Source: Sphingomonas abietis (GTDB lineage: Bacteria; Pseudomonadota; Alphaproteobacteria; Sphingomonadales; Sphingomonadaceae). Taken from it: a stretch of DNA of 64,000 bases. Shown piece after piece: positions 1-64,000 of this stretch. The stretch is from contig NZ_CP115174.1 of NCBI RefSeq assembly GCF_027625475.1, forward strand, positions 3,073,001 to 3,137,000. Reading direction: 5' to 3'. The stretch's first letter is position 1, and the number at the start of each line of letters is the position of its first letter. The notes below the pieces were generated by a model. It made no database searches. It saw nothing but the letters and a program-made list of their open reading frames with translations, and was not told the DNA's origin. The position numbers were made by a program, and so were the translations under genes.

Positions 1-1
1 G

Positions 2-226
2 ATCCTCACCTTGGCCGACGCCCTGGGAATCGAGACCGTCGCCGAAGGCGTCGAAACTGCGACCCAGCTCGATGTCCTGCGCCGAGAAGGCTGCGCGCAG
101 GTGCAGGGATATTTTCTGAGCCGCCCCGTCGAACTCGATCGGATCCCGCTGCTGAATGCGACATTGCCGACGCCGGGCGCGGAAACCGTCGTCGATCTGA
201 ATGCGGCCCGCAAGTCCGGCCGATGA
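2..226 (+). CDS. EAL-domain phosphodiesterase, C-terminal end (5' truncated by window)
   Basis: The reading frame is open from the first bases and ends at TGA 224-226, so only the last ~74 codons are present. It contains the AEGVET motif typical of the end of EAL domains, followed by QVQGYFLSRPVE, the usual 'QGY-F-x-x-P' segment that closes the EAL barrel. EAL domains hydrolyse cyclic di-GMP; the catalytic EAL motif itself lies outside the window, so activity cannot be judged. An upstream GGDEF domain is common in such proteins but is not visible here. Confidence 0.85.
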   Translation: MLTLADALGIETVAEGVETATQLDVLRREGCAQVQGYFLSRPVELDRIPLLNATLPTPGAETVVDLNAARKSGR

Positions 227-399
227 CCCGGCGGAACGATCGCGCACGATGATCGCGCGCGTCTGACGCCCGGTCGTCGCCCTCGATCGCGGCGAAATAT
301 TGCCGCCATGCTGCGAAGATTTCAGCGCCGCCCGCCGATGGGACATTCGCTCGACACGCCCGTGCGCCAACGCCTGTCGCGATAATCCCATGGGAGTCG

Positions 400-951
400 A
401 TGATGCACAAATATTGGATGACGTTCCTTGCGACGGCCTCGATCGGTGGCGCGGCCCTCGCGGCGGATCAGCCCCCGCCCTCCCCGCACGGAGGCTGGGC
501 CGACATCGAACAGATGCACGCCCAAAGGGAAGCACACCGGGCTGACGACATGGCCGTCCTCCTCGGGCTGCGGCCGGACCAGAGGCCGGCGCTGGACAAT
601 TTCCTGCAATCCATGCGCCCGCCGCACGGCGAAGCACATGATCGCCCACATCGCGCCGGGCCGGATGATGCCGGACCCGACGCCACCGCGGCGACCTTTC
701 CCGCCCGCCTCGACGCCATGGCAGCGGCGGCCAGGCGGCATGACGATGGGGTCAGGCAGAAGATCGCGTCGGCCCGCTCCTTCTATGCCAGCCTGACATC
801 CGAACAGCAGCAGCGCTTCGATGCGCTCGATGATCTGCGCCACGATCACGGCCCCGGCCACGATCATGGCCGTCGCGGTGACGGTCGCTGGCCGCATGGC
901 GGCATGGGCGGCTTCCCGCCTCCGCCGGCGGGACAGCCCGGCGAGGGCTGA
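400..951 (+). CDS. His-rich periplasmic Spy/CpxP-like (LTXXQ motif) protein
   Basis: A 183-residue protein with an N-terminal signal peptide (MHKYWMTFLATASIGGAALAAD, cleavage likely after ALA). The middle has the Spy/CpxP-type pattern 'FYASLTSEQQQRFDAL' (about residues 128-143), which is the LTxxQ motif of periplasmic stress chaperones and metal-sensor accessory proteins. The tail is rich in His and Gly (HDHGPGHDHGRR...HGG), which could bind metal ions. Two adjacent ATG codons (400 and 403) follow a GGGAG ribosome-binding site at 392-396. Family assignment rests on the motif and size; a role in metal or envelope stress is inference, supported by the ZntB and heavy-metal RND genes downstream. 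Confidence 0.7.
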   Translation: MMHKYWMTFLATASIGGAALAADQPPPSPHGGWADIEQMHAQREAHRADDMAVLLGLRPDQRPALDNFLQSMRPPHGEAHDRPHRAGPDDAGPDATAATFPARLDAMAAAARRHDDGVRQKIASARSFYASLTSEQQQRFDALDDLRHDHGPGHDHGRRGDGRWPHGGMGGFPPPPAGQPGEG

Positions 952-1147
952 CACCGATCGCGACGGGTTCTGGCCGATCGGCGCGGCGGGACGATGCGTG
1001 CCCGCCGCGCCCGAACATGACAAAAACTTAGTCTGACACTCAGACTCCCGCCATCCACCGTGGCGCCATGCCCGCCCGATTGGGCTGCCGTGGTCGCTTC
1101 CGGGCACGCGAAGAACGATGAGTACGGTAAGGCGGAGCTACGGAAAA

Positions 1148-3577
1148 ATGCGTTGTGTGCGGCGACCGGCGGCGATGACCGCGCGGCCCTCCTCTTTTGT
1201 CCGTGGCGCTGCCATGCTCGCCATGGGGGGACTCTCCGCCACCCCGCTGCTGGCGCAGAGCGCGCCTCCCAGCACCGCGACCCCCAGCACCGTCACGCCA
1301 GCCCATTCGCTCACGACCCAGGATGCGGCCGAAGCCAAGGCCTCCGCCCAGGACGAGATATTGGTCACCGCGCATCGCCAACATGGTGCGGTCGCCACCG
1401 ACATCCCGCCGCAGGTCACGCTCAATTCGGCTGCGATCGGCGCCTTGGGGGCGGCCGATCTGCATGAGGTGTTCGAGGATCTCGCGCCTGAATTCAAGAC
1501 CGGCGAGAGCGAGCCGGGCAAGGACGCGCAGACCCCCGTCGTGCTCGTCAACGGCCAGAGGATCGCCGGCTTCTCGTCGATCCGCGATCTGCCACCCGAA
1601 GCGGTGCGCCGGATCGAGGTTTTTCCCGAGAAGGTCGCGCTGCAATATGGCTATGGTGCCGACCAGAAGGTCGTCAACGTCGTCCTGCGGAGCAATTATC
1701 ACGCGCTCACATTGCTCGGCCGCTACACCGCCGCCCCGGAGAATTGGCGCGGAATCTACCGGGCCAAGGCCGATCTGCTGCGGATCGGGGAGCATTCCCA
1801 CTGGAATATCGATCTCGATTATAGCCATATCGATCCGCTCTTCGCCGGCACGACGCTGGCCGATCCGGCGACGGGCGCCACGTCGACGCCCGTCCCCGCG
1901 CATACGCTGGCCACGCAGAATGACGATCTCACCGTCAGCGGCGATCTGACCCGCGATTTCGGCCCGCTCACCGCGGATTTCGCCAGCCGGCTCGAACTCG
2001 GCACGCTGCAAAGCCGGCTCGGCCTGGCCGACGAGGATGGCGACCTGCTGAGCCAGCAGGGCTCCCCCGGCCTCATCAGCGGCCCGCGCTATCGATCCGA
2101 CCAGCATGTCGATGCCCAGACGAGCCTGACCCTGAACGGCCATCTCGATAGCTGGCGCTGGTCGTTCATCGGCAAGCTCGACGACACCGCGCATGTCATC
2201 CGCACGCAGGATTCCGCGTCCGGCGGCCATTTCGACACGGTCACGATACCCTCGCCGGCGCTGCTCGATCAGCGCTGCGAGGGGATGGCGAACCTGGATT
2301 GCGTCGCCACCGAGACGCGCACCGCGAGCGGCGATGCCTTCCTCAACGGCAAGCTGCTGCCGCTGCCGGCCGGATCGATCAGCGCCTCGCTCCGCGCGGG
2401 CTTCGCCTTCTCCGGCATCCGCAGCGAGTCTCCCGCCGCAGGACAGCAGCAGGATCGCGACCGCAACGAAGGCAATATCCAGGGCAATTTCGATATCCCG
2501 ATCACATCGGCCCACTCGCCGGTGGGCAAGCTGTCGATCGGGCTGAACGGCGAGGCCCGCCAGCTTTCCGATTTCGGCACGCTCTCGACCTTCGGCTCGA
2601 CGCTGCAATGGGCGCCGATCAAGCCTGTCGAGATCATCGCCTCGGTACGCAGCGAGCAGCAGGCGCCGACCCTCGAACAGCTCGCCAACGGCATCCTCGA
2701 CACGCCCGACCTGCGCGAATTCGATTTCGTCACCGGCGAAACCTCGATCGTGCGGCGGCTCGAGGGTGGCAACAGCGCGCTCACGCCGTCCAGGGCGCGG
2801 ATCGGGAACCTGCGGATCCAGGTCAATCCGCTGCGATCGACCGATCTCCAGCTTTCGGCCGAATATACCATCACCCACACCCATGATCCGATCGTCGCCA
2901 TCACGGCGGCGACGACGGCCGCAATGGCTGCCTTCCCGGAGATGTTCACCCGCAACCAGGATGGCTATCTGACCGGGCAGGATACGAGCCCGGTCAATCT
3001 GGCGAGCCGCGATCAGCAGCAGATCCGCTGGGGGCTGAACTATTCCACCGCGTTCGGCGCCTCGCTGCCCGGCGCGCCCGGCAAGGCCCCGACGCGCGAT
3101 CAATTCCAGATCGCCCTCTATGATACCTGGCGCCTTCAGGATGATGTCGTGCTGCGCGACGGCCTGCCCCGGCTCGATCTGCTCGACGGCGGTTTTCTGA
3201 GCGACATGGGCGGCACGCCGCGCCACGAGATCGAGCTCCAGACGACGATCGCGACACGCACCTGGAGTGCCGACATCAATGCGCGGTGGCAGACCCCGAC
3301 GACGACGCAAAGCGGCCTGGCCGGCAACGACCGCCTGACCTTCTCCCAGGGCGTCACCGTCAATCTGCGCCTCCAGATCAATCTGGCCGAGCAGCATTGG
3401 CTGGTCCACGCGCTGCCCTTCCTGCGCGGCAAGCTCAACCTGTCCGCCGACAATGTGCTGGGCGCGCACACCACGGTGCATGACGGCAACAACAGCGTGC
3501 CGCTGGCCTATAGCGAAGCCTATCTCAACCCGACCGGACGGACCTTCCGGATCACGCTGCGCAAGCGCTTCCACTGA
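1148..3577 (+). CDS. TonB-dependent outer-membrane receptor
   Basis: About 809 residues from ATG 1148 (an in-frame ATG at 1118 is possible). ATG 1148 is preferred because GGAG lies 10 bases upstream. A long signal peptide ends near 'TPLLAQ|SAPP'. The plug begins with the TonB-box-like 'DEILVTAHR' and continues with 'TPVVLVNGQRIAGF' and 'PPEAVRRIEVFPEKVALQYGYGADQKVVNVVLR', the classic plug signature in which the usual GxxA becomes QYGYGADQ. The rest is a 22-strand barrel pattern ending in 'GRTFRITLRKRFH'. Such receptors import scarce ligands (siderophores, cobalamin, oligosaccharides or metals) using TonB energy. The substrate cannot be read from the sequence. It is a single gene with no recognisable uptake partners beside it. 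Confidence 0.85.
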   Translation: MRCVRRPAAMTARPSSFVRGAAMLAMGGLSATPLLAQSAPPSTATPSTVTPAHSLTTQDAAEAKASAQDEILVTAHRQHGAVATDIPPQVTLNSAAIGALGAADLHEVFEDLAPEFKTGESEPGKDAQTPVVLVNGQRIAGFSSIRDLPPEAVRRIEVFPEKVALQYGYGADQKVVNVVLRSNYHALTLLGRYTAAPENWRGIYRAKADLLRIGEHSHWNIDLDYSHIDPLFAGTTLADPATGATSTPVPAHTLATQNDDLTVSGDLTRDFGPLTADFASRLELGTLQSRLGLADEDGDLLSQQGSPGLISGPRYRSDQHVDAQTSLTLNGHLDSWRWSFIGKLDDTAHVIRTQDSASGGHFDTVTIPSPALLDQRCEGMANLDCVATETRTASGDAFLNGKLLPLPAGSISASLRAGFAFSGIRSESPAAGQQQDRDRNEGNIQGNFDIPITSAHSPVGKLSIGLNGEARQLSDFGTLSTFGSTLQWAPIKPVEIIASVRSEQQAPTLEQLANGILDTPDLREFDFVTGETSIVRRLEGGNSALTPSRARIGNLRIQVNPLRSTDLQLSAEYTITHTHDPIVAITAATTAAMAAFPEMFTRNQDGYLTGQDTSPVNLASRDQQQIRWGLNYSTAFGASLPGAPGKAPTRDQFQIALYDTWRLQDDVVLRDGLPRLDLLDGGFLSDMGGTPRHEIELQTTIATRTWSADINARWQTPTTTQSGLAGNDRLTFSQGVTVNLRLQINLAEQHWLVHALPFLRGKLNLSADNVLGAHTTVHDGNNSVPLAYSEAYLNPTGRTFRITLRKRFH

Positions 3578-3604
3578 TCGCCCGGAATGTCGGCGGATCG
3601 CCGC

Positions 3605-4603
3605 CTACAGCCATTTCAGCTTTCGGAAGGTGAAGAGCTGGAGCGCGGCGAGGATCGCCATTCCGGCGCAGGTGATCCAGAAGGCGGCATGCGACGATGT
3701 GCCGGGCAAGCCGCCCACATTCATGCCCAGCAGCCCGGTGAGAAAGCCGAGCGGCAGGAAGATCGCCGCGACGATCGACAGCAGATAGGATGTCTTGTTG
3801 GTCTGCGCCGTCGCACGATTGTTGAGGTCGTCCTGCAGCACGATGGCGCTCTCCATCGAGACGTCGATATCCTCGAGATAATGATGGAGCTGGTCGATCG
3901 TCTCGCGGATGGCGGCGCGGTTATCGGCGGTGAGCCAGTCCGGCGCATCGCGGGCGATGTGGATCAGCGCCTCGTGCTGGGGCGACATGTGGCGCTTCAG
4001 CGACAGGCATTTGCGCCGGATGCGCGCGATGGCGGTCAGCACGTCCTCGACCACGGTCTGCTCGCATTGCCGCTCCAGCTCGTCGATCCGGTCGTTCATG
4101 TCGAGCACGACGCCGCCGATCCGGCTGACGGTCTGTTCGACCAGGCGGGTGACGAGATCGCCGACGGTGACGGCATTGCCGGCATTGGCCTCGATCTCGG
4201 CCAGCACGTCCTTGGGGGCCTGCAATCGCCGCCGGCGCAGCGTCACGACATGGCTGGCATCGGCCCAGATCTGGATCGCCACCATGTTTTCGGGATCGTC
4301 ATGGTCGTCGCTGTTGATGCCGCGCAGGATCGTCGCCAGCGCATTGCCCTCGCGAAAGGCGCGCGGCCGGTTCTGGTTGGAGGTGATCGCATCGACGGTG
4401 GCGGGCGACAGGCCGAGATCGTGCCGCAGCCAAGCATCCACGCCAGCGGCGTTGCGATCGAGATGGACCCAGATCAGATCGCCGGCCTGCGCCGGGCGCC
4501 AGCCCCGGACATGATCCCAACCCAGCGACCGCATCGTGCCATCGGCCGCGATTTCCCGCGCGAAGATGACCGGGCCGTCGGCGTTGCTCGTCTCGTGTGT
4601 CAA
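3605..4603 (-). CDS. zntB: ZntB-type zinc transporter (CorA superfamily)
   Basis: A cytoplasmic N-terminal domain of ~265 residues is followed by two C-terminal membrane helices. Between them sits 'GLLGMNVGGLPG', the GMN motif followed by VGG(L/I)PG that is characteristic of ZntB rather than CorA. The protein forms a pentameric channel in the inner membrane for Zn2+ and other divalent ions; the direction of transport in this family is debated. The chosen start is TTG 4603, because GGGAGAGG lies just upstream with good spacing; an ATG at 4624 (seven residues longer) has no visible ribosome-binding site. It converges with the TonB receptor, leaving about 27 bases between the stops. Confidence 0.85.
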   Translation of the reverse strand: MTHETSNADGPVIFAREIAADGTMRSLGWDHVRGWRPAQAGDLIWVHLDRNAAGVDAWLRHDLGLSPATVDAITSNQNRPRAFREGNALATILRGINSDDHDDPENMVAIQIWADASHVVTLRRRRLQAPKDVLAEIEANAGNAVTVGDLVTRLVEQTVSRIGGVVLDMNDRIDELERQCEQTVVEDVLTAIARIRRKCLSLKRHMSPQHEALIHIARDAPDWLTADNRAAIRETIDQLHHYLEDIDVSMESAIVLQDDLNNRATAQTNKTSYLLSIVAAIFLPLGFLTGLLGMNVGGLPGTSSHAAFWITCAGMAILAALQLFTFRKLKWL

Positions 4604-4749
4604 ACAACCTCTCCCGCGCGGCATCGCCGCAGATCGGCAAAGGATAGAGGCCCGCCATCGTCGGCACCACCCATCGGCCCGTCCAGAACAGCCTTAAACT
4701 TCGGTCATGAACGAGACGCCATCCACACGCCCGCCCGCCTTCAACAAGA

Positions 4750-5271
4750 TCAGCAAGGCCGGAGCGCCTCCCGCCCGTCGGCCAGTCGGTAGAGGGTCTG
4801 GAAATCGCCCGCCATCGGCCTTTCCCTGAACATCACCACGAGCCTGCCGCGTCGCCATGTCCAGATCTGAAGCGATGGGCCGGCGTCGATCGACGCCGGT
4901 GCCCCCACGGGTCGGGCGACCGACGGCCGTTGAACGAGGCGGGACGCCGGGCGGCCGAATTCGCCGATCAGCGCCCTCAGCTCCGGTTCCGCACGCGCAC
5001 CCTCGATGTCGACCCCGCAGACCTGCCTGCGATCGGGATCGAGATCGACCGAAACCTGGACGGGATTGTCATATTGGATGAAGAATTGGGCCATGCGGAA
5101 ATGATGGGAGAGCGCATGGAAGGTCTGTCGGGAATCCTCGAACAGCCGGCTGCCGAGTTCCTCGGCGGGCGTCCCCGCCTCGATTCCGTTCCACAGCACC
5201 GGCTCCGCGCCCACCGCCGATGCGCTTATCAACGACAGGCCGAGGCCGATCAGGGCTCGCCACACCCTCAT
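4750..5271 (-). CDS. Secreted hypothetical protein
   Basis: A 173-residue protein from ATG 5271, with a clear signal peptide (MRVWRALIGLGLSLISASAVGAEP, cleavage probably after GA). An upstream in-frame ATG (5325) would put 18 charged residues before the signal, so it is not preferred. The mature part has no motif I recognise. It contains one Cys pair far apart and a Trp/Arg-rich segment near the end (QIWTWRRGRLVVMFRE). It lies between zntB and the RND efflux operon in the same orientation, but the gap to the outer-membrane factor (77 bases) leaves co-transcription uncertain. No function is proposed. Confidence 0.6.
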   Translation of the reverse strand: MRVWRALIGLGLSLISASAVGAEPVLWNGIEAGTPAEELGSRLFEDSRQTFHALSHHFRMAQFFIQYDNPVQVSVDLDPDRRQVCGVDIEGARAEPELRALIGEFGRPASRLVQRPSVARPVGAPASIDAGPSLQIWTWRRGRLVVMFRERPMAGDFQTLYRLADGREALRPC

Positions 5272-5347
5272 CGGGACAGGCGCCGCGTTCCGGCGATCCG
5301 AGGCGTATCGCTGCCAGCCGGCCATGTCGCGTCCATCCCGCCCCCTC

Positions 5348-6823
5348 CTATCGGCCGATCGCCGACACGCCGCCTCCGACCGCCTGAATCAGGGCCACCG
5401 TATCGCTGAGGCGCGCCGTTCTCGCCTGGATCTGCTGCGAGTGGGCCTGCGCGTCCGCCGCGGAGGCATTGAGCAAGCCCAGCGTGCCGACGCTGCCCAG
5501 TTCGAGCTGCCGATGCACGAAGAGGAGATTCTGGTCAGCCGCCGCCATCGCCCGTGCCGCGGCATCGAGCGCCTGCGCGTCCGTCCGCAGGCCCGAGAGC
5601 GCATCGTTCACGTCCCCGAACGCCTGCAGCACCGCCGCCCGATATCCGGCCTTGGCGCCATCCAGCGCCGCTTCCGCCGCATGCTGCTGGTGAAGCAACT
5701 GGCCGCCATGGAAGATCGGCTGGGCCACCCCGCCGATCAGCGACCAGAAGGGATTGCCGCTGGCGAACATCGACGCGAAGGCGGCCGCCTCGCCCCCGAA
5801 CGAACCGCTGAGCGTGATGCTCGGCAGCCGCGCCGCGATCGCGGTGCCGACATCGGCGCCGGCCCCGCGCATCTGGGCTTCGGCTGCCCGCACGTCGGGG
5901 CGGTGGGCGACGATCGCGCTCGGCATGCTCAGCGGCAAGGAGGCCGGCAGGCTGAGTTCCTCGAGCCCCGGCATGGCCGGGAGGGCCGAACCGGGCGCCA
6001 CGCCGATCAGCGTCGCGATCAGGCCTTCCTCATGGTCATATTGCTTCTGGAGCGTCGGCAGCACGCCTTCCGCCGTTGCCAGCGCCGTCTGCTGGCTCGC
6101 GACATCGGCCGCGCCGACATCGCCGATCAGCTGGCGCTTGCGGAGCAGATCCAGCATCGTGCGATTGTCGCGGATGGCGCTCTGCGCGGCCTCGATCTGG
6201 GCGCCCAGCGATGCCCGCTGGATCACCGCCAGGACGAGGTTGGAGATCACCGTCAACCGGGCCGCTTCGAACTTGTCCGCTGCAACTTCGCCGGCGGCAC
6301 GGGCCGATTTGATCCGGCTGCGACCGCCGCCGAAGACATCGAGCGGATACGCGACCGTCACCTGCGCAGTGTGCAGGGTGTAAAGATAGTCATCGGGATC
6401 CTGAAGCGGATTGGAGAGCGTCCGCGATGACCGGATACGCTGCGCCTGATAGCCCGCATCGACCTGCGGGAGAGCCGCACCGCTGGCCGCCGCGGCTTGC
6501 TGGCGCGCCTGGCGGAGAGCGGCGTCCGCGCTCGCCAGATCGTTATTCGCCGCCAGCGCACGATCGACCAGCGCATCGAGCGCCGGGCTGCCGAACTGCC
6601 GCCACCAATCGGCGGCGGGCTCGCCGCCGGCCTGGAACTGTTGCGCGGGGCCTGCCGCAGGCGCGATCGTGAACGACGGCACCGCCGGCGCCAGCGACAA
6701 CGGCGTCGTCGGATGCTGCGGGCCGACGGAGCAGCCGGTGACCGCGCCGAACAGGCCGAGGAGGCAGAGCCCCTTGATGCTGGGCCGCGTCAGATCGGGC
6801 CGTGTCATATCGGGCCGCATCAT
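5348..6823 (-). CDS. RND efflux outer-membrane lipoprotein (NodT/OprM family)
   Basis: 491 residues. The N-terminus ends in a lipobox (FGAVTGCSVGPQ), so the protein is predicted to be lipidated. The sequence then shows the duplicated OEP (TolC-like) repeats: 'WWRQFGSPALDALVDRALAANNDLASADAALRQARQ' in the first and 'RPDVRAAEAQMRGAGADVGTAIAARLPSITLSGSFG' in the second. It forms the trimeric outer-membrane channel of a tripartite efflux pump. The start overlaps the stop of the RND pump gene by four bases (6820-6823), so translation is probably coupled. The first residues contain a short MRPD/MTRPD/LTRPS repeat that also appears in the DNA, making the exact start uncertain. Confidence 0.9.
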   Translation of the reverse strand: MMRPDMTRPDLTRPSIKGLCLLGLFGAVTGCSVGPQHPTTPLSLAPAVPSFTIAPAAGPAQQFQAGGEPAADWWRQFGSPALDALVDRALAANNDLASADAALRQARQQAAAASGAALPQVDAGYQAQRIRSSRTLSNPLQDPDDYLYTLHTAQVTVAYPLDVFGGGRSRIKSARAAGEVAADKFEAARLTVISNLVLAVIQRASLGAQIEAAQSAIRDNRTMLDLLRKRQLIGDVGAADVASQQTALATAEGVLPTLQKQYDHEEGLIATLIGVAPGSALPAMPGLEELSLPASLPLSMPSAIVAHRPDVRAAEAQMRGAGADVGTAIAARLPSITLSGSFGGEAAAFASMFASGNPFWSLIGGVAQPIFHGGQLLHQQHAAEAALDGAKAGYRAAVLQAFGDVNDALSGLRTDAQALDAAARAMAAADQNLLFVHRQLELGSVGTLGLLNASAADAQAHSQQIQARTARLSDTVALIQAVGGGVSAIGR

Positions 6824-9800
6824 GCCGGGTCCGCCTCCGGCCGGTGGCTCGGTTCATGGCCGACGAAGCGATCATGCGCGCCGCGATCATGGACGCCGAC
6901 ATGGCGGGAGAAGCGCTCGATCAGCGCCGGCAGAACCAGCAGGATCAGCAGCGGGGCCAGCGTCATCCCGCCGACCACGACCAGCGCGAGCGGCTTCTGC
7001 ACCTGGCTGCCGATGCCGTTCGACAGCGCCGCCGGGAACAGGCCGATCGCCGCCGCGAGGCAGGTCATGACGACGGGGCGCAGGCTCTTGTCGACCATGA
7101 TCGCGATCGCCTCCCGGCGAGACGCGCCATCGTCGATACTCTGGTTGAAGGTCGTCACCATCAGAATGCCATCCATCACCGAAATGCCGAACAGCGCGAC
7201 GAACCCGATCGCCGCCGAGATCGAGAAGGGCGTGCCGCTCAGCGCCAGCATCAGCACGCCGCCGATGATCGCCATCGGGATCACGCTGAACGCCAGCAAC
7301 GTATCGGTCAGCGACGAGAAGTTGGCGTAGAGCAGGATCAGGATCAGGCCGAGGCTGATCGGCACGACGATCTCCAGACGATGCACCGCGCTCGTCAGAT
7401 TGGCGAGCTCGCCCGCCCATTCGAGATGATAGCCGGGCGGCAGCTGGACGTTGCGCGCGACCCGCGCCTGCGCCTCGCCCACCGCACCGCCGAGATCGCG
7501 ATCCCGCACGCTGAACTTGATCGGAACATAGCGTTCCTGATGCTCGCGGTAGATGAAGGACGCACCCGAGGTCAGACGGATGTCGGCCAGCTGCGACAGC
7601 GGCACCTGGATCTGGCCTTGCCCGCTCGCCGCGGGCGCCGCGACGGTGATCCGGCGGATCGCCTCCAGGCTGTCCCGCTCGGACGGCGCGAGCCGCACCA
7701 CGATCGGGAAATGCCGGTCGGTGTTGGGCTCATACAGGTCGCCGGGGCTCTGGCCGCCAACCGCCGCCGCGATCGTCGTGTTGATATCGTCCGGGGTCAG
7801 GTTGTAGCGCGCCGCCGCCTCGCGGTTGATGTCGATGCGGACGGTCGGCTGGCCGAGCGATTGCGACGCACCGAGATCGGCGATCCCGCGCACCTTGGAC
7901 ATCTCGGCCTGGATCTGGTCCGACAGCCTGTCGAGAACGGTCAGATCCGGCCCGAAGACCTTCACCGAGTTCGCGCCTTTGACGCCCGACGCGGCTTCAT
8001 CGACATTGTCCTCGATATATTGCGAGAATTCGAAGTCGACGCCGGGATAGCGGGCCTTGAGCCGTTGCTGGATCTCGGCCGTCAGCTTCTCCTTGTCGAC
8101 GCCGCTCGGCCACTCGTCGAATGGCTTCAGCGGCGTGTAGAATTCGGCGTTGAAGAAGCCGGTCGCGTCGGTGCCGTCGTCGGGCCGGCCGTGGGTCGAG
8201 ATCACGCGCTCGACCTCGGGATAGCTCGCGATGATGTTGCGGATGCCGTTGACCACGGGCTGGCCGGCCTCGAGCGAGATCGACCCCGGCAGGGTCGCCC
8301 GGACGTAGAGATTGCCCTCTTCCAGATGCGGCAGGAACTCGACGCCCAGCGATCGCATCGCGATCAGCGCGGCCAGGGTCAGCACGATCACGCCGGTGAA
8401 GGTGATGATCCGGTTCGCCAGCGCGAAGGCGGCCGCCGGCCGATAGAGGCTGCGCATCCGGCGCACGATCCATGTCTCCACCTCGCTCAGCCGATCCGGC
8501 AGCAGCAGCGCGGACAGCACGGGCGAGATGGTGAAGGTCGCGATCAGGCCGCCGGCGATGGCGTAGGCATAGGTTTCCGCCATGGGGCCGAAGATGTGGC
8601 CTTCGACGCCGGTCAGCGTGAACAGCGGGATGAAGCTGGCGATGATGATCGCGGCGGCGAAGAAGATGCCGCGGCTGACTTCATGGCTGGCATGAAGGAT
8701 CGACGAGAAGCGGCTGGCATGGGTGGCATGGCCCCGCCCGGCGAGGATATGCTCGGATCGCTCGGCCATGTGGCGGTAGATATTCTCGACCAGGATCACG
8801 CTGGCATCGACCACCAGCCCGAAATCGAGCGCGCCGACCGACAGCAGGTTGGCACTCTCCCCCTTGATGGTCAGGATCAGCACCGCGAAGGCGAGCGCGA
8901 AGGGGATGGTGGCGGCGACGATCAGCGCGCTGCGCAGATCCCCCAGGAAGATCCACTGGAGCAGAAAGATCAGCACGATGCCTTCGAGCAGGCTGTGCAT
9001 GACCGTGTGCGTGGTGAGCGAGATCAGGCTGGAGCGATCGTAGATCGGCACCAGTTGTACGCCCGGCGGCAGCACGCCGGTCGTGTTGATCGTCTCGACC
9101 TCCTTCTTCACCGCCTGGATGGTCGGCAGCGATTGCGCGCCGCGCTGCATCAGCACGATGCCCATCACGATATCGTCGTCCTTGCCTTCGCCGGCGATGC
9201 CCAGACGCGGCTCGTTGCCGATCTTGAGGTTGGCGACATCCTTGACCAGCACCGGGGTGCCGCCATTGGTGGTGACGAGGACATTCTCGATCTGGCCGGC
9301 GTCCTGGATCAGGCCGACACCGCGCACGATCGCAGCCTGCGGCCCGAAATTCACGGTCTGGCCGCCGACATTGCCGTCCGACTTGCCGATCGCCTGGATG
9401 ACCTGGCCGATCGACACGCCGTGGGCGAGCAGGCGGTCATTGTCGATGACGACCTCGTAGCTGCGCAGCTTGCCGCCCCAGCCGGTGACGTCGATCACCC
9501 CCGGTATGCCCTTGAAGCGACGCTGGAGCACCCAATCCTGGAGCGTCTTCAGATCCATCACCGAATAGCCGGTCGGGGCCGAAAGCCGGTAGCGGTAGAT
9601 CTCGCCGATCGGGCTGGTCGGTGAGATCTGCGCCTGCGCGCCGCCGGGCAGATTGCCGAGCTGGGAGAGGCGGCCGAGCACCATCTGCTCGGCCTGCATG
9701 AACGCCACGTCGTAGCTGAACTGGATCTTCACGTCGGACAGGCCGAACAGCGAGATCGAGCGGACGGTGGTGATGTGCGGCAATCCCGCAACCTGCATCT

Positions 9801-10005
9801 CGATCGGGGTGGTGATATTGCGTTCCACCTCCTCGGCCGAAATGCCGGCGCTCTGGGTCACCACTTCCACCATCGGCGGCACCGGATCGGGATAGGCCTC
9901 GATATTGAGGTTCATGAAGGCAAAGGCGCCGGCGCCGACCAGGCCGACCAGCAGCACGATCATCAGATAGCGCTGGCGCAGCGCGAACTCGACGACGCGG
10001 TTCAC
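6820..10005 (-). CDS. Heavy-metal-type RND efflux pump (CzcA/CusA-like)
   Basis: 1061 residues, the normal length for an inner-membrane RND pump with 12 transmembrane helices and two large periplasmic loops. In helix 4 the segment 'DFGLVVDASVILVEN' carries D394, D400 and E407, the acidic pattern that separates heavy-metal efflux (HME) pumps such as CzcA and CusA from multidrug HAE1 pumps. The sequence alone does not tell which ion is exported; some proteins of this branch are annotated as multidrug. The start overlaps the adaptor gene stop by four bases and the stop overlaps the outer-membrane gene start by four bases, so all three are one operon. Confidence 0.9.
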   Translation of the reverse strand: MNRVVEFALRQRYLMIVLLVGLVGAGAFAFMNLNIEAYPDPVPPMVEVVTQSAGISAEEVERNITTPIEMQVAGLPHITTVRSISLFGLSDVKIQFSYDVAFMQAEQMVLGRLSQLGNLPGGAQAQISPTSPIGEIYRYRLSAPTGYSVMDLKTLQDWVLQRRFKGIPGVIDVTGWGGKLRSYEVVIDNDRLLAHGVSIGQVIQAIGKSDGNVGGQTVNFGPQAAIVRGVGLIQDAGQIENVLVTTNGGTPVLVKDVANLKIGNEPRLGIAGEGKDDDIVMGIVLMQRGAQSLPTIQAVKKEVETINTTGVLPPGVQLVPIYDRSSLISLTTHTVMHSLLEGIVLIFLLQWIFLGDLRSALIVAATIPFALAFAVLILTIKGESANLLSVGALDFGLVVDASVILVENIYRHMAERSEHILAGRGHATHASRFSSILHASHEVSRGIFFAAAIIIASFIPLFTLTGVEGHIFGPMAETYAYAIAGGLIATFTISPVLSALLLPDRLSEVETWIVRRMRSLYRPAAAFALANRIITFTGVIVLTLAALIAMRSLGVEFLPHLEEGNLYVRATLPGSISLEAGQPVVNGIRNIIASYPEVERVISTHGRPDDGTDATGFFNAEFYTPLKPFDEWPSGVDKEKLTAEIQQRLKARYPGVDFEFSQYIEDNVDEAASGVKGANSVKVFGPDLTVLDRLSDQIQAEMSKVRGIADLGASQSLGQPTVRIDINREAAARYNLTPDDINTTIAAAVGGQSPGDLYEPNTDRHFPIVVRLAPSERDSLEAIRRITVAAPAASGQGQIQVPLSQLADIRLTSGASFIYREHQERYVPIKFSVRDRDLGGAVGEAQARVARNVQLPPGYHLEWAGELANLTSAVHRLEIVVPISLGLILILLYANFSSLTDTLLAFSVIPMAIIGGVLMLALSGTPFSISAAIGFVALFGISVMDGILMVTTFNQSIDDGASRREAIAIMVDKSLRPVVMTCLAAAIGLFPAALSNGIGSQVQKPLALVVVGGMTLAPLLILLVLPALIERFSRHVGVHDRGAHDRFVGHEPSHRPEADPA

Positions 10006-11267
10006 GAACCGAGCCCCGCTTCGTTGACGAAGATCGCGCCCGATGTGACGATCCGTTCGCCCGGATTCAGCCCGCTGCTGACCTTCACCATGCCATTGGC
10101 ACTATCGGAGATGGTCACCGTGCGGGCGCGCAGCAGCCCATCCGCACCGGCCACCCACACCCGCGCGGAATCGCCCTCGTGGATGACGGCTTCGGCGGGG
10201 ATCAGGATCGCCGACTGGCCCGTGCCGCGCTGAATCGAGAAGGATGCGAACATGTCGGGCTTCAGGGCCTCATTCTCGTTGGCCACGGTCGCGCGCACCG
10301 GCAGGCGATGCGTATCGGGATCGAGGGCGGCGCCGACATTGTCGATCACCGCGTGGAAGACATGGCCCGGATAGGCCGGTGTCGTCACCTCGATCCGGTC
10401 GCCGAGATGGACCTTGGCGGCGTCGCTCTGATCGACCTGCGCGACCAGCCAGACATGCGCCATATCCGCAATCACGATCACGGGCTTGTCGCCGCCCGAG
10501 GAAATATATTGGCCGGGCGCGACGTTGCGCGCCACGATCACGCCCGATGATGGCGCGTGGAACGTCGTCTGGGCGTAGATGCCGGCCACTTCGCCGGCTT
10601 TCTCCAGCCGGTCGATCTCCGGGCCGCTCTTGCCGAGCAGGGTCAGCTTGTCCCGCGCCGCGCCGAGCGCGGAGTCCGCCGTCCGCATCGCCGATTGCGC
10701 CGTCACCAGATCGCTCTCGGCCTGCCGATAATCCTTCAGCGCGCCACCCGCACTCTGATAGATCGCCGCCTGGCGTGTCGCGTTGTCCTGCGCCGTCTTG
10801 AACTGGGCCGCCGCCGCGGCGCGCTGGGCGTTGGCCGCGAACAGGGCATTGCGGGCATCCACGAAATCGCCCGACGCGATCTGGAGGATCGGCTGGCCCT
10901 TGGTGACATGCTGGCCCGCCTGCACGAAGATCTCGCCGACCTGCCCCGAATAGGGCAGCACGACCGGCGTGCTGTGATCCTCATCGACCGAGATCGTGCC
11001 CGTCGCGACGATGCTGGCCGGATCGGCCCCCGTGCCGACCGACACGGTACGCAGCTGCGCCATCTGGCTCGCCGTCGGCCGGAAGCTGCCCGGCGGTGTG
11101 GCCACGGGCGCAGCCGGCACCGCCGCGGGCGTCAGCAAGTGGATGGCGACGATCACGACCAGGACGACGCCGGCCGCCGCCGATCCGATCAGCAGCCAGC
11201 GCAATTGCGCGGCGCGGGACAGCGTGGGTGCCGGCGGCAGATCTGGCGAAGAAGGGGCATGAGACAT
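10002..11267 (-). CDS. RND efflux periplasmic adaptor (membrane fusion protein)
   Basis: 421 residues from ATG 11267 (an upstream ATG at 11324 would run into the divergent promoter and is not preferred). A single membrane anchor (LLIGSAAAGVVLVVIVAIHLL) is followed by a lipoyl/biotinyl half-motif 'SGQVGEIFVQAGQHVTKGQPILQIAS', a long alpha-helical hairpin rich in Ala/Gln, the second half 'APSSGVIVARNVAPGQYISSGG', a beta-barrel domain and a membrane-proximal domain ending 'PGERIVTSGAIFVNEAG'. This is the CusB/CzcB-type layout without an obvious His- or Met-rich metal-binding extension. It bridges the pump and outer-membrane channel. It is the first gene of the efflux operon, divergent from the two-component system. 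Confidence 0.88.
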   Translation of the reverse strand: MSHAPSSPDLPPAPTLSRAAQLRWLLIGSAAAGVVLVVIVAIHLLTPAAVPAAPVATPPGSFRPTASQMAQLRTVSVGTGADPASIVATGTISVDEDHSTPVVLPYSGQVGEIFVQAGQHVTKGQPILQIASGDFVDARNALFAANAQRAAAAAQFKTAQDNATRQAAIYQSAGGALKDYRQAESDLVTAQSAMRTADSALGAARDKLTLLGKSGPEIDRLEKAGEVAGIYAQTTFHAPSSGVIVARNVAPGQYISSGGDKPVIVIADMAHVWLVAQVDQSDAAKVHLGDRIEVTTPAYPGHVFHAVIDNVGAALDPDTHRLPVRATVANENEALKPDMFASFSIQRGTGQSAILIPAEAVIHEGDSARVWVAGADGLLRARTVTISDSANGMVKVSSGLNPGERIVTSGAIFVNEAGLGS

Positions 11268-11326
11268 GGACCGGTTCAGTTCCCTAACTTGTCGCACTAG
11301 AAGCCACGGTCCATTAGGTGGCACGG

Positions 11327-11343
11327 CTTACACGAGACTTACA
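11327..11343. promoter_or_regulatory. Candidate OmpR-family operator (direct repeat)
   Basis: CTTACA at 11327-11332 is repeated at 11338-11343, an 11-base period (CTTACA-N5-CTTACA). PmrA/QseB-type regulators bind tandem half-sites with this spacing. The site lies about midway between the divergent starts of the efflux adaptor (11267) and the response regulator (11407). That the adjacent regulator binds here is inference. Confidence 0.45.
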
Positions 11344-11406
11344 ACCAGCCCCGTCGCCCCACCCCCGGGCACCACCCCCGGCACCACCCCTTCGCGAAGG
11401 CTTCCG

Positions 11407-12078
11407 ATGCGCTTGTTGATTGTCGAGGATGACCTGGAGCTCGCGGAGGCCGTCAAGGCCGGGCTGGGGCGACGCGGGCTGTCGCTCGATCATGCGCCGT
11501 CCTGCGGCGATGCCGAGGCGATGCTGGGGGCGATGACCTATGGCGCGATCGTCCTCGATCTCGGCCTGTCCGATGGTGACGGCCTCGATCTGCTGCGCAA
11601 GGTCCGGGCCGGCGAACACAGCGTTCCGATCATGATCCTGTCTGCCCGCGGCGACATTCCCGATCGGCTCTCCGGGCTGAACGCCGGTGCGGACGATTAT
11701 CTGGTCAAGCCGTTCGACATGGATGAGCTGGCCGCCAGGCTCCGCGCGCTGCTCCGGCGGGGCGCGTTGCAGGAAAGCCAGCTGACGATCGGCAATCTCC
11801 AGTTCGACCGATTTTCGCGCGAGCTGAGCATCGACGGCGTGTCCGTCGGGCTGTCGGCGCGGGAAGGCGAGATCATGGAATTGCTGCTCCGCCGCCCCGA
11901 GCGCGTCGTGACCAAGCGCTATGTCGAGGATCAGCTGTTCGGCATGGATGAGGGCCTCGGTTCCAATGCCGTGGAAGTCTATATCCATCGGCTCCGCAGG
12001 AAGCTGGAAAAGCGGGAGGCCACCGCGCATATCGAAACGATCCGCGGGGTGGGCTACATCCTGCGGCGCGTCGAATGA
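11407..12078 (+). CDS. OmpR/PmrA-family response regulator
   Basis: 223 residues. Receiver domain at residues 1-115 with acidic pocket 'VEDD', phospho-acceptor D51 (IVLDLGLSDGDG) and the conserved Lys in 'DDYLVKPF'. A winged-helix DNA-binding domain follows (about 125-220), ending 'VEVYIHRLRRKLEK...IRGVGYIL', as in PmrA, QseB and TctD. ATG 11407 begins directly with the receiver; the longer frame upstream (from 11266) is out of the intergenic region and unlike any receiver. The gene overlaps the kinase gene by four bases and is divergent from the RND efflux operon, so it probably controls that operon in response to a periplasmic signal. Confidence 0.92.
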   Translation: MRLLIVEDDLELAEAVKAGLGRRGLSLDHAPSCGDAEAMLGAMTYGAIVLDLGLSDGDGLDLLRKVRAGEHSVPIMILSARGDIPDRLSGLNAGADDYLVKPFDMDELAARLRALLRRGALQESQLTIGNLQFDRFSRELSIDGVSVGLSAREGEIMELLLRRPERVVTKRYVEDQLFGMDEGLGSNAVEVYIHRLRRKLEKREATAHIETIRGVGYILRRVE

Positions 12079-13427
12079 GGATCAGGCCTCCGCGATCGCT
12101 GATCGCGCGCATCCTGCTGGCGGAAATCGCCATCATCCTGCTTGCCGCCCTGCTGCTCTGGCAGGTGACGGCCGAGCTGCTCGACAGAACGGTCGACCGT
12201 TTCCAGGAGCGCGGCCTCTCGGAGCAGGCATTCGCCGTCCTCCATGCCGCGTCGATCGATCGCCGCGGCCGATGGTTCGTGCAGCTTCCCGTCCAGCTGC
12301 AACCGATCTACAGCACCGGCTATGACGGGCGCGGCTATATGCTGCTCGATCCCGCCGGTCGGCAGCTCACCTCCAGCCGGTTCAGCCAGCCCCAGATCGC
12401 CCTGAGCGCCCCCCGCCCCGGCCATCAATCGCTATTCCATCGTGGCGAGATCACCGGCCTCAGCCTTCCCGCCGTCATCGCCGGGCGGCAGGTCTGGATC
12501 GTGGTCACGCTCAACGAACAGGGCCCGGGCGCGATCATCGATGACGTCGTCCGGGCATTCCTGCTCGACTATGTCGGCATCCTGTTCGGGCTCCTGCTCC
12601 TGCTCCTGACCGTGAACGGACTGGTCCTGACGCGCATGGTCCGCGCGGTCACCCTCGTCTCCACGGCCGCCAAGGGGATCGGCACGCGCGCGCTCGATCG
12701 GCGGTTGGACGAAAGCGGCGTCCCGCTGGAAATCGCGCCGCTGGTGCGGGCGACCAACGATCTGGTCGACAGGCTGGAGGCGAGCTTCCGGCTGCATACC
12801 GAATTCAGCGCCAATCTCGCACATGAGCTGCGCACCCCGCTGGCCACGCTCAAGGCCCAGCTCGACGGCATCGAAGACCCCCAGCTGAAGATACGGACCG
12901 GCCTCCAGATCGATCGCATCGCGCACATTTTGTCGCAGCTGCGCGATCTGGCGGCGCTCGAGGATATGGGCCCCAACCAGACCGACAGCATCGATCTTGC
13001 CGCGATCGCGATCGAGGTGATCGCCCGGATCGCGCCGCGCGCGATGATGGACGGCCATAATCTGGCGTTCGTGGGGGACGCCAAGGTGATCGTGCAGGGC
13101 AATGCGATGCTGGTCGATCTGGCGCTCACCAACCTTGTCGACAATGCGATCAAGCACACGCCGGGCGGCACGCTGATCACGGTGGAGGCGCGGCAGGCAA
13201 CCGTCTCGGTGAGCGACAACGGGCCGGGAGTCTCGGTCGCGCAGGCCGATCTCTTGACCCGCCGCTACTGGCGGGCCGATTGGGAACGAACCGACAGCGC
13301 CGGCCTCGGTCTCTCGATCGTCCAGCGGATCATGGACGTGCATGGCGGAAAACTCGATCTGGAACTGTTGCCCGTGGGCGCCCTGTTCCGCCTGGACTTC
13401 CCACCGCCGGTGACAGGCCGGCCCTGA
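12075..13427 (+). CDS. Sensor histidine kinase partner of the efflux regulator
   Basis: 450 residues with two membrane helices (about 12-32 and 160-182) around a periplasmic sensing domain of ~125 residues, then HAMP, HisKA with phospho-acceptor H250 in 'NLAHELRTPLATLKAQ', and an HATPase domain with N-box 'LTNLVDNAIKHTPGG', G1 'VSDNGPGV' and G2 'GLGLSIVQRI'. The layout resembles QseC/PmrB/TctE kinases. The ATG overlaps the regulator's stop (ATGA), so the two proteins are co-translated and almost surely a cognate pair. The signal is unknown; metal or a substrate of the adjacent pump is the obvious guess. Confidence 0.92.
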   Translation: MRIRPPRSLIARILLAEIAIILLAALLLWQVTAELLDRTVDRFQERGLSEQAFAVLHAASIDRRGRWFVQLPVQLQPIYSTGYDGRGYMLLDPAGRQLTSSRFSQPQIALSAPRPGHQSLFHRGEITGLSLPAVIAGRQVWIVVTLNEQGPGAIIDDVVRAFLLDYVGILFGLLLLLLTVNGLVLTRMVRAVTLVSTAAKGIGTRALDRRLDESGVPLEIAPLVRATNDLVDRLEASFRLHTEFSANLAHELRTPLATLKAQLDGIEDPQLKIRTGLQIDRIAHILSQLRDLAALEDMGPNQTDSIDLAAIAIEVIARIAPRAMMDGHNLAFVGDAKVIVQGNAMLVDLALTNLVDNAIKHTPGGTLITVEARQATVSVSDNGPGVSVAQADLLTRRYWRADWERTDSAGLGLSIVQRIMDVHGGKLDLELLPVGALFRLDFPPPVTGRP

Positions 13428-13645
13428 CCGCGCCCCGAGCACGGGCAGGACACCGGAACGCGCACGCACGCAACGGCCGAACGCAAATTCGTCCGCCGAC
13501 GCTTCTCAAGGCGAGACGAAACCTGCAAGAGTTTCAAATGTTAATGGGTGACACCTGACCGTTCCTAGGTATGCAAGCCAGATGCCCGCCGCCCCAGCCC
13601 TGCCCACCGCTTTGACCCGACCGCCCATCGATCGCGCCGGGCATC

Positions 13646-16600
13646 ATGGCGCCGCGCAGCAAGCAGGATGGTCTCCGCGTGGCTGAACCGGACTGGACCG
13701 AGATCGAGCGGCTCGCCGCCCTGCGCCGCTATGACATTCTCGACACCCCGCCGGAGCCGGAGTTCGACGATAGCGTAGCGTTGTTGAAGACGATCTGCGA
13801 GGTTCCGATCGCGCTGGTCAGCCTGGTCGACGACTGTCGCCAGTGGTTCAAGGCAAAGGTCGGCACCGACGCCCAGCAGACCGATATCGACACGTCGGTC
13901 TGCGCGCTCGCCATCCAGCAGAGCGGCACGTTCGTGATCGAGGATCTTTCCGCCGATCCACGAACCGCCCACATGTCGCTCGTCACCGACGATCCGAAGA
14001 TCCGTTTCTACGCGGGCACGCCGTTGATCACATCCGAGGGTTTTCCGCTGGGAAGCCTGTGCGCGATCGACATCGTGCCCCGCCCAGGCGGCCTGACCCC
14101 GGCACAGGACGTGGCGCTCCGGGCGCTCGGCCGGCAGGTCGTCGCGCAGATCGAACTCCGCAGCGCGATCACGTCGCGCGACCGGGCGATCGCCGAGCAG
14201 GAACGGCGGCAGGATCAGGCCACGCGCGATTCCGCCATTCTGCACACCATGCTGCAGGCGCAACAGCGCGTCCTCCATGCCGGCGGCGATTTCGATACCG
14301 TACTGCAGGCGCTGGTCGACGCCGCATTGGCGGCGGTTCGGCCGGCCCAGGGCGTTGTCGTCGAGATGCGGGATGGCGACGATCTGGTCTATCGCGCGGC
14401 AGCGGGCAGCGCGTCCGGGCGGCTGGGCCTGCGCATCCCGATCGCCGGATCGTTCGCCGGACGGGCCCTGATCGAGGAAACCGCGCTGGTCAGCGCCGAT
14501 GCGCCCCATGACGGGCGCGGCAATCGCGAAGCGATCGAAGAACTCGGCATCGCGTCGCTGGTGGTCGTGCCGATGTCGCGTCACGGCGAGACCTTCGGCG
14601 TGCTCAAATTTCATTCGGCCAAGGCCAACGCCTTCAAATCCCGCCACGTGCTGATCGGCCAGATGCTCGCCGGGCTGATCGCCGCGAGCTTTTCCGAGAG
14701 CGCCGAGGCCGACGCGTGGCGGGCCGCGGAGAAGAGTGAGGAAAGCTATCGCCACATCGTGGATTCGGCGATCGACAGCGCCATCATCAGCACCGATGCC
14801 GAGGGCCTGATCACCAGCTGGAGCCGGGGGGCGGAGACGATCATGGGCTGGAGCGAGAGCGAGATGCTCGGCCAGCCGCTCGCCCGGATCTTCACGCCCG
14901 AGGACAATGCCCTGGGCCGGCCGCAGCGCGAGATGGCGCTTGCCAAGCGCGAGGGTCGCGCCTCGGACGAGCGCTGGCATATCCGCAAGGATGGCAGCCG
15001 CTATTATGCGCATGGCGCCGTGACCCCGCTGCTCGGCGGCCCCGGCAAGGGGTTCGTGAAGAGCCTGCGCGACGTGACCGCCGAGCATGAGACCAGAACG
15101 GCGCTGGAGAGCAGCCGCCTGCGCCTCGAGACCGCGCTGGAGACCGGACTGATCGGTTTCTTTCATTGGGACGTACCGTCCCGCGTCGTCAGCGGCGACA
15201 GCCGCTTCGCCGAATTCTTCGATCTGGACCGCGACGCGGCCCAGAGCGGCGTGCCCGTCGATAGCGCCTTCCACAATATCCTGCCCGCGGATCGCGACGA
15301 GGTGAACGCGCTTTTCCTCGAACAGAGCGAGGTCTGCGCCGATTATTCGCAAAGCTACCGCACCTATCGCAAGGATGGACGAATCCGCTGGCTGCGCGTT
15401 CGCGGCCGCTGCGTCGAGAAGGACGGGACCAGGCCCCTCGTCTATGTCGGAACCGCCGTCGATGTGACGCAGCAGCGCGAAGCGGAGGAGCGGTTGCGCT
15501 TCAGCGGCGAGCGCCTCGAACTCGCGACGCGGGCGGCACGGCTCGGCAGTTTCGACTATCTGCCGCAGTCCGACCAGCTGGACTGGGACGATCGCTGCCG
15601 CGAGCTGTTCGGCCTCTCGCCGGGCGCGCCGGTCAGCTATGAGACCGCCTTTCTGGCCGGCCTCCATCCCGACGATCGCGACGCCACGGATGCCGCCGTG
15701 CTTGCATCGCTGGACCCGGCCGGCAGCGGGATGTTCGACGTCGAATATCGCACCATCGGGATCGAGGACGGCATCGAGCGATCGATCCTGGCCCGCGGCC
15801 TCGCCACTTTCATCGACGATAGGCCGGTGCGCCTGATCGGCACCGTGCAGGATGTCACCGCCGATCGCGAGGCCCGCGCCCAATTGCGGGACGCCGAAGA
15901 GCGTTTCCGGCTCGCCATCCGCGCGACCAACGATGCGATCTGGGACTGGGATCTGCACCGCGATCACATCCGGTGGAACGAGGCTCTCCATGCCGGCTAT
16001 GGCCACACGCCGGAGACGGTGGAGCCGACCGAGGGCTGGTGGCTGGATCATATCCACCCGGATGATCGCGATCGGGTCTCCGACGGCATTCATGCCCTCA
16101 TCCGGGGTTCGGACAATGATTGGGCGGACGAATATCGCTTTCGCCGCGCCGATGGCAGCCATGCCGATGTCCATGATCGCGGCTATCTGATCCGCAACGA
16201 GCAGGGCCAGGCGATTCGGATGATCGGCGCGTTGCACGACCAGAGCGAACGCAAGCAGATCGAACGCGCGCTGACCGCCATCAACGAGGATCTGGAAGCG
16301 GCCGTCGCCGAACGCACCGAGGAACTGAACAGGCTGTGGGAGACCTCCCCCGACCTGCTCCTCATGCTCGCCTTCGATGGCACGATCCGTCGGGCGAACC
16401 CGGCCTGGCGGACCCATCTGGGCTATGAACCACGCGATCTGCTGGGCCGGGATATCATGAGCCTGGTCTATCCGGACGATGTCGCGATCACGATCAGGGC
16501 GCTTGGCGACGCTGCCGAAGGCCCTCTGCCGACCGTCGAGAATCGCTACGTCCACAAGGATGGCTCGCTCCGCTGGTTCGCCTGGGTCGCGGCGCCGACC

Positions 16601-17833
16601 GGGCGCGAAATCTACGCGACCGGCCGCCACATCACCGCCGAAAAGGAAGCCGAGGCCCAGCTCCGCAGCACCGAAGAGCAGTTGCGGCAGTCCCAGAAGG
16701 TCGAGGCGATCGGTCAGCTGACCGGCGGCGTGGCGCATGACTTCAACAATCTGCTGACGGTCATCCGCGGATCGACCGACCTGCTGCGTCTGCCCAACCT
16801 CTCCGAAGACAAGCGCAAACGCTATATCGATGCGATCTCCGACACCGCCGATCGCGCCACCAAGCTGACGGCGCAGTTGCTCGCCTTTGCGCGCCGCTCG
16901 TCGCTCCAGCCCGAGATATTCGAGGTCGGCGCCGCGATCCGTTCGCTTCAGGAGATGATGGGCACGCTCGCCGGATCGTTGATCGAGGTGGACGTGCAGA
17001 TTCCGGCCGAGCCCTGCTATATCGACGCCGATCTCAGCCAGTTCGACACGGCGATCGTCAACATGGCGGTGAATGCCCGCGACGCGATGGACCGCAAGGG
17101 TCGGCTGACGATCGACGTGCGGCCGGTCGGGATCGTTCCGGCGGCGCGCACCCATGGCCGGCTGACCGGCGATTTCATCGCGGTGTCGATCACCGACACC
17201 GGCATGGGCATCCCCTCGCACATCATCGACCGGATCTTCGAGCCGTTCTACACGTCCAAGGATGTCGGCGAAGGCACCGGCCTGGGCCTGTCGCAGGTGT
17301 TCGGCTTCGCCAAGCAATCAGGCGGCGAGATTCTCGTCGATAGCGCACCGGGCCAGGGCGCCACCTTCACCCTCTATCTTCCGCGCGCCGCTGCCGCCGG
17401 GAAGAGCGAGAAACCGCCAGCCGCCATTGCGGCGCCCTATCGAAAGGGACTGCGCATCCTCGTCGTCGAGGACAATGCCGACGTCAACGCCTTCGCCACC
17501 GCCGCCCTCGCCGAGATCGGGCATTTCACGGTGCATGTCGTCAATGGCGAAGAGGCGCTGGCCACGCTCGGCACCAGCGCGGCCTCGTTCGATGTGGTGT
17601 TCTCCGATGTCGTCATGCCCGGCATGAGCGGCATCGAACTGGCCCAGGAAATAGAGCGCCTCTACCCGCGCCTCCCGGTGCTGCTCGCCTCGGGCTACAG
17701 CAGCGTGCTGGCGGTCGAGGGAAGCCATGGCTTTCCCCTGCTCCACAAGCCCTATTCGATCGAAAGCCTGTCCAGGGCCCTGGCGACGCTCATCAACGAC
17801 GCACAGGCGGCGGAAGCGACGATGACCCGATGA
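13646..17833 (+). CDS. Soluble hybrid sensor kinase (GAF-GAF-PASx5-HisKA-HATPase-REC)
   Basis: 1395 residues with no membrane segment. An N-terminal GAF domain (about 25-170, including 'EVPIALVSLVDDCRQWFKAKVG', a form common in GAF kinases), a second GAF (190-340), then about five PAS/PAC units between 355 and 1000 (for example 'GLITSWSRGAETIMGWSESEMLG', 'WDWDLHRDHIRWNEALHAGYGH'). The HisKA has H1031 in 'LTGGVAHDFNNLLTVI', followed by HATPase 'DTGMGIP' and 'GTGLGLSQVFGF'. The C-terminal receiver has 'VVEDNADVNAFA' and phospho-acceptor D1321 (VVFSDVVMPGMSG). It is an orphan: no response regulator adjoins it apart from the small PilZ gene downstream. Light, redox or small-ligand sensing are all possible. 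Confidence 0.9.
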   Translation: MAPRSKQDGLRVAEPDWTEIERLAALRRYDILDTPPEPEFDDSVALLKTICEVPIALVSLVDDCRQWFKAKVGTDAQQTDIDTSVCALAIQQSGTFVIEDLSADPRTAHMSLVTDDPKIRFYAGTPLITSEGFPLGSLCAIDIVPRPGGLTPAQDVALRALGRQVVAQIELRSAITSRDRAIAEQERRQDQATRDSAILHTMLQAQQRVLHAGGDFDTVLQALVDAALAAVRPAQGVVVEMRDGDDLVYRAAAGSASGRLGLRIPIAGSFAGRALIEETALVSADAPHDGRGNREAIEELGIASLVVVPMSRHGETFGVLKFHSAKANAFKSRHVLIGQMLAGLIAASFSESAEADAWRAAEKSEESYRHIVDSAIDSAIISTDAEGLITSWSRGAETIMGWSESEMLGQPLARIFTPEDNALGRPQREMALAKREGRASDERWHIRKDGSRYYAHGAVTPLLGGPGKGFVKSLRDVTAEHETRTALESSRLRLETALETGLIGFFHWDVPSRVVSGDSRFAEFFDLDRDAAQSGVPVDSAFHNILPADRDEVNALFLEQSEVCADYSQSYRTYRKDGRIRWLRVRGRCVEKDGTRPLVYVGTAVDVTQQREAEERLRFSGERLELATRAARLGSFDYLPQSDQLDWDDRCRELFGLSPGAPVSYETAFLAGLHPDDRDATDAAVLASLDPAGSGMFDVEYRTIGIEDGIERSILARGLATFIDDRPVRLIGTVQDVTADREARAQLRDAEERFRLAIRATNDAIWDWDLHRDHIRWNEALHAGYGHTPETVEPTEGWWLDHIHPDDRDRVSDGIHALIRGSDNDWADEYRFRRADGSHADVHDRGYLIRNEQGQAIRMIGALHDQSERKQIERALTAINEDLEAAVAERTEELNRLWETSPDLLLMLAFDGTIRRANPAWRTHLGYEPRDLLGRDIMSLVYPDDVAITIRALGDAAEGPLPTVENRYVHKDGSLRWFAWVAAPTGREIYATGRHITAEKEAEAQLRSTEEQLRQSQKVEAIGQLTGGVAHDFNNLLTVIRGSTDLLRLPNLSEDKRKRYIDAISDTADRATKLTAQLLAFARRSSLQPEIFEVGAAIRSLQEMMGTLAGSLIEVDVQIPAEPCYIDADLSQFDTAIVNMAVNARDAMDRKGRLTIDVRPVGIVPAARTHGRLTGDFIAVSITDTGMGIPSHIIDRIFEPFYTSKDVGEGTGLGLSQVFGFAKQSGGEILVDSAPGQGATFTLYLPRAAAAGKSEKPPAAIAAPYRKGLRILVVEDNADVNAFATAALAEIGHFTVHVVNGEEALATLGTSAASFDVVFSDVVMPGMSGIELAQEIERLYPRLPVLLASGYSSVLAVEGSHGFPLLHKPYSIESLSRALATLINDAQAAEATMTR

Positions 17834-18015
17834 TCGGGCCGGCATCACCCTGCTGACGGCTTTCCCGAAAATCGGGCGCAGGGCTGGCCCGGTTAGCGAA
17901 CCGACGCATTCCGGCACCGGCCCTGGATCGATGCGATCGGCGCCGATCCGAACAGCGTTTACCCGCCCTTAGGACTCTTCATGTCATGCCACGCGCGGTT
18001 TTCAGGGAGGCGGGC

Positions 18016-18327
18016 ATGGCCGTATCGGCGTTCGAACTGCCGCAGGACAAGCGGGACAACAAGCGGTCACGGCTATTGCTCAAGGCGCTCATGGAGTGCG
18101 AGCGCGGCCAGATCGAGGTCCACCTGCTCAATATCTCGCACAGCGGCGCCAAGCTGGATGCCGAGACGCCACCGGCGCGCGGCGAGGCCGTCACGCTGAT
18201 CCACGGCGATCTCACCGTCTCCGGCAAGGTGGCATGGGTCGAGGAAAACCGCTTCGGCGTTGCCTTCGACACGTCGATCGACGAGCGCTTCCTCGTCACC
18301 CGGGGACAGCAGCACCTGCACGGTTGA
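18016..18327 (+). CDS. PilZ-domain protein (c-di-GMP receptor)
   Basis: 103 residues from ATG 18016, preceded by GGGAGG at 18005-18010; a longer start at 17986 lacks a ribosome-binding site. The domain has an RxxxR-like N-terminal motif (DKRDNKRSR) and the (D/N)xSxxG motif (NISHSGAKL), the two elements that bind cyclic di-GMP, then the 'GKVAWVEENRFGVAFD' strand typical of PilZ. Stand-alone PilZ proteins act as effectors by binding partner proteins. It follows the hybrid kinase by 182 bases and is probably a separate transcript. Diguanylate cyclase and EAL genes are found elsewhere in the window. Confidence 0.85.
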   Translation: MAVSAFELPQDKRDNKRSRLLLKALMECERGQIEVHLLNISHSGAKLDAETPPARGEAVTLIHGDLTVSGKVAWVEENRFGVAFDTSIDERFLVTRGQQHLHG

Positions 18328-18478
18328 TCCCGGGCGGCGCGCGGCCCGATCCTCGCCGCCTCGTTCTTCTTCTTCTTCGGACGCTCGATCGCCGCGCATG
18401 CGGCCACCGGCGGTGCTTGCGCGACCGGCCGCGGCGCGCCAAGCCGGCGACAGGCGTTGTGCTGCCGAAGGAGACCCC

Positions 18479-19033
18479 ATGCCCGCGTTCGACCCCAAGA
18501 CCACCGCCCTCATCCTCATCGATCTCCAGAAGGGGATCGTCGCGATGGACCTCGCGCCCCGCACCGGCGCCGAGATCGTGACCACCTCGCACGCGCTCGC
18601 CGCCCGCTTCCGCGAAGCCGGCGCGCCTGTGATCCTCGTCCATGTCGATTTCCAGCCCGGCGAGGCCCCGTCTCAGGCGGTCGACGCGCCGATGGGCGGC
18701 GGCGAGCGCCCGGCCGACTGGGCCGAGCTGGTCGAAGGCGTCCGCCACGACGGCGACGTCATCGTGCTCAAGCATCATTGGGGCGCCTTCACCGGCACCG
18801 ACCTCGACCTGCAACTGCGCCGGCGCGGGGTGAAGACCGTGCTGATCGGCGGCATCGCCACCAATTTCGGCGTCGAATCGACCGCGCGATCGGCATGGGA
18901 ACACAGCTACGACGTCGTGATCGTCGAGGACGCCTGCACCTCCGCCAAGGCCGAGCTGCACGATTTCGCGGTGAAGGCGATCTTCCCGCGGATCAGCCGC
19001 GTCGTGACGACCGACGCGATCCACTTCGGCTGA
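18479..19033 (+). CDS. Isochorismatase-fold hydrolase, YecD-like
   Basis: 184 residues starting at ATG 18479, with AAGGAG at 18468-18473. Resembles E. coli YecD throughout, including 'TTALILIDLQKG' (catalytic-type D15), 'VLKHHWGAFTGTDLDLQLRRRG' and 'GIATNFGVESTARSAWE'. The position that holds the nucleophilic Cys in nicotinamidases and most cysteine hydrolases is G131 here. That is also true of YecD and of true isochorismatases (EntB, PhzD), so it is a family trait and not a defect. No siderophore or phenazine genes are near. The substrate is unknown; the common database name 'isochorismatase' overstates what is known. Confidence 0.82.
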   Translation: MPAFDPKTTALILIDLQKGIVAMDLAPRTGAEIVTTSHALAARFREAGAPVILVHVDFQPGEAPSQAVDAPMGGGERPADWAELVEGVRHDGDVIVLKHHWGAFTGTDLDLQLRRRGVKTVLIGGIATNFGVESTARSAWEHSYDVVIVEDACTSAKAELHDFAVKAIFPRISRVVTTDAIHFG

Positions 19034-19096
19034 GCCGGCGGATCGTGGAGCGCTCAGGGCGCTCCCCGATCCGTTTCATCCTTGCCTCAAACCAAC

Positions 19097-19175
19097 CCGT
19101 TCGTCCCGAGCGAAGTCGAGGGACCGTTCGCGCACCATGTGAAGCCCGTGCCTCGACTTCGCTCGGCACGAACGG
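19097..19175. repeat. REP-like inverted repeat (copy 1)
   Basis: Two arms of 28 bases (19097-19124 and 19148-19175) are almost perfect inverted repeats (two mismatches), with 23 bases between them. The arms begin CCGTTCGTCCCGAGCGAAGT and end GCTCGGCACGAACGG. Related copies occur at 51780, 53893 and 61129. It lies between the convergent hydrolase and secA genes, where it could also act as a terminator. Confidence 0.75.
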
Positions 19176-19204
19176 ATGGAACTCGTCCTATGCCATCCCC
19201 GCCC

Positions 19205-21946
19205 CTACAGGGCGCCGTGGCAGTGCTTGTACTTGTTGCCCGATCCGCACGGACATGGCGCATTGCGGCTGATCTGGTCGTCCCAGGTCGATGGGTCCGT
19301 GCCGAGATTGCTCTCGGGCATTTCCGGCTGCGGAATCTGCATCGGCGCGATGCGGGTGGTGACGAAGCCATGATCATAGCCATCGCGATCGGCGGTATCG
19401 TCGGTCGCGGTGAAGGGATCCAGATGGGTGGTCAGGAATTCCGGCAGCTCGGGCAGTTCCGGCGGCGCCTGGAAATGGACCTGGGCCAGGATGCGGGTGA
19501 CGTCCTCGCGGATGGTCTCGAGCATCCGCTCGAACATCGCGAAGGCTTCCTGCTTATATTCGTTGATCGGCGTCTTCTGCGCATAGGCGCGCAGATGGAT
19601 GACCTGGCGCAACGCATCGAGCCGCGACAGATGGTCCTTCCAATGCTCGTCCAGCGACTGGAGCAGCACGCTCTTCTCGATGCCGCGCCAGGAATCGACG
19701 GTGATCTCGGCGATCTTCGCCTCGATCTGGGCATCGGCCTGCGCCTTGATCCGCTCGGCCAGGATTTCCGGCTCGATGCCCTCCTCGGCCACCCATTCCA
19801 GGATCGGCAGATCGACCGCGAAGATCTCGAGCACCCGCGCGTGCAGGCCTTCGCCGTCCCACTGCTCCGGATAGGAGCCGATCGGGCAGGCATCGCCGAC
19901 CAGCGCCGAGACGGTCTCGCCGCGCATCTCGTCGGTCACGTCGTCAACGGTGGCGGCGTCCATGATGTCGGAGCGCTGCTCATAGATGATCTTGCGCTGG
20001 TCGTTCATCACGTCGTCATATTCGACGACCTGCTTGCGGACGTCGTAATTGCGCGCCTCGACCTTCTTCTGCGCGGTCTCGATCGCCTTGGTGATCCACG
20101 GCGAGATGATCGCCTCGCCATCCTCGAGATTCTTGTTCATCATCCGTGCGAACAGGGTCTGCGGGCCGAAGATGCGCAGCAGATCGTCGTCGAGGCTGAG
20201 GTAGAAGCGGCTGAGGCCGGGATCGCCCTGGCGGCCCGAGCGGCCGCGCAGCTGGTTGTCGATACGGCGGCTTTCGTGGCGCTCGGTGCCGAGCACGAAC
20301 AGCCCGCCATGGGCGAGCACCGAGGCCTTCTCGGCCTCGATCTCGATGCGGATCGCGGCGGCGCGCGCCTCATATTCGGGCGTACCCTCGACCAGATCGG
20401 GATGCTCGTCGAGCATCCGGAATTCGAGATTGCCGCCGAGCTGGATGTCGGTGCCGCGCCCCGCCATGTTGGTGGCGATGGTGACGGCGCCGATGCGCCC
20501 CGCCTGCGCGACGATATGCGCCTCGCTCTCGTGATGGCGCGCGTTCAGCACCTTATGGGCGACCTGCTCCTTCTGGAGGAACTCGCTCAGCAGTTCAGAC
20601 TTCTCGATCGAGACGGTGCCGACGAGGATCGGCTGGCCGCCGGTCTCCTGCTTCTGCCGGATCGCCTTGGCGATGGCGCCGAACTTGTCGTGTATGCTCT
20701 TGTAGAATTCGTCGTCGTCGTCCTGGCGCTGCACCGGCACGTTGGTCGGGATGGTGACCACGTTCATCTTGTAGATTTCGAAGAATTCGGAGGCTTCGGT
20801 CGACGCGGTGCCGGTCATGCCGCCGAGCTTCGGGTACATGCGGAAATAATTCTGGAAGGTGATCGAGGCGAGCGTCTGGTTCTCCGGCTCGATCTTGACG
20901 CCTTCCTTGGCCTCCACCGCCTGGTGAAGCCCGTCCGACCAGCGCCGGCCGTCCATCATGCGGCCGGTGAACTCGTCGATGATGATGACCTTGTCGTCCT
21001 TGACGATATAGTCGATGTCGCGCTTGAACACGGCATTGGCCTTCAAGGCCTGGTTCAGATGGTGAACCACCTGGGTGTTCTCATAGTCGTAGAGATTGTC
21101 GCCCTCGAGCAGACCGGCGGTTTCCAGCATCCGCTCGATCTTCTCGGTGCCGTCCTCGGTGAGGATCACCGAGCGCGCCTTCTCGTCCAGCTCATAATCG
21201 TCGGGGGTCAGGTTCTTCACCACCGCGTCGACGCTCATATAGAGCTCGGACTTGTCGTCGGTCGGGCCGGAGATGATCAGCGGGGTGCGCGCCTCGTCGA
21301 TCAGGATCGAGTCCACCTCGTCCACGATCGCGAAATTGAACGGCCGCTGCACCATCTGCGAGCGATCATATTTCATGTTGTCGCGCAGATAATCAAAGCC
21401 GAACTCGTTGTTCGTGCCGTAGGTAATGTCGGCATGATAGGCGGCGCGCCGCTCATGATCGGGCACGTTGGGCACGATCACGCCGGTGGTCAGCCCCATG
21501 AACCGATAGACCTGGCCCATCCAGCCCGCATCGCGGCTGGCAAGATAGTCGTTCACGGTGATGACGTGGACGCCCTTGCCGGTGAGCGCGTTCAGGTAGG
21601 TGGCGAGCGTCGCCACCAGCGTCTTGCCCTCGCCGGTGCGCATCTCGGCGATCTCGCCGCGGTGGAGCACCATGCCGCCGATCATCTGGACGTCGTAATG
21701 GCGCTGGCCGAGCACGCGCTTGGCGGCTTCGCGGATCGTGGCGAAGGCTTCGGGGAGCAGATCGTCGAGCGTCTCGCCCTGCTCCATGCGGGCACGGAAC
21801 AGCACCGTCTGGTTGGCGAGCGCGGCGTCGTCCAGCGCGGCGATGGCGGGCTCCAGCGCCGCGATCTTGGCGACGGTGGCGCGCAGCGACTTGACGTAAC
21901 GGTCGTTGGACGAACCGAAGATGGACTTGGCGAGGCCGCCGAACAT
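19205..21946 (-). CDS. secA: Preprotein translocase ATPase SecA
   Basis: 913 residues from ATG 21946, which has AGGAA at good spacing; an upstream in-frame ATG at 22006 is not needed. Walker A is 'MRTGEGKT' (102-109), the DEAD-box Walker B is '[21 protein letters not shown]', and helicase motifs include '[14 protein letters not shown]' and '[10 protein letters not shown]'. The C-terminus has the zinc-binding SEC-C motif '[18 protein letters not shown]', which binds SecB and phospholipid. SecA drives export of unfolded precursor proteins through SecYEG using ATP. It is a single gene, divergent from nothing obvious and converging on the upstream hydrolase. Confidence 0.98.
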
Positions 21947-22049
21947 GCGCGTTCCTAAACGTGAGTGACGGCGGGGAACGGACACGGAAAACCGCGCCCG
22001 GAACACCCGCGCGAGCAGGCGGTTGATCTAGGGACGGGGCAAGGGGGTG

Positions 22050-22712
22050 TCAATTCGGGCGGGGTGGAGAAGATGCTGTCTTCGCATCCCCGATCGTCAC
22101 GATCGTCCGGGTCGTCACATGCCGTCTGCCGGATAGAGAGTCCATTTCGGGAGGCAGAGCGACCTTCGTGCCGGCGAACATGGTACAGAGCGCAGCGATA
22201 CCCGCCGTCATCGCCGACGATCCCTGGGCGGTCATCGTCGTCGTGCAATTGCTGACCACGCCCTGCGGATCGACATCGAAAGACACCTGGATATCGACGG
22301 GTGCGATCGGTATCGGCGCCGGCTGGGGAATCTGCCAGCGCACCGAACTGCTATAGGTCGCGGCGATCGGATGGCCGGATGCATCCATCGCCGGACTGAA
22401 ACGCGCGCGCCGCACCAGAAGCTCGCAGGCAGTCTGGTCCAGTTCGTCGCTGCCGCTCGTGGCCGTGACCGTACAGCGGGCCACCGCACCGTCCGCGTCG
22501 ATGTCGAGCCGAAAGCCGGTCGCGCCTTCCACCTTCAGCCTGATCGCATCGGCAGGATAATCCTCGGAGGTGATCCAATCGCCGGGATAACCCAGCGGCC
22601 TCGCGAATTTTGCCTTCGATGCCGCATTCCCGTGAAGCGACAGGTCGATCGGCGCACCGATGCCGGTCCCGGACACGGTTCCCAACATGAGCAGCAACAA
22701 AAGCATGGACAT
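22050..22712 (-). CDS. Secreted TonB C-terminal-like domain protein
   Basis: 220 residues with a signal peptide (MSMLLLLLMLGTVSGTGIGA). The first half has a recognisable TonB_C-type fold pattern: 'YPADAIRLKVEGATGFRLDIDADGAVARCTVTATSGSDELDQTACELLVRRARFSPAMDASGHP', matching the 'YP..A.....G.....V...G.....V..SSG...LD......R.ARF.PA.D..G' signature. The second half (VDIQVSFDVDPQGVVSNCTTTM...) resembles a diverged second copy. There is no membrane anchor beyond the signal and no proline-rich spacer, so it is not a working TonB energy transducer. Proteins of this kind are common in sphingomonads and uncharacterised. It sits between secA and the divergent argJ. Confidence 0.7.
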   Translation of the reverse strand: MSMLLLLLMLGTVSGTGIGAPIDLSLHGNAASKAKFARPLGYPGDWITSEDYPADAIRLKVEGATGFRLDIDADGAVARCTVTATSGSDELDQTACELLVRRARFSPAMDASGHPIAATYSSSVRWQIPQPAPIPIAPVDIQVSFDVDPQGVVSNCTTTMTAQGSSAMTAGIAALCTMFAGTKVALPPEMDSLSGRRHVTTRTIVTIGDAKTASSPPRPN

Positions 22713-22774
22713 CCCACTCTCCGCCCGCCACCGAGCCTAGCCGACCATCCCGCCCCAAATCCAGAGGCCAGCCG

Positions 22775-24001
22775 ATGTCCGACGCCGTCTCCCCGCTCGC
22801 CACGCCCTTCCCTGCCATGCCCGCGATCGCCGGCGTCCGCACCGCGACGGTGCGCGCCGGCTACAAGGCGTGGGACCGCACCGATTTGACGCTCGCGCTG
22901 TTCGACGAGGGCACGGCGGTCGCCGGCGTCACCACCCAGTCCAGATGCCCCTCGCCCGAGGTCGAATGGTGCCGCGCCGCGCTGCCGCTCGGCCGGGTGC
23001 GGGCGCTGGTGGTGAATGCCGGCAACAGCAACGCCTTCACCGGCCATCGCGGCCGCGCCGCGGTGGAGGCGATCGCGGCACGGGTGGCGGCGAGCATCGG
23101 CTGCCAGCCCTCCGACGTGTTCGTCGCCTCGACCGGAGTGATCGGCGTGCCGCTCCCGATCCCGACCGCGGAAGCCGGGGTCGATGCCGCGCTGGTCGCG
23201 CCCGAGACCGGCTGGGAGGCAGTCGCGGCCGCCATCTCCACCACCGATACCTTCCCCAAGGGCGCGATCGCGCGCGCCGTGATCGGCGACCGGACGGTCA
23301 ACATCGTCGGCGTCATCAAGGGATCGGGCATGATCGCGCCGGACATGGCGACGATGCTCGGCTTCATCTTCACCGACGCGGCGATCGATCCGCTCTTCCT
23401 CCAGCAGATGCTCAACGCCGCCAACGGCCGGAGTTTCTCCTGCATCACCGTGGACGGCGACACCTCGACCTCCGACACGGTGCTGGCCTTCGCCACCGGC
23501 AAGGCCGGCAACGCCCCGCTCGCCTCTCATGACGATGCCGGCGCCGACGCCTTCGCCGCCGCACTGGCGGACGTCTGCCTGCAACTCGCGCAGTTGGTGG
23601 TCCGCGATGGCGAGGGCGCGTCCAAGTTCATCGAGATCGAAGTGGCCGGGGCGGAGAGCGACGACAGTGCGCGGACGATCGCGCTTTCGATCGCCAACTC
23701 GCCGCTGGTCAAGACCGCCATCGCCGGCGAGGACGCCAATTGGGGCCGCGTCGTCATGGCGGTCGGCAAGGCGGGCGAGCCGGCCGAGCGCGACCGCCTC
23801 GCGATCCGCTTCGGCGATACCCAGGTCGCTGCCGGCGGGCTGGCGGTGGAGGGCTATGACGAGGCGCCGGTCGCCGCCCATCTGAAGGGGCAGGATGTGC
23901 GGATCGGCGTCGATCTCGGCCTCGGCGAGGGTCATGCGACGGTGTGGACCTGCGATCTCACCCATGGCTACATCTCGATCAACGCCGATTACCGGAGCTG
24001 A
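22775..24001 (+). CDS. argJ: Bifunctional ornithine acetyltransferase / N-acetylglutamate synthase
   Basis: 408 residues, the normal ArgJ length. It transfers the acetyl group from N-acetylornithine to glutamate in the cyclic arginine pathway, and often also makes N-acetylglutamate from acetyl-CoA. The self-cleavage and nucleophile region is 'KGSGMIAPDMATMLGF', with T193 the nucleophile that becomes the N-terminus of the beta chain. The substrate-binding segments 'NAGNSNAFTG' and 'CITVDGDTSTSDT' are intact, as is the C-terminal 'YISINADYRS'. The next gene starts five bases after the stop, so argJ probably leads an operon with the GFA and HisN-like genes. Confidence 0.97.
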   Translation: MSDAVSPLATPFPAMPAIAGVRTATVRAGYKAWDRTDLTLALFDEGTAVAGVTTQSRCPSPEVEWCRAALPLGRVRALVVNAGNSNAFTGHRGRAAVEAIAARVAASIGCQPSDVFVASTGVIGVPLPIPTAEAGVDAALVAPETGWEAVAAAISTTDTFPKGAIARAVIGDRTVNIVGVIKGSGMIAPDMATMLGFIFTDAAIDPLFLQQMLNAANGRSFSCITVDGDTSTSDTVLAFATGKAGNAPLASHDDAGADAFAAALADVCLQLAQLVVRDGEGASKFIEIEVAGAESDDSARTIALSIANSPLVKTAIAGEDANWGRVVMAVGKAGEPAERDRLAIRFGDTQVAAGGLAVEGYDEAPVAAHLKGQDVRIGVDLGLGEGHATVWTCDLTHGYISINADYRS

Positions 24002-24006
24002 CGGCC

Positions 24007-24441
24007 ATGCTGACCGGCGGATGTGCATGCGGCACGATACGCTATCGGATCGCCGGGCCGGCCTATGATACCGGCTGGTGCCATTGCCGCCTGTGCCAGA
24101 AGAGTTCGGGCGCACCGGCGATGGTGTTCACCACCTGCGCGCTGAACGATTTCGTGGTCGAACAGGGCGGCGACGCGCTCGGCACCGTCCGGCTGGTGGA
24201 CTATGGCGAACGCGGCTTCTGCACGCGCTGCGGCACCTCGCTGACCGTCCATGTCGATTACCAGAAGCACGAGATCGACGTCGCCTGCGCCAGCCTCGAC
24301 GATCCGGAGGCGGTGACGCCCGGCTTCCACATCTTCCACGACCAGAAGATCGGCTGGGTGAAGCTCGCCGATGGACTGCCCACCTATGATGGCTTCGGCG
24401 TCGACGGACGCGGCCTGATGCCCGGAGATCGCCCGCAATGA
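24007..24441 (+). CDS. GFA-family zinc protein
   Basis: 144 residues from ATG 24007; the frame upstream is inside argJ. It has the complete set of zinc-ligand motifs of the GFA (glutathione-dependent formaldehyde-activating, Mss4-like) family: 'GGCACGTIRYRI' near the N-terminus, 'CHCRLCQKSSGAPAMVF', and 'GFCTRCGTSLTV'. Most members do not have demonstrated formaldehyde activity, so only the family is assigned. It is placed tightly between argJ (5-base gap) and the HisN-like gene (4-base overlap), suggesting a joint transcript, though not a shared pathway. Confidence 0.88.
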   Translation: MLTGGCACGTIRYRIAGPAYDTGWCHCRLCQKSSGAPAMVFTTCALNDFVVEQGGDALGTVRLVDYGERGFCTRCGTSLTVHVDYQKHEIDVACASLDDPEAVTPGFHIFHDQKIGWVKLADGLPTYDGFGVDGRGLMPGDRPQ

Positions 24442-25232
24442 GCCCCTACCACGCCGCCGTCGATGGCCTGATGCGCAAAATCGGGCGCGACGTCGTGATG
24501 GCCCGCTTCCGCAATCTCGGCGCCGCCGACATCGAGGAGAAGGCCAAGGACGATTACGTCACCGTCGCCGACAAGGAATCGGAGGCCAGGCTCACCGAAG
24601 GGCTGATGGCGATCCTGCCCGGCAGCCATGTCGTCGGCGAGGAAGCGGTCGCCGCCGATCCCGCCGTGGTGGAGCGGATCACCGAGGGGCGTGCCTGGAT
24701 CGTCGATCCGATCGACGGCACCGGCAATTATGCTGCCGGCCGCACCCCGTTCGCGATCATGGTCGCGTTGGCCGAAGACGGCGTGGTGCAGGCTGGCTGG
24801 ATCCTCGATCCGTCGACCGGGCGGATGTGCCATGCCGCACGCGGCCAGGGCACCTTCATCGACAATCACCGCTTCATGGCGCGGGCGAGCGGCGCGCCGC
24901 TGCCGATCGCCGCGCTGGCGACCCGCTACCTGCCGGCAGAGGTCCGCACCGACGTCGAGCGCCGTGCCGACGGGCATCTGACCATCGCCGACGCTCCGCA
25001 TTGCGCGGGCGAGCAATATCCGCGGGTCATGATGGGCCAGAATGACGTGGCGCTGTTCTGGCGCGCGATGCCGTGGGACCATGCCCCCGGCGCGCTGATC
25101 CTCGAGGAGGCCGGCGGCCGCGTCGCGCGCCTCGACGGCACGCCCTACAGGCTGGGCGACGACAGGAGCGGAATATTGATCGCCGCCTCGCCCCGGCTGT
25201 GGGACGAGACGGCGAGCTTGCTGTTCGGCTAA
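24438..25232 (+). CDS. Inositol monophosphatase-family phosphatase (SuhB/HisN-like)
   Basis: 264 residues with every metal-binding motif of the lithium-sensitive phosphatases: 'VGEEAV', 'IVDPIDGTGNYAAG' and 'AMPWDHAPGALILEEAGG'. Members dephosphorylate inositol monophosphate, histidinol phosphate or other sugar phosphates. In alphaproteobacteria an enzyme of this group often serves as histidinol-phosphatase (HisN), but the motifs do not settle the substrate. Its start overlaps the GFA gene stop by four bases. Confidence 0.88.
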   Translation: MSPYHAAVDGLMRKIGRDVVMARFRNLGAADIEEKAKDDYVTVADKESEARLTEGLMAILPGSHVVGEEAVAADPAVVERITEGRAWIVDPIDGTGNYAAGRTPFAIMVALAEDGVVQAGWILDPSTGRMCHAARGQGTFIDNHRFMARASGAPLPIAALATRYLPAEVRTDVERRADGHLTIADAPHCAGEQYPRVMMGQNDVALFWRAMPWDHAPGALILEEAGGRVARLDGTPYRLGDDRSGILIAASPRLWDETASLLFG

Positions 25233-25251
25233 GCCTTACAGCGCCGGAAGC

Positions 25252-25572
25252 TTACAGCGATTCTTCGATGAACGCCTTGAGCCGGCTCTTCGGCGCGGCT
25301 CCCACCTGGGTCGCCGCCGGCGCGCCGCCCTTGAACAGGATCATCGTCGGGATGCCGCGCACGCCATATTTGCCCGGCGCATCCGGATTCTCGTCGATGT
25401 TGAGCTTGGCGATCGTCACCTTCTCGCCGAGTTCGTCGGACAACTCCTCGAGCGCCGGCCCGATCATCTTGCAGGGGCCGCACCATTCCGCCCAGAAATC
25501 GACCAGCACGGGGCCGTCGGCGGAGAGAACGTCGGCCTGGAAGCTGGCGTCGGTGATCGTCTTGGTAGCCAT
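25252..25572 (-). CDS. trxA: Thioredoxin
   Basis: 106 residues from ATG 25572, with AGGAG upstream. The active site '[10 protein letters not shown]' has C31 and C34. The cis-proline segment '[11 protein letters not shown]' is present. Reduced by thioredoxin reductase, it keeps cytosolic proteins reduced and supplies ribonucleotide reductase. It lies just downstream of addA, as in many alphaproteobacteria, but the 55-base gap with its own ribosome-binding site suggests its own promoter. Confidence 0.97.
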
Positions 25573-25627
25573 GGAACAATACTCCTGTTCGCTTTGATGT
25601 CCGATGTAGGCGGCCGGGCGCCTGACC

Positions 25628-28600
25628 TCAACCGACCAATCCCAAGCTTTGCTCCCTGCCATCATAGTCCGGCTTGTGCGTGGCGAGTATATCGGCCGGC
25701 AGCGGGATCAACGTAGGGCCGGCGGTGTAGAGCAAAGCCGCCGCGATTGCGCGGCCGGGGAAGATCACCGCGAGCGCAGCCGCATAGGCGCCCATCTGCT
25801 CCAGATGATGCCGGGGCACGCGCTCGATCCGATCCGGCGGGCGCGTGCCGGTCTTGAAATCGACCAGTGTCACCGCGTCGGGTGTGACCAGCAGGCGATC
25901 GACGGTGCCGGCGATCACCCGCCCCTCGACCACCGCCGCGATCGGCGCTTCGGCCAGTGCGGCAGCCGAGAAGATCGCGGCAAAGCGCGGATCGTCGATC
26001 ACCGCGCCGGCATCGGCGATCAAGGCCGCCCGCATCGCCGGATCGGCCACGCCGGCCGACTGTTCCAGCCAGCGATCGGCGGCCGCCTGACGACGATCCG
26101 CTGCAAGCCCCGGAAGTCGCTCGAACAATGCATGGAGCAGGCGTCCACGCTCCGCGGCGTCACGCATCGCCGGCCCGGGCGGCGGGCTGGCGACGGTATC
26201 GCTGCCGATCGCGGACGGTGCCAGCGGGCGCGGCGGACGGCTCTCTTCGGGCGCAGGGGCATGGAGCCAGTCCGGCAGCGGCGACTCCGGTGCCGGCGGA
26301 CGCACCGCCCGTGCCACGCCACGCTCGCCTTCGGCCGCATAGATGCGGGCCTCGCCCCACAGCGGATCATCCGCCTGTTCGGCACCGAGACTGTCGAGCG
26401 AGGCCGCCAGCGCCGCATACCAGCTGCGTTCGGGGATCACGCCGCGCGCCGCCGGGCCGAGCGCGCCGCCGATCGCCAGCCACTCCTCGGCACGGGTGGC
26501 CGCCACATAGAGCAGCCGCCAATGCTCCTCCCTATCGCGTGCCTCGGCCTGTTCGATCATCTCGGCGAAGGGAGCGAAGCGCTCCTCCTTCTTCGGCCGG
26601 ATCACCGGCACCGGATCGTCGCCCTCCTCGGCCGACCAGCCGATGTTGCCGCCGGGCGAGCGATCGGGATCGCCGGTCGCGTCCGCCAGCACCACCAGCG
26701 GCGCCTGCAAGCCCTTGGAGCCATGCGCGGTCATCACCCGCACCGCGTCGAGCGGCGCGGACGGGTCGCGCTTGATCTGCACCTCGCCGCGATCGAACCA
26801 GTCGAGGAACAGCTGGAGCGAGGGCGTGCCATTCTCCTCGAACAGCAGGGCGGCGTTCAACAATTCCTCGATCGGGTCGCGCGCTTCCTCGCCCAGCCGG
26901 CCGAGCAGCTTGCGCCGGCCATCGAGCGGGCCGGACAATATCTCCTCGAAGAAGCGATAGGGGGTGACGAGATCGGCGGCGGCGAGGATGCGGCCGAGTT
27001 CGCGCCGCGCCTCGCCCTCGGGCAGCGCCGGCCACAGGCCACCGTTGCGGCCATATGCCACGTCATAGAGCTGCTGCTGGGTCCAGCCGAACAGCGGCGA
27101 GACGAGCAGCGCGCCGAGATTGAGATCGTCGGCCGGTTGCAGCGCGAAGCGTGCGGCGGCGAGCAGATCCTTGACGACCAGCGGCGCATCCAGCCGCAGC
27201 CGATCGACTCCCGCCACCGGCACGCCATGCGCGTGCAGCCGCGCAACCAGCAGCGAGGCGAGATCACCCCGCTTGCGGACGAGGATCATCACATCCTCGG
27301 GACGCAGCGCCCGGCCGCGCGTGGACATCCACGGCGCGGCATCGATCCACGCCTTCACCTGCCGGGCGAGCCGATCGGCGAACAGGCGGGTGGCATCGTC
27401 GAGCCAGCCCTCCTCGCCGGTCGCGACCTCGTCGGCCTCGATCGCGGAGATTGGCGGCCACAGCATGATCCGCCCCGGCCCCTTGCGCGCCGCCTCGTGC
27501 GGCGGCACCGCGTCGAACAGCCCGAAGGCATCGGCGCCCAGATGCGCGATCAGCCGATCGACCACCGCCAGCACCGGCGGCGTCGACCGGAAGGAGCGAT
27601 CGAGCGACAGCGCGTCGAAATGCCGCTCGCCCGCCTCCGCATAGGCCGCGAAGCGCCGCGCCGCCGCCTCGAAGAACACCGGGTTCGTGCCCTGGAATCC
27701 GAAGATCGCCTGCTTGAAGTCGCCGACCGTGAACAGGGTGCGCAGCCGTTCACCGGGCTCGGCTTCGGTGCGCCAGAACTCGCCGGCCAGCGCCTCGGCG
27801 ATCGCCCATTGGCGCGCATTGGTGTCCTGCGCCTCGTCGATCAGGATATGATCGGTGCGCTGGTCGAGCTTGTAGCGCACCCACTCGCCCATGCCCTCGG
27901 TGTTGAGCAGCTTGACGGCGGTGCGGATCAGATCGTCGAAATCGACCGCGCCGGCCGCGCGCTTGGCCTCGGCATAGGCGCGGGCATAGGCCTGGCCCGC
28001 GCGCAGCCCCGCCGCCAAGATCGCCGCAAACGCCGCCTTGGTGCGCAGGTCCAGCAGCGCGCGGCAGGCATCCCCCAGCCGCATCGCCAGATCGGCATAG
28101 GCCGGATCGGCGGCGATCAGCTTGGGCGAATATTTGCGCGGCTCGCCCTTGGCGGTGTGGAAGACCGAGACCAGATGATCGAGCGTGGTCGCGCGCGCAC
28201 CCGGCGCGGCGGCGCGCCAGGCCGCGATCTTGTCGGCATCGGCCAGCCCGGTCGCGGTGCCCCAGGCGGCGTTCGCGGCGGCGATTTGGGCCAGCCCGGC
28301 ACCATCGAAGCGATCGTCCGCGCAGGCCTCCGCGATCGCCTCCTCGACATCGCCGTCAGGCACGCCCATCGCACGGCGCAGCTTGGCCTCGATGCCGGAG
28401 CCGAGCGCCGCCATCGCATCGGGGACGCGCGCGCACTGGCGCAGGAAGCTTTCGGCGCCCTGCTCGCCCAGCCGGCGGCTCAGCGCCTGCACGTCGCGGA
28501 CCAGCGGCAGATCGCCGCCGCGCTCGGCCTCGACCAGCAATTGCGCGAGCGTGGCGTAACCAAGCGCCTGCTCCTCGCGCTCTTCCAGCGGCCGGAAGCC

Positions 28601-29038
28601 GGGGACGAGACCGGCCTCAGCGGGAAAGCCGGCGAGCAAGGTCTGGCAGAAGGCATGGATGGTCTGGATGCGCAGTCCCCCGCCGGTCGCCTCCAGCACG
28701 CGCGCGAACAGGGTGCGGGCGGCCGCCACGGCGTCATCGTCATGCGCCTCGCCGAGCGCGAACAATTCCTTGCGGAGCAGAACGTCCTTCATCCGCACCC
28801 AGCTGGCGAGGCGCGCATGGATGCGATCCGCCATCTCGGCCGCGCCCGCCTTGGTGAAGGTGAGGCAGAGGATCGCGGCGGGATCATTGCCGGCCAGCAG
28901 CAGCCGGATCACGCGCGCGGTCAAGACATGGGTCTTGCCGGTGCCCGCCGAGGCCGACAGCCAGACCAACCGGCCCGGATCGGAGGCGAGCGCCTGCGCG
29001 CCCTCCAGCGGCTTCAGCAGCGAGGGACGGCGGCTCAT
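25628..29038 (-). CDS. addA: Double-strand break repair helicase-nuclease AddA
   Basis: 1136 residues. It has UvrD-type helicase motifs: Walker A '[22 protein letters not shown]', '[16 protein letters not shown]', Walker B '[16 protein letters not shown]', '[18 protein letters not shown]', and '[19 protein letters not shown]'. The C-terminus holds the PD-(D/E)XK nuclease signature '[12 protein letters not shown]'. With AddB it resects double-strand ends at recombination hotspots, the alphaproteobacterial replacement for RecBCD. Its start overlaps the addB stop by four bases. Confidence 0.95.
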
Positions 29039-31989
29039 GCCGGTTCACTCCCCGGTGCCGGGCCTTCCTGGCGGCCATACCATTCGTCCAGCCGCATCAG
29101 CTGGTCATAGTCGCCATAGGGCGCGAGTTCGGGATGCAGCCGCGCCACGAACGGCTCCTCGCCGGTCAGCCATTTCGCCGCCGCCTCACGGAAGTTGCGG
29201 TAGGCGAGCGCAGTGAAATCGTCCGGATCGAGGCCAGATTTCTTGCCCGTCGCCGGCGACACGAAGCCGAGCCGGCCGTCCTTCTGCGCCAGCGACCAAT
29301 ATTCGAACGCCCCAGCCATGCCCTCGATCCCCTCGAACCCGCCTTTTTCGGCGATCAGGCCGAGCAGTCCGAGCTGCATCGCGAAGCCCGCTGCCACCTG
29401 CTTGGTGGCAGGCGGCTGGCCGGTCTTGTAGTCGATGATCGCGAGGCTGCCGTCGGCCAGCCGATCGATGCGATCGACCTTGCCGTAGAGCGTGATGCCC
29501 TCGAGGATCGCCTTGCCGAACTCCTCGGCGAGGATCGGCGTGCGCCCTTCCGCCATCAGCGCCAGCATCTGGTCGGCGATCCAGCCGATCGCCTCGCGCA
29601 GGCGCGGTGCCCACAGCGCGCGGAGCACCGGATGCGCCGCGATGCCGTCGAGCATCGCCTCGGCCCGCGCCGCAAGCTTCGAGGGATCGCAGCGATCCTC
29701 CTTCGCCCACGCCTCCAGCACCGCATGGACGGCATTGCCACGCCACGCCGGGCTGGGCTCGGCATCGACCGGATCGAGCCCGCTGAGCTTCAGCATCTCC
29801 TGCGCGTAAAAGGCATAGGGGTCCGCCTTCAATCGATCGAGCCGGGTCACCGCCAGCCTGTCGGGCCGGTCGGCGACCGGCGGCGACGGGCGCGGGCGAT
29901 CGGCCGGCAGGACATCGGCGGGACGATCGATCGCGGTCGTCCAGCGGCGATATTCCGGCGCACGGGCGATGCCGCCGGTCATCGCCTCCAGCCGCAGCCA
30001 GAAGCGCGAGGCGACGGCCGGCGCGCGGGCGTCTCGCCGGGCGCGGGTGACGAGGATCTTGGGCGAGCCCAGCACGCCGACGAAGTCATGCGCGGCCTGG
30101 CCGATGCGCCGTTCGAGCCCCGGCAGGCCGAGCGCCATGCGAACACGCGGAGAAAGCCACGGATCGGGGCTGGGCAAAGCCGGCCACACGCCCTCGTTGA
30201 GTCCCGCTGCGATCACCAGATCGGCGTGCTGGAGCCGTTGCTCGATCAAGCCCCAGATGAACACGCGCGGATGGCCGCCCTGCGGCGGGCGTACCGCGAT
30301 CTCGTCCATCAGCCGGGTGAGCAAAGGCGCCACGGCAGACGGCGCCAGCGCGCCCGGCCCGAGCGGCGCCGCCGCCTCGATCGCGGCCAGCAACTCGGCG
30401 GCGGCGCGCCCGGAGGGGCCTGCCCAAGCAGCATGGCCGGTCAGCACCGACGCCTGCTCGCGGAGCACCGCCAGCACATCCGACAGGGCGACATCACCGG
30501 CGAAAATCGCCTCCAGCGGCGCCAGCGCCTCGGCGACATCGCCCCACCACCCTTGAACGGCCTTGGTATCGCCGCGCAATTCACGCAGCCGCGTGCCAAT
30601 GCCCGCCAGCCCCGGCGCCGGACGCGGGCCACGCAGCCCGAGATCGAGCCGGCGCACCCCGTCCAGCCACGCCAGCCGCTCGTCACCGGCCTTGACCAGC
30701 GGATGCTTGAGCAGAGTCAGCAACTCCACCGGCGCGAAGCCGCTCGCCGCCACTTCGGCGAGCGCCGTGATCAAGGTGCCGGGCGGCGTCGCGGAGAGCG
30801 GCCGGCCGGCGGAATCGTCGGCCGCGATCCCCCAGCGTGCGAGATGCGCCGAGACCCGCCGCGCGAGCGCGCGATCGGGCGTGACCAGCGCAGCGGTGGC
30901 GCCGGGCTGCTCGATCCGGCGGCGGATGGCGATGGCGATCGCCTGCGCCTCCTCGGCCGGGGTCGCGCACTCGATCGCGCGGATGCCCGAGAGGCGGCGC
31001 TCGGCCGGCGGCAGTTCCTGCCACTTGCCGGTGAAGCGCGCCGGCGCCATCGCGTTGGCGACCGCCCGGCCGCGGACGGCAGGCGCGGCCGGCGCACCCC
31101 GCCCGCCCCAGCGCCACCGCCCGACCTCGCCGCGCGCGACGCCCATGCGGTGCAGCAACAGCTTGAGATGATATTGCGGATGGGTCTCGATGCCGCGCCC
31201 TTCCTCGTCGGGGCCGAGCGCGTCCCACTCCGCCTGCGGCATGGCGAGATCAAGCGCCGGGAGCAGCACCATGCCGCCCGGCAGCCGGGAAATGCTGCGC
31301 AGCAATCGGGCGACCGCAGGCGCCGTATCGCTGATCCCGGCCGCCACCACGAACGAGGCCGGCGCCCGCTCCGCCCACATCGCCGCCGCGCGATCGAGCA
31401 GGCGGTTGCGGCGTTCGCCCGGATCGAGCCGGCCCATCCGGGCCAGTTCCCCGGGCCAGCGCGCCAGCACCGCGACCAGCACGCCGAGCGCGCGCTGCCA
31501 ATGTTCGGAAAGCTCGGGCGCCACCTCCAGTTCGGCGAGCGCGCGCGTCGGCACCTCTTCCACCGCCATCTGGTCGAGCGTGCGGGCGAGCGCCTGTGCC
31601 AGCCGCACCGCTTCGGCAGCATCGATCGGTTCGCCCGCCTGGCGCCGCTCCTCCTCGATCAGACGGGCGAGCGTCATGCGGCGGACCATCGGATCGATCG
31701 CGGGCGGCACCGGCTCGGCGTCGGCGGGATCGAGCAACTGGCCCAGCGCCTCGTCGGGATCGAAGGCGCCGATCGCGACCAGTCGGGGCAGCAGCAGCCC
31801 GCCTTCGGCCCGGCGCACGAAGGCGTCGGTCATCGCACGGGCGGCGCGGTTGTTGGGGACGAGGATCAGCCCCCGGGCCAGCGCCATCGGATCGCCACCG
31901 GCCCGCGCGATCAGCCCATCGGCCAGCGCATCGGCGAACGGCCGGTGGGCCGGAACGGTGAAGACGGCGGGGCCGACGCCCTCAGCCAT
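29035..31989 (-). CDS. addB: Double-strand break repair protein AddB
   Basis: 984 residues from ATG 31989. A longer open frame upstream (to 32307) is antisense-like, Arg-rich and overlaps murU, so it is rejected. The N-terminus has 'LILVPNNRAARAMTDAFVRR', the alphaproteobacterial AddB start of an inactivated helicase domain, and the C-terminus has the PD-(D/E)XK nuclease 'LAIIDYKTGQPPATK'. The four Fe-S cysteines of Bacillus AddB are not visible, as is normal in this class. It forms the AddAB complex with the next gene. The start overlaps the murU stop by eight bases. Confidence 0.93.
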   Translation of the reverse strand: MAEGVGPAVFTVPAHRPFADALADGLIARAGGDPMALARGLILVPNNRAARAMTDAFVRRAEGGLLLPRLVAIGAFDPDEALGQLLDPADAEPVPPAIDPMVRRMTLARLIEEERRQAGEPIDAAEAVRLAQALARTLDQMAVEEVPTRALAELEVAPELSEHWQRALGVLVAVLARWPGELARMGRLDPGERRNRLLDRAAAMWAERAPASFVVAAGISDTAPAVARLLRSISRLPGGMVLLPALDLAMPQAEWDALGPDEEGRGIETHPQYHLKLLLHRMGVARGEVGRWRWGGRGAPAAPAVRGRAVANAMAPARFTGKWQELPPAERRLSGIRAIECATPAEEAQAIAIAIRRRIEQPGATAALVTPDRALARRVSAHLARWGIAADDSAGRPLSATPPGTLITALAEVAASGFAPVELLTLLKHPLVKAGDERLAWLDGVRRLDLGLRGPRPAPGLAGIGTRLRELRGDTKAVQGWWGDVAEALAPLEAIFAGDVALSDVLAVLREQASVLTGHAAWAGPSGRAAAELLAAIEAAAPLGPGALAPSAVAPLLTRLMDEIAVRPPQGGHPRVFIWGLIEQRLQHADLVIAAGLNEGVWPALPSPDPWLSPRVRMALGLPGLERRIGQAAHDFVGVLGSPKILVTRARRDARAPAVASRFWLRLEAMTGGIARAPEYRRWTTAIDRPADVLPADRPRPSPPVADRPDRLAVTRLDRLKADPYAFYAQEMLKLSGLDPVDAEPSPAWRGNAVHAVLEAWAKEDRCDPSKLAARAEAMLDGIAAHPVLRALWAPRLREAIGWIADQMLALMAEGRTPILAEEFGKAILEGITLYGKVDRIDRLADGSLAIIDYKTGQPPATKQVAAGFAMQLGLLGLIAEKGGFEGIEGMAGAFEYWSLAQKDGRLGFVSPATGKKSGLDPDDFTALAYRNFREAAAKWLTGEEPFVARLHPELAPYGDYDQLMRLDEWYGRQEGPAPGSEPA

Positions 31990-32749
31990 CCTTGAGCATA
32001 TCTTCGGCGATCGGGATCGCGGCGGGCGTGCCGACATCGCACCATAGGCCCTGATGGACCACGCCATAGGCGCGGCCGGCCGCGATCGCCCGGTCCCACA
32101 GCATACCGGTCGAGAAAGCGCCCTCCGGCGCATCCGCGAACAGGCGCGGCGACACCAGCTGCACGCCGGTATAGACGAAAGGCGCGACGCGGCGCGGCTC
32201 GCGGCGGCGAAGATGGCCCAGCGCATCCATGTGGAAATCGCCGCGGCCGCCATGGGCCGTCGCGCGCGCCAGCGGCACGACCAGCAGCAGCGCATCCATC
32301 GTCGCATCGTCCCAGCGGTTGGCGAGCAGCCGGAGCGTGTCGATCGGGCCGTCGACCCAGATATTGTCGGTGTTGATCGCGAAGAAGGGCCTGTCGCCGA
32401 GCAGCGGCAACGCCTTCACCACGCCGCCCCCAGTTTCGAGCAACTGCCCGCGCTCATCGGAGATGGCGACGTCGAGATCGGGGGTGTGGCGGCGGATATG
32501 CGCCTCGAGCGCATCGGCCAGATAATGGACGTTGATCACCACCCGCCGGATTCCACCGGCACGGACGTGATCGAGCACATGGTCGATGATCGCCTGGCCG
32601 CGCACTTCCACCAGCGGCTTGGGGCGCGTCGCGGTCAGCGGGCGCATCCGCTTGCCGAGGCCGGCCGCCAGCAGAATCGCGGTATTGGGCGCGCCCTGCA
32701 TGGAATGGGAAGCGGGGGGGAGCGCCATCGGCCCGACGGATGGGGTCAT
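31982..32749 (-). CDS. murU: N-acetylmuramate alpha-1-phosphate uridylyltransferase
   Basis: 255 residues from ATG 32749, which overlaps the amgK stop (ATGA); a longer frame to 32911 is rejected. The nucleotidyltransferase signature 'AILLAAGLGKRMRPLTATRPKPLVEV' is complete, followed by 'INTDNIWVDG' and 'LWCDVGTP'. Beside amgK this matches MurU of the anabolic cell-wall recycling route, which makes UDP-MurNAc from MurNAc-1-phosphate and bypasses the fosfomycin target MurA. Family plus neighbour make the call good, but the family itself is broad. Confidence 0.87.
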   Translation of the reverse strand: MTPSVGPMALPPASHSMQGAPNTAILLAAGLGKRMRPLTATRPKPLVEVRGQAIIDHVLDHVRAGGIRRVVINVHYLADALEAHIRRHTPDLDVAISDERGQLLETGGGVVKALPLLGDRPFFAINTDNIWVDGPIDTLRLLANRWDDATMDALLLVVPLARATAHGGRGDFHMDALGHLRRREPRRVAPFVYTGVQLVSPRLFADAPEGAFSTGMLWDRAIAAGRAYGVVHQGLWCDVGTPAAIPIAEDMLKDG

Positions 32750-33735
32750 GCCGGCTCGCCCGCCCAATAGGCGGCGCGCGCTTCGGCGGGCACATTGGCC
32801 GCAAACCACGCCGCCACTGGTGCCAGGGCAGGGTGCCGCAGATTGCGCTCCAGATAGCCCCACACGCGTGGCTGGTGCGCCAGATAGGTGCGCTTGCCGT
32901 CCCGCTTCCACAACCGCGTAAAGATGCCGAGAATCTTGGTGTTCCGCTGCGCGCCGAGGATTTCATAATCGGCGCGGAAGACGTCCATGTCCGCAATGCC
33001 GGCTTCCGCCGCATAGGCTGCCAGCATCTCCGCCTCCAGTTCAGGCGACACGTCGCGCCGCGCATCCTGGAGCAGCGAGACGAGATCATAAGCGGGGTGT
33101 CCCGCCAGCGCGTCCTGGAAATCGAGCAGCCCCAGCCGCCGCAGCCCCTCGCGATCGAGCAGCACGATATTATCGACATGATAGTCACGCAGCACCAGCA
33201 CCGGCGGCCGACGATCGGCGACACGCGGCAGCACCGCCTCCCACGCGCGTGCCCAACCGTCACGATCCACATCGAGGCCGAGCGCCGGCGCATACCATTC
33301 GGGAAACAGCCCGATCTCGCGGCGCAGCACCGCCATATCATAGGGCGGCAGCGTCGCGGGCACGGGCTGCTCGGCGAGCCGCGCCAGCAGCGTCACCGCA
33401 TCGCGATAGATCCGCGTCTCGTCGCCCTTGCCCGCGCGCAACAACGGCCCGACCAGGTCGTCGCCGAAATCCTCCAGCAGCAGCAGGCCGCCGGCCCGGT
33501 CCACGCCATAATTTTGTGGCGAGGACAGGCCGAGCGTCGCCAGATGATCGGCGATGGCGAGGAACGGCCCCATATCCTCATGCTCGGGCGGCGCATCCAT
33601 CAGCACGGCGGTGCGATCGGCATCGACGACGCGGAAATAGCGGCGGAACGAGGCATCGCCCGCCAATGGACGAATCTCCGCCCCTGCCCAGCCATGGGCG
33701 GCAAGGAAAGCGGGGGCGTGGGCGGGCGGAATCAT
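32746..33735 (-). CDS. amgK: N-acetylmuramate/N-acetylglucosamine kinase
   Basis: 329 residues from ATG 33735, chosen because it overlaps the tsaE stop as ATGA like the other junctions here; ATGs at 33747 and 33759 are alternatives. It belongs to the aminoglycoside phosphotransferase fold: 'VLVLRDYHVDNIVLLDREG' is the catalytic Brenner-type loop (with D and N), and 'LGLLDFQDALAGHPAYDLVSLLQD' is the DFG-like metal site. It phosphorylates the anomeric carbon of MurNAc for peptidoglycan recycling, feeding MurU. It is unlikely to be an antibiotic-resistance gene despite the fold. Confidence 0.88.
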   Translation of the reverse strand: MIPPAHAPAFLAAHGWAGAEIRPLAGDASFRRYFRVVDADRTAVLMDAPPEHEDMGPFLAIADHLATLGLSSPQNYGVDRAGGLLLLEDFGDDLVGPLLRAGKGDETRIYRDAVTLLARLAEQPVPATLPPYDMAVLRREIGLFPEWYAPALGLDVDRDGWARAWEAVLPRVADRRPPVLVLRDYHVDNIVLLDREGLRRLGLLDFQDALAGHPAYDLVSLLQDARRDVSPELEAEMLAAYAAEAGIADMDVFRADYEILGAQRNTKILGIFTRLWKRDGKRTYLAHQPRVWGYLERNLRHPALAPVAAWFAANVPAEARAAYWAGEPA

Positions 33736-34190
33736 CGGGGCGGCCATCGCCCTTCCCATGCCGCCGGCGCGGCCCAAGTCAAGCGCCGGCCGCCCGCCGC
33801 ATCGGGCTGGATCGTCAACCGGAGCGCCTGGGGCCACAGGCCGTCACCGAGCCGCTCGGGCCACTCGACCAGCAGGGCGCCATCCTCCAGCAGTTCGTCG
33901 AGGCCCAGTTCCACCGCATCGTCAGGATCATCGATCCGATAGAGATCGACATGCGCGACCGGCAACGATACCTCCGGCGGCGCATAAGGCTGGACGATCG
34001 CGAAGGTCGGGCTGGGCGCCTCTTCGGCCAACCCCAGCGCCGCCAGCGCACCGCGTGCGAGACTGGTCTTGCCGGCGCCCAGATCGCCGTACAGCGCGAC
34101 GACATCGCCCGTGCGCAGAAGCTTCCCAAGCTTACGACCCAGCGCCTCCGTCGCCGCAGCGTCAGGCAGTGGAATATGATCCTCACTCAT
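33732..34190 (-). CDS. tsaE: tRNA t6A biosynthesis ATPase TsaE
   Basis: 152 residues. Walker A is 'LYGDLGAGKTSLARG', with 'SPTFAIVQPY', 'VAHVDLYRI' and 'LLVEWPERLG', the standard TsaE (YjeE) signature. TsaE binds TsaB-TsaD and drives threonylcarbamoylation of A37 in ANN-decoding tRNAs, an essential step. Its start overlaps the stop of the DivL-like gene by four bases, and its stop overlaps amgK. Confidence 0.95.
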   Translation of the reverse strand: MSEDHIPLPDAAATEALGRKLGKLLRTGDVVALYGDLGAGKTSLARGALAALGLAEEAPSPTFAIVQPYAPPEVSLPVAHVDLYRIDDPDDAVELGLDELLEDGALLVEWPERLGDGLWPQALRLTIQPDAAGGRRLTWAAPAAWEGRWPPR

Positions 34191-36535
34191 GCCCGCACCC
34201 TGGGCAGGCGGATCGAGATGGTGGTGCCCTGCCCGCGCTCCGATTCCAGCCAGACCTGCCCACCATGCGCCTCGACATAATGGCGGGTCAGCGGCAGGCC
34301 GAGACCGATCGACCCTTCCCGCCGATCGCTGCGATCGCTGGTGCGGTGGAAAGGATCGAACAGCTTCTCGCGATCCTCCGCGGCGATGCCCGGACCATTG
34401 TCGGACACGATGATCGTGGCCTGCTCGACATCGCCCGAGGCGTGGAAGAAGATCCGGCCATGCTCCGGCGTGTAGTCGACGGCATTGCGCAGCACATTTT
34501 CCACCGCCTGCCGCAAGCGACGGACGTCGCCCGTCACCACGCCCGACGACGGCTCGATCGCGACGATCAGCTCGAGCTGCCGCTCGCGCGCCTGCTCGGA
34601 AAGCTCGTCGGCGACCCCCTTGCAGAGCGTTTCCAGCTCGATCGGCACATGCTCGAGATCGAGATGGCCGGCGGCACTGCGGGTGAGATCGAGCACCTCG
34701 TCGATCAATTGCCCGAGCTTGGCGGAGGCGCTCAGGATCGAGCGGACATAATCCTCGCCGCGTATCGTCAGCGGGCCGGCGAAGCCCGCCGCCAGCATCT
34801 CGGCGAAGCCGCCGATCGAGGTCAGCGGCGTCCGCAATTCGTAGCTCATCGTCGCCACGAACGCCGATTTGACGCGGTCGCCCTCTTCCAGCGCCGCCGC
34901 CCGATCGCGCAGCGCCTGTTCGGCACGGCGGCTATCGGTCACGTCGAGCAGGGTGAACAGCGCATTGCCATCCGGCAGCGGAACCGCGGCGAACTGGAAA
35001 TGCCGGCCATCGGCAAAGGCGATCCGCCCGGTGCGCCGCTGCCGCTCGATGGTAGCGAGCCGCACCAGCTCGCGGATCAGCCCGGCGCGCGCCGGGTTGG
35101 CCAGGCGCGGCGCCACCATCCCGACGAACGCATCGACACGCGGGTGCCGGGCCAATTCCTCCTCGGTCAGCTCCCACACGTCCGCGAAGCGATTATTCCA
35201 CAGATGCAGGCGGCCATCGGCGGCGAACACCCCGACCGCCTCGTTCATATTGTTGAACGTGGCGGTTCGCACCCGCAGCAGGGTATCGGCCTCCGAACGC
35301 AACCGCACCTGCTCGGTGCGATCCTCGAAGATCATCAGCATCCCGCCATCCGGCAAGGGCTGCGCGACGACGCGCAAATGGGTGCCGGCGGGCAATTGCC
35401 ACGCCTCCTCCTGCGCCTCTTCGGAGAGGAACCAGCGCCGCCGCTCGCGCTTCCAACCCGGAAAGTCCCGGCTTTCGGGCAGGCGATCGGCCTCCCGCAT
35501 CCGTTCCAGCACGCGATCGAACTCGGGCCGATCGGCCAGCCATTCCGGCAGCATCGCGAACAGCCGCAGGAAGGCCGAATTGGAGAAGACCAGATGCCGA
35601 TCCGCCCCGAACTGGGCGACACCCGCCGACAGCCGATCGAGCATGTCGCGCTGGGCATCGGCGAAACGGACCAGATCCTGCCTGGCCTGCTCCACCTCTT
35701 CGACATCGATCGCATAGCCGGCAATGCCGGTGACGCCGAGCGGCACATCGACCACCCGCAGGGTACGCCGTTCGCCGCCGATCGTGGCCGGCACGGTGCG
35801 CACCGACATCTCGCCTTCGTCGCGCGCCGCAGCAGCGGTGGCGATCGGGCTGCCCGGCCCCTGCCCCTCGATCAATTCGAGCCCGCGCTCGATCACGTCA
35901 TGGGCATTTTCGCCGTCGACCGCCCGCGTATAGGCCGAATTGACCAGGCTCAGCCGCAGATCGGGGCTGCGATGCCACATCGGGATCGGTGCGGCCTCGA
36001 TCAGGCCGGCGAGCGCATCCAGCGCGCCGGCCAACCGATCGCGTTCGGTCTCCAGCCGCCGTATCTCCTGCTCGCTTTCGGTCGCGTCGAACAGCCAGAG
36101 CAGCGCCGCCCCTTCGCCAAGCGACGCTGCCGCCGGGCGCCCCCGGACCATCAGCACCTTGCCGGCGCCGACCGGGCGCAGCGCCCGCACGAAACTGGCG
36201 CCACCGCGCTGCGTCGCCTCGACATCGCGCGCCAAGGCCGCCGCATCATCGGGATCGAGCCGGGCCGAGATATCGCCAAGCACCCGCGGCGCACGTTCGA
36301 GCCCGAACCAATCGGCCACCCGCTCATGCGCCCGCATCCTGCCATCGGAGGCGACGAGGATGGGCAGCGCCGGCGCGCCCGTCAGCATCATCCGCAATCG
36401 CGCAAGCTCGGCGATGCTGGCCCTGGCCGCATGATGCCGCCGCCAGCCAAGCGTCACCGTCACCACGGCGGCGGCCAGCCACATCGCCAGGATCAGCCCG
36501 GCCAGCGTCGCGTGCAGGGGATCGAGGGTGATCAC
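34187..36535 (-). CDS. divL: DivL-like PAS kinase homologue with Tyr in place of the phospho-His
   Basis: 782 residues. One N-terminal membrane helix (about 8-31) is followed by several PAS-type domains (about 45-530), a HisKA-like dimerisation domain and an HATPase domain. Where a histidine kinase has the phospho-acceptor His, this protein has Tyr: 'FVATMSYELRTPLTSIGG', Y565, codon 34841-34843. The ATP site appears complete (N-box 'ENVLRNAVDYTPEHG', 'VSDNGPGI', 'GSIGLGLPLTRHYVEAHGG'). This is the trait of Caulobacter DivL (769 residues, Tyr550), which acts as an allosteric regulator of the cell-cycle kinase CckA. The gene order with tsaE, amgK, murU and addBA also fits. Orthology is inferred from domains, length and context. 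Confidence 0.85.
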   Translation of the reverse strand: MITLDPLHATLAGLILAMWLAAAVVTVTLGWRRHHAARASIAELARLRMMLTGAPALPILVASDGRMRAHERVADWFGLERAPRVLGDISARLDPDDAAALARDVEATQRGGASFVRALRPVGAGKVLMVRGRPAAASLGEGAALLWLFDATESEQEIRRLETERDRLAGALDALAGLIEAAPIPMWHRSPDLRLSLVNSAYTRAVDGENAHDVIERGLELIEGQGPGSPIATAAAARDEGEMSVRTVPATIGGERRTLRVVDVPLGVTGIAGYAIDVEEVEQARQDLVRFADAQRDMLDRLSAGVAQFGADRHLVFSNSAFLRLFAMLPEWLADRPEFDRVLERMREADRLPESRDFPGWKRERRRWFLSEEAQEEAWQLPAGTHLRVVAQPLPDGGMLMIFEDRTEQVRLRSEADTLLRVRTATFNNMNEAVGVFAADGRLHLWNNRFADVWELTEEELARHPRVDAFVGMVAPRLANPARAGLIRELVRLATIERQRRTGRIAFADGRHFQFAAVPLPDGNALFTLLDVTDSRRAEQALRDRAAALEEGDRVKSAFVATMSYELRTPLTSIGGFAEMLAAGFAGPLTIRGEDYVRSILSASAKLGQLIDEVLDLTRSAAGHLDLEHVPIELETLCKGVADELSEQARERQLELIVAIEPSSGVVTGDVRRLRQAVENVLRNAVDYTPEHGRIFFHASGDVEQATIIVSDNGPGIAAEDREKLFDPFHRTSDRSDRREGSIGLGLPLTRHYVEAHGGQVWLESERGQGTTISIRLPRVRA

Positions 36536-36630
36536 CTCAAGCCAATTCCCGAAATCTGCTCGCCTGCCATCATCCTGGCCTGTCTACGGCGAGCGGGGGG
36601 TAAGCGAAAGCTTCTCGGTGATTCCAGAAC

Positions 36631-36660
36631 GAAAAAGGCGGCGGGATCGCTCCCGCCGCC
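36631..36660 (-). terminator. Rho-independent terminator of the TonB receptor gene
   Basis: Perfect 10-base stem (GGCGGCGGGA at 36637-36646, TCCCGCCGCC at 36651-36660) with a TCGC loop. Read on the minus strand, the stem is followed by five T residues (36632-36636). It ends the receptor transcript 39 bases after its stop and so separates the receptor from divL. Confidence 0.85.
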
Positions 36661-36698
36661 AATCTGACGAGCCGCCCTGCAACAGGCCGGATCAGGAT

Positions 36699-39600
36699 TT
36701 ACATGTTGATTTTGAAGCCAGCATAGAAGAATCGGCCGATATTGTCATAGATCGAGCTACCGTCGCCAACGCCCAGACCGCCATAAGGCGGCAGCCTGTC
36801 GGTGAGATTGTCGACACCAACATAGAATTGGTAGTTCTTTCCGACATTATAGCTGACCTTGACGTCATGATACCACGACACCGGATATTTTTTGGCAAGA
36901 TTATATTCCGGCTCCTGCGGATCTTCGCCATTGAGCGAGTAATAGTTCGCATAATCGCCAAGATACATGTGACCGATAAAATGCAGATTATAGTGCAGCG
37001 AAATCGCGCCATGCTGGTAGTCAAAATTGCCCACGGCCTCCCACTTCGGATCGCCGAGATTGCTCAACTGGCGGCTGACGCGGTTCGGGTCGGTGACGTC
37101 GAGATAATTGTCACGACGCAATACCAGCGCGCCATTTGCCTGGACACCCAGCGTATCGCCATTCCCGAAATGGTGGGTATAGGCCATGTTCACATCGATA
37201 CCCGCCGTCTTCTGACGCGCGAAGTTCACCGGGCCGGCAAGAACCGCCGGATCCTGGAACAGATGCGTCGTCGGATCACGAAACACGAGCGAGCAATAGG
37301 GATTGCTGAGCGACGAGCTGTCATAGCAATTGTCCACGATCTGCTGCGCATCGATAGTTGCGATGAGCTTGTTCACGGTGATCTTGTAATAATCAATCGA
37401 CACCGAGAAGCCAGGCAGCCAGCGCGGCGTGACGATCCCACCAATGGTGTAAGAGTCGGATGTTTCCGGCTTCAGATTGGGATTGCCGCCCTGAAGATAG
37501 GACAAGGTCGCATCGCGAGACGGCTGGTTGATGAAGCCCTCGCCGATCCCCGCCGCCGTACAATTCGCGTCACGGGTTGCAGCACCGGTATTGCGATTCT
37601 GTGCATCGCATGGATCGGAGATAGAACCGAAATTCTGCGATGGCGTCGAGTACAGATCCGACTGTGTCGGCGTGCGGATCGATCGCGCATAATTAAACCG
37701 GATCTTGATGTCCTGGGTGGGCGCATAGACCGCCCCACCATTATAGGACCAGACCGATCCGGCTGTGTTGTAATGCGAGAAACGCCCCGCACCGTTGATC
37801 GACAGCTCCTTCATGAAGGGCTTGTCCTTCACGATCGGAAGACTGATCTCCGCGAAGACCTCCTTCGAATTCAACGCTGGCGGATCGAAATCCTGAAGCG
37901 CATTGAGGAAGGTCGCGCCCGACTTCGTCAGCGCATCCCAGCCCGAAAACGCCGTTTCGCGACGATATTCGGCACCGATGTTGAACGCGAGCGAACCCCC
38001 GCCCCACGTCGTGAACCAATGCGAGAAATCGCCACCCAGATTGGCCGTGACGTCGAGCTCTGACGCACGCTGCCGGTTGTAGGAGGTGGTGTTGATGTAT
38101 TTCAGCGCAGCTGGCGTCAGCGTCGCATTGTGCGCGCCGAACAGGCTGATCGGGACGCAGGAAGGATCGTCATTGGTCGGATCGGCGTCGGCGTTGATAC
38201 CACAGACAATCTGCCCGGAAGCATTCCGAACCGCATCAATCGCATTATAGAAACCGGCATAGTTCTGGCCATCCTGCGTATAGAGCAGCAGGTTGTTCAG
38301 CGACTTGGTGCTGCCATGGAACTCGCCATAGTTTGCGGCCACCTCATAGTGCCACGTGTCCATGAAGTTACCACGGACACCAGCGACGACACGGTAGGTA
38401 TCGCGCTTCTCAAGCTCGCCACGGCCGCCGAAATCGACGTTAAAGCGGCTGATGGCGATCGATCCGGTCGCCGGATTCGCGCAACGACCGATCGATTGCA
38501 ACGTGGCAAGTGCCTGGCTCGTCACGAACGGATTGTCGCAGGCGATGGACAAGCCTTGCACGAAGCTGGGCTGCCCTTCCTGATTGGCGCGGACCCGGAC
38601 ATATTTCGCTTCCACGAACGGCGTGAACGCATCCGACACGTCATAATGGGCCAGCAGGTTGACCGAGAGGCGCGTCAACTTCGGATCGAGCTGCCCGGTA
38701 TTCTCCAGCGTCGAACCAAGGCCACCGACGGTGTTGGAGCTACCGCCAGCGGTGATGTCCCGAAAATCAAGAGTGGGGTTGCTCATGATCAGGCTACCGT
38801 CCTGCTGGAACATGTAGCGCTGCGCGTAACCACTCGCACGGCAACGGCTGAGATCGTTGCGAGACGCCGCATTACAAACTGCGGTCAGCGTACTGCCATC
38901 CGAGATGCTGCCATTGCGAACACCGGTATAATAGCCAAAATCCGATATTCCGTCGGAGAGATTGGCGACTTTGCTCAAATCTTCCTGTCGATTCAGCTGA
39001 TTGCGGCCACTATACGCACCGGTCATGCTGTCACGGTCGGTGTTGTAAATGGCGTTGGAGCGCGAATATTCGACTGCGCCGGCGATGTTGCCGCGGCCTT
39101 CCGAAAAATTTTTGCCGTAGACGACGCTGCCATAATAGCTGCCGCGATCGCCACGGCTGGAGATGCCGCCCTGGCCCGAGACCTTGAGGCCATCGAAATT
39201 CTGCTTGAGGACGAAGTTCACCACACCTGCAATCGCGTCGGTGCCGTACACAGCCGAGCTACCGCCAGTGATGATATCGACCCGCTCGAGCAGATCGTCT
39301 GGGATGGTGTTGGTATCGACCAGATAGTCACCGGGCGACGACGTGACGTGGCGCCGGCCATCGACCAGCACCAGCGTGCGGGACGTACCGAGCCCGCGCA
39401 GATCGAGGAAGTTCACGCCCGACGTGCCGATGAATCGGGTCGAGTTCGCTTGGCTGAACGTGCCGCGCAGCGCGGGCAGATCATTCAGCGCATCGCCGAG
39501 GCTGAGATTTCCGGTCGCCAGCAGGGTCGCGGCGCTGATTGACGTCACAGGCACCGGCGAGGACAGGTTCGGCTGGCGGATATTGGTGCCCGTGACGATG

Positions 39601-39797
39601 ATTTCGCCCGATTTTTCCGAAGGCACAATCTTGCCTTCCGATGCCGTGGCCGCGCATCCCGTCAATGACGGATCATGCGCGCAATCATCCGATGTCGGCG
39701 GCGTAATCTGCGCATAAGCAGGCGCCGCAGCGCAAATCCCGGCCAGCGTACAGGCACCAGCCAGCAAGCCGGCGCGCAGCCGTGCTGAAAACTCCAT
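36699..39797 (-). CDS. TonB-dependent receptor, large CirA/oar-like type
   Basis: 1032 residues from ATG 39797, with GGGAG upstream. A signal peptide ends near 'AAPAYAQ|ITPP'. The TonB box is 'GEIIVTGTNIRQPN'. The plug contains 'LGTSRTLVLVDGRRHV' and 'LLERVDIITGGSSAVYGTDAIAGVVNFVLKQNFDG', the classic plug signature. The barrel is rich in Cys pairs in predicted outer loops (for example around 'CNAASRNDLSRCRASG' and 'CDAQNRNTGAATRDANC'). This subgroup is abundant in sphingomonads; the substrate is unknown, and peptides or oligosaccharides are possible. Its DNA is visibly richer in A/T than its neighbours, it has its own terminator, and it lies between ahcY and divL. Confidence 0.88.
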   Translation of the reverse strand: MEFSARLRAGLLAGACTLAGICAAAPAYAQITPPTSDDCAHDPSLTGCAATASEGKIVPSEKSGEIIVTGTNIRQPNLSSPVPVTSISAATLLATGNLSLGDALNDLPALRGTFSQANSTRFIGTSGVNFLDLRGLGTSRTLVLVDGRRHVTSSPGDYLVDTNTIPDDLLERVDIITGGSSAVYGTDAIAGVVNFVLKQNFDGLKVSGQGGISSRGDRGSYYGSVVYGKNFSEGRGNIAGAVEYSRSNAIYNTDRDSMTGAYSGRNQLNRQEDLSKVANLSDGISDFGYYTGVRNGSISDGSTLTAVCNAASRNDLSRCRASGYAQRYMFQQDGSLIMSNPTLDFRDITAGGSSNTVGGLGSTLENTGQLDPKLTRLSVNLLAHYDVSDAFTPFVEAKYVRVRANQEGQPSFVQGLSIACDNPFVTSQALATLQSIGRCANPATGSIAISRFNVDFGGRGELEKRDTYRVVAGVRGNFMDTWHYEVAANYGEFHGSTKSLNNLLLYTQDGQNYAGFYNAIDAVRNASGQIVCGINADADPTNDDPSCVPISLFGAHNATLTPAALKYINTTSYNRQRASELDVTANLGGDFSHWFTTWGGGSLAFNIGAEYRRETAFSGWDALTKSGATFLNALQDFDPPALNSKEVFAEISLPIVKDKPFMKELSINGAGRFSHYNTAGSVWSYNGGAVYAPTQDIKIRFNYARSIRTPTQSDLYSTPSQNFGSISDPCDAQNRNTGAATRDANCTAAGIGEGFINQPSRDATLSYLQGGNPNLKPETSDSYTIGGIVTPRWLPGFSVSIDYYKITVNKLIATIDAQQIVDNCYDSSSLSNPYCSLVFRDPTTHLFQDPAVLAGPVNFARQKTAGIDVNMAYTHHFGNGDTLGVQANGALVLRRDNYLDVTDPNRVSRQLSNLGDPKWEAVGNFDYQHGAISLHYNLHFIGHMYLGDYANYYSLNGEDPQEPEYNLAKKYPVSWYHDVKVSYNVGKNYQFYVGVDNLTDRLPPYGGLGVGDGSSIYDNIGRFFYAGFKINM

Positions 39798-39857
39798 GAA
39801 AGACTCCCTTACCCCAAGCCGGCCCCGGACCGGCTGACACAAGACAGCAACATTCAG

Positions 39858-39906
39858 ACATGAACGGTCAAGAAGAGAGAAAACGAACCTTACATTTTGT
39901 TCATGT
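39858..39906. repeat. Short inverted repeat upstream of the TonB receptor
   Basis: ACATGAAC at 39858-39865 and its exact complement GTTCATGT at 39899-39906 lie 61-109 bases before the receptor start in an A/T-rich stretch. The arms are only eight bases, so this may be chance, but a paired regulator site is possible. Confidence 0.3.
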
Positions 39907-39935
39907 TTGGTGCATTAATGCCACAACCAGGCCCG

Positions 39936-39975
39936 CAAAAAAGCAACGGCCCGAGCGCGCAAGCGCCCGGGCCGT
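39936..39975 (-). terminator. Terminator of ahcY
   Basis: Thirteen-base arms (39946-39958 and 39963-39975, one A/C mismatch) around a GCAA loop. On the minus strand the hairpin is followed by a run of six T residues (39936-39941, broken run GCTTTTTTGC). It lies 30 bases after the ahcY stop. Confidence 0.8.
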
Positions 39976-40004
39976 GCCCATCTCAATCTTGAAACAGATT
40001 GCGA

Positions 40005-41426
40005 TCAGTAGCGGTAATGATCCGGCTTGAACGGCCCCTCGGTGCTGACGCCGATGTAGCTGGCCTGCTTGTCGGTCAGCTTGGAGAGCGACACGCCGAG
40101 CTTGGCGAGGTGCAGCATCGCCACCTTCTCGTCGAGATGCTTCGGCAGGACATAGACCTTGTTCTCATATTTGGTCGCGCCGGTGAACAGCTCGATCTGG
40201 GCGAGCGTCTGGTTGGTGAAGCTCGCCGACATCACGAACGAGGGGTGGCCGGTCGCGCAGCCGAGGTTCACCAGGCGGCCCTTGGCGAGGATCAGGATCT
40301 GCTTGCCGTCCGGGAAGCGAACCAGATCGGTGCCGGGCTTGACCTCGGTCCACTCATAGTTGCTGAGCGCCGCGATCTGGATCTCGCTGTCGAAGTGGCC
40401 GATGTTGCAGACGATGCTCATCGGCTTCATCGCTGCCATGTGCGCGGCGGTGATCACGTCGGCATTGCCGGTCGCGGTGACGAAGATGTCGGCACGCTCG
40501 ACGGCCTCTTCCATCGTCACGACCTCGAAGCCCTCCATCGCCGCCTGCAGCGCGCAGATCGGATCGACTTCGGTGACCATCACGCGCGCGCCGCCGTTGC
40601 GGAGCGACTGCGCCGAGCCCTTGCCGACATCGCCGAAGCCGGCGACGCAGGCGACCTTGCCGGCGAGCATCACGTCGGTGGCGCGACGGATCGCGTCGAC
40701 CAGCGATTCCTTGCAGCCATAGAGATTGTCGAACTTCGACTTGGTGACGCTGTCGTTGACGTTGATCGCCGGGAACGGCAGCTCGCCCTTCTTGGCGATC
40801 TCGTATAGGCGGTGGACGCCGGTGGTGGTCTCTTCCGACACGCCCTTGAGGTTGCGGACGGTCGCGGTCAGGTAGCCGGGCTTGCGGGCGACGAACGCCT
40901 TGAGCGCGCGCTGGAACTCGACCTCTTCGTCATTTTCGGGCTCGGGCAGGATCGCGCCGGCCTCGATCTTGGCGCCCCACAGCGCGAACATGGTGGCGTC
41001 GCCGCCGTCGTCGAGGATGATGTTGGCGGTCTGGCCGTCGCCATTCACGTCCCAATCGAAGATCGAGCCGACATAGTCCCAGTAATCGGCGAGGCTCTCG
41101 CCCTTGATCGCGAACACGGGAACGCCCGACGCGGCGATCGCGGCAGCGGCATGGTCCTGGGTCGAGAAGATGTTGCAGGTCGCCCAGCGCAGTTCGGCGC
41201 CGAGCGCCGCCAGCGTCTCGATCAGCACGGCGGTCTGGATCGTCATGTGCAGCGAGCCGGTGATGCGCGCGCCCTTGAGCGGCTGCGATGCGCCATATTC
41301 CTCGCGCAGCGCCATCAGGCCGGGCATTTCGGTCTCGGCGATCTCGATCTCCTTGCGGCCGAAACCGGCGAGAGAGATATCGGCGACGACATAGTCGGTG
41401 TCGGGAAGAACGGAGGCAGTGGCCAC
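40005..41426 (-). CDS. ahcY: S-adenosylhomocysteine hydrolase
   Basis: 473 residues from GTG 41426, chosen because AGGAG lies eight bases upstream and the N-terminus then fits the family ([23 protein letters not shown]); a longer ATG frame from 41465 reads through the leader. It splits S-adenosylhomocysteine into adenosine and homocysteine, clearing the product of methylation reactions. Seen motifs: '[18 protein letters not shown]', '[17 protein letters not shown]', NAD site '[17 protein letters not shown]', and the C-terminal 'KPDHYRY' that completes the NAD pocket. A palindromic operator-like site lies about 90 bases upstream. Confidence 0.97.
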
Positions 41427-41514
41427 GCGAGGCGCTCCTGATGCTTGACGCCGACCCAGCGACATGCGGCCGGCATAGGCCCCGCGCCCTAGCGCGAGAG
41501 GGTCGATAACGCAA

Positions 41515-41534
41515 ATATAAAGATGTCTTTATAT
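41515..41534. promoter_or_regulatory. Perfect palindrome upstream of ahcY, SahR-like operator
   Basis: ATATAAAGATGTCTTTATAT: nine-base arms that are exact complements around TG, standing out as A/T-rich in GC-rich DNA. ArsR-type regulators of S-adenosylhomocysteine metabolism (SahR) are reported to use A/T-rich palindromes of this kind before ahcY and metH/metF genes. The site lies in the gap between ahcY (start 41426) and the end of algH. The regulator's identity is inference. Confidence 0.55.
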
Positions 41535-41572
41535 GTGTCGCGAAACCGTCATGCGCGATCGGTCGGCCCGGA

Positions 41573-42133
41573 TCAGGCGTGTCCGCTGCTGGCGGAAAGC
41601 AGGCGGACATCGATGCCGCCGGACGCGAAGGCGGCCGACCAGCGATGGCCCGCCTCGCGGCCGAACAGCAGTTCGCTGCTGCCCGGCACGCAGAACCAGC
41701 CATTGGCCGCCATCTCGCCATCGAGCTGCCCGGCGCTCCAGCCAGCATAGCCCAATGCCGCGATCCAGCGGCTCGGCCCCTGCCCTTCCGCGATCGCCCG
41801 CAGCACATCCAGCGTGGAGGTCAGCCGCCAGAGCCCCTCCACGTCGATGCTGCCCTCGCCGTCCCAATCGCTCGAGTGGAGGACGAAGCCGCGATGCGGC
41901 TCCACCGGCCCGCCGACATGAAGCGGCGCGTCGGGCGCCACCCCGGGATCGATATCGAGTTGCCGCATCAGGGTATGCAGGGTGATGCCAGCAACATGCT
42001 GGCCGACGCCGATGCCGAGCGCGCCCTGCTCGTCATGATTGCACATCGCGATCACCGCGCGTTCAAACCGCGGATCGCCGATGCCAGGCATTGCGAGCAG
42101 CATCTGCCCGGTGAGGAAGCCCGTGCTGTCCAT
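41573..42133 (-). CDS. YqgE/AlgH family protein
   Basis: 186 residues, with GGAGG just before the ATG at 42133. Family signature seen: 'FLTGQMLLAMPGIGDPRFERAVIAMCNHDEQGALGIGVGQ', 'LHVGGPVEPHRGFVLHS' and 'ALGYAGWSAGQLDGEMAANGWF'. AlgH/YqgE proteins are small cytoplasmic proteins of unknown biochemical function, once linked to alginate regulation in Pseudomonas. It is convergent with nothing and lies upstream of ahcY in the same direction, separated by the palindrome. Confidence 0.92.
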   Translation of the reverse strand: MDSTGFLTGQMLLAMPGIGDPRFERAVIAMCNHDEQGALGIGVGQHVAGITLHTLMRQLDIDPGVAPDAPLHVGGPVEPHRGFVLHSSDWDGEGSIDVEGLWRLTSTLDVLRAIAEGQGPSRWIAALGYAGWSAGQLDGEMAANGWFCVPGSSELLFGREAGHRWSAAFASGGIDVRLLSASSGHA

Positions 42134-42224
42134 GCCTCCGCTCTAACCTGATGTCATACGATGGTCCACATCACCCTCGAAGATGGCGTTTCGTTCATGA
42201 GTTAGTAGCCACCACCGCTGCTAT

Positions 42225-43190
42225 ATGGCGGCCAACATGAGCGCGTCCCCAGCCGTATCCGTCATCGTGCCCGCCTGGGGCGTTGCCCATCTCGTCGGCG
42301 AGGCGCTGGAATCCTTACGCGCGCAGACCTTCACCGATTGGGAAGCGATCGTGGTCGATGATGGCGCGGCCGACATCGCCGATGCCGTCGCCCCCTATGC
42401 GGCGGCGGACCCGCGCATCCGTTTCTTCTCCACGCCGCGCGGCGGGGTCTCCTGTGCCCGCAACCATGCCGTCCGCCACGCCCGCGCGCCCTTGCTGTCG
42501 CTGCTCGACGGAGACGATATTTACGGGCCGGGCTATCTGGCGGCGATGGTGGCGGCGATCGCGGCCGATCCGGCGCTGGGCATGGTGACCTGCGATGCCA
42601 CCTTCATCGGCCAGACCTCGCGCGCCGGCCACCGCTTTTCCGACTATCTGCCGCAAACGGGCGAGCGCACGCTCGATGCCGTGATCGGGCGCCGCTTCAA
42701 CGTCTTCATCGGATCGATCATCCGGCGCGACGTGTTCGATGCGGTCGGCGGTTTCGATGAGGATCTGCCGGCGGCGGAAGATCTCGATCTGTGGATACGG
42801 ATCGTGGAGCGCGGCTGGCCGATCGGCCATGTCGCGGAGCCGCTGGTGCTCTACCGGCGGCGGCCGGGCTCGCTGTCCTCCTCCGCGCTCAACCTGCGGC
42901 GCGCCGCCGCCAGGATGTACGCCAAGGCGGCGATCCGACTCGCCGGGCGTCCCGAGGCGGCCACCGCCGCCCTGTTCGCCGATCGGATGCGGGATGAGGC
43001 CGGCTGGGTCGAAGGCGAGGATCTGGTGATCGCCGGGCAGACCCGCGCCGGAATCCAGTTGCTGCGGCGCTCCCACGCTGAACGGCGATCCCGTCGCTGG
43101 CGGCTGATGATGCCCCTGTTCACCGCCCTGCCGTCGCTCGCCCGCCCGCTGCTGACCCGCCGCAGACGGCAGGAAGCCGCGGAGGCCTGA
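42225..43190 (+). CDS. Family 2 glycosyltransferase
   Basis: About 321 residues, GT-A fold. 'VSVIVPAWGVAHLVGEALESLRAQTFTDWEAIVVDDGAAD' is the nucleotide-sugar-binding start, 'LLSLLDGDDIYGPGYL' carries the DxD-type metal site, and 'FDEDLPAAEDLDLWIRI' contains the acceptor/base region (ED). The C-terminus has a basic, slightly hydrophobic tail without a clear membrane helix. The start is uncertain: ATG 42225 has no ribosome-binding site, and ATG 42237 is equally plausible. It is isolated from other polysaccharide genes, so its product cannot be guessed. Confidence 0.85.
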   Translation: MAANMSASPAVSVIVPAWGVAHLVGEALESLRAQTFTDWEAIVVDDGAADIADAVAPYAAADPRIRFFSTPRGGVSCARNHAVRHARAPLLSLLDGDDIYGPGYLAAMVAAIAADPALGMVTCDATFIGQTSRAGHRFSDYLPQTGERTLDAVIGRRFNVFIGSIIRRDVFDAVGGFDEDLPAAEDLDLWIRIVERGWPIGHVAEPLVLYRRRPGSLSSSALNLRRAAARMYAKAAIRLAGRPEAATAALFADRMRDEAGWVEGEDLVIAGQTRAGIQLLRRSHAERRSRRWRLMMPLFTALPSLARPLLTRRRRQEAAEA

Positions 43191-43250
43191 AGGCTTGGCG
43201 TTCGTGGGGGTGCTGGGCTAGGCCGTCCTTCCCACAAAAGGACTTCAGCC

Positions 43251-43727
43251 ATGACCATCAAGATCGGCGACACGATCCCCGACGTCACCTTCACGACCAT
43301 GACCGAGAACGGCCCCGAGCCGGTGGGCAAGGATTTCTTCGCCGGCAAGACCGTCGCGCTGTTCGCGGTGCCCGGCGCCTTCACGCCGACCTGCTCGGCC
43401 AAGCATCTGCCCGGTTTCATCGACAAGACGGCCGCCCTGCGGGAGAAGGGCGTCGATGCGATCGCCTGCACGTCCGTCAACGACGTGTTCGTGATGGGCG
43501 CCTGGGCCAAATCGGCCGGCGCCGGCGATGTCCTCATGCTGGCCGATGGCAATGCCGCCTTCGCCGACGCGGTGGGCCTCACCATGGACGGCGCCAAATA
43601 TGGCATGGGCACCCGCAGCCAGCGTTACTCGATGCTGATCGAGGATGGCGTGGTGAAGCAGCTCAATGTCGAGGCACCGGGCGAATTCAAGGTCAGCACG
43701 GCCGACTACCTGCTCGGCCAGCTCTGA
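43251..43727 (+). CDS. Peroxiredoxin (Prx5 type)
   Basis: 158 residues with AAAAGGA upstream. Peroxidatic C48 lies in 'VPGAFTPTCSAKHLPGF', the form typical of Prx5/AhpE-like hybrid-partner enzymes; the downstream 'RSQRYSMLIEDGVVKQLNVE' is the family's end signature. It reduces hydrogen and alkyl peroxides using thioredoxin, glutaredoxin or glutathione. A second Cys (C73 region, 'DAIACTSVND') is present and is common in the group. Confidence 0.92.
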   Translation: MTIKIGDTIPDVTFTTMTENGPEPVGKDFFAGKTVALFAVPGAFTPTCSAKHLPGFIDKTAALREKGVDAIACTSVNDVFVMGAWAKSAGAGDVLMLADGNAAFADAVGLTMDGAKYGMGTRSQRYSMLIEDGVVKQLNVEAPGEFKVSTADYLLGQL

Positions 43728-43761
43728 CGATCGGGCGGCCGGGTCGATCGATCCGGCCGCT

Positions 43762-45000
43762 TCAGCCCGCGGTCCGACGCACCACGTTCATATAGTCGAA
43801 CTCGGGCTCATCCTCGGCAAGCAGCCCGGATTCGCCATCCAGAGTGGCAGGCGCCAGCGTGATTCGATCGCGCCCCTCCACCTTCGAGCGATAGAGTGCG
43901 GCATCCGCCCGCTGCATCATATCCCCCAGCGTCTCGTGACGCCCCACGATCACCGCGATGCCGAAACTGGCCGTGATCGCGCAGGACGGATCGAGTTCGG
44001 GCACGGCGGTCGCCAACCCGGCGCGGACCCGCTCCATCGCCTCCACCGCCGCTTGGTCGCCGGTATCCGGCAGTACCAGCACGAACTCCTCGCCCCCCAG
44101 CCGCCCGAACAGATCGCAGCCCCGGATCGTCCCGCCGATATAGGCGGAGAAACGCTGGAGCACGATATCGCCGAGATGGTGCCCGAAGCGATCGTTGAAG
44201 GCCTTGAAGCAATCGATGTCGGCGATCACCACCGCGAGCGGTTGCGAACGCCGGATGCTCTGCGCGACGAGGGGGAGCGCCGCCTGCTCAAAGCCGCGCC
44301 GGTTGAGGATGCCCGTCAGCGGATCGCTGCCGGCGAGCTGGCTCATCCCCTCGGCCAGATCGGCCGCGAGCAGGAACATCGCGAACAGGCCGACACCGAA
44401 CAGGCCGGTCGGCACGCCCATCAGCATCATCAGGCGATAGATTTCATATCCCGCATTGTGCGTCCCCGGTGGCGAGCAGAGCGCCAGCACGCCCAGCGCG
44501 ATCGTATAGACGGCGAACAGCGCCAGCATCCAGAAGGCCGCCCCGCCGGTCGCCAGCCGGCCATCGCCTCGTTTCGTCCGCAACGACATGGCCGAGACGA
44601 CCAGCATCGCCGAGCAGAACAGCACGATCAGCGCGCGAGTCCAATTGTCCGCATTCGAACGCAGCAGCGCCGTCGTCGAGAAGATGATCGTGACGCACGC
44701 CGCCGCCACGATCGCATCCCACCGCAAGGGCAGCCCCGCACGCCTGCGAAAGCCGAGCGCGATCAGCGCGAAGCTGCCGACCGAGCAGACCACGGAGATC
44801 AAGGTCAGTCCGGAATCGGCTGGCAGCAGCCACAGCTTGAGCAGGTTCGCGGCCCAATTCGCCGCCGACAATCCATAGGCCAGCGACCATAAGGCGGCAT
44901 GGGCCTCGCGGCCGAAGCGTCGCCACGCCGCCGCCAGCGCGATGCTGAGCAACAGGCTCGTCGCCACCAGGCCAAAAAGGACGATCGCCGTCGATTCCAT
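43762..45000 (-). CDS. Membrane diguanylate cyclase (GGDEF)
   Basis: 412 residues. About six or seven hydrophobic segments fill residues 5-225, followed by a GGDEF domain: 'DPLTGILNRRGFEQ', 'VIADIDCFKAFNDRFGHHLGD', and 'RGCDLFGRLGGEEFVLVLP' with GGEEF at 302-306. The inhibitory RxxD site (RGCD) is five residues before GGEEF, so feedback inhibition by cyclic di-GMP is expected. It makes cyclic di-GMP from GTP. The membrane part could sense a small ligand but matches no domain I can name. It is convergent with the peroxiredoxin gene. Confidence 0.9.
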   Translation of the reverse strand: MESTAIVLFGLVATSLLLSIALAAAWRRFGREAHAALWSLAYGLSAANWAANLLKLWLLPADSGLTLISVVCSVGSFALIALGFRRRAGLPLRWDAIVAAACVTIIFSTTALLRSNADNWTRALIVLFCSAMLVVSAMSLRTKRGDGRLATGGAAFWMLALFAVYTIALGVLALCSPPGTHNAGYEIYRLMMLMGVPTGLFGVGLFAMFLLAADLAEGMSQLAGSDPLTGILNRRGFEQAALPLVAQSIRRSQPLAVVIADIDCFKAFNDRFGHHLGDIVLQRFSAYIGGTIRGCDLFGRLGGEEFVLVLPDTGDQAAVEAMERVRAGLATAVPELDPSCAITASFGIAVIVGRHETLGDMMQRADAALYRSKVEGRDRITLAPATLDGESGLLAEDEPEFDYMNVVRRTAG

Positions 45001-45057
45001 CGACGCTCTATTCCGCCGACGCGATGAAGGAATTGCTAAATTTCCCCGGCAAAGCCG

Positions 45058-45825
45058 TCAATCGGCGAGAAACCGCGCGATCGATTCGCCCAGCCCCTTG
45101 TGGGTCACCGCACTCATGTGATTGCCGGCGATGATAGCGTGAACGCCATGGGGAAGAGCCGCCGCCAGTTCCGCCGCCGATCCGTTGTCGTCATCGTCCT
45201 TGCCGGCGACGACCAGCACCGGCATCGCGCATGTCTCCACGACGTCCAGCGGCGTGTCGGTGAAGGTGTCGAGGACGTGCAGCAGCGCGATCGGATCGCC
45301 GCCCACCGTCTTGAGGAAAGCCTCCGCCATCCATTCGGGCGATCCGCGCTCGAAGCCGCCGAGGTTGGTGAGGATCGTCCGGAAATGGCCGCCACGCCCG
45401 GCGGTGTGGACGATCCCCTCCAGCCCCATGCCGCCGACGATCGCCTTGCCCGGGGTCGCGCCGCGCGCGAGCATCCGCATCGTCGTCCGCCCGCCCAGCG
45501 AATAGCCGCCGAGATCATAGTCGATGAGCCCCAGATGGGCGATCAGCGCGAGCCCGTCGTCGGCGAGTGCATCCCTGGGATAGGCGGCGGGATCGTGCGA
45601 CTTGGTGCTATCGCCGTGGCCACGCAGATCCGGCATGATCACCCGGAAGCCTTCGGCGGCAACGCGCGCCGCATGGCCATAACGCACCCAGTTGACCATC
45701 GCGGTCGAGAAGAAGCCGTGGATCAGGATCACCGGCCGGCCTTCGCCGATCTCCCGATAGGCGATCTCCTCGCCGTCGAAGCTGGTGAAACGGTGGACGG
45801 GCAGATCAGTCGGGGAGCTTGCCAA
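45058..45825 (-). CDS. Alpha/beta-fold hydrolase
   Basis: 255 residues. The oxyanion and nucleophile motifs are visible: 'VILIHGFFSTAMVNWV', 'VIMPDLRGHGDSTKSHDP', nucleophile Ser in 'DLGGYSLGGRTTMRML', the acid in 'PVLVVAGKDDDDNGSA' and the catalytic His in 'AIIAGNHMSAVTHKG'. Size and motifs fit the general esterase/epoxide hydrolase/dehalogenase group; the substrate is unknown. The start overlaps the end of the GFA-like remnant by about 20 bases. Confidence 0.85.
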   Translation of the reverse strand: MASSPTDLPVHRFTSFDGEEIAYREIGEGRPVILIHGFFSTAMVNWVRYGHAARVAAEGFRVIMPDLRGHGDSTKSHDPAAYPRDALADDGLALIAHLGLIDYDLGGYSLGGRTTMRMLARGATPGKAIVGGMGLEGIVHTAGRGGHFRTILTNLGGFERGSPEWMAEAFLKTVGGDPIALLHVLDTFTDTPLDVVETCAMPVLVVAGKDDDDNGSAAELAAALPHGVHAIIAGNHMSAVTHKGLGESIARFLAD

Positions 45826-46105
45826 GGGCGTTCATCCAGCGATCGACGGCCGGCGCATGGTGATCGAGGCGGCGGGCCGGCAGATGGGACACATCCATCC
45901 ACGCCTCCAACGCGGTCTCGATCGAGACGTTGGAGGCAGGACGGAAACGGGTGGGCTCGTCGAACGAGCCGACGGTCAGGTCCATATTCGCGCCGCCGAG
46001 GAATTGGAAGCCGAGCGCGGGCCGCATGGCGCCCAGAAAGGCCTTTTCGCGATTGGCGTTTGGCGACCGGCGTTTGGAGATCGGGGCAGGACGGGCACCA
46101 CCCAT
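45806..46105 (-). pseudogene. Truncated GFA-like protein remnant (C-terminal half only)
   Basis: An open frame of up to 99 residues. The later part (MDLTVGSFDEPTRFRPASNVSIETALEAWMDVSHLPARR...) resembles the C-terminal half of GFA/Mss4-like proteins, where a 'GSFDDP..F.P' strand is followed by an 'aWmdv..LPr' segment. The N-terminal zinc motifs (GGCxCGxxR, CHCxxC) are missing, and none are found upstream on this strand. Immediately upstream is a 14-base tandem repeat at 46055-46082. The most likely reading is a decayed gene that lost its front half; a small independent protein starting at 'MRPALGFQFLGG' cannot be excluded. Confidence 0.45.
46055..46082. repeat. Two-copy 14-base tandem repeat
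   Basis: GGCGTTTGGCGACC (46055-46068) is followed directly by GGCGTTTGGAGATC (46069-46082), 12 of 14 bases identical. It lies in the broken upstream part of the GFA-like remnant and may mark the deletion junction. Confidence 0.55.
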
Positions 46106-46176
46106 CCTGTCGCGATGCCGCTCACGTTGACGCGGCGCGGAAGCGAGCAGAGAGGCGATGACATTATGGCCGATGG

Positions 46177-46190
46177 CGCCACTGCTTGGC
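46177..46190 (+). promoter_or_regulatory. Candidate PspF upstream activating site (PspC-like operon)
   Basis: CGCCACTGCTTGGC. The same framework, CGCCANNNCTTGGC, occurs at 63895 upstream of the promoter divergent from pspF. Here it begins 80 bases before the -24 GG of the sigma-54 core; there it begins 83 bases before. The arms (CGCCA and TGGCG when one more base is included) are an inverted repeat. Confidence 0.5.
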
Positions 46191-46240
46191 GGATTTCACC
46201 AACCGCAAATTCGGGTCGCGACCGAGAAACCGCGGAACCT

Positions 46241-46271
46241 GGGCTTTCCGGCATTTGGCACGCCCCCTGCA
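46241..46271 (+). promoter_or_regulatory. Sigma-54 promoter of the PspC-like/DUF922 operon
   Basis: TGGCACGCCCCCTGCA (46256-46271) fits the sigma-54 consensus TGGCACG-N4-TTGC with one mismatch; the -24 GG is at 46257-46258 and the -12 GC at 46269-46270, with normal spacing. The flank GGGCTTTCC (46241-46249) is also found at the same distance in the promoter at 63962. Expected transcription start is about 46281-46283. This core needs an AAA+ activator, and PspF is encoded 17 kb away. Confidence 0.8.
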
Positions 46272-46325
46272 ATATCGGAGGCATGACAGCGGGCAAGCCC
46301 CCGCACGAAAGACGGAGCACCCACG

Positions 46326-46622
46326 ATGTCCCACAGCGCAGCCCCCGAAACCGCCGCCAAGAAAGACAATCTGCTCGGCATCTGCCACGCCATCGGCGAG
46401 GATTTCGGCTTCAATCCCTTCCTGCTGCGCGTGTCGCTCGCGGTGGCGATCATCTTCAGCCCCGAATGGACGCTCGCCGCCTATGCCGCGATGGGCGTCG
46501 CGGTGCTCGCGAGCCGCCTGCTGGTCCGGACGCCCCGCAAGGCCAAGCCGCAGCCGAGCGCCGCCACGGCCGTCATCCCGGTGCCGATCGAGGATGGACG
46601 GGAATTGGCTCTGGCCGCGTGA
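46326..46622 (+). CDS. PspC-domain-like small membrane protein
   Basis: 98 residues. 'NLLGICHAIGEDFGFNPFLLRVSLAVAIIFSPEWTLAAYAAMGVAVLASRLLVR' follows the PspC domain pattern (GVCAGIAxYFGxxxxLVRLxxVLxxLF...YxxxWxxLP): a helical hairpin with one or two membrane crossings. PspC proteins sense or transmit envelope damage in the phage-shock response. The 30 residue tail after the membrane part is basic then acidic. GGAG lies before the ATG. It is driven by the sigma-54 promoter at 46256 and is followed after 18 bases by the DUF922 gene. Calling it PspC is good at the domain level; it is far from the main psp cluster. Confidence 0.78.
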   Translation: MSHSAAPETAAKKDNLLGICHAIGEDFGFNPFLLRVSLAVAIIFSPEWTLAAYAAMGVAVLASRLLVRTPRKAKPQPSAATAVIPVPIEDGRELALAA

Positions 46623-46639
46623 ACCGCTAGCGGGGCGCC

Positions 46640-47182
46640 ATGCTCCCGCTGATCGCCGCGCTGCTGCTTTCGTCGTCCGTCGATCCTCTCGCCGGGATCG
46701 ATGGACTGCACATCGCCTATTACGACGTGCGAGGAAACAGCTGGCCGGCGATCGGCCGCTCCATCGCCACGCAAGGCATGGGCCGCGCCGGAGGCCTGGA
46801 AATCGCGGCGCGCACGAGCTGGCGAGTGCGCTGGCAGGCCGATTCGCTGGTGTCGGGCAAGAGCTGCCGCGTCGTCGGCGCCAAGCTCGATTATGCGATC
46901 ACCGTCATGCTGCCGCGCCTGCGCGATCAGGACCGCCTCGATCCCGCGCTCCGCCGGCGCTGGCAGACCTATCTCGGCGAGTTGAAGGCGCATGAGGCGG
47001 GCCATGCCCGCTACGCCTCGCTCCATATCGACGACGTGAAGCGCGCGGTGCTGGCCAGCGACTGCGCGCATGTCCGCCAGAATGGGCAGCACGCGATCGA
47101 TGCGATCAACCGCTGGGAAACCCGCTACGACATGCTGACCCGGCACGGCGCGATGCAATCCAAGGCACCGCCCGTCCGATAA
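46640..47182 (+). CDS. DUF922 secreted zinc-dependent protease
   Basis: 180 residues. A short signal peptide (MLPLIAALLLSSSVDPLAG) is followed by the DUF922 pattern: 'YYDVRGNSWPAIGRSIATQG' near the start (the 'Y.v.g.t..el...i...GP' motif of the family), 'ARTSWRVRWQ' and the metalloprotease motif HEAGH (H118, E119, H122) in 'LKAHEAGHARYASLHID'. Such proteins are predicted extracytoplasmic Zn peptidases. It starts 18 bases after the PspC-like gene, so it is probably on the same sigma-54-dependent transcript. Confidence 0.8.
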   Translation: MLPLIAALLLSSSVDPLAGIDGLHIAYYDVRGNSWPAIGRSIATQGMGRAGGLEIAARTSWRVRWQADSLVSGKSCRVVGAKLDYAITVMLPRLRDQDRLDPALRRRWQTYLGELKAHEAGHARYASLHIDDVKRAVLASDCAHVRQNGQHAIDAINRWETRYDMLTRHGAMQSKAPPVR

Positions 47183-47192
47183 CGCCGGCCGG

Positions 47193-47226
47193 CGGAACGA
47201 TGCCGCCCGAAGCCGGCATCGTTCCG
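47193..47226. terminator. Hairpin between convergent DUF922 and asd genes
   Basis: Perfect 13-base stem (CGGAACGATGCCG at 47193-47205, its complement at 47214-47226) with an 8-base loop. It lies between two convergent genes and can serve both. The following T tract is weak, so termination is likely but not certain. Confidence 0.6.
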
Positions 47227-47231
47227 TTCGA

Positions 47232-48260
47232 TCAGGCCGCCTTCTTGAGGTGGCGGCGGCCGAGCAGTTCGGCGATCTGCACCGCGTTGAGCGCCGCGCC
47301 CTTGCGGAGATTGTCGCTGACGCACCACAGCACGAGCCCGTTCTCGACGGTGGGATCCTCGCGCACGCGGCTGACGAAGGTGGCGAAATCGCCGACGCAC
47401 TCGACCGGCGTGATATAGCCACCATCCTCGCGCTTATCGATCAGCATGATGCCCGGCGCCTCGCGCAGGATCTTCTGCGCGTCGGTGGCGGAGAGCTCAT
47501 TCTCCATCTCGATGGTGATCGCCTCGGAATGGCCGACGAACACCGGCACGCGCACGCAGGTGGCGACCACCTTGATCTTGGGATCGAGGATCTTCTTGGT
47601 CTCGACCACCATCTTCCACTCTTCCTTGGTGAAGCCGTCATCCAGGAAGCTGTCGATGTGGGGGATCACGTTGAACGCGATCTGCTTGGTGAACTTGTGC
47701 GGCTCGGCGGAGTCGCCGACGAAGATGTTGCGGCTCTGCGAGAACAGCTCGTCCATCCCCGCCTTGCCGGCGCCCGACACCGACTGGTAGGTCGAGACGA
47801 CGACGCGGGTGATCTTGGCGGCATCGTGGATCGGCTTCAGCGCCACCACCATCTGCGCGGTCGAGCAGTTCGGGTTGGCGATGATGTTCTTCTTGGCATA
47901 GCCGTCGATCGCCTCGGGGTTCACCTCGGGCACGATCAGCGGCACGTCGGGGTCCATGCGGTAGAGCGACGAATTGTCGATCACCGTGCAGCCGGCGGCG
48001 GCGAAGCGCGGCGCGTGGATCTTAGTCGCTTCCGAGCCGATCGCGAACAGCGCCATGTCCCAACCGGTCGGATCGAAATGCTCGATATTCTTGATGGTGA
48101 GCATCTTGCCGGTGTCGCCGAACTCGACCTGATTGCCCTGCGAACGGGACGATGCGACCACCGCGATCTCGTCGATCGGGAACTCGCGCTCGGCGAGAAT
48201 GGCGAGCATTTCACGCCCGACATTGCCGGTAGCACCCGCGACAACGACACGGTAACCCAT
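47232..48260 (-). CDS. asd: Aspartate-semialdehyde dehydrogenase
   Basis: 342 residues from ATG 48260, preceded by AAAGGA; longer frames upstream are not supported. 'VVVAGATGNVGREMLAIL' is the NADP site and 'NPNCSTAQMVVALKPIHD' carries the catalytic Cys. It reduces aspartyl phosphate to the semialdehyde, the branch point to lysine/diaminopimelate, threonine and methionine. Its pathway partner dapF is in this window at 58 kb but not linked. The gene stands alone with a hairpin after it. Confidence 0.96.
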   Translation of the reverse strand: MGYRVVVAGATGNVGREMLAILAEREFPIDEIAVVASSRSQGNQVEFGDTGKMLTIKNIEHFDPTGWDMALFAIGSEATKIHAPRFAAAGCTVIDNSSLYRMDPDVPLIVPEVNPEAIDGYAKKNIIANPNCSTAQMVVALKPIHDAAKITRVVVSTYQSVSGAGKAGMDELFSQSRNIFVGDSAEPHKFTKQIAFNVIPHIDSFLDDGFTKEEWKMVVETKKILDPKIKVVATCVRVPVFVGHSEAITIEMENELSATDAQKILREAPGIMLIDKREDGGYITPVECVGDFATFVSRVREDPTVENGLVLWCVSDNLRKGAALNAVQIAELLGRRHLKKAA

Positions 48261-48486
48261 CTCAGTCCTTTCGATAATCCGATGTGCAAATGTTGCGCGC
48301 GGTCCCTTAGGCCCTTTGCGCTTATTGTCCAAGCCTTGCCGGCTTGGGCGCGCCTTAGCTGGGCTTTCGCGCGGCTGGAGGGCTGGCCCCAATCTGCTTC
48401 GTTCGGGACAGTATCCGACGTAACGCCATCTCGGCTCAGCCGCCTTCCGGCATCCCAGCGAAAGCCAGGACGAGGGCTAGGAGCGA

Positions 48487-50730
48487 TCAAGGCACCGGCG
48501 TGGTGTGCAGCACCTTCTCGTCCAGGAAGCGCTCCATCGTCTTCTGGACGTGCGCCTGCCTGCCCTCGCCCGCAATATGGTGGGTCTGGCCGACATAGAG
48601 CATCATGTCGAACGGCGTGTCGGTCTCCTGCAATCGATTGATCAGCGCGGCGGAGTTTTCGAACACGACATTGTCGTCGCTCAGCCCGTGCATCAGCAGC
48701 ATCGGCGTGGCGATCTTCGGCGCGTCGGCCATCGCGTCCGAGCCTGCATAGACCTTCGGATCGGTCGCCGGATTGCCGAGATAGCGCTCGGTATAATGGG
48801 TGTCGTACAATTCCCACTTCGTCACCGGCGCGCCGGCGATGCCGGCCGCATAGAGCCCCGGCGGCGCCTTCTCGAGCATTTTGAGCGTCATGTAGCCGCC
48901 ATAGGACCAGCCCGAGATCGCGATCTTGGCGGGATCGACATAGGCCTGCTTCTGCAACCAGCGCGCGGCGGTGGCCTGGTCCTCGACCTCGACGCTGCCC
49001 ATCGCGTGATATATCTGGTTCTCGAACGCGGTGCCGCGGTTGGGCGAGCCGCGATTGTCGATCTGGAAGTAGATCCAGCCCTTCGACACCCAATATTGCG
49101 GCATCGGCCCCATCCAGCTGCGCTTGACCTGCTGCGCGCCCGGGCCGCCATAATGCTCGAAGAACACCGGATAATGCTGGCCCGGCTGGAGCACCGGCGT
49201 GATCATCTCATAGTGCAGCACCGATCCATCGGCCGCGGTCAGCGTGCCGTAGGAAACCGGCCGGTGCGCGGCGAGATAGGGGGCATAAGGATGGCTCGCG
49301 TCCAGCCGGTTCTCCTCGATCCAGGCGATCCTCTTTCCCGCCGTGTCGGCGAGATAGACCTGCGCCGGCTGGCTCGGCGAGGATCGGGTGACGAGCATGT
49401 GGGTGCCCGCCTTGTCCATTACCGCCTCGTTCCAGTAGCCGCGCTCGGTCAACCGCTGCGGCTCGCCGGGATGGAGATAGTCGATCGTGTAGAGCTGGCT
49501 TTCCAGCACATCGTCCTTGTTGGCGAGAAAGAACAGCCGATGGCTGGCCTCGTCGACGCCGACCAGCCCGGTATGGGCAGACTGGCCGTTCATCTCGACC
49601 GACCAGTCGCCATGGGTCAGCGGCGTCCATTTCCCGTCGGCGAAGCGATAGAGATGGAGGAAGCCCGAGCGCGCCGAGCCCCAGATCAGGCTGCCGTCCT
49701 TCAGCGGGCGGAAATCGTCGTTGAGGTTCACCCAGGTCTTGGATCGCTCGGTGAACAGGATCTTCGCGGCGCCGGTTGCCGGATCGACGGCGAGCATGTC
49801 GAGCGTCTTCTGGTCGCGGCTCTGGCGCTGGACGTAGAGCGTGCGGCCATCCTCGGACCAGTCGACGCGGCCGACATAGATGTCCGGATCGGCGCCGAGA
49901 TCGACCTTGACGCGATGCGATCCGTCCGCCGCCGTCACCGACAGCGAGACGGTGACGTTGGGGGTGCCGGCGGCGGGGTAGCGCTGGTCGAAGGTCTTGG
50001 TGCCGTCGGCGCCGATCGCGGCGCGGGTGACGGTGTTGAGCTTCGCCTCGTCATAGCATTCGACCGCGACATGCGCGTCGCCCGGCGCCCACCAGGTGCC
50101 GGTGTCGCGATCCATCTCCTCTTGCGCGACGAACTCGGCGGTGCCGCAGGTGACGGTGCCGCCGCCCTCCTGGGTGAGCTGCCGCTCGCGGCCGGAGGCG
50201 AGATCGATCGCGAACAGATTCTGGTCGCGCACGAAGCTGACGAAGCGGCCACCTTCGGAGACATGGGCGTCGATCTCGGACTGCGGCGTGTCGGTCAGCC
50301 GTCGCACGCTGCCGTCGAGCTTCGCCAGATAGAGATCGCCGTCGATCGGCACGAGCACCGACTTGCCGTCGGGCGCCCAGTCATATTCGACGATGCCCTT
50401 GGTGCCGCCGACGCGGGCGCGTTCGCGGCGCATCTTCTCGGCCTCGCTGAGCACAGCACCCGAGCCGACCTTCTTGCTGTCGACCAGCATCCGCTCGGCG
50501 CCGGTGGTGGTATCCACCGCCCACAGATCATAGCGCTCGCGATCGTCGGTGCGCGGCTTGAGCAGGGTCGCCAGCTTGCCGTCCGGCGACAGGCGGACGG
50601 CGCGTGGCGTCGGCCCGGACAGCGACGGACTGGCGAAGATCCGGTCGATGGTCAGCGGCTGCTGGGGGACGGCCGGGATCGGCGCGGCGGCGAGGAGCAG
50701 CGGCAGGGCCGCAAAGGCAAGGAAACGCAT
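48487..50730 (-). CDS. DPP-IV-like S9 prolyl peptidase
   Basis: 747 residues from ATG 50730 with a signal peptide (MRFLAFAALPLLLAAAPIPAVPQ). A beta-propeller domain (about 40-480) contains 'AEFVAQEEMDRDTGTWWAPG', the double-Glu motif that holds the peptide N-terminus in dipeptidyl peptidase IV. The catalytic domain has nucleophile 'ISGWSYGGYMTLKML', the Asp in 'LLMHGLSDDNVVFEN' and the His in 'GQTHHIAGE'. It is predicted to be periplasmic and to remove X-Pro or X-Ala dipeptides. It may work with TonB receptors in peptide scavenging, but that is inference. Confidence 0.9.
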   Translation of the reverse strand: MRFLAFAALPLLLAAAPIPAVPQQPLTIDRIFASPSLSGPTPRAVRLSPDGKLATLLKPRTDDRERYDLWAVDTTTGAERMLVDSKKVGSGAVLSEAEKMRRERARVGGTKGIVEYDWAPDGKSVLVPIDGDLYLAKLDGSVRRLTDTPQSEIDAHVSEGGRFVSFVRDQNLFAIDLASGRERQLTQEGGGTVTCGTAEFVAQEEMDRDTGTWWAPGDAHVAVECYDEAKLNTVTRAAIGADGTKTFDQRYPAAGTPNVTVSLSVTAADGSHRVKVDLGADPDIYVGRVDWSEDGRTLYVQRQSRDQKTLDMLAVDPATGAAKILFTERSKTWVNLNDDFRPLKDGSLIWGSARSGFLHLYRFADGKWTPLTHGDWSVEMNGQSAHTGLVGVDEASHRLFFLANKDDVLESQLYTIDYLHPGEPQRLTERGYWNEAVMDKAGTHMLVTRSSPSQPAQVYLADTAGKRIAWIEENRLDASHPYAPYLAAHRPVSYGTLTAADGSVLHYEMITPVLQPGQHYPVFFEHYGGPGAQQVKRSWMGPMPQYWVSKGWIYFQIDNRGSPNRGTAFENQIYHAMGSVEVEDQATAARWLQKQAYVDPAKIAISGWSYGGYMTLKMLEKAPPGLYAAGIAGAPVTKWELYDTHYTERYLGNPATDPKVYAGSDAMADAPKIATPMLLMHGLSDDNVVFENSAALINRLQETDTPFDMMLYVGQTHHIAGEGRQAHVQKTMERFLDEKVLHTTPVP

Positions 50731-50832
50731 GGCGCTTCTTGGGCCATGCGACGCCCCGCAGCAAGACATCTGGTCGAGAGGCCCGTTGCTGGGTTAGCAT
50801 CGGGCGAACCGGCACGGCACAAGGATATGAGC

Positions 50833-51723
50833 ATGGCCCACCGCACCCTGATCGCCACCACGGCGGCTGCGATCGTACCGGCCGCGCTGATGGCCGCGCC
50901 GACCTTCGCGAAACCGTCACCCGCTACCCCGACCGCAACCGCGTTCAAGATCGGAGCATTCACGGCCTATGCCCTGCGCGACATGCTGAACGTCGTGCCC
51001 AATGACGGCAGCGTGCTCGGCGTCGGCCAGCCAGTTCCGGCCATCTCCCAAATACTCGCCGACGCCCATGCGCCGACCGACCAGATCGCGCTCGGCGTCG
51101 ATGCGCTGCTGGTTGAGATGCCAGGGCATGTCGTGCTGCTCGATACCGGCCTCGGCCCCAAGGTGGGCGGCGTGCTGCCGCTCAGCCTGCTCGACGCGCA
51201 TGTCGAGCCCGGCCAGGTGACGGACGTGCTGATCACCCATTCCCACCCCGACCATATCGGCGGGCTGGTGACCAAGGAGGGCGGCCTCGCCTTCCCCAAT
51301 GCGACGATCCGCATGTCGGCGCCGGAATGGGCGTTCCTGCAATCGAAGGGCGGCGCGATCGCGACGGTCATCGCCACCAAGGTGCGGACCTTCGCGCCCG
51401 GCGCCGAAGTGATCCCCGGTATCCGTTCGGTGCCGCTGCCCGGCCATACGCCGGGCCATTCGGGCTATGAGATCAGCTCCGGCAAGACCCGGCTGCTCGA
51501 TATCGGGGATACCGCGCACAGCGCCATCGTGTCGCTCGCCAAGCCCGGCTGGACGATCGCCTACGATACCGACGCGGCCGAGGGACGCGCCACCCGCGAG
51601 GCGGAACTCGCCCGCCTCGCCGCCAGCCACGAGCGCATCTTCGCGCCGCACTTCCCGTTTCCGGGTGTCGGGTTCGTGGTAAAGGCCGGCGATGGCTATA
51701 GCTGGGTGCCTAAGCTGCCCTGA
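50833..51723 (+). CDS. Secreted metallo-beta-lactamase-fold hydrolase
   Basis: 296 residues. ATG 50833 is preferred to ATG 50827 because AAGGA (50821-50825) is seven bases from the former and only one from the latter. A signal peptide (ahead of 'TFAKPSPATP') is followed by an MBL core with 'HSHPDHIGGL' (metal ligands), 'LPGHTPGHSGYEI' and a late His. The layout is that of the quorum-quenching lactonase and general MBL hydrolase group, and the presence of a leader places it in the periplasm. It is not a class B beta-lactamase by motif detail. It is divergent from the DPP-IV-like gene. Confidence 0.85.
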   Translation: MAHRTLIATTAAAIVPAALMAAPTFAKPSPATPTATAFKIGAFTAYALRDMLNVVPNDGSVLGVGQPVPAISQILADAHAPTDQIALGVDALLVEMPGHVVLLDTGLGPKVGGVLPLSLLDAHVEPGQVTDVLITHSHPDHIGGLVTKEGGLAFPNATIRMSAPEWAFLQSKGGAIATVIATKVRTFAPGAEVIPGIRSVPLPGHTPGHSGYEISSGKTRLLDIGDTAHSAIVSLAKPGWTIAYDTDAAEGRATREAELARLAASHERIFAPHFPFPGVGFVVKAGDGYSWVPKLP

Positions 51724-51779
51724 GAGACGGCGGGGGAGCGCAACTCGCCTCGCCTCTTCTCGATCTCCATTCGCAACAC

Positions 51780-51849
51780 CCGTTCAGCCTGAGCGCCGTC
51801 GAAGGCCATGCCCCCATAGCTGCACTTCGACTTCGCTCGGCGCGAACGG
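51780..51849. repeat. REP-like inverted repeat (copy 2, diverged)
   Basis: Arms at 51780-51807 and 51821-51849, related to the element at 19097: left begins CCGTTCAGCCTGAGCGCCGT, right ends TTCGCTCGGCGCGAACGG. The match between arms is looser than in copy 1. Confidence 0.6.
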
Positions 51850-51890
51850 AGGACGAAGGAAGTGCCCCATCACGCAGTCGGCGCAAACAG

Positions 51891-51924
51891 AAAGGGCGCC
51901 GGCAGTATCCTGCCGACGCCCTTT
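51891..51924 (-). terminator. Terminator of the ffh-rplS gene cluster
   Basis: Fifteen-base stem with one mismatch (51891-51905 and 51910-51924; loop TATC), followed on the minus strand by CTTTCTGTTT. It ends the cluster 24 bases after the rplS stop. Confidence 0.75.
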
Positions 51925-51947
51925 CCGAAACTCTCGCGGAGTAAGGC

Positions 51948-52328
51948 TCAGGCCTTGGTCTTCTCGCGATTGTCCTTGCGCTCGGCGATACGTGCCGACT
52001 TGCCGGTGCGGCCACGCAGATAATAGAGCTTCGCGCGACGCACGACACCGCGACGCACGACCTCGATCGAGTCGACGTTGGGCGAGTAAAGCGGGAAGAC
52101 GCGCTCGACACCCTCGCCGAACGAGATCTTGCGGACGGTGAAGCTCGAACCCATGCCCTTGTTGGCGCGGGCGATGCACACGCCTTCGAAATTCTGGACA
52201 CGGGTGCGTTCGCCTTCGACGACGCGCACGCCGACGCGCAGCGTGTCACCCGGGCGGAACACCGGAATCTTCTTGGTCTCGTTGAAGTGCGCGATGGCCT
52301 CGGCCTCGAGCGTCTGGATCAGGTTCAT
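51948..52328 (-). CDS. rplS: 50S ribosomal protein L19
   Basis: 126 residues. The L19 signature is clear ('[31 protein letters not shown]' and '[24 protein letters not shown]'). It binds 23S rRNA near the subunit interface. The start overlaps the trmD stop by four bases. It is the last gene of the cluster, followed by the terminator at 51891. Confidence 0.98.
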
Positions 52329-53071
52329 GACTTGTCAGTCCCGTCTTTGTGCCGCGCGCCAGAGGGCGACTGGATCCGAACGCCCTCGTGGCGCTCCCAA
52401 AGATCCGGCCGCCTTAGCCGTGTGATGGTCTCGGCCTCGCGCTTCCGCCAGGCGTCGATCCTCGCATGATCCCCCGATCGCAGCACTTCGGGGATCGTGC
52501 GCCCCTCCCACTCGGTGGGACGGGTATAATGTGGATATTCGAGCAGCCCCGTTTCGAAGCTCTCATCGTCTCCGCTCGAAGCGGCGCCCATTACGCCGGG
52601 AAGCAGCCGGATGCAAGCGTCGAGCAGCGTCAATGCCGCCATTTCGCCGCCCGAGAGGATATAGTCGCCGATCGAGACCTCCTCGATGGCGCGGGCATCG
52701 AACAGGCGCTGGTCGATTCCCTCGAACCGGCCGCACAGGATGATCGCGCCGGGACCGTCCGCCAGCGCACGGACGCGCCCCTGGGTGAGCGGGGCGCCGC
52801 GCGGCGTCATCGCGAGGACCGGCACGCCCGGATAGCGCGCGGTGGTCGCATCGAGCGCGCTCGCCAGCACATCGGCGCGCATCACCATGCCCGCGCCGCC
52901 GCCGGATGGCGTATCGTCCACCGACCGGTGCCGGTCGGTCGCGAAATCGCGGATCTGCACGGCGTCGAGCGACCATTTCCCCTCGGCCATCGCCCGGCCG
53001 GCCAGGCTGATGCCGAGCGGCCCGGGGAACATCTCCGGATACAGGGTCAGGATCGTCGCCGCGAAGCTCAT
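52325..53071 (-). CDS. trmD: tRNA (guanine37-N1)-methyltransferase
   Basis: 248 residues from ATG 53071. The trefoil-knot signature is present: '[48 protein letters not shown]'. It makes m1G37 in tRNAs, preventing frameshifts. The start overlaps the upstream small membrane gene (53068-53071), and the stop overlaps rplS. Confidence 0.97.
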
Positions 53072-53397
53072 CGGCGGCGGAAGACGAGGCGGATGAGCAT
53101 CCCTGCGAACAGCAGCCCGATCAGCCACAGCACCGCATAGGCGATCGCGAAACGCCCGATCGGCAGGAGCATACTCGCTTTGAACGGCATGCCGGTGTCG
53201 TGCAGGAACTGCACATAGGTGCCGACGAACGCATAGACGACCAGCAGGAAGAACAGGATCGGCACCGGCGCCGGGGCGATCCAGCGATAGAGCCGCAGCC
53301 TTGCCGGGAAACGGCGGCCGACAAGCAGGATCAGCCCAGCGGTGAAGGCCGCCTGCAACGCCAGCACGATCAGGAAATAGGAGGTGGCTGGATTCAT
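53068..53397 (-). CDS. Small three-helix membrane protein of unknown function
   Basis: 109 residues from ATG 53397, one base after the rimM stop; an upstream ATG at 53421 would overlap rimM. Three strong hydrophobic segments (about 6-26, 43-63 and 76-99) with basic ends ([14 protein letters not shown] and IRLVFRRR). No family is recognised. It is translationally coupled to trmD by a four-base overlap and interrupts the classic rimM-trmD junction. It is real by coding character and position; function unknown. Confidence 0.7.
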
Positions 53398-53398
53398 C

Positions 53399-53884
53399 TC
53401 AGGCTTCCACGAATTCGGCATGGACGCGGATCGGCGGGCCGAGATCGTCCACCCCGGCCTTGATCGGCACGAGGAAGCGCTTGCCGTCCGGCCGCTCGAT
53501 CTCGATCAGATCACCGGCGCCGTAATCGACCACGTCGACGATCCGACCGAGTTCGTCCCCCGCGGTGGAGACGGCGGGTTCGCCGATCAGATCGGCATGA
53601 TAATATTCGTCGTCGCCCAGATCGGGCAGCGACGCGCGCGGCACAGCGATCTGGGTGCCACGCATCGCTTCCGCGGCGTTGCGATCGGTGACTTCCGCGA
53701 AGCGCGCGACCGCGCCGTTCGGGCCGGGGCGCACCGACTTGAGCGTCAGCGGACGCCCATTGCCGGTCAGCGCGGGATAGCGCGCGAGATCGTCGGTAAA
53801 GAGCTTGAGGCGAACCTCACCCGTGATCCCATGCGCGCCGACCACGGCAGCGAGGATGACCAGTTTCTCAGAGTTTTCAGCCAC
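53399..53884 (-). CDS. rimM: Ribosome maturation factor RimM
   Basis: 161 residues. 'VVGAHGITGEVRLKLFTDD' at the N-terminus and 'GDDEYYHADLIG' plus 'VPIKAGVDDL' mark the two beta-barrel domains (RimM N and PRC). It assists 30S head assembly by acting with S19 and matures 16S rRNA. It lies between rpsP and trmD as usual, with a REP-like element in the gap on its 5' side. Confidence 0.96.
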   Translation of the reverse strand: MAENSEKLVILAAVVGAHGITGEVRLKLFTDDLARYPALTGNGRPLTLKSVRPGPNGAVARFAEVTDRNAAEAMRGTQIAVPRASLPDLGDDEYYHADLIGEPAVSTAGDELGRIVDVVDYGAGDLIEIERPDGKRFLVPIKAGVDDLGPPIRVHAEFVEA

Positions 53885-53892
53885 TCAGGGCT

Positions 53893-53973
53893 CCGTTCGT
53901 GCTGAGCCTGTCGAAGCACGTGCCCCACACCCAGCGATGGCTGCACGTCCTTCGACAGGCTCAGGACGAACGG
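53893..53973. repeat. REP-like inverted repeat (copy 3) between rpsP and rimM
   Basis: Arms of 30 bases at 53893-53922 and 53944-53973, two mismatches. The left arm begins CCGTTCGTGCTGAGCCTGTC and the right ends GGCTCAGGACGAACGG. This is the 'CTGAGCCTGTCGAAG' version seen in many sphingomonad genomes (recalled, not checked). Confidence 0.75.
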
Positions 53974-53988
53974 TGGGAAAGGAAAGCG

Positions 53989-54016
53989 CCCGCCACCCTA
54001 TCGAGATGACGGGCGC
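53989..54016 (-). terminator. Possible attenuating hairpin after rpsP
   Basis: GCGCCCG (53989-53995) pairs with CGGGCGC (about 54010-54016) around a 14 base loop, followed on the minus strand by TTTCCTTT. The stem is short, so only partial termination between rpsP and rimM is proposed. Confidence 0.35.
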
Positions 54017-54024
54017 CCGAAGCA

Positions 54025-54447
54025 TCACGCCTCGGTGGTTTCCTCGGCAGCAACCTCGGCAGCCGGCTCTTCCTTCGGCTTGGCAGCCTCGGCAGCGGCT
54101 TCGGCGGCGGCAGCGGCCTTCGAGGCACGCTCCTCGGCGCGCTCCTTGGCCTTCTCGCCCTGCTCGCCCTTCTTCGGGTTGTTGCGCGCGGCACGCTCGA
54201 GAACGCCAGCGGCGTCGAGGAAGCGGGCGACACGATCGGTCGGCTGCGCGCCCACCGAGATCCAGTGCTTGGCACGCTCGGTGTCAAGCACCACGCGCTT
54301 CTCGTCATCCTTGGCGAGCATCGGGTTGTAGGTGCCGATCTTCTCCAGGAAGTGGCCGTCGCGCGGCGCCGTCGAGTTGGCGACGACGATACGGTAATAA
54401 GGGCGCTTCTTGGAGCCACCACGCGACAGACGGATCGAAACGGACAT
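54025..54447 (-). CDS. rpsP: 30S ribosomal protein S16 with extended Ala/Glu tail
   Basis: 140 residues. The first 80 follow S16 ('[42 protein letters not shown]'). The remainder is a charged low-complexity tail of Ala, Lys and Glu ('[25 protein letters not shown]...'), longer than in E. coli (82 residues) but common in alphaproteobacteria. The protein binds the 16S 5' and central domains. The tail is predicted to be disordered or helical. Confidence 0.97.
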
Positions 54448-54475
54448 TTGGGTCTTCCTTCTTGCTATCTTAATC

Positions 54476-54558
54476 CGTCATCCCGGACTTGATCCGGGAT
54501 CAGGGGCTTCGGGCGATGACGCCTGCGGCTCCGGATCCTGACTTTCGTCAGGATGACG
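54476..54558. repeat. Composite palindromic repeat between ffh and rpsP
   Basis: The element is bounded by CGTCATCC (54476-54483) and GGATGACG (54551-54558). Inside are two smaller hairpins, TCCCGGACTTGATCCGGGA and ATCCTGACTTTCGTCAGGAT. It differs from the REP-like family above. The sequence has the look of the widely dispersed 'GTCATCCCGGACTTGATCCGG' element of alphaproteobacteria (recalled). Confidence 0.7.
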
Positions 54559-54574
54559 ATGGGTTTGGTTTAAC

Positions 54575-56068
54575 TCATTTCTTCTTCATGAAATTCTGAA
54601 AGCCGGGGGGCAGTTGCTGGCCACCGGGAAGGCCGGGCAGACCACCGCCGCCGCCGCCGCCGCCGCCGAAGCCGGGAGGCAGGTCGCCACCGGGTCCGCC
54701 GGCACCGCCGAGGCCACCCATGCCGCCGCCACCCTTGCCGAACATGGCCGCGAGCCCCTTGAGGCCGCCCATCTTCTTCATCTTCTTCATCATCGTCGCC
54801 ATTTCCTGATGCATCTTCAGGATCTTGTTGACCTCCTGCACGGTGGTGCCGGAGCCCTTGGCGACGCGGATCTTGCGCTTGGCGTTGAGCAGCTCGGGCT
54901 TGGCGCGCTCCTTGGGCGTCATCGAGCCGATGATCGCGTCCATGTGAACCAAGACCTTGTCGTCGACCTGGCCGTTGGCCATCGCGTTCTTCACCTTGGC
55001 GATGCCCGGCAGCATCGAGGCGAGCGCGCCGAGGCCGCCCATCTTGCGCATCTGGTTGAGCTGGCCACGCAGGTCGTTGAGATCGAACTGCCCCTTGGCC
55101 ATGCGCTCGGCGAGCTTCTCGGCATCCTCCTGCTTGATCGTCTCCGCGGCGCGCTCGACCAGCGACACGACGTCGCCCATGCCGAGGATGCGGCCGGCGA
55201 CACGGCCCGGCTGGAACAGCTCGAGCCCGTCGAGCTTCTCGCCGGTGCCGACGAACTTGATCGGCTTGCCAGTGACGGCACGCATCGACAGCGCCGCGCC
55301 GCCGCGGGCATCGCCGTCCATGCGGGTGAGCACCACGCCGGTCAGCGGCACCTGCTCGGAAAAGCTTTTCGCGACGTTGACGGCGTCCTGGCCGGTCAGC
55401 GAGTCGACCACCAGCAGGATCTCGTTGGGGGTCGCGACGTCGGCGACCGCCTTCATCTCGTCCATCAGCGCCTGGTCGACGTGGAGACGGCCGGCAGTGT
55501 CGAGCATCAGCACGTCGAAGCCCTGGAGCTTCGCGGCGTTGAGCGCGCGGCGGGCGATGTCGACCGGCTGCTGGCCCTGCACGATCGGCAGCGTGGCGAC
55601 GTCCGCCTGGGTGCCGAGCACCGCCAGCTGCTCCTGCGCGGCCGGGCGATTGACGTCGAGCGACGCCATCAGCACCTTCTTGGCGCCCTTCTGCTTCAGG
55701 CGCCGCGCGATCTTGGCGGTGCTGGTGGTCTTGCCCGAGCCCTGCAGGCCGACCATCATCACGATCGCGGGCGGCGTCACGCCGAGTTCGAGATCGGAGG
55801 CTTCCGAACCCAGCATCTCGGTGAGCGCGTCGTTGACGATCTTGACGACCTGCTGGCCCGGCGTGATCGACTTCAGCACCGACTGGCCGACGGCCGCCTC
55901 GGTCACCTTGTCGATGAAATCGCGCACCACCGGCAGCGCGACGTCGGCCTCGAGCAACGCAATGCGAACCTCGCGCATCGCCTGGCGCACATCGGCCTCG
56001 TTGAGCGCACCACGACCACGCAGGCGATCGAAAACGCCACCCAGCCTTTCGCTCAGACTCTCGAACAT
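54575..56068 (-). CDS. ffh: Signal recognition particle GTPase Ffh
   Basis: 497 residues from ATG 56068. The NG domain has 'VGLQGSGKTTSTAKIARRL', 'VLMLDTAGRLHVDQ', 'VLTRMDGDARGGAALS'; the M domain has 'LPGIAKVKNAM', 'KPELLNAKRKIRVAKGSGTTVQEVNKILKMHQEM' and 'MMKKMKKMGGLKG'. The end is a long Gly/Pro-rich stretch with 'FMKKK'. It binds signal sequences with 4.5S RNA and delivers ribosomes to FtsY, encoded 4 kb away on the other strand. The 4.5S RNA gene was not found in the window. Confidence 0.97.
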   Translation of the reverse strand: MFESLSERLGGVFDRLRGRGALNEADVRQAMREVRIALLEADVALPVVRDFIDKVTEAAVGQSVLKSITPGQQVVKIVNDALTEMLGSEASDLELGVTPPAIVMMVGLQGSGKTTSTAKIARRLKQKGAKKVLMASLDVNRPAAQEQLAVLGTQADVATLPIVQGQQPVDIARRALNAAKLQGFDVLMLDTAGRLHVDQALMDEMKAVADVATPNEILLVVDSLTGQDAVNVAKSFSEQVPLTGVVLTRMDGDARGGAALSMRAVTGKPIKFVGTGEKLDGLELFQPGRVAGRILGMGDVVSLVERAAETIKQEDAEKLAERMAKGQFDLNDLRGQLNQMRKMGGLGALASMLPGIAKVKNAMANGQVDDKVLVHMDAIIGSMTPKERAKPELLNAKRKIRVAKGSGTTVQEVNKILKMHQEMATMMKKMKKMGGLKGLAAMFGKGGGGMGGLGGAGGPGGDLPPGFGGGGGGGGGLPGLPGGQQLPPGFQNFMKKK

Positions 56069-56358
56069 GCGCCACACTCCATAGCCGCTCGGATGTCGCG
56101 ATAGCCTCAACGCACAAAGCGCCGGCGGGCGAAACTCGCCGGCCGGCGGGCACGACCCTCAAAAGGATCGGTGCTGGAGCCATCACGATCCTTGCGGAAC
56201 GATCGCGGCGGCAGTTAGCCGAGCGCGCGTCCAAACGCAAGCCGAAGTCGAGCGCGGGCGTATCGGCCCGGCGAATGCGGCGATCTTTACGGCTTCTACA
56301 CGCTTTACGACGAAGACGGACCTTGCCGAAACAGGGAATTGGCAGGGATTTGGCAGGG

Positions 56359-58002
56359 ATGGCGAAGCGACGGGCCGACGATAATTACGCCGCAAGGGCG
56401 GTGAGCCGGGCTCGGCGCGATCTCGTCACCGGCGGAATCGTGCTGGCGGGCATCGTCATATTTGCGGGCAGCGGCTGGCATTATGTCGGCTCGCTGGAGA
56501 ATCTGCTCGGCCGCACCAGCCACGCACGGGATATCGGCTCGAGCGATCGCATGCTGATCGCGGGGATGCTGCTGAACCTCGCGCTGATCCTGTTCGGCTG
56601 GCGCCGCTATCGCGATCTCGTCACCACCAGCAGCCAGCGCGACGAGGCCGAGGCCCGCGCGACCACGCTCGCGCGCACCGATGACCTGACCGGCTTCCTC
56701 AACCGCCGGTCGCTTGCTGAGGAAGGCGCCGCGATGATCGCGCAGGCGATGCGGCGTGACAAGGCGGTGGCATTGCTGATCGTCGATCTGGATCATTTCA
56801 AGACCGTCAACGAGATGCACGGCCATCTCGCAGGCGACACCATCCTGCGCGCAGCGGCCGACATCATCCGCAAGGCCCTGCCCGCATCCGCGGTTTCCGG
56901 CCGGCTCGATGGCGACGAGTTCGCGGTGCTGCTGCCATTCGATGCGCGCCACACCAGTACGGTCGATTCGATCGCCGACTATATCGTCGGCGCACTCGGC
57001 CAGCCGCTCATCACCAAGACCGTCACCGCTCATATCGGCGCCTCGATCGGCATCGCCCGTTCCGAATCCGATTGCCACTCGGTCGAAGCGCTGCTGCGCC
57101 GCGCCAACATCGCCATGCACGCCGCCAAGGGCGCCGGACGGGGCCGCCACGCCTGGTTCGATGCGACGATGGAGCGCGAGCTGGTCAGCCGCAACGCGGT
57201 CGAGGCGGGCCTGCGCGAAGGCATCCCGCTCGGCCAGTTCGTGCCCTATTACGAACCGCAGATCGATCTCGAAACCGGCAAGATCATCGGCTTCGAGGTA
57301 CTCGCCCGCTGGGAGCATCCGACCCGCGGCGTGATCCCGCCCGACAATTTCATTCCCGTGGCCGAGGAATGCGGGCTGATCGCGGACATGTCCGTCTCGG
57401 TGATGCGCCGCGCCTTCCTGGAGGCGCGTGACTGGGATCCCAGCATCACCCTGTCGGTGAACATCGCGCCGGCCCAGCTGAAAGACCCGTGGCTGGCGCA
57501 GAAGATCGTCAAGCTGCTGGTCGAGACCGGCTATCCTGCCAACCGGCTGGAGATCGAGATCACCGAAAGCTCGCTGTTCCAGAATCTCAGTCTCGCTCAG
57601 TCGATCGTCGGCAGCCTTAAGAATCAGGGCATCCGCCTCGCGCTGGACGATTTCGGCACCGGCTATTCCTCGCTCGCCCATCTGCGCGCGCTGCCCTTCG
57701 ATCGCATCAAGATCGACAAGAGCTTCGTGACGGCGATGAACAAGGATCCGGAATCGGCCGCGATCGTCAACGCCATCTCGCGGCTCGGCGAAAGCCTCAA
57801 CCTGCCGATCACGGCAGAGGGCATCGAGGACCAGGGCATCTACGACAGCCTGCGCAAGATGGGCTGCAACAAGGGCCAGGGCTGGCATTTCGGCAAGCCG
57901 ATGGCGATCGCCGCCACCCGCCGCCTGTTGGCGGAAGCCGGCCTGCTGCCGAGCGCGCGCGGCCCGCTGCCCGACGAAGGGCTCGCCCAGAAGCGCGCCT
58001 GA
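56359..58002 (+). CDS. Membrane GGDEF-EAL protein, likely c-di-GMP phosphodiesterase
   Basis: 547 residues from ATG 56359; a longer frame from 56275 adds an Arg-rich stretch and is not preferred. Two membrane helices near residues 25-45 and 65-85 frame a short loop. The GGDEF domain is altered to DGDEF (184-188) and has no RxxD site before it, so cyclase activity is doubtful. The EAL domain looks complete: E313 in 'FEVLARWEHP', 'SVNIAPAQL', 'EIEITESSL', 'ALDDFGTGYSSL', 'IKIDKSFV', 'ITAEGIED' and 'GQGWHFGKP'. The GGDEF may bind GTP and activate the EAL domain, as in similar proteins. It is divergent from ffh. Confidence 0.9.
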   Translation: MAKRRADDNYAARAVSRARRDLVTGGIVLAGIVIFAGSGWHYVGSLENLLGRTSHARDIGSSDRMLIAGMLLNLALILFGWRRYRDLVTTSSQRDEAEARATTLARTDDLTGFLNRRSLAEEGAAMIAQAMRRDKAVALLIVDLDHFKTVNEMHGHLAGDTILRAAADIIRKALPASAVSGRLDGDEFAVLLPFDARHTSTVDSIADYIVGALGQPLITKTVTAHIGASIGIARSESDCHSVEALLRRANIAMHAAKGAGRGRHAWFDATMERELVSRNAVEAGLREGIPLGQFVPYYEPQIDLETGKIIGFEVLARWEHPTRGVIPPDNFIPVAEECGLIADMSVSVMRRAFLEARDWDPSITLSVNIAPAQLKDPWLAQKIVKLLVETGYPANRLEIEITESSLFQNLSLAQSIVGSLKNQGIRLALDDFGTGYSSLAHLRALPFDRIKIDKSFVTAMNKDPESAAIVNAISRLGESLNLPITAEGIEDQGIYDSLRKMGCNKGQGWHFGKPMAIAATRRLLAEAGLLPSARGPLPDEGLAQKRA

Positions 58003-58050
58003 CCGTCCGCACTGGTGGACTTGGCCCCCGCCCTTCCCTAGATCGCGCGC

Positions 58051-58881
58051 ATGGCGCAACGCTTTCACAAGATGCACGGGCTGGGCAACGACTTCGTCGT
58101 GTTCGACGCGCGCGTCGCGCCGGTCGAGATCACGCCGGCCCGCGCCCATGCGATCGCCGATCGCCACACCGGCATCGGCTGCGACCAATTGATCGTCATC
58201 GAGCCTTCCACGGTGGCCACCGCGCGGATGCGGATCTGGAACGGCGACGGCAGCGAGGTGGAAAGCTGCGGCAACGCCACCCGCTGCGTGGCGATGCTGC
58301 TCGGCGACGGCGCGACCATCGAGACGCTGGGCGGCATCCTCGACGCGACGATCACGAAAATCGGCACCACCGGCGCCGCCAGCGTCGACATGGGGGCGCC
58401 CCGTTTCGACTGGGATGCGGTGCCGCTCGACTATCCGATGGACACGATGGCGCTGCCATTGGCGTGGGACGGGCTGGCCCCGATCGCCCCGCCGATCGCG
58501 CTGAGCGTCGGCAACCCGCATGTCATCTTCTTCGTGCCCGACACCGATGCGGTCGATCTCGAAGCGGCGGGCCGCCCGATCGAGCATGATCCGGTGTTCC
58601 CGGAACGGATCAACGTCAACGTCGCCACCATCGAGAGCCGCAGCCGCATCCGGCTGCGCGTGTGGGAGCGCGGCGCCGGCGCGACGCTCGCCTGCGGCAC
58701 CGGCGCCTGCGCCACCGCCGTCGCCGCGATCCGCTCGGGCCGCGTCGACAGCGGCGTCACGGTGGCGCTGCCCGGCGGCGAACTGGTGATCGACTGGCAA
58801 CCGGGCGGCACGATCCGCATGACCGGCCCCGCCACCCATGTCTTCACCGGCGAACTGGACATGGACGCCTTCCCGGCATGA
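58051..58881 (+). CDS. dapF: Diaminopimelate epimerase
   Basis: 276 residues. 'FHKMHGLGNDFVVFD' at the start and the two catalytic cysteines, C73 in 'SCGNATRC' and C215 in 'LACGTGACA', are present. It interconverts LL- and meso-diaminopimelate for lysine and peptidoglycan. The stop overlaps the mtaB start (ATGA), so dapF-mtaB-ftsY forms a coupled set, an arrangement known in sphingomonads and relatives. Confidence 0.97.
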   Translation: MAQRFHKMHGLGNDFVVFDARVAPVEITPARAHAIADRHTGIGCDQLIVIEPSTVATARMRIWNGDGSEVESCGNATRCVAMLLGDGATIETLGGILDATITKIGTTGAASVDMGAPRFDWDAVPLDYPMDTMALPLAWDGLAPIAPPIALSVGNPHVIFFVPDTDAVDLEAAGRPIEHDPVFPERINVNVATIESRSRIRLRVWERGAGATLACGTGACATAVAAIRSGRVDSGVTVALPGGELVIDWQPGGTIRMTGPATHVFTGELDMDAFPA

Positions 58882-60140
58882 CCGAGATCGTCACCCTCGG
58901 CTGCCGCCTGAACGCCGCCGAAAGCGAGGCGATGCGCGCGCTGGCCGGCGACCAGGACGATCTCGTCATCGTCAACAGCTGCGCGGTGACGGCCGAGGCG
59001 GTCAAGCAGGCCCGCAAGGAGATCAAGCGCGCCGCCAAGCGCCGGCCCGGCGCCCGCATCCTCGTGACCGGCTGCGCGGCGCAGGTCGAGCCGCAGAGCT
59101 TCGCGGCGATGCCCGAGGTCACGGCGGTGATCGGCAATGGCGAGAAGCGGACGGCGGCAAACTTCCTCCCCTCGCCGCTCCAGGTTCGCGTGTCCGACAT
59201 CATGGCGGTGCGCGAGACGGCGCCGCATCTCGCCGCCGGCTTCGGCGATCGCGCGCGCGCCTTCGTCGAGGTGCAGAATGGCTGCGACCATCGCTGCACC
59301 TTCTGCATCATCCCCTATGGCCGTGGCCCGTCCCGCTCGGTTCCGGCCGGCGCCATCGTCGACCGCATCAAGGCGCTGGTCGACGAGGGCTATAACGAGG
59401 TGGTGCTGACCGGCGTCGACACCACCAGCTACGGGCCGGACCTGCCCGGCGCGCCCACGCTCGGGCATCTCGTCGAGCGGGTGCTGACGCTGGTGCCCGG
59501 CCTCGCCCGGCTGCGCCTGTCCTCGCTGGATTCGGTCGAGATCGATGAGCGGCTGTTCGCGCTGGTGACCGGGGAGAGCCGCGTCCAGCCACATCTCCAC
59601 CTTTCCCTGCAAGCCGGCGACGACATGATCCTCAAGCGCATGAAGCGCCGCCACAGCCGCGCCGAGGCGATCGGCATGGTCGAGCGCCTCAAGGCCCGCC
59701 GCCCCGAGATCAGCATCGGCGCCGACCTGATCGCCGGCTTCCCGACCGAGACCGAGGCGCAGGCGCAGAACAGCCTCGCCCTGCTGGAAGAGTGCGACAT
59801 CGTCCACGCCCATGTCTTCCCCTTCTCGGCCCGCACCGGCACGCCTGCCGCGCGGATGCCGCAGCTCGACCCCATGCTCGTCACGGCGCGCGCGCGCCGG
59901 TTGCGCGAGGCGGCCGCGCTGCGTCGCCGGCATTGGCTCCGCACGCTGGTCGGCACCGATCAGTCGCTGCTGGTCGAGCGGCTCGACGGGCGCGGCCACA
60001 CCGCCTGCTACGCGCCGGCCCGCCTCGCTTCGGGCGCCGCGCCGCGCGGGGCCGCCACCAACGCCATCCGGCGCGGCGATGTCGTCGCGATCCGCATCAC
60101 CCATATCGAGGACGACATGCTCGTCGGAGACGCCCTTTGA
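58878..60140 (+). CDS. mtaB: tRNA t6A37 methylthiotransferase MtaB
   Basis: 420 residues. The MTTase N-terminal domain has three Fe-S cysteines in 'TLGCRLN', 'NSCAVTAEA' and 'VTGCAAQ'. The radical-SAM motif is 'VQNGCDHRCTFCIIPYGRG' (CxxxCxxC). A TRAM-like C-terminus ends 'RITHIEDDMLVGDAL'. It adds a methylthio group to t6A to give ms2t6A at position 37, downstream of the TsaE pathway encoded at 34 kb. The start overlaps the dapF stop. Confidence 0.93.
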   Translation: MTEIVTLGCRLNAAESEAMRALAGDQDDLVIVNSCAVTAEAVKQARKEIKRAAKRRPGARILVTGCAAQVEPQSFAAMPEVTAVIGNGEKRTAANFLPSPLQVRVSDIMAVRETAPHLAAGFGDRARAFVEVQNGCDHRCTFCIIPYGRGPSRSVPAGAIVDRIKALVDEGYNEVVLTGVDTTSYGPDLPGAPTLGHLVERVLTLVPGLARLRLSSLDSVEIDERLFALVTGESRVQPHLHLSLQAGDDMILKRMKRRHSRAEAIGMVERLKARRPEISIGADLIAGFPTETEAQAQNSLALLEECDIVHAHVFPFSARTGTPAARMPQLDPMLVTARARRLREAAALRRRHWLRTLVGTDQSLLVERLDGRGHTACYAPARLASGAAPRGAATNAIRRGDVVAIRITHIEDDMLVGDAL

Positions 60141-61081
60141 GCGATACCCCCGCAATACCGTGGCACGACAAGCTGGCCGCCGGCTTCCGCCGCACCTCCG
60201 AGCGGCTGGGCGGCAATCTCTCCGGATTGTTCACCAAGGAAAAACTGGATCGCCAGACGCTCGACGAGATCGAGGAGGCGCTGATCGCCTCCGATCTCGG
60301 CCCGGTCACCGCGATGCGCATCCGCGACCGGCTGGAGAGCGAACGCTACGACAAGGGCCTGGACGAGGCCGGCCTGCGCCAGATCGTCGCCGACGAGGTG
60401 GCCAAGGTGCTCCGCCCGGTCGCCAAGCCGCTGGAGATCGAGGCGTTCCCGCGGCCGCAGGTAATCCTGGTGATCGGCGTCAACGGATCGGGCAAGACCA
60501 CCACCATCGCCAAGCTCGCCCACCTGCTGCAGGAGCAGGACTATCAGGTGATGCTGGTCGCCGGCGACACCTTCCGCGCCGCCGCGATCGGCCAGCTGAA
60601 GGTGTGGGCCGAGCGCATCGGCGTGCCGATCATCACCGGCAAGGAGGGCGGCGACGCCGCCAGCCTGGTGTGGGAAGGCGTGAAGCAGGGCACCGCGATC
60701 GGCACCGACGTGCTGATCGTCGACACCGCCGGCCGCCTCCAGAACAAGGCCGGGCTGATGGACGAGCTCAGCAAGATCCGCCGCGTGCTGGGTCGGCTCA
60801 ACCCGGCGGCGCCGCATGACGTGGTGCTGGTGCTGGACGCCACCACCGGCCAGAACGCGATCAGCCAGATCGAGATCTTCGGCCGCGACGCCGGCGTCAC
60901 CGGCCTCGTCATGACCAAGCTCGACGGCACCGCCAAGGGCGGCGTGCTGGTTGCGGCGGCGGAGAAGTTCGGCCTGCCGATCCACGCGATCGGCGTCGGC
61001 GAGACGCTCGACGACTTCAAGCCCTTCGATCCCGACGAGGTGGCCGGGCTGATCGCGGGATCGCGGACGACGGTGAAGTAA
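60137..61081 (+). CDS. ftsY: Signal recognition particle receptor FtsY
   Basis: 314 residues from TTG 60137, which overlaps the mtaB stop (TTGA) and has GGAG six bases before it; no better start is in frame. The NG domain motifs are 'VIGVNGSGKTTTIAKLAHLL', 'VAGDTFRAAAIGQL', 'VLIVDTAGRLQN' and 'VMTKLDGTAKGGVLV'. The acidic A domain is absent, as is common in alphaproteobacteria. It docks SRP at the membrane. Confidence 0.96.
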   Translation: MSDTPAIPWHDKLAAGFRRTSERLGGNLSGLFTKEKLDRQTLDEIEEALIASDLGPVTAMRIRDRLESERYDKGLDEAGLRQIVADEVAKVLRPVAKPLEIEAFPRPQVILVIGVNGSGKTTTIAKLAHLLQEQDYQVMLVAGDTFRAAAIGQLKVWAERIGVPIITGKEGGDAASLVWEGVKQGTAIGTDVLIVDTAGRLQNKAGLMDELSKIRRVLGRLNPAAPHDVVLVLDATTGQNAISQIEIFGRDAGVTGLVMTKLDGTAKGGVLVAAAEKFGLPIHAIGVGETLDDFKPFDPDEVAGLIAGSRTTVK

Positions 61082-61128
61082 GGCGGCCTGCAAGTAAGCG
61101 CCGGTTCACACCCCGATGCTAGATTTCT

Positions 61129-61203
61129 CGTTCGTCCCGAGCGCAGTCGAGGGACGTTGCGCACGCCGCAGAGGCGTGCCTCGACGGCGCTCGGCAAGAA
61201 CGG
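61129..61203. repeat. REP-like inverted repeat (copy 4) between ftsY and yciB
   Basis: Arms at 61129-61156 and 61175-61203, related to copy 1 at 19097. The left arm begins CGTTCGTCCCGAGCGCAGTC and the right ends GCTCGGCAAGAACGG. It may reduce read-through from ftsY. Confidence 0.7.
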
Positions 61204-61225
61204 TTGAGTTGTGGAGAAGATTGTC

Positions 61226-61885
61226 TTGAGTTCCACCACCATCGCCAAGCCCGAACCCGGGCCGTTGCTCCGCCTCGCCCTCGATCTCGGGCCGCTGGTG
61301 GTCTATTTCGTCGGCTATGCGCTGTTGAAGCATGTCTATCCGAGCGCGCCCGGCACCGCCGCCGATCCGCGGGTGATCTACGCATCGACCGGCCTGTTCA
61401 TGGCCGCGACCCTGGTCGCGATGCTGTTCTCCTTCGTCCGGCTCGGCCACGTCTCGCCGATGCAATGGTTTTCCGCGGCGATGGTGCTGGTGCTCGGCGG
61501 GCTGACGCTGGCGTTCCAGAAGCCGTGGTTCATCCAGGTCAAGCCGACGCTCTATTATCTGATGGTCTCGGGCATCCTGTGGTTCGGGCTGTGGACCGGC
61601 AAGCCGACGCTCAAGCTCGCGCTGGGCAGCGCCTATCCGGGGCTCGACGCACGCGGCTGGATGCTGCTGTCTCGCAACTGGGCGATCTTCTTCATCGCGA
61701 TGGCGGTCGCCAACGAATTCGTCTGGCGCCATTTCAGCTTCGATTTCTGGATCGGCTACAAATTATGGGGTGCGATCCCGGCGACGATGATCTTCGCGAT
61801 GGCGAACCTGCCGATGCTGCTCAAGCATGGCCTCGGCGCCGAGACGCCCGCCGAGGTGATCGCGGATCGGCCGCCGGTGGAGTGA
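61226..61885 (+). CDS. yciB: Inner-membrane septation/intracellular septation protein (YciB/IspZ)
   Basis: 219 residues from TTG 61226 (GGAGAAG upstream at 61213-61219); a GTG at 61211 is the alternative. Several membrane helices and family motifs are visible: 'LLRLALDLGPLVVYFVGYA', 'KPTLYYLMVSGILWFGLWTGKP', 'LSRNWAIFFIAMAVANEFVWRHFS' and 'WIGYKLWGAIPATMIFAMANLP'. YciB is needed for normal envelope width and septum formation; its biochemical role is not known. The gap of ~144 bases after ftsY holds the REP element. Confidence 0.9.
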   Translation: MSSTTIAKPEPGPLLRLALDLGPLVVYFVGYALLKHVYPSAPGTAADPRVIYASTGLFMAATLVAMLFSFVRLGHVSPMQWFSAAMVLVLGGLTLAFQKPWFIQVKPTLYYLMVSGILWFGLWTGKPTLKLALGSAYPGLDARGWMLLSRNWAIFFIAMAVANEFVWRHFSFDFWIGYKLWGAIPATMIFAMANLPMLLKHGLGAETPAEVIADRPPVE

Positions 61886-61949
61886 GAAGCGTGGCGGTTG
61901 GATGGCCCCACTTTTCCCACGTCCGTTCGGTCGATCCCGCAAACACAAA

Positions 61950-61985
61950 AAAGGGGCCGCGCGTCGGATGACGCGCGGCCCCTTT
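61950..61985. terminator. Bidirectional terminator between yciB and sodB
   Basis: Perfect 16-base stem (AAAGGGGCCGCGCGTC at 61950-61965; its complement at 61970-61985) with a GGAT loop, flanked by A and T runs. It lies between two convergent genes and stops transcription both ways. Confidence 0.9.
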
Positions 61986-61998
61986 GTGCTGACCGGGG

Positions 61999-62625
61999 TC
62001 AGGCGCCCGGCTGGTCGGCGCGGCTGGCGCCCTCGCCGTCGAGATTCTGGGCGACGAAATCCCAGTTGATCACGTTCTTCAGCACCTTCTCGGCGAAGTC
62101 CGGCCGCGCGTTGCGGTAATCGATGTAATAGGCGTGCTCCCACACATCGAGGGTGAGCAGCGGCTTCATGCCCTCATGCACCACCGGGGTGTCGGCATCG
62201 TGGAGCGACGTCACCTTGAGCGCGCCGCCGTCGAGCACCAGCCAGGCCCAGCCCGAAGCGAAGTGGCCGACGGCCTCTTCCTTCAGCTTGGCGATCAGCG
62301 CGTCCTGGCCACCGAAATCCTCGATCAGGCCGGCGAGCTTGCCCTCGGGCTTGGTCGAACCGGCCGGTGCGAGGCACTGCCAGAAGAAGCTGTGGTTCCA
62401 GATCTGGGCAGCATTGTTGAACAGGCCCTTGTCGCCCTTGTCCTTGGCGAGCCTGGTGACCTCGAGCAGGCTCTTGCCGGCGAGGCCCTTCTCCTCCTCC
62501 CAGCCATTGACCTTCTGGACATAGGCATTGTGATGCTTGCCATGGTGATAATCGAAGGTCTCGGCCGACATGATCGGATCGAGCGCAGTCTTCTCGAAAG
62601 GCAGCGGGGGAAGGATGAAGGCCAT
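61999..62625 (-). CDS. sodB: Superoxide dismutase, Fe type
   Basis: 208 residues. Metal ligands lie in 'YHHGKHHNAYV', 'NAAQIWNHSFFW', 'LLTLDVWEHAYYIDY' (D and H). The Gln in 'NNAAQIWNHSFFW' is at the position that marks Fe-SOD rather than Mn-SOD, so the name sodB is used. It converts superoxide to oxygen and peroxide in the cytosol. It is downstream of pspF by 222 bases, in the same direction, with a long inverted repeat between. Confidence 0.95.
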   Translation of the reverse strand: MAFILPPLPFEKTALDPIMSAETFDYHHGKHHNAYVQKVNGWEEEKGLAGKSLLEVTRLAKDKGDKGLFNNAAQIWNHSFFWQCLAPAGSTKPEGKLAGLIEDFGGQDALIAKLKEEAVGHFASGWAWLVLDGGALKVTSLHDADTPVVHEGMKPLLTLDVWEHAYYIDYRNARPDFAEKVLKNVINWDFVAQNLDGEGASRADQPGA

Positions 62626-62777
62626 CGGGCGTCTCCTGGTATCTTGAGGGGAATCCGTTCGCCGTCCCTAACGCCTCCCAACCCAAAAAGTGCAGCAAAA
62701 AAGGCTGTTGCGAGCCATTCTCACAGAACGGAGGCGAAACGGATCGAGGTTCCCGGCGGGTGACTCCGTCTATGGCA

Positions 62778-62845
62778 TGAGAGCGGGGGATTGGTTCTTC
62801 CATCCCTCAACATCCGGAAGTCCCCCCACCGATTCCCCGCTCTCA
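62778..62845. repeat. Inverted repeat after pspF
   Basis: Arms of 18 bases (62778-62795 and 62828-62845, two mismatches) enclose a 32 base spacer that holds a shorter CTTCC/GGAAG pair. It begins two bases after the pspF stop on the minus strand. It could be a terminator, though the following bases are not T-rich, or a sodB leader element. Confidence 0.5.
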
Positions 62846-62847
62846 CC

Positions 62848-63873
62848 TCAACTGGCGCGTTCCAGCAGATCGTGGCGCCGCAGCGCATGGCGCAACTGGT
62901 CGTAGGTCAGCGACAACGCCGCCGCCGTCGTCCGCTGGTTGAAACGACAGCGCTTGAGCGCCGCTTCGAGCAATTTCCGCTCATAGGCCTCGCAGGCCGC
63001 CTTGAAGTCGTTGATCTCGGGCTCCTCGACCACCGCGACGGGCCGAGCCGGGCCGGGCTCCGCCGTCATCGCCGGCTTGGCGGCAGCGCCCTGCGGCCGC
63101 CATGGCGAAGCGAAGGGGTCGAATTCGATCGCGTCGATCGGCCGATCGAGATCGGTCCAGCGATAGACCGCACGTTCGATCACGTTGCGCAGTTCACGGA
63201 CATTGCCCGGCCATTCATAGCCGACCAGCGTCGCCATCGCCTTGGCGCCGAAGCCGGGAAAGCGCGGCCAGTCGAGCTCGGCGGCCATCCGCCGGCCGAA
63301 ATGTTCGGCCAGCACCGGAATGTCGCCCTCGCGATGGCGCAGCGGCGGCAGCGTCACCACCTCGAACGAGAGCCGATCGAGCAGATCCGCGCGGAACCGC
63401 CCCTGCTCCACCAGCGCCGGCAGATGCTCGTTGGTCGCCGCCACGATGCGGACATCCACCCGGATCGCGCGAGAAGAACCGATCCGCGTCACCTCGCCAT
63501 ATTCGACCGCGCGCAGCAGCCGCTCCTGCGCGCCCGACGAGAGCGTCGCCAGCTCGTCGAGGAACAATGTGCCGCCGTCGGCCTCCTCGAAGCGCCCCGC
63601 CCGCGCCTTGGTGGCGCCGGTGAAGGCGCCCGCCTCATGCCCGAACAATTCCGCCTCAATCAGCGTCTCGGGCAGCGCCGCGCAGTTGAGCGTCACCAGC
63701 GACCCAGCCCAGCGCGGCGAGAGATGGTGGAGACGCTCGGCGATCAGCTCCTTGCCGGTGCCGCGTTCGCCGATCACCAGCACCGGCCGGTTCAGCGTCG
63801 CGGCGCGGCTGGCACGCTCGACGGCGTCGAGAAAGGCGGTCGATTCGCCGATGAACTTGGTGTCGCGATCCAT
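62848..63873 (-). CDS. pspF: Sigma-54-dependent activator PspF
   Basis: 341 residues from ATG 63873; a longer frame to 63993 would run into the divergent promoter. There is no N-terminal receiver or GAF domain, as in PspF. The AAA+ domain has Walker A 'GERGTGKE' (35-42), 'GHEAGAFTGA' with the GAFTGA loop (82-87), and 'DGGTLFLDELATLSS'. A Fis-type HTH lies at the end ('RCRFNQRTTAAALSLTYDQLRHALRRHDLL'). PspF activates sigma-54 promoters in the phage-shock (envelope stress) response and is held off by PspA. The divergent sigma-54 promoter at 63977 leads out of the window, where a pspA operon is expected. Confidence 0.92.
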   Translation of the reverse strand: MDRDTKFIGESTAFLDAVERASRAATLNRPVLVIGERGTGKELIAERLHHLSPRWAGSLVTLNCAALPETLIEAELFGHEAGAFTGATKARAGRFEEADGGTLFLDELATLSSGAQERLLRAVEYGEVTRIGSSRAIRVDVRIVAATNEHLPALVEQGRFRADLLDRLSFEVVTLPPLRHREGDIPVLAEHFGRRMAAELDWPRFPGFGAKAMATLVGYEWPGNVRELRNVIERAVYRWTDLDRPIDAIEFDPFASPWRPQGAAAKPAMTAEPGPARPVAVVEEPEINDFKAACEAYERKLLEAALKRCRFNQRTTAAALSLTYDQLRHALRRHDLLERAS

Positions 63874-63894
63874 GGCCGCGGAGTTGGGACAATT

Positions 63895-63908
63895 CGCCAA
63901 CACTTGGC
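63895..63908 (+). promoter_or_regulatory. Candidate PspF upstream activating site (pspA side)
   Basis: CGCCAACACTTGGC, an inverted repeat (GCCAA-CAC-TTGGC). It matches the framework at 46177 (CGCCANNNCTTGGC) and begins 83 bases before the -24 GG of the promoter at 63977. It lies just upstream of the pspF start on the other strand, so PspF could also repress its own gene here. Confidence 0.55.
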
Positions 63909-63961
63909 AAGAGGCGCGACGTGCCTTGCCGTTATAAGACAGCAGAAAATGGCAGAAAATC

Positions 63962-63992
63962 GGGCTTTCCAAAAATTGGCACGCTCTCTGCA
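63962..63992 (+). promoter_or_regulatory. Sigma-54 promoter divergent from pspF (expected pspA operon)
   Basis: TGGCACGCTCTCTGCA (63977-63992) matches the sigma-54 consensus with one mismatch; -24 GG at 63978-63979, -12 GC at 63990-63991. It shares GGGCTTTCC (63962-63970) and TTGGCACG at the same spacing with the promoter at 46241. The start site and the gene it serves lie beyond the window. Confidence 0.85.
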
Positions 63993-64000
63993 AAGCTGTT

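Follow-up and report, generated by a model that had tools for sequence, protein, structure and literature searches.

The two loci considered here lie in a window of 64,000 nucleotides, the whole stretch of Sphingomonas abietis DNA that was analysed (Table 1). At the first of them a small PspC-like gene is followed, after a gap of 17 bp and on the same strand, by a gene of the DUF922 family; at the other, pspF is divergent from pspA, pspB and pspC, which lie just past the window end, downstream of a promoter at 63962. PspF, PspA, PspB and PspC all score above their NCBI equivalog cut-offs, and the genome encodes one RpoN (Sigma54_DBD, E = 2.7e-67). The small protein matches Pfam PspC (PF04024) marginally, with 25.9 bits against a cut-off of 25, and its 23.2 bits against the NCBIfam equivalog TIGR02978 fall below the cut-off of 104; hence we call it PspC-like and not PspC. 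Ten genomes of the genus contain 29 PspC-domain genes, which in the present analysis were labelled as three classes: class A lies within the pspA operon (10/10 genomes), class B is a short orphan with a sigma-54 core some 240 bp upstream (10/10) and class C, to which the gene in the window belongs, comprises nine genes in eight of the ten genomes.

Table 1. Features of the PspC-like and pspF-pspA loci (positions are those of the window)
Feature	Position	Strand	Remarks
Weak second site-like repeat ATGGCCGATGGCGCCAC, speculative	46166..46182	+	20 bp further upstream; agrees with the first consensus at 10/14 positions
PspF-type upstream activator site TTGGCGGATTTCACCAA, PspC-like promoter	46186..46202	+	ends 53 bp before the -24 element; score 21.9
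GGGCTTTCC flank of the PspC-like promoter, within a longer element that precedes the -24 box	46241..46249	+	33 bases ahead of the core, p = 0.0015
Sigma-54 core TGGCACG-N5-TGC (-24/-12), PspC-like gene	46256..46270	+	one base off consensus
Gene for a 98-residue PspC-like protein (orphan, class C)	46326..46622	+	ends -ALAA
DUF922 gene; 180-residue product that starts hydrophobic and has an HExxH motif	46640..47182	+	Pfam DUF922 111.9 bits, cut-off 27
pspF, sigma-54 activator	62848..63873	-	NCBIfam TIGR02974 487.3 bits, cut-off 443.55
PspF-type activator site TTGGGACAATTCGCCAA, pspA promoter	63884..63900	+	ends 76 bp before the -24 element; score 22.2
GGGCTTTCC flank of the pspA promoter	63962..63970	+	
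Sigma-54 core of the pspA promoter	63977..63991	+	

An initial sequence-only reading of this DNA had described the promoters of the two loci as twins that share the same blocks with the same spacings. The pattern GGGCTTTCC-N5-TTGGCACG-N4-CTGCAA does occur exactly, on the plus strand, at 46241-46272 and 63962-63993, but the spacing before CTGCAA is four bases, as in the search pattern which that reading proposed, and not the five of its description. No match was found in 100 dinucleotide shuffles, even when up to three mismatches were allowed. The genome-wide search which that reading had proposed bore it out: in the 4.43-Mb genome the pattern without its last AA is exact at the twins only, and one more site appears at three mismatches. 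The core of the PspC-like promoter has zero mismatches to YTGGCACG-N4-YTGC and is one of 13 such cores in the whole genome. The core by itself was dropped as evidence, since with one mismatch allowed it occurs at 131 places in the genome, against 229 in a reversed control.

It had further been argued that the likeness of the twins extends beyond the core and that this reflects shared control by PspF. The likeness does exceed the core. In 24 promoters from other genera, whose selection is described below, the 33 bases that lead up to the -24 box have a common consensus, roughly AAnGGCnGAATTCCGCCATTTTTCnAGT, and GGGCTTTCC aligns with its right half. Many Sphingomonadaceae promoters (L132-L156) carry at a fixed distance before the -24 box a partly palindromic GGCnGAATTCCGCC followed by ATTTTTC, which in the window occupies 46234-46255 and 63950-63976. 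As an argument for PspF, however, the flank fails. Among the 13 cores of the genome the element reaches p < 0.01 at four, namely the twins, the class B promoter and C1:4050400 (L025/L052; G000, minus strand); the last of these has both core and flank but is without the activator repeat to which we turn below, so the flank does not identify PspF and was rejected as its mark. The gene at C1:4050400 has an exported-protein-type start and is divergent from an adjoining NtrC-type response regulator. The original argument had also been made to depend on the presence of the flank before the orthologous genes of relatives, and there it is present but only loosely kept, with scores from -43 to +12 at the 29 class C loci that have a strong core. 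The flank element is a mark of certain sigma-54 promoters and not of PspF.

A more specific element was revealed by a comparison of the pspF-pspA spacers of the ten genus genomes, most of which have kept an inverted repeat of the form TTGG-N9-CCAA. Our first consensus for this site had been taken from the window's own two promoters, so that its agreement with them at 14/14 positions was circular, and it was therefore replaced by a matrix built from the 24 promoters of other genera. These came from an order-wide pattern search that had matches in 83 of 396 genomes and from which 30 places were examined together with their loci. Psp genes stand at 21 of the 30, of which 17 are orphan PspC genes (16 of them beside recF) and four are pspF-pspA loci, one (L127) from another family; the remaining nine (L128-L131, L139, L140, L143, L144 and L146) are without a detected Psp gene. 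The training set consists of the 17 orphan PspC promoters, three pspF-pspA promoters and four without a detected Psp gene, L143 having been excluded beforehand as it resembles coding sequence. The 16 loci of other genera in which an orphan PspC gene and the promoter module adjoin recF are L132-L136, L138, L141, L142, L145, L147 and L151-L156.

With this independent matrix, none of 4000 random positions in the same genome reached the scores of the two sites in the window. A whole-genome search for the repeat together with a core returned exactly two places, the twin promoters. Across the genus the same search gave 13 places in seven of the ten genomes and none in the reversed control; all but one of the 13 lie at pspF-pspA or PspC-like loci. 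The exception (L125, G005:C1:1841047-1841152, minus strand) has no detected Psp gene beside it and could be either a further target or a chance match. Among the 13 zero-mismatch cores of S. abietis a strong repeat accompanies the twins only; the highest-scoring repeat at the remaining 11 (p = 0.0067) belongs to the class B PspC gene.

When the matrix was applied to the 4.7-kb psp region of Escherichia coli, its top match was TTAGTGTAATTCGCTAA, in the pspF-pspA spacer, and a second repeat, in the start region of pspF, came fifth in the ranking. We take these two repeats for the PspF sites of E. coli; their distances from the core are 64 and 84 bp, a step of 20 bp, and the step between the speculative repeat at the PspC-like promoter and the stronger site next to it is the same. 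In the available text on the E. coli regulon, the pspA promoter is described as having two PspF sites and that of pspG as having one (PMC3709507). A site model for PspF in which TTGG-N9-CCAA stands about 53, 64, 74 or 85 bp upstream of the core suits both the sphingomonads and E. coli.

In the genus, as judged with the independent matrices, a core is present at all ten pspA promoters and the repeat scores above 14 at nine of them. All ten class B promoters likewise have a core, with a repeat above 5 in five genomes (1.9 for the copy in S. abietis itself), and the class C genes have a core in 8/9 cases and a repeat above 8 in 6/9; the exception is a class C paralogue of genome G005 that lacks a proper core. 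The third PspC-domain gene of the S. abietis genome (L103, G000:C1:4310402-4310548, minus strand) has a zero-mismatch sigma-54 core upstream and a weak activator site, and a short open reading frame with an exported-type start precedes the PspC gene.

The family provides a broader sample. Class C has a match in 56 of its 298 genomes, and we assembled 43 distinct class C upstream regions (25 named and 24 family loci minus six duplicates), four of which are genus members also included in the counts above. Some form of core precedes the gene at 41/43 loci, against 43 of 1566 control windows, and a strong one at 29. The complete module of repeat and core, defined by a combined score above 10, is found at 34 of the 43 loci and in none of the 1566 controls, the best of which reached 9.2; 25 loci exceed a score of 20, and the best score in 980 shuffles was 7.5. 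Of the nine loci below the module score, most come from a single Sphingomonas group whose core is of the TTGGCAT type and which has no clear repeat. The 22 class C repeats that score at least 5 are located 54, 62-65, 73-75 or 83-86 bp from the core, a distribution that fits a 10.5-bp period with a nominal p of about 5e-7, which, like the other p-values, is optimistic because the loci are related. At these four spacings the repeats would all fall on one face of the helix, and the retention of the module by 34 of 43 loci in spite of spacing shifts in helical steps argues for selection. PspF is encoded by every one of the 56 genomes that have class C, but this is weak evidence, since 280 of the 298 family genomes possess it; the presence or absence of PspF was set aside as too weak a test.

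The sequences show directly the core and the repeat, how they are spaced and conserved, and that PspF, PspA, PspB, PspC and RpoN are all encoded. From these we consider it highly likely that the PspF regulon includes the PspC-like gene as a second transcription unit, unlinked to the first. When the membrane is stressed, PspF would be released from PspA and bind TTGG-N9-CCAA at 46186-46202, where it could contact the RpoN-polymerase poised at the core (46256-46270) and so fire transcription of the PspC-like gene, with the DUF922 gene behind it probably transcribed as well. The proposal, already made in the sequence-only reading, that PspF drives both of the twin promoters is strengthened by the PspF-type site common to them, strong at only two of 13 cores, and by the persistence of the module in the class C loci; very probably it is correct.

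Part of the original reasoning, that PspF is the only visible sigma-54 activator, holds within the window but not genome-wide, where the activator domain occurs at 12 places, seven of them strong. With six strong domains besides PspF to choose from, the PspC-like promoter might be driven by another activator and its likeness to the pspA promoter might reflect no more than a general sphingomonad style of sigma-54 promoter. That C1:4050400, which stands beside an NtrC-type regulator and is devoid of the repeat, shares the flank would suit such a reading. The repeat, however, unlike the flank, is strong at the twins only among the 13 perfect cores and matches the pspF-pspA spacer of E. coli, and we regard control by another activator as improbable. 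Less probable still, to the point that we give it very little credence, is that the promoter is a silent relic, a non-working copy of the pspA control region. Some relatives have indeed lost the repeat, but core and repeat are both intact here, and most of the class C loci retain the module although the distance between its parts has moved by helical steps.

Control by PspF would make this locus a variant of a familiar arrangement. As in E. coli and Yersinia, where the PspF regulon consists of the pspA operon and the unlinked pspG, PspF is divergent from pspA, the promoters combine a sigma-54 core with inverted-repeat activator sites (in E. coli two, 20 bp apart) and there is a second, unlinked promoter of PspF type, as for pspG. 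The unlinked target here, however, is a PspC-like protein and not PspG, and the genus has in addition a second class of orphan PspC behind a sigma-54 core. In the available portions of the E. coli literature, no target of PspF beyond the pspA operon is said to be known except pspG (PMC9239133), and the output of PspF, the pspA operon and pspG, is called extremely restricted (PMC3467454); a role of PspF in the Psp response is stated to have been described only for the Enterobacteriaceae. The accessible part of a comparative genomic account reports that PspC genes outside operons, and in multiple copies, are common and leaves their role open (PMC9239133). The genes considered here are orphans as well, but that part of the account does not include their promoters, whereas here a regulator is proposed. 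A table row names PspC in Novosphingobium (PMC5443232, seen in part). The literature covered, from which subscription journals are mostly absent, yielded no account of orphan PspC genes under PspF control. The picture is that of the known Psp response with a larger output: the PspF stress switch, to judge from its predicted sites, probably controls more genes than in the gut bacteria on which our knowledge of it was built. The stray class C PspC genes, tied to a PspF-type promoter, and the second class, tied to sigma-54 cores, would become a concrete regulon.

The C-termini of the class C proteins add a further feature. Length and tail are variable, with endings in -LAA, -IAA, -QAA, -VAA or -RAA, and a terminal -AA is found at 39 of the 43 loci and in 104 of 120 homologues among the matches listed, of 1827; the background, taken from a crude set of long open reading frames, is 2/166. 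The class A proteins of the genus end in EIDSLR and those of class B in R, each in 10/10 genomes. The final -AA of class C is a candidate degradation tag. The degradation signals of the ssrA tag and of CtrA also end in -AA, and class C resembles them in its variable tail with a final -AA; the available text on the Caulobacter protein states that CtrA is stabilised when its C-terminal alanines are altered (PMC4433202). The candidate tag in class C differs in that it sits on a membrane protein, and the protease reported for PspC is FtsH, which is described as degrading PspC in the absence of PspB (PMC3467454, in part). One might go on to imagine, as a tentative idea that we think somewhat doubtful, that in the sphingomonads the phage-shock response has been rewired so that PspF commands several loci, the unlinked ones supplying additional PspC proteins. 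One class of these would follow a short exported peptide and the other, which includes the gene in the window, would have a built-in -AA degradation tag, so that PspF would yield a self-clearing PspC-like pulse that competes with or tunes the canonical PspB/PspC under stress.

The place of the DUF922 gene in this scheme is a separate question. Its product is predicted to be a secreted zinc protease: DUF922 (PF06037) is a predicted zincin metalloprotease family, entered as probable in the available part of PMC3650047, and both the domain and the HExxH motif, in the form HEAGH, are likewise found here, the activity being predicted from the sequence. A sequence search for a DUF922 relative of solved structure gave no credible match (best E = 0.27). 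Given the 17-bp gap, the gene is probably cotranscribed with the PspC-like gene, and co-regulation of the two is plausible. The suggestion that the protease belongs to the envelope-stress regulon nonetheless fares less well than the rest of the sequence-only reading. The gene was found in only one of the ten genus genomes, and among 84 stretches around class A, B and C loci, most of which extend 1.5 kb to each side only, tblastn detected DUF922 in four. Two of these are the present locus itself and the others, from S. ginsenosidimutans (L165) and S. adhaesiva (L174), have the gene upstream of the PspC-like promoter. With a gene so rare, and elsewhere upstream of the promoter, its membership of the regulon is argued from this locus. 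That DUF922 is a passenger with no functional part in the envelope-stress response, which would be compatible with PspF control of the PspC-like gene, has in our estimate an even chance: its rarity and its position in L165 and L174 speak for it, and the shared strand and short gap here, together with the fact that it adjoins class C in two other Sphingomonas species, speak against it.

The pspF-pspA locus itself can also be more elaborate, as in genome G004 (L122), where the space separating pspF from pspA holds an extra gene with an exported-type start and its own repeat and core, and where a second promoter of this repeat-and-core kind serves pspA.
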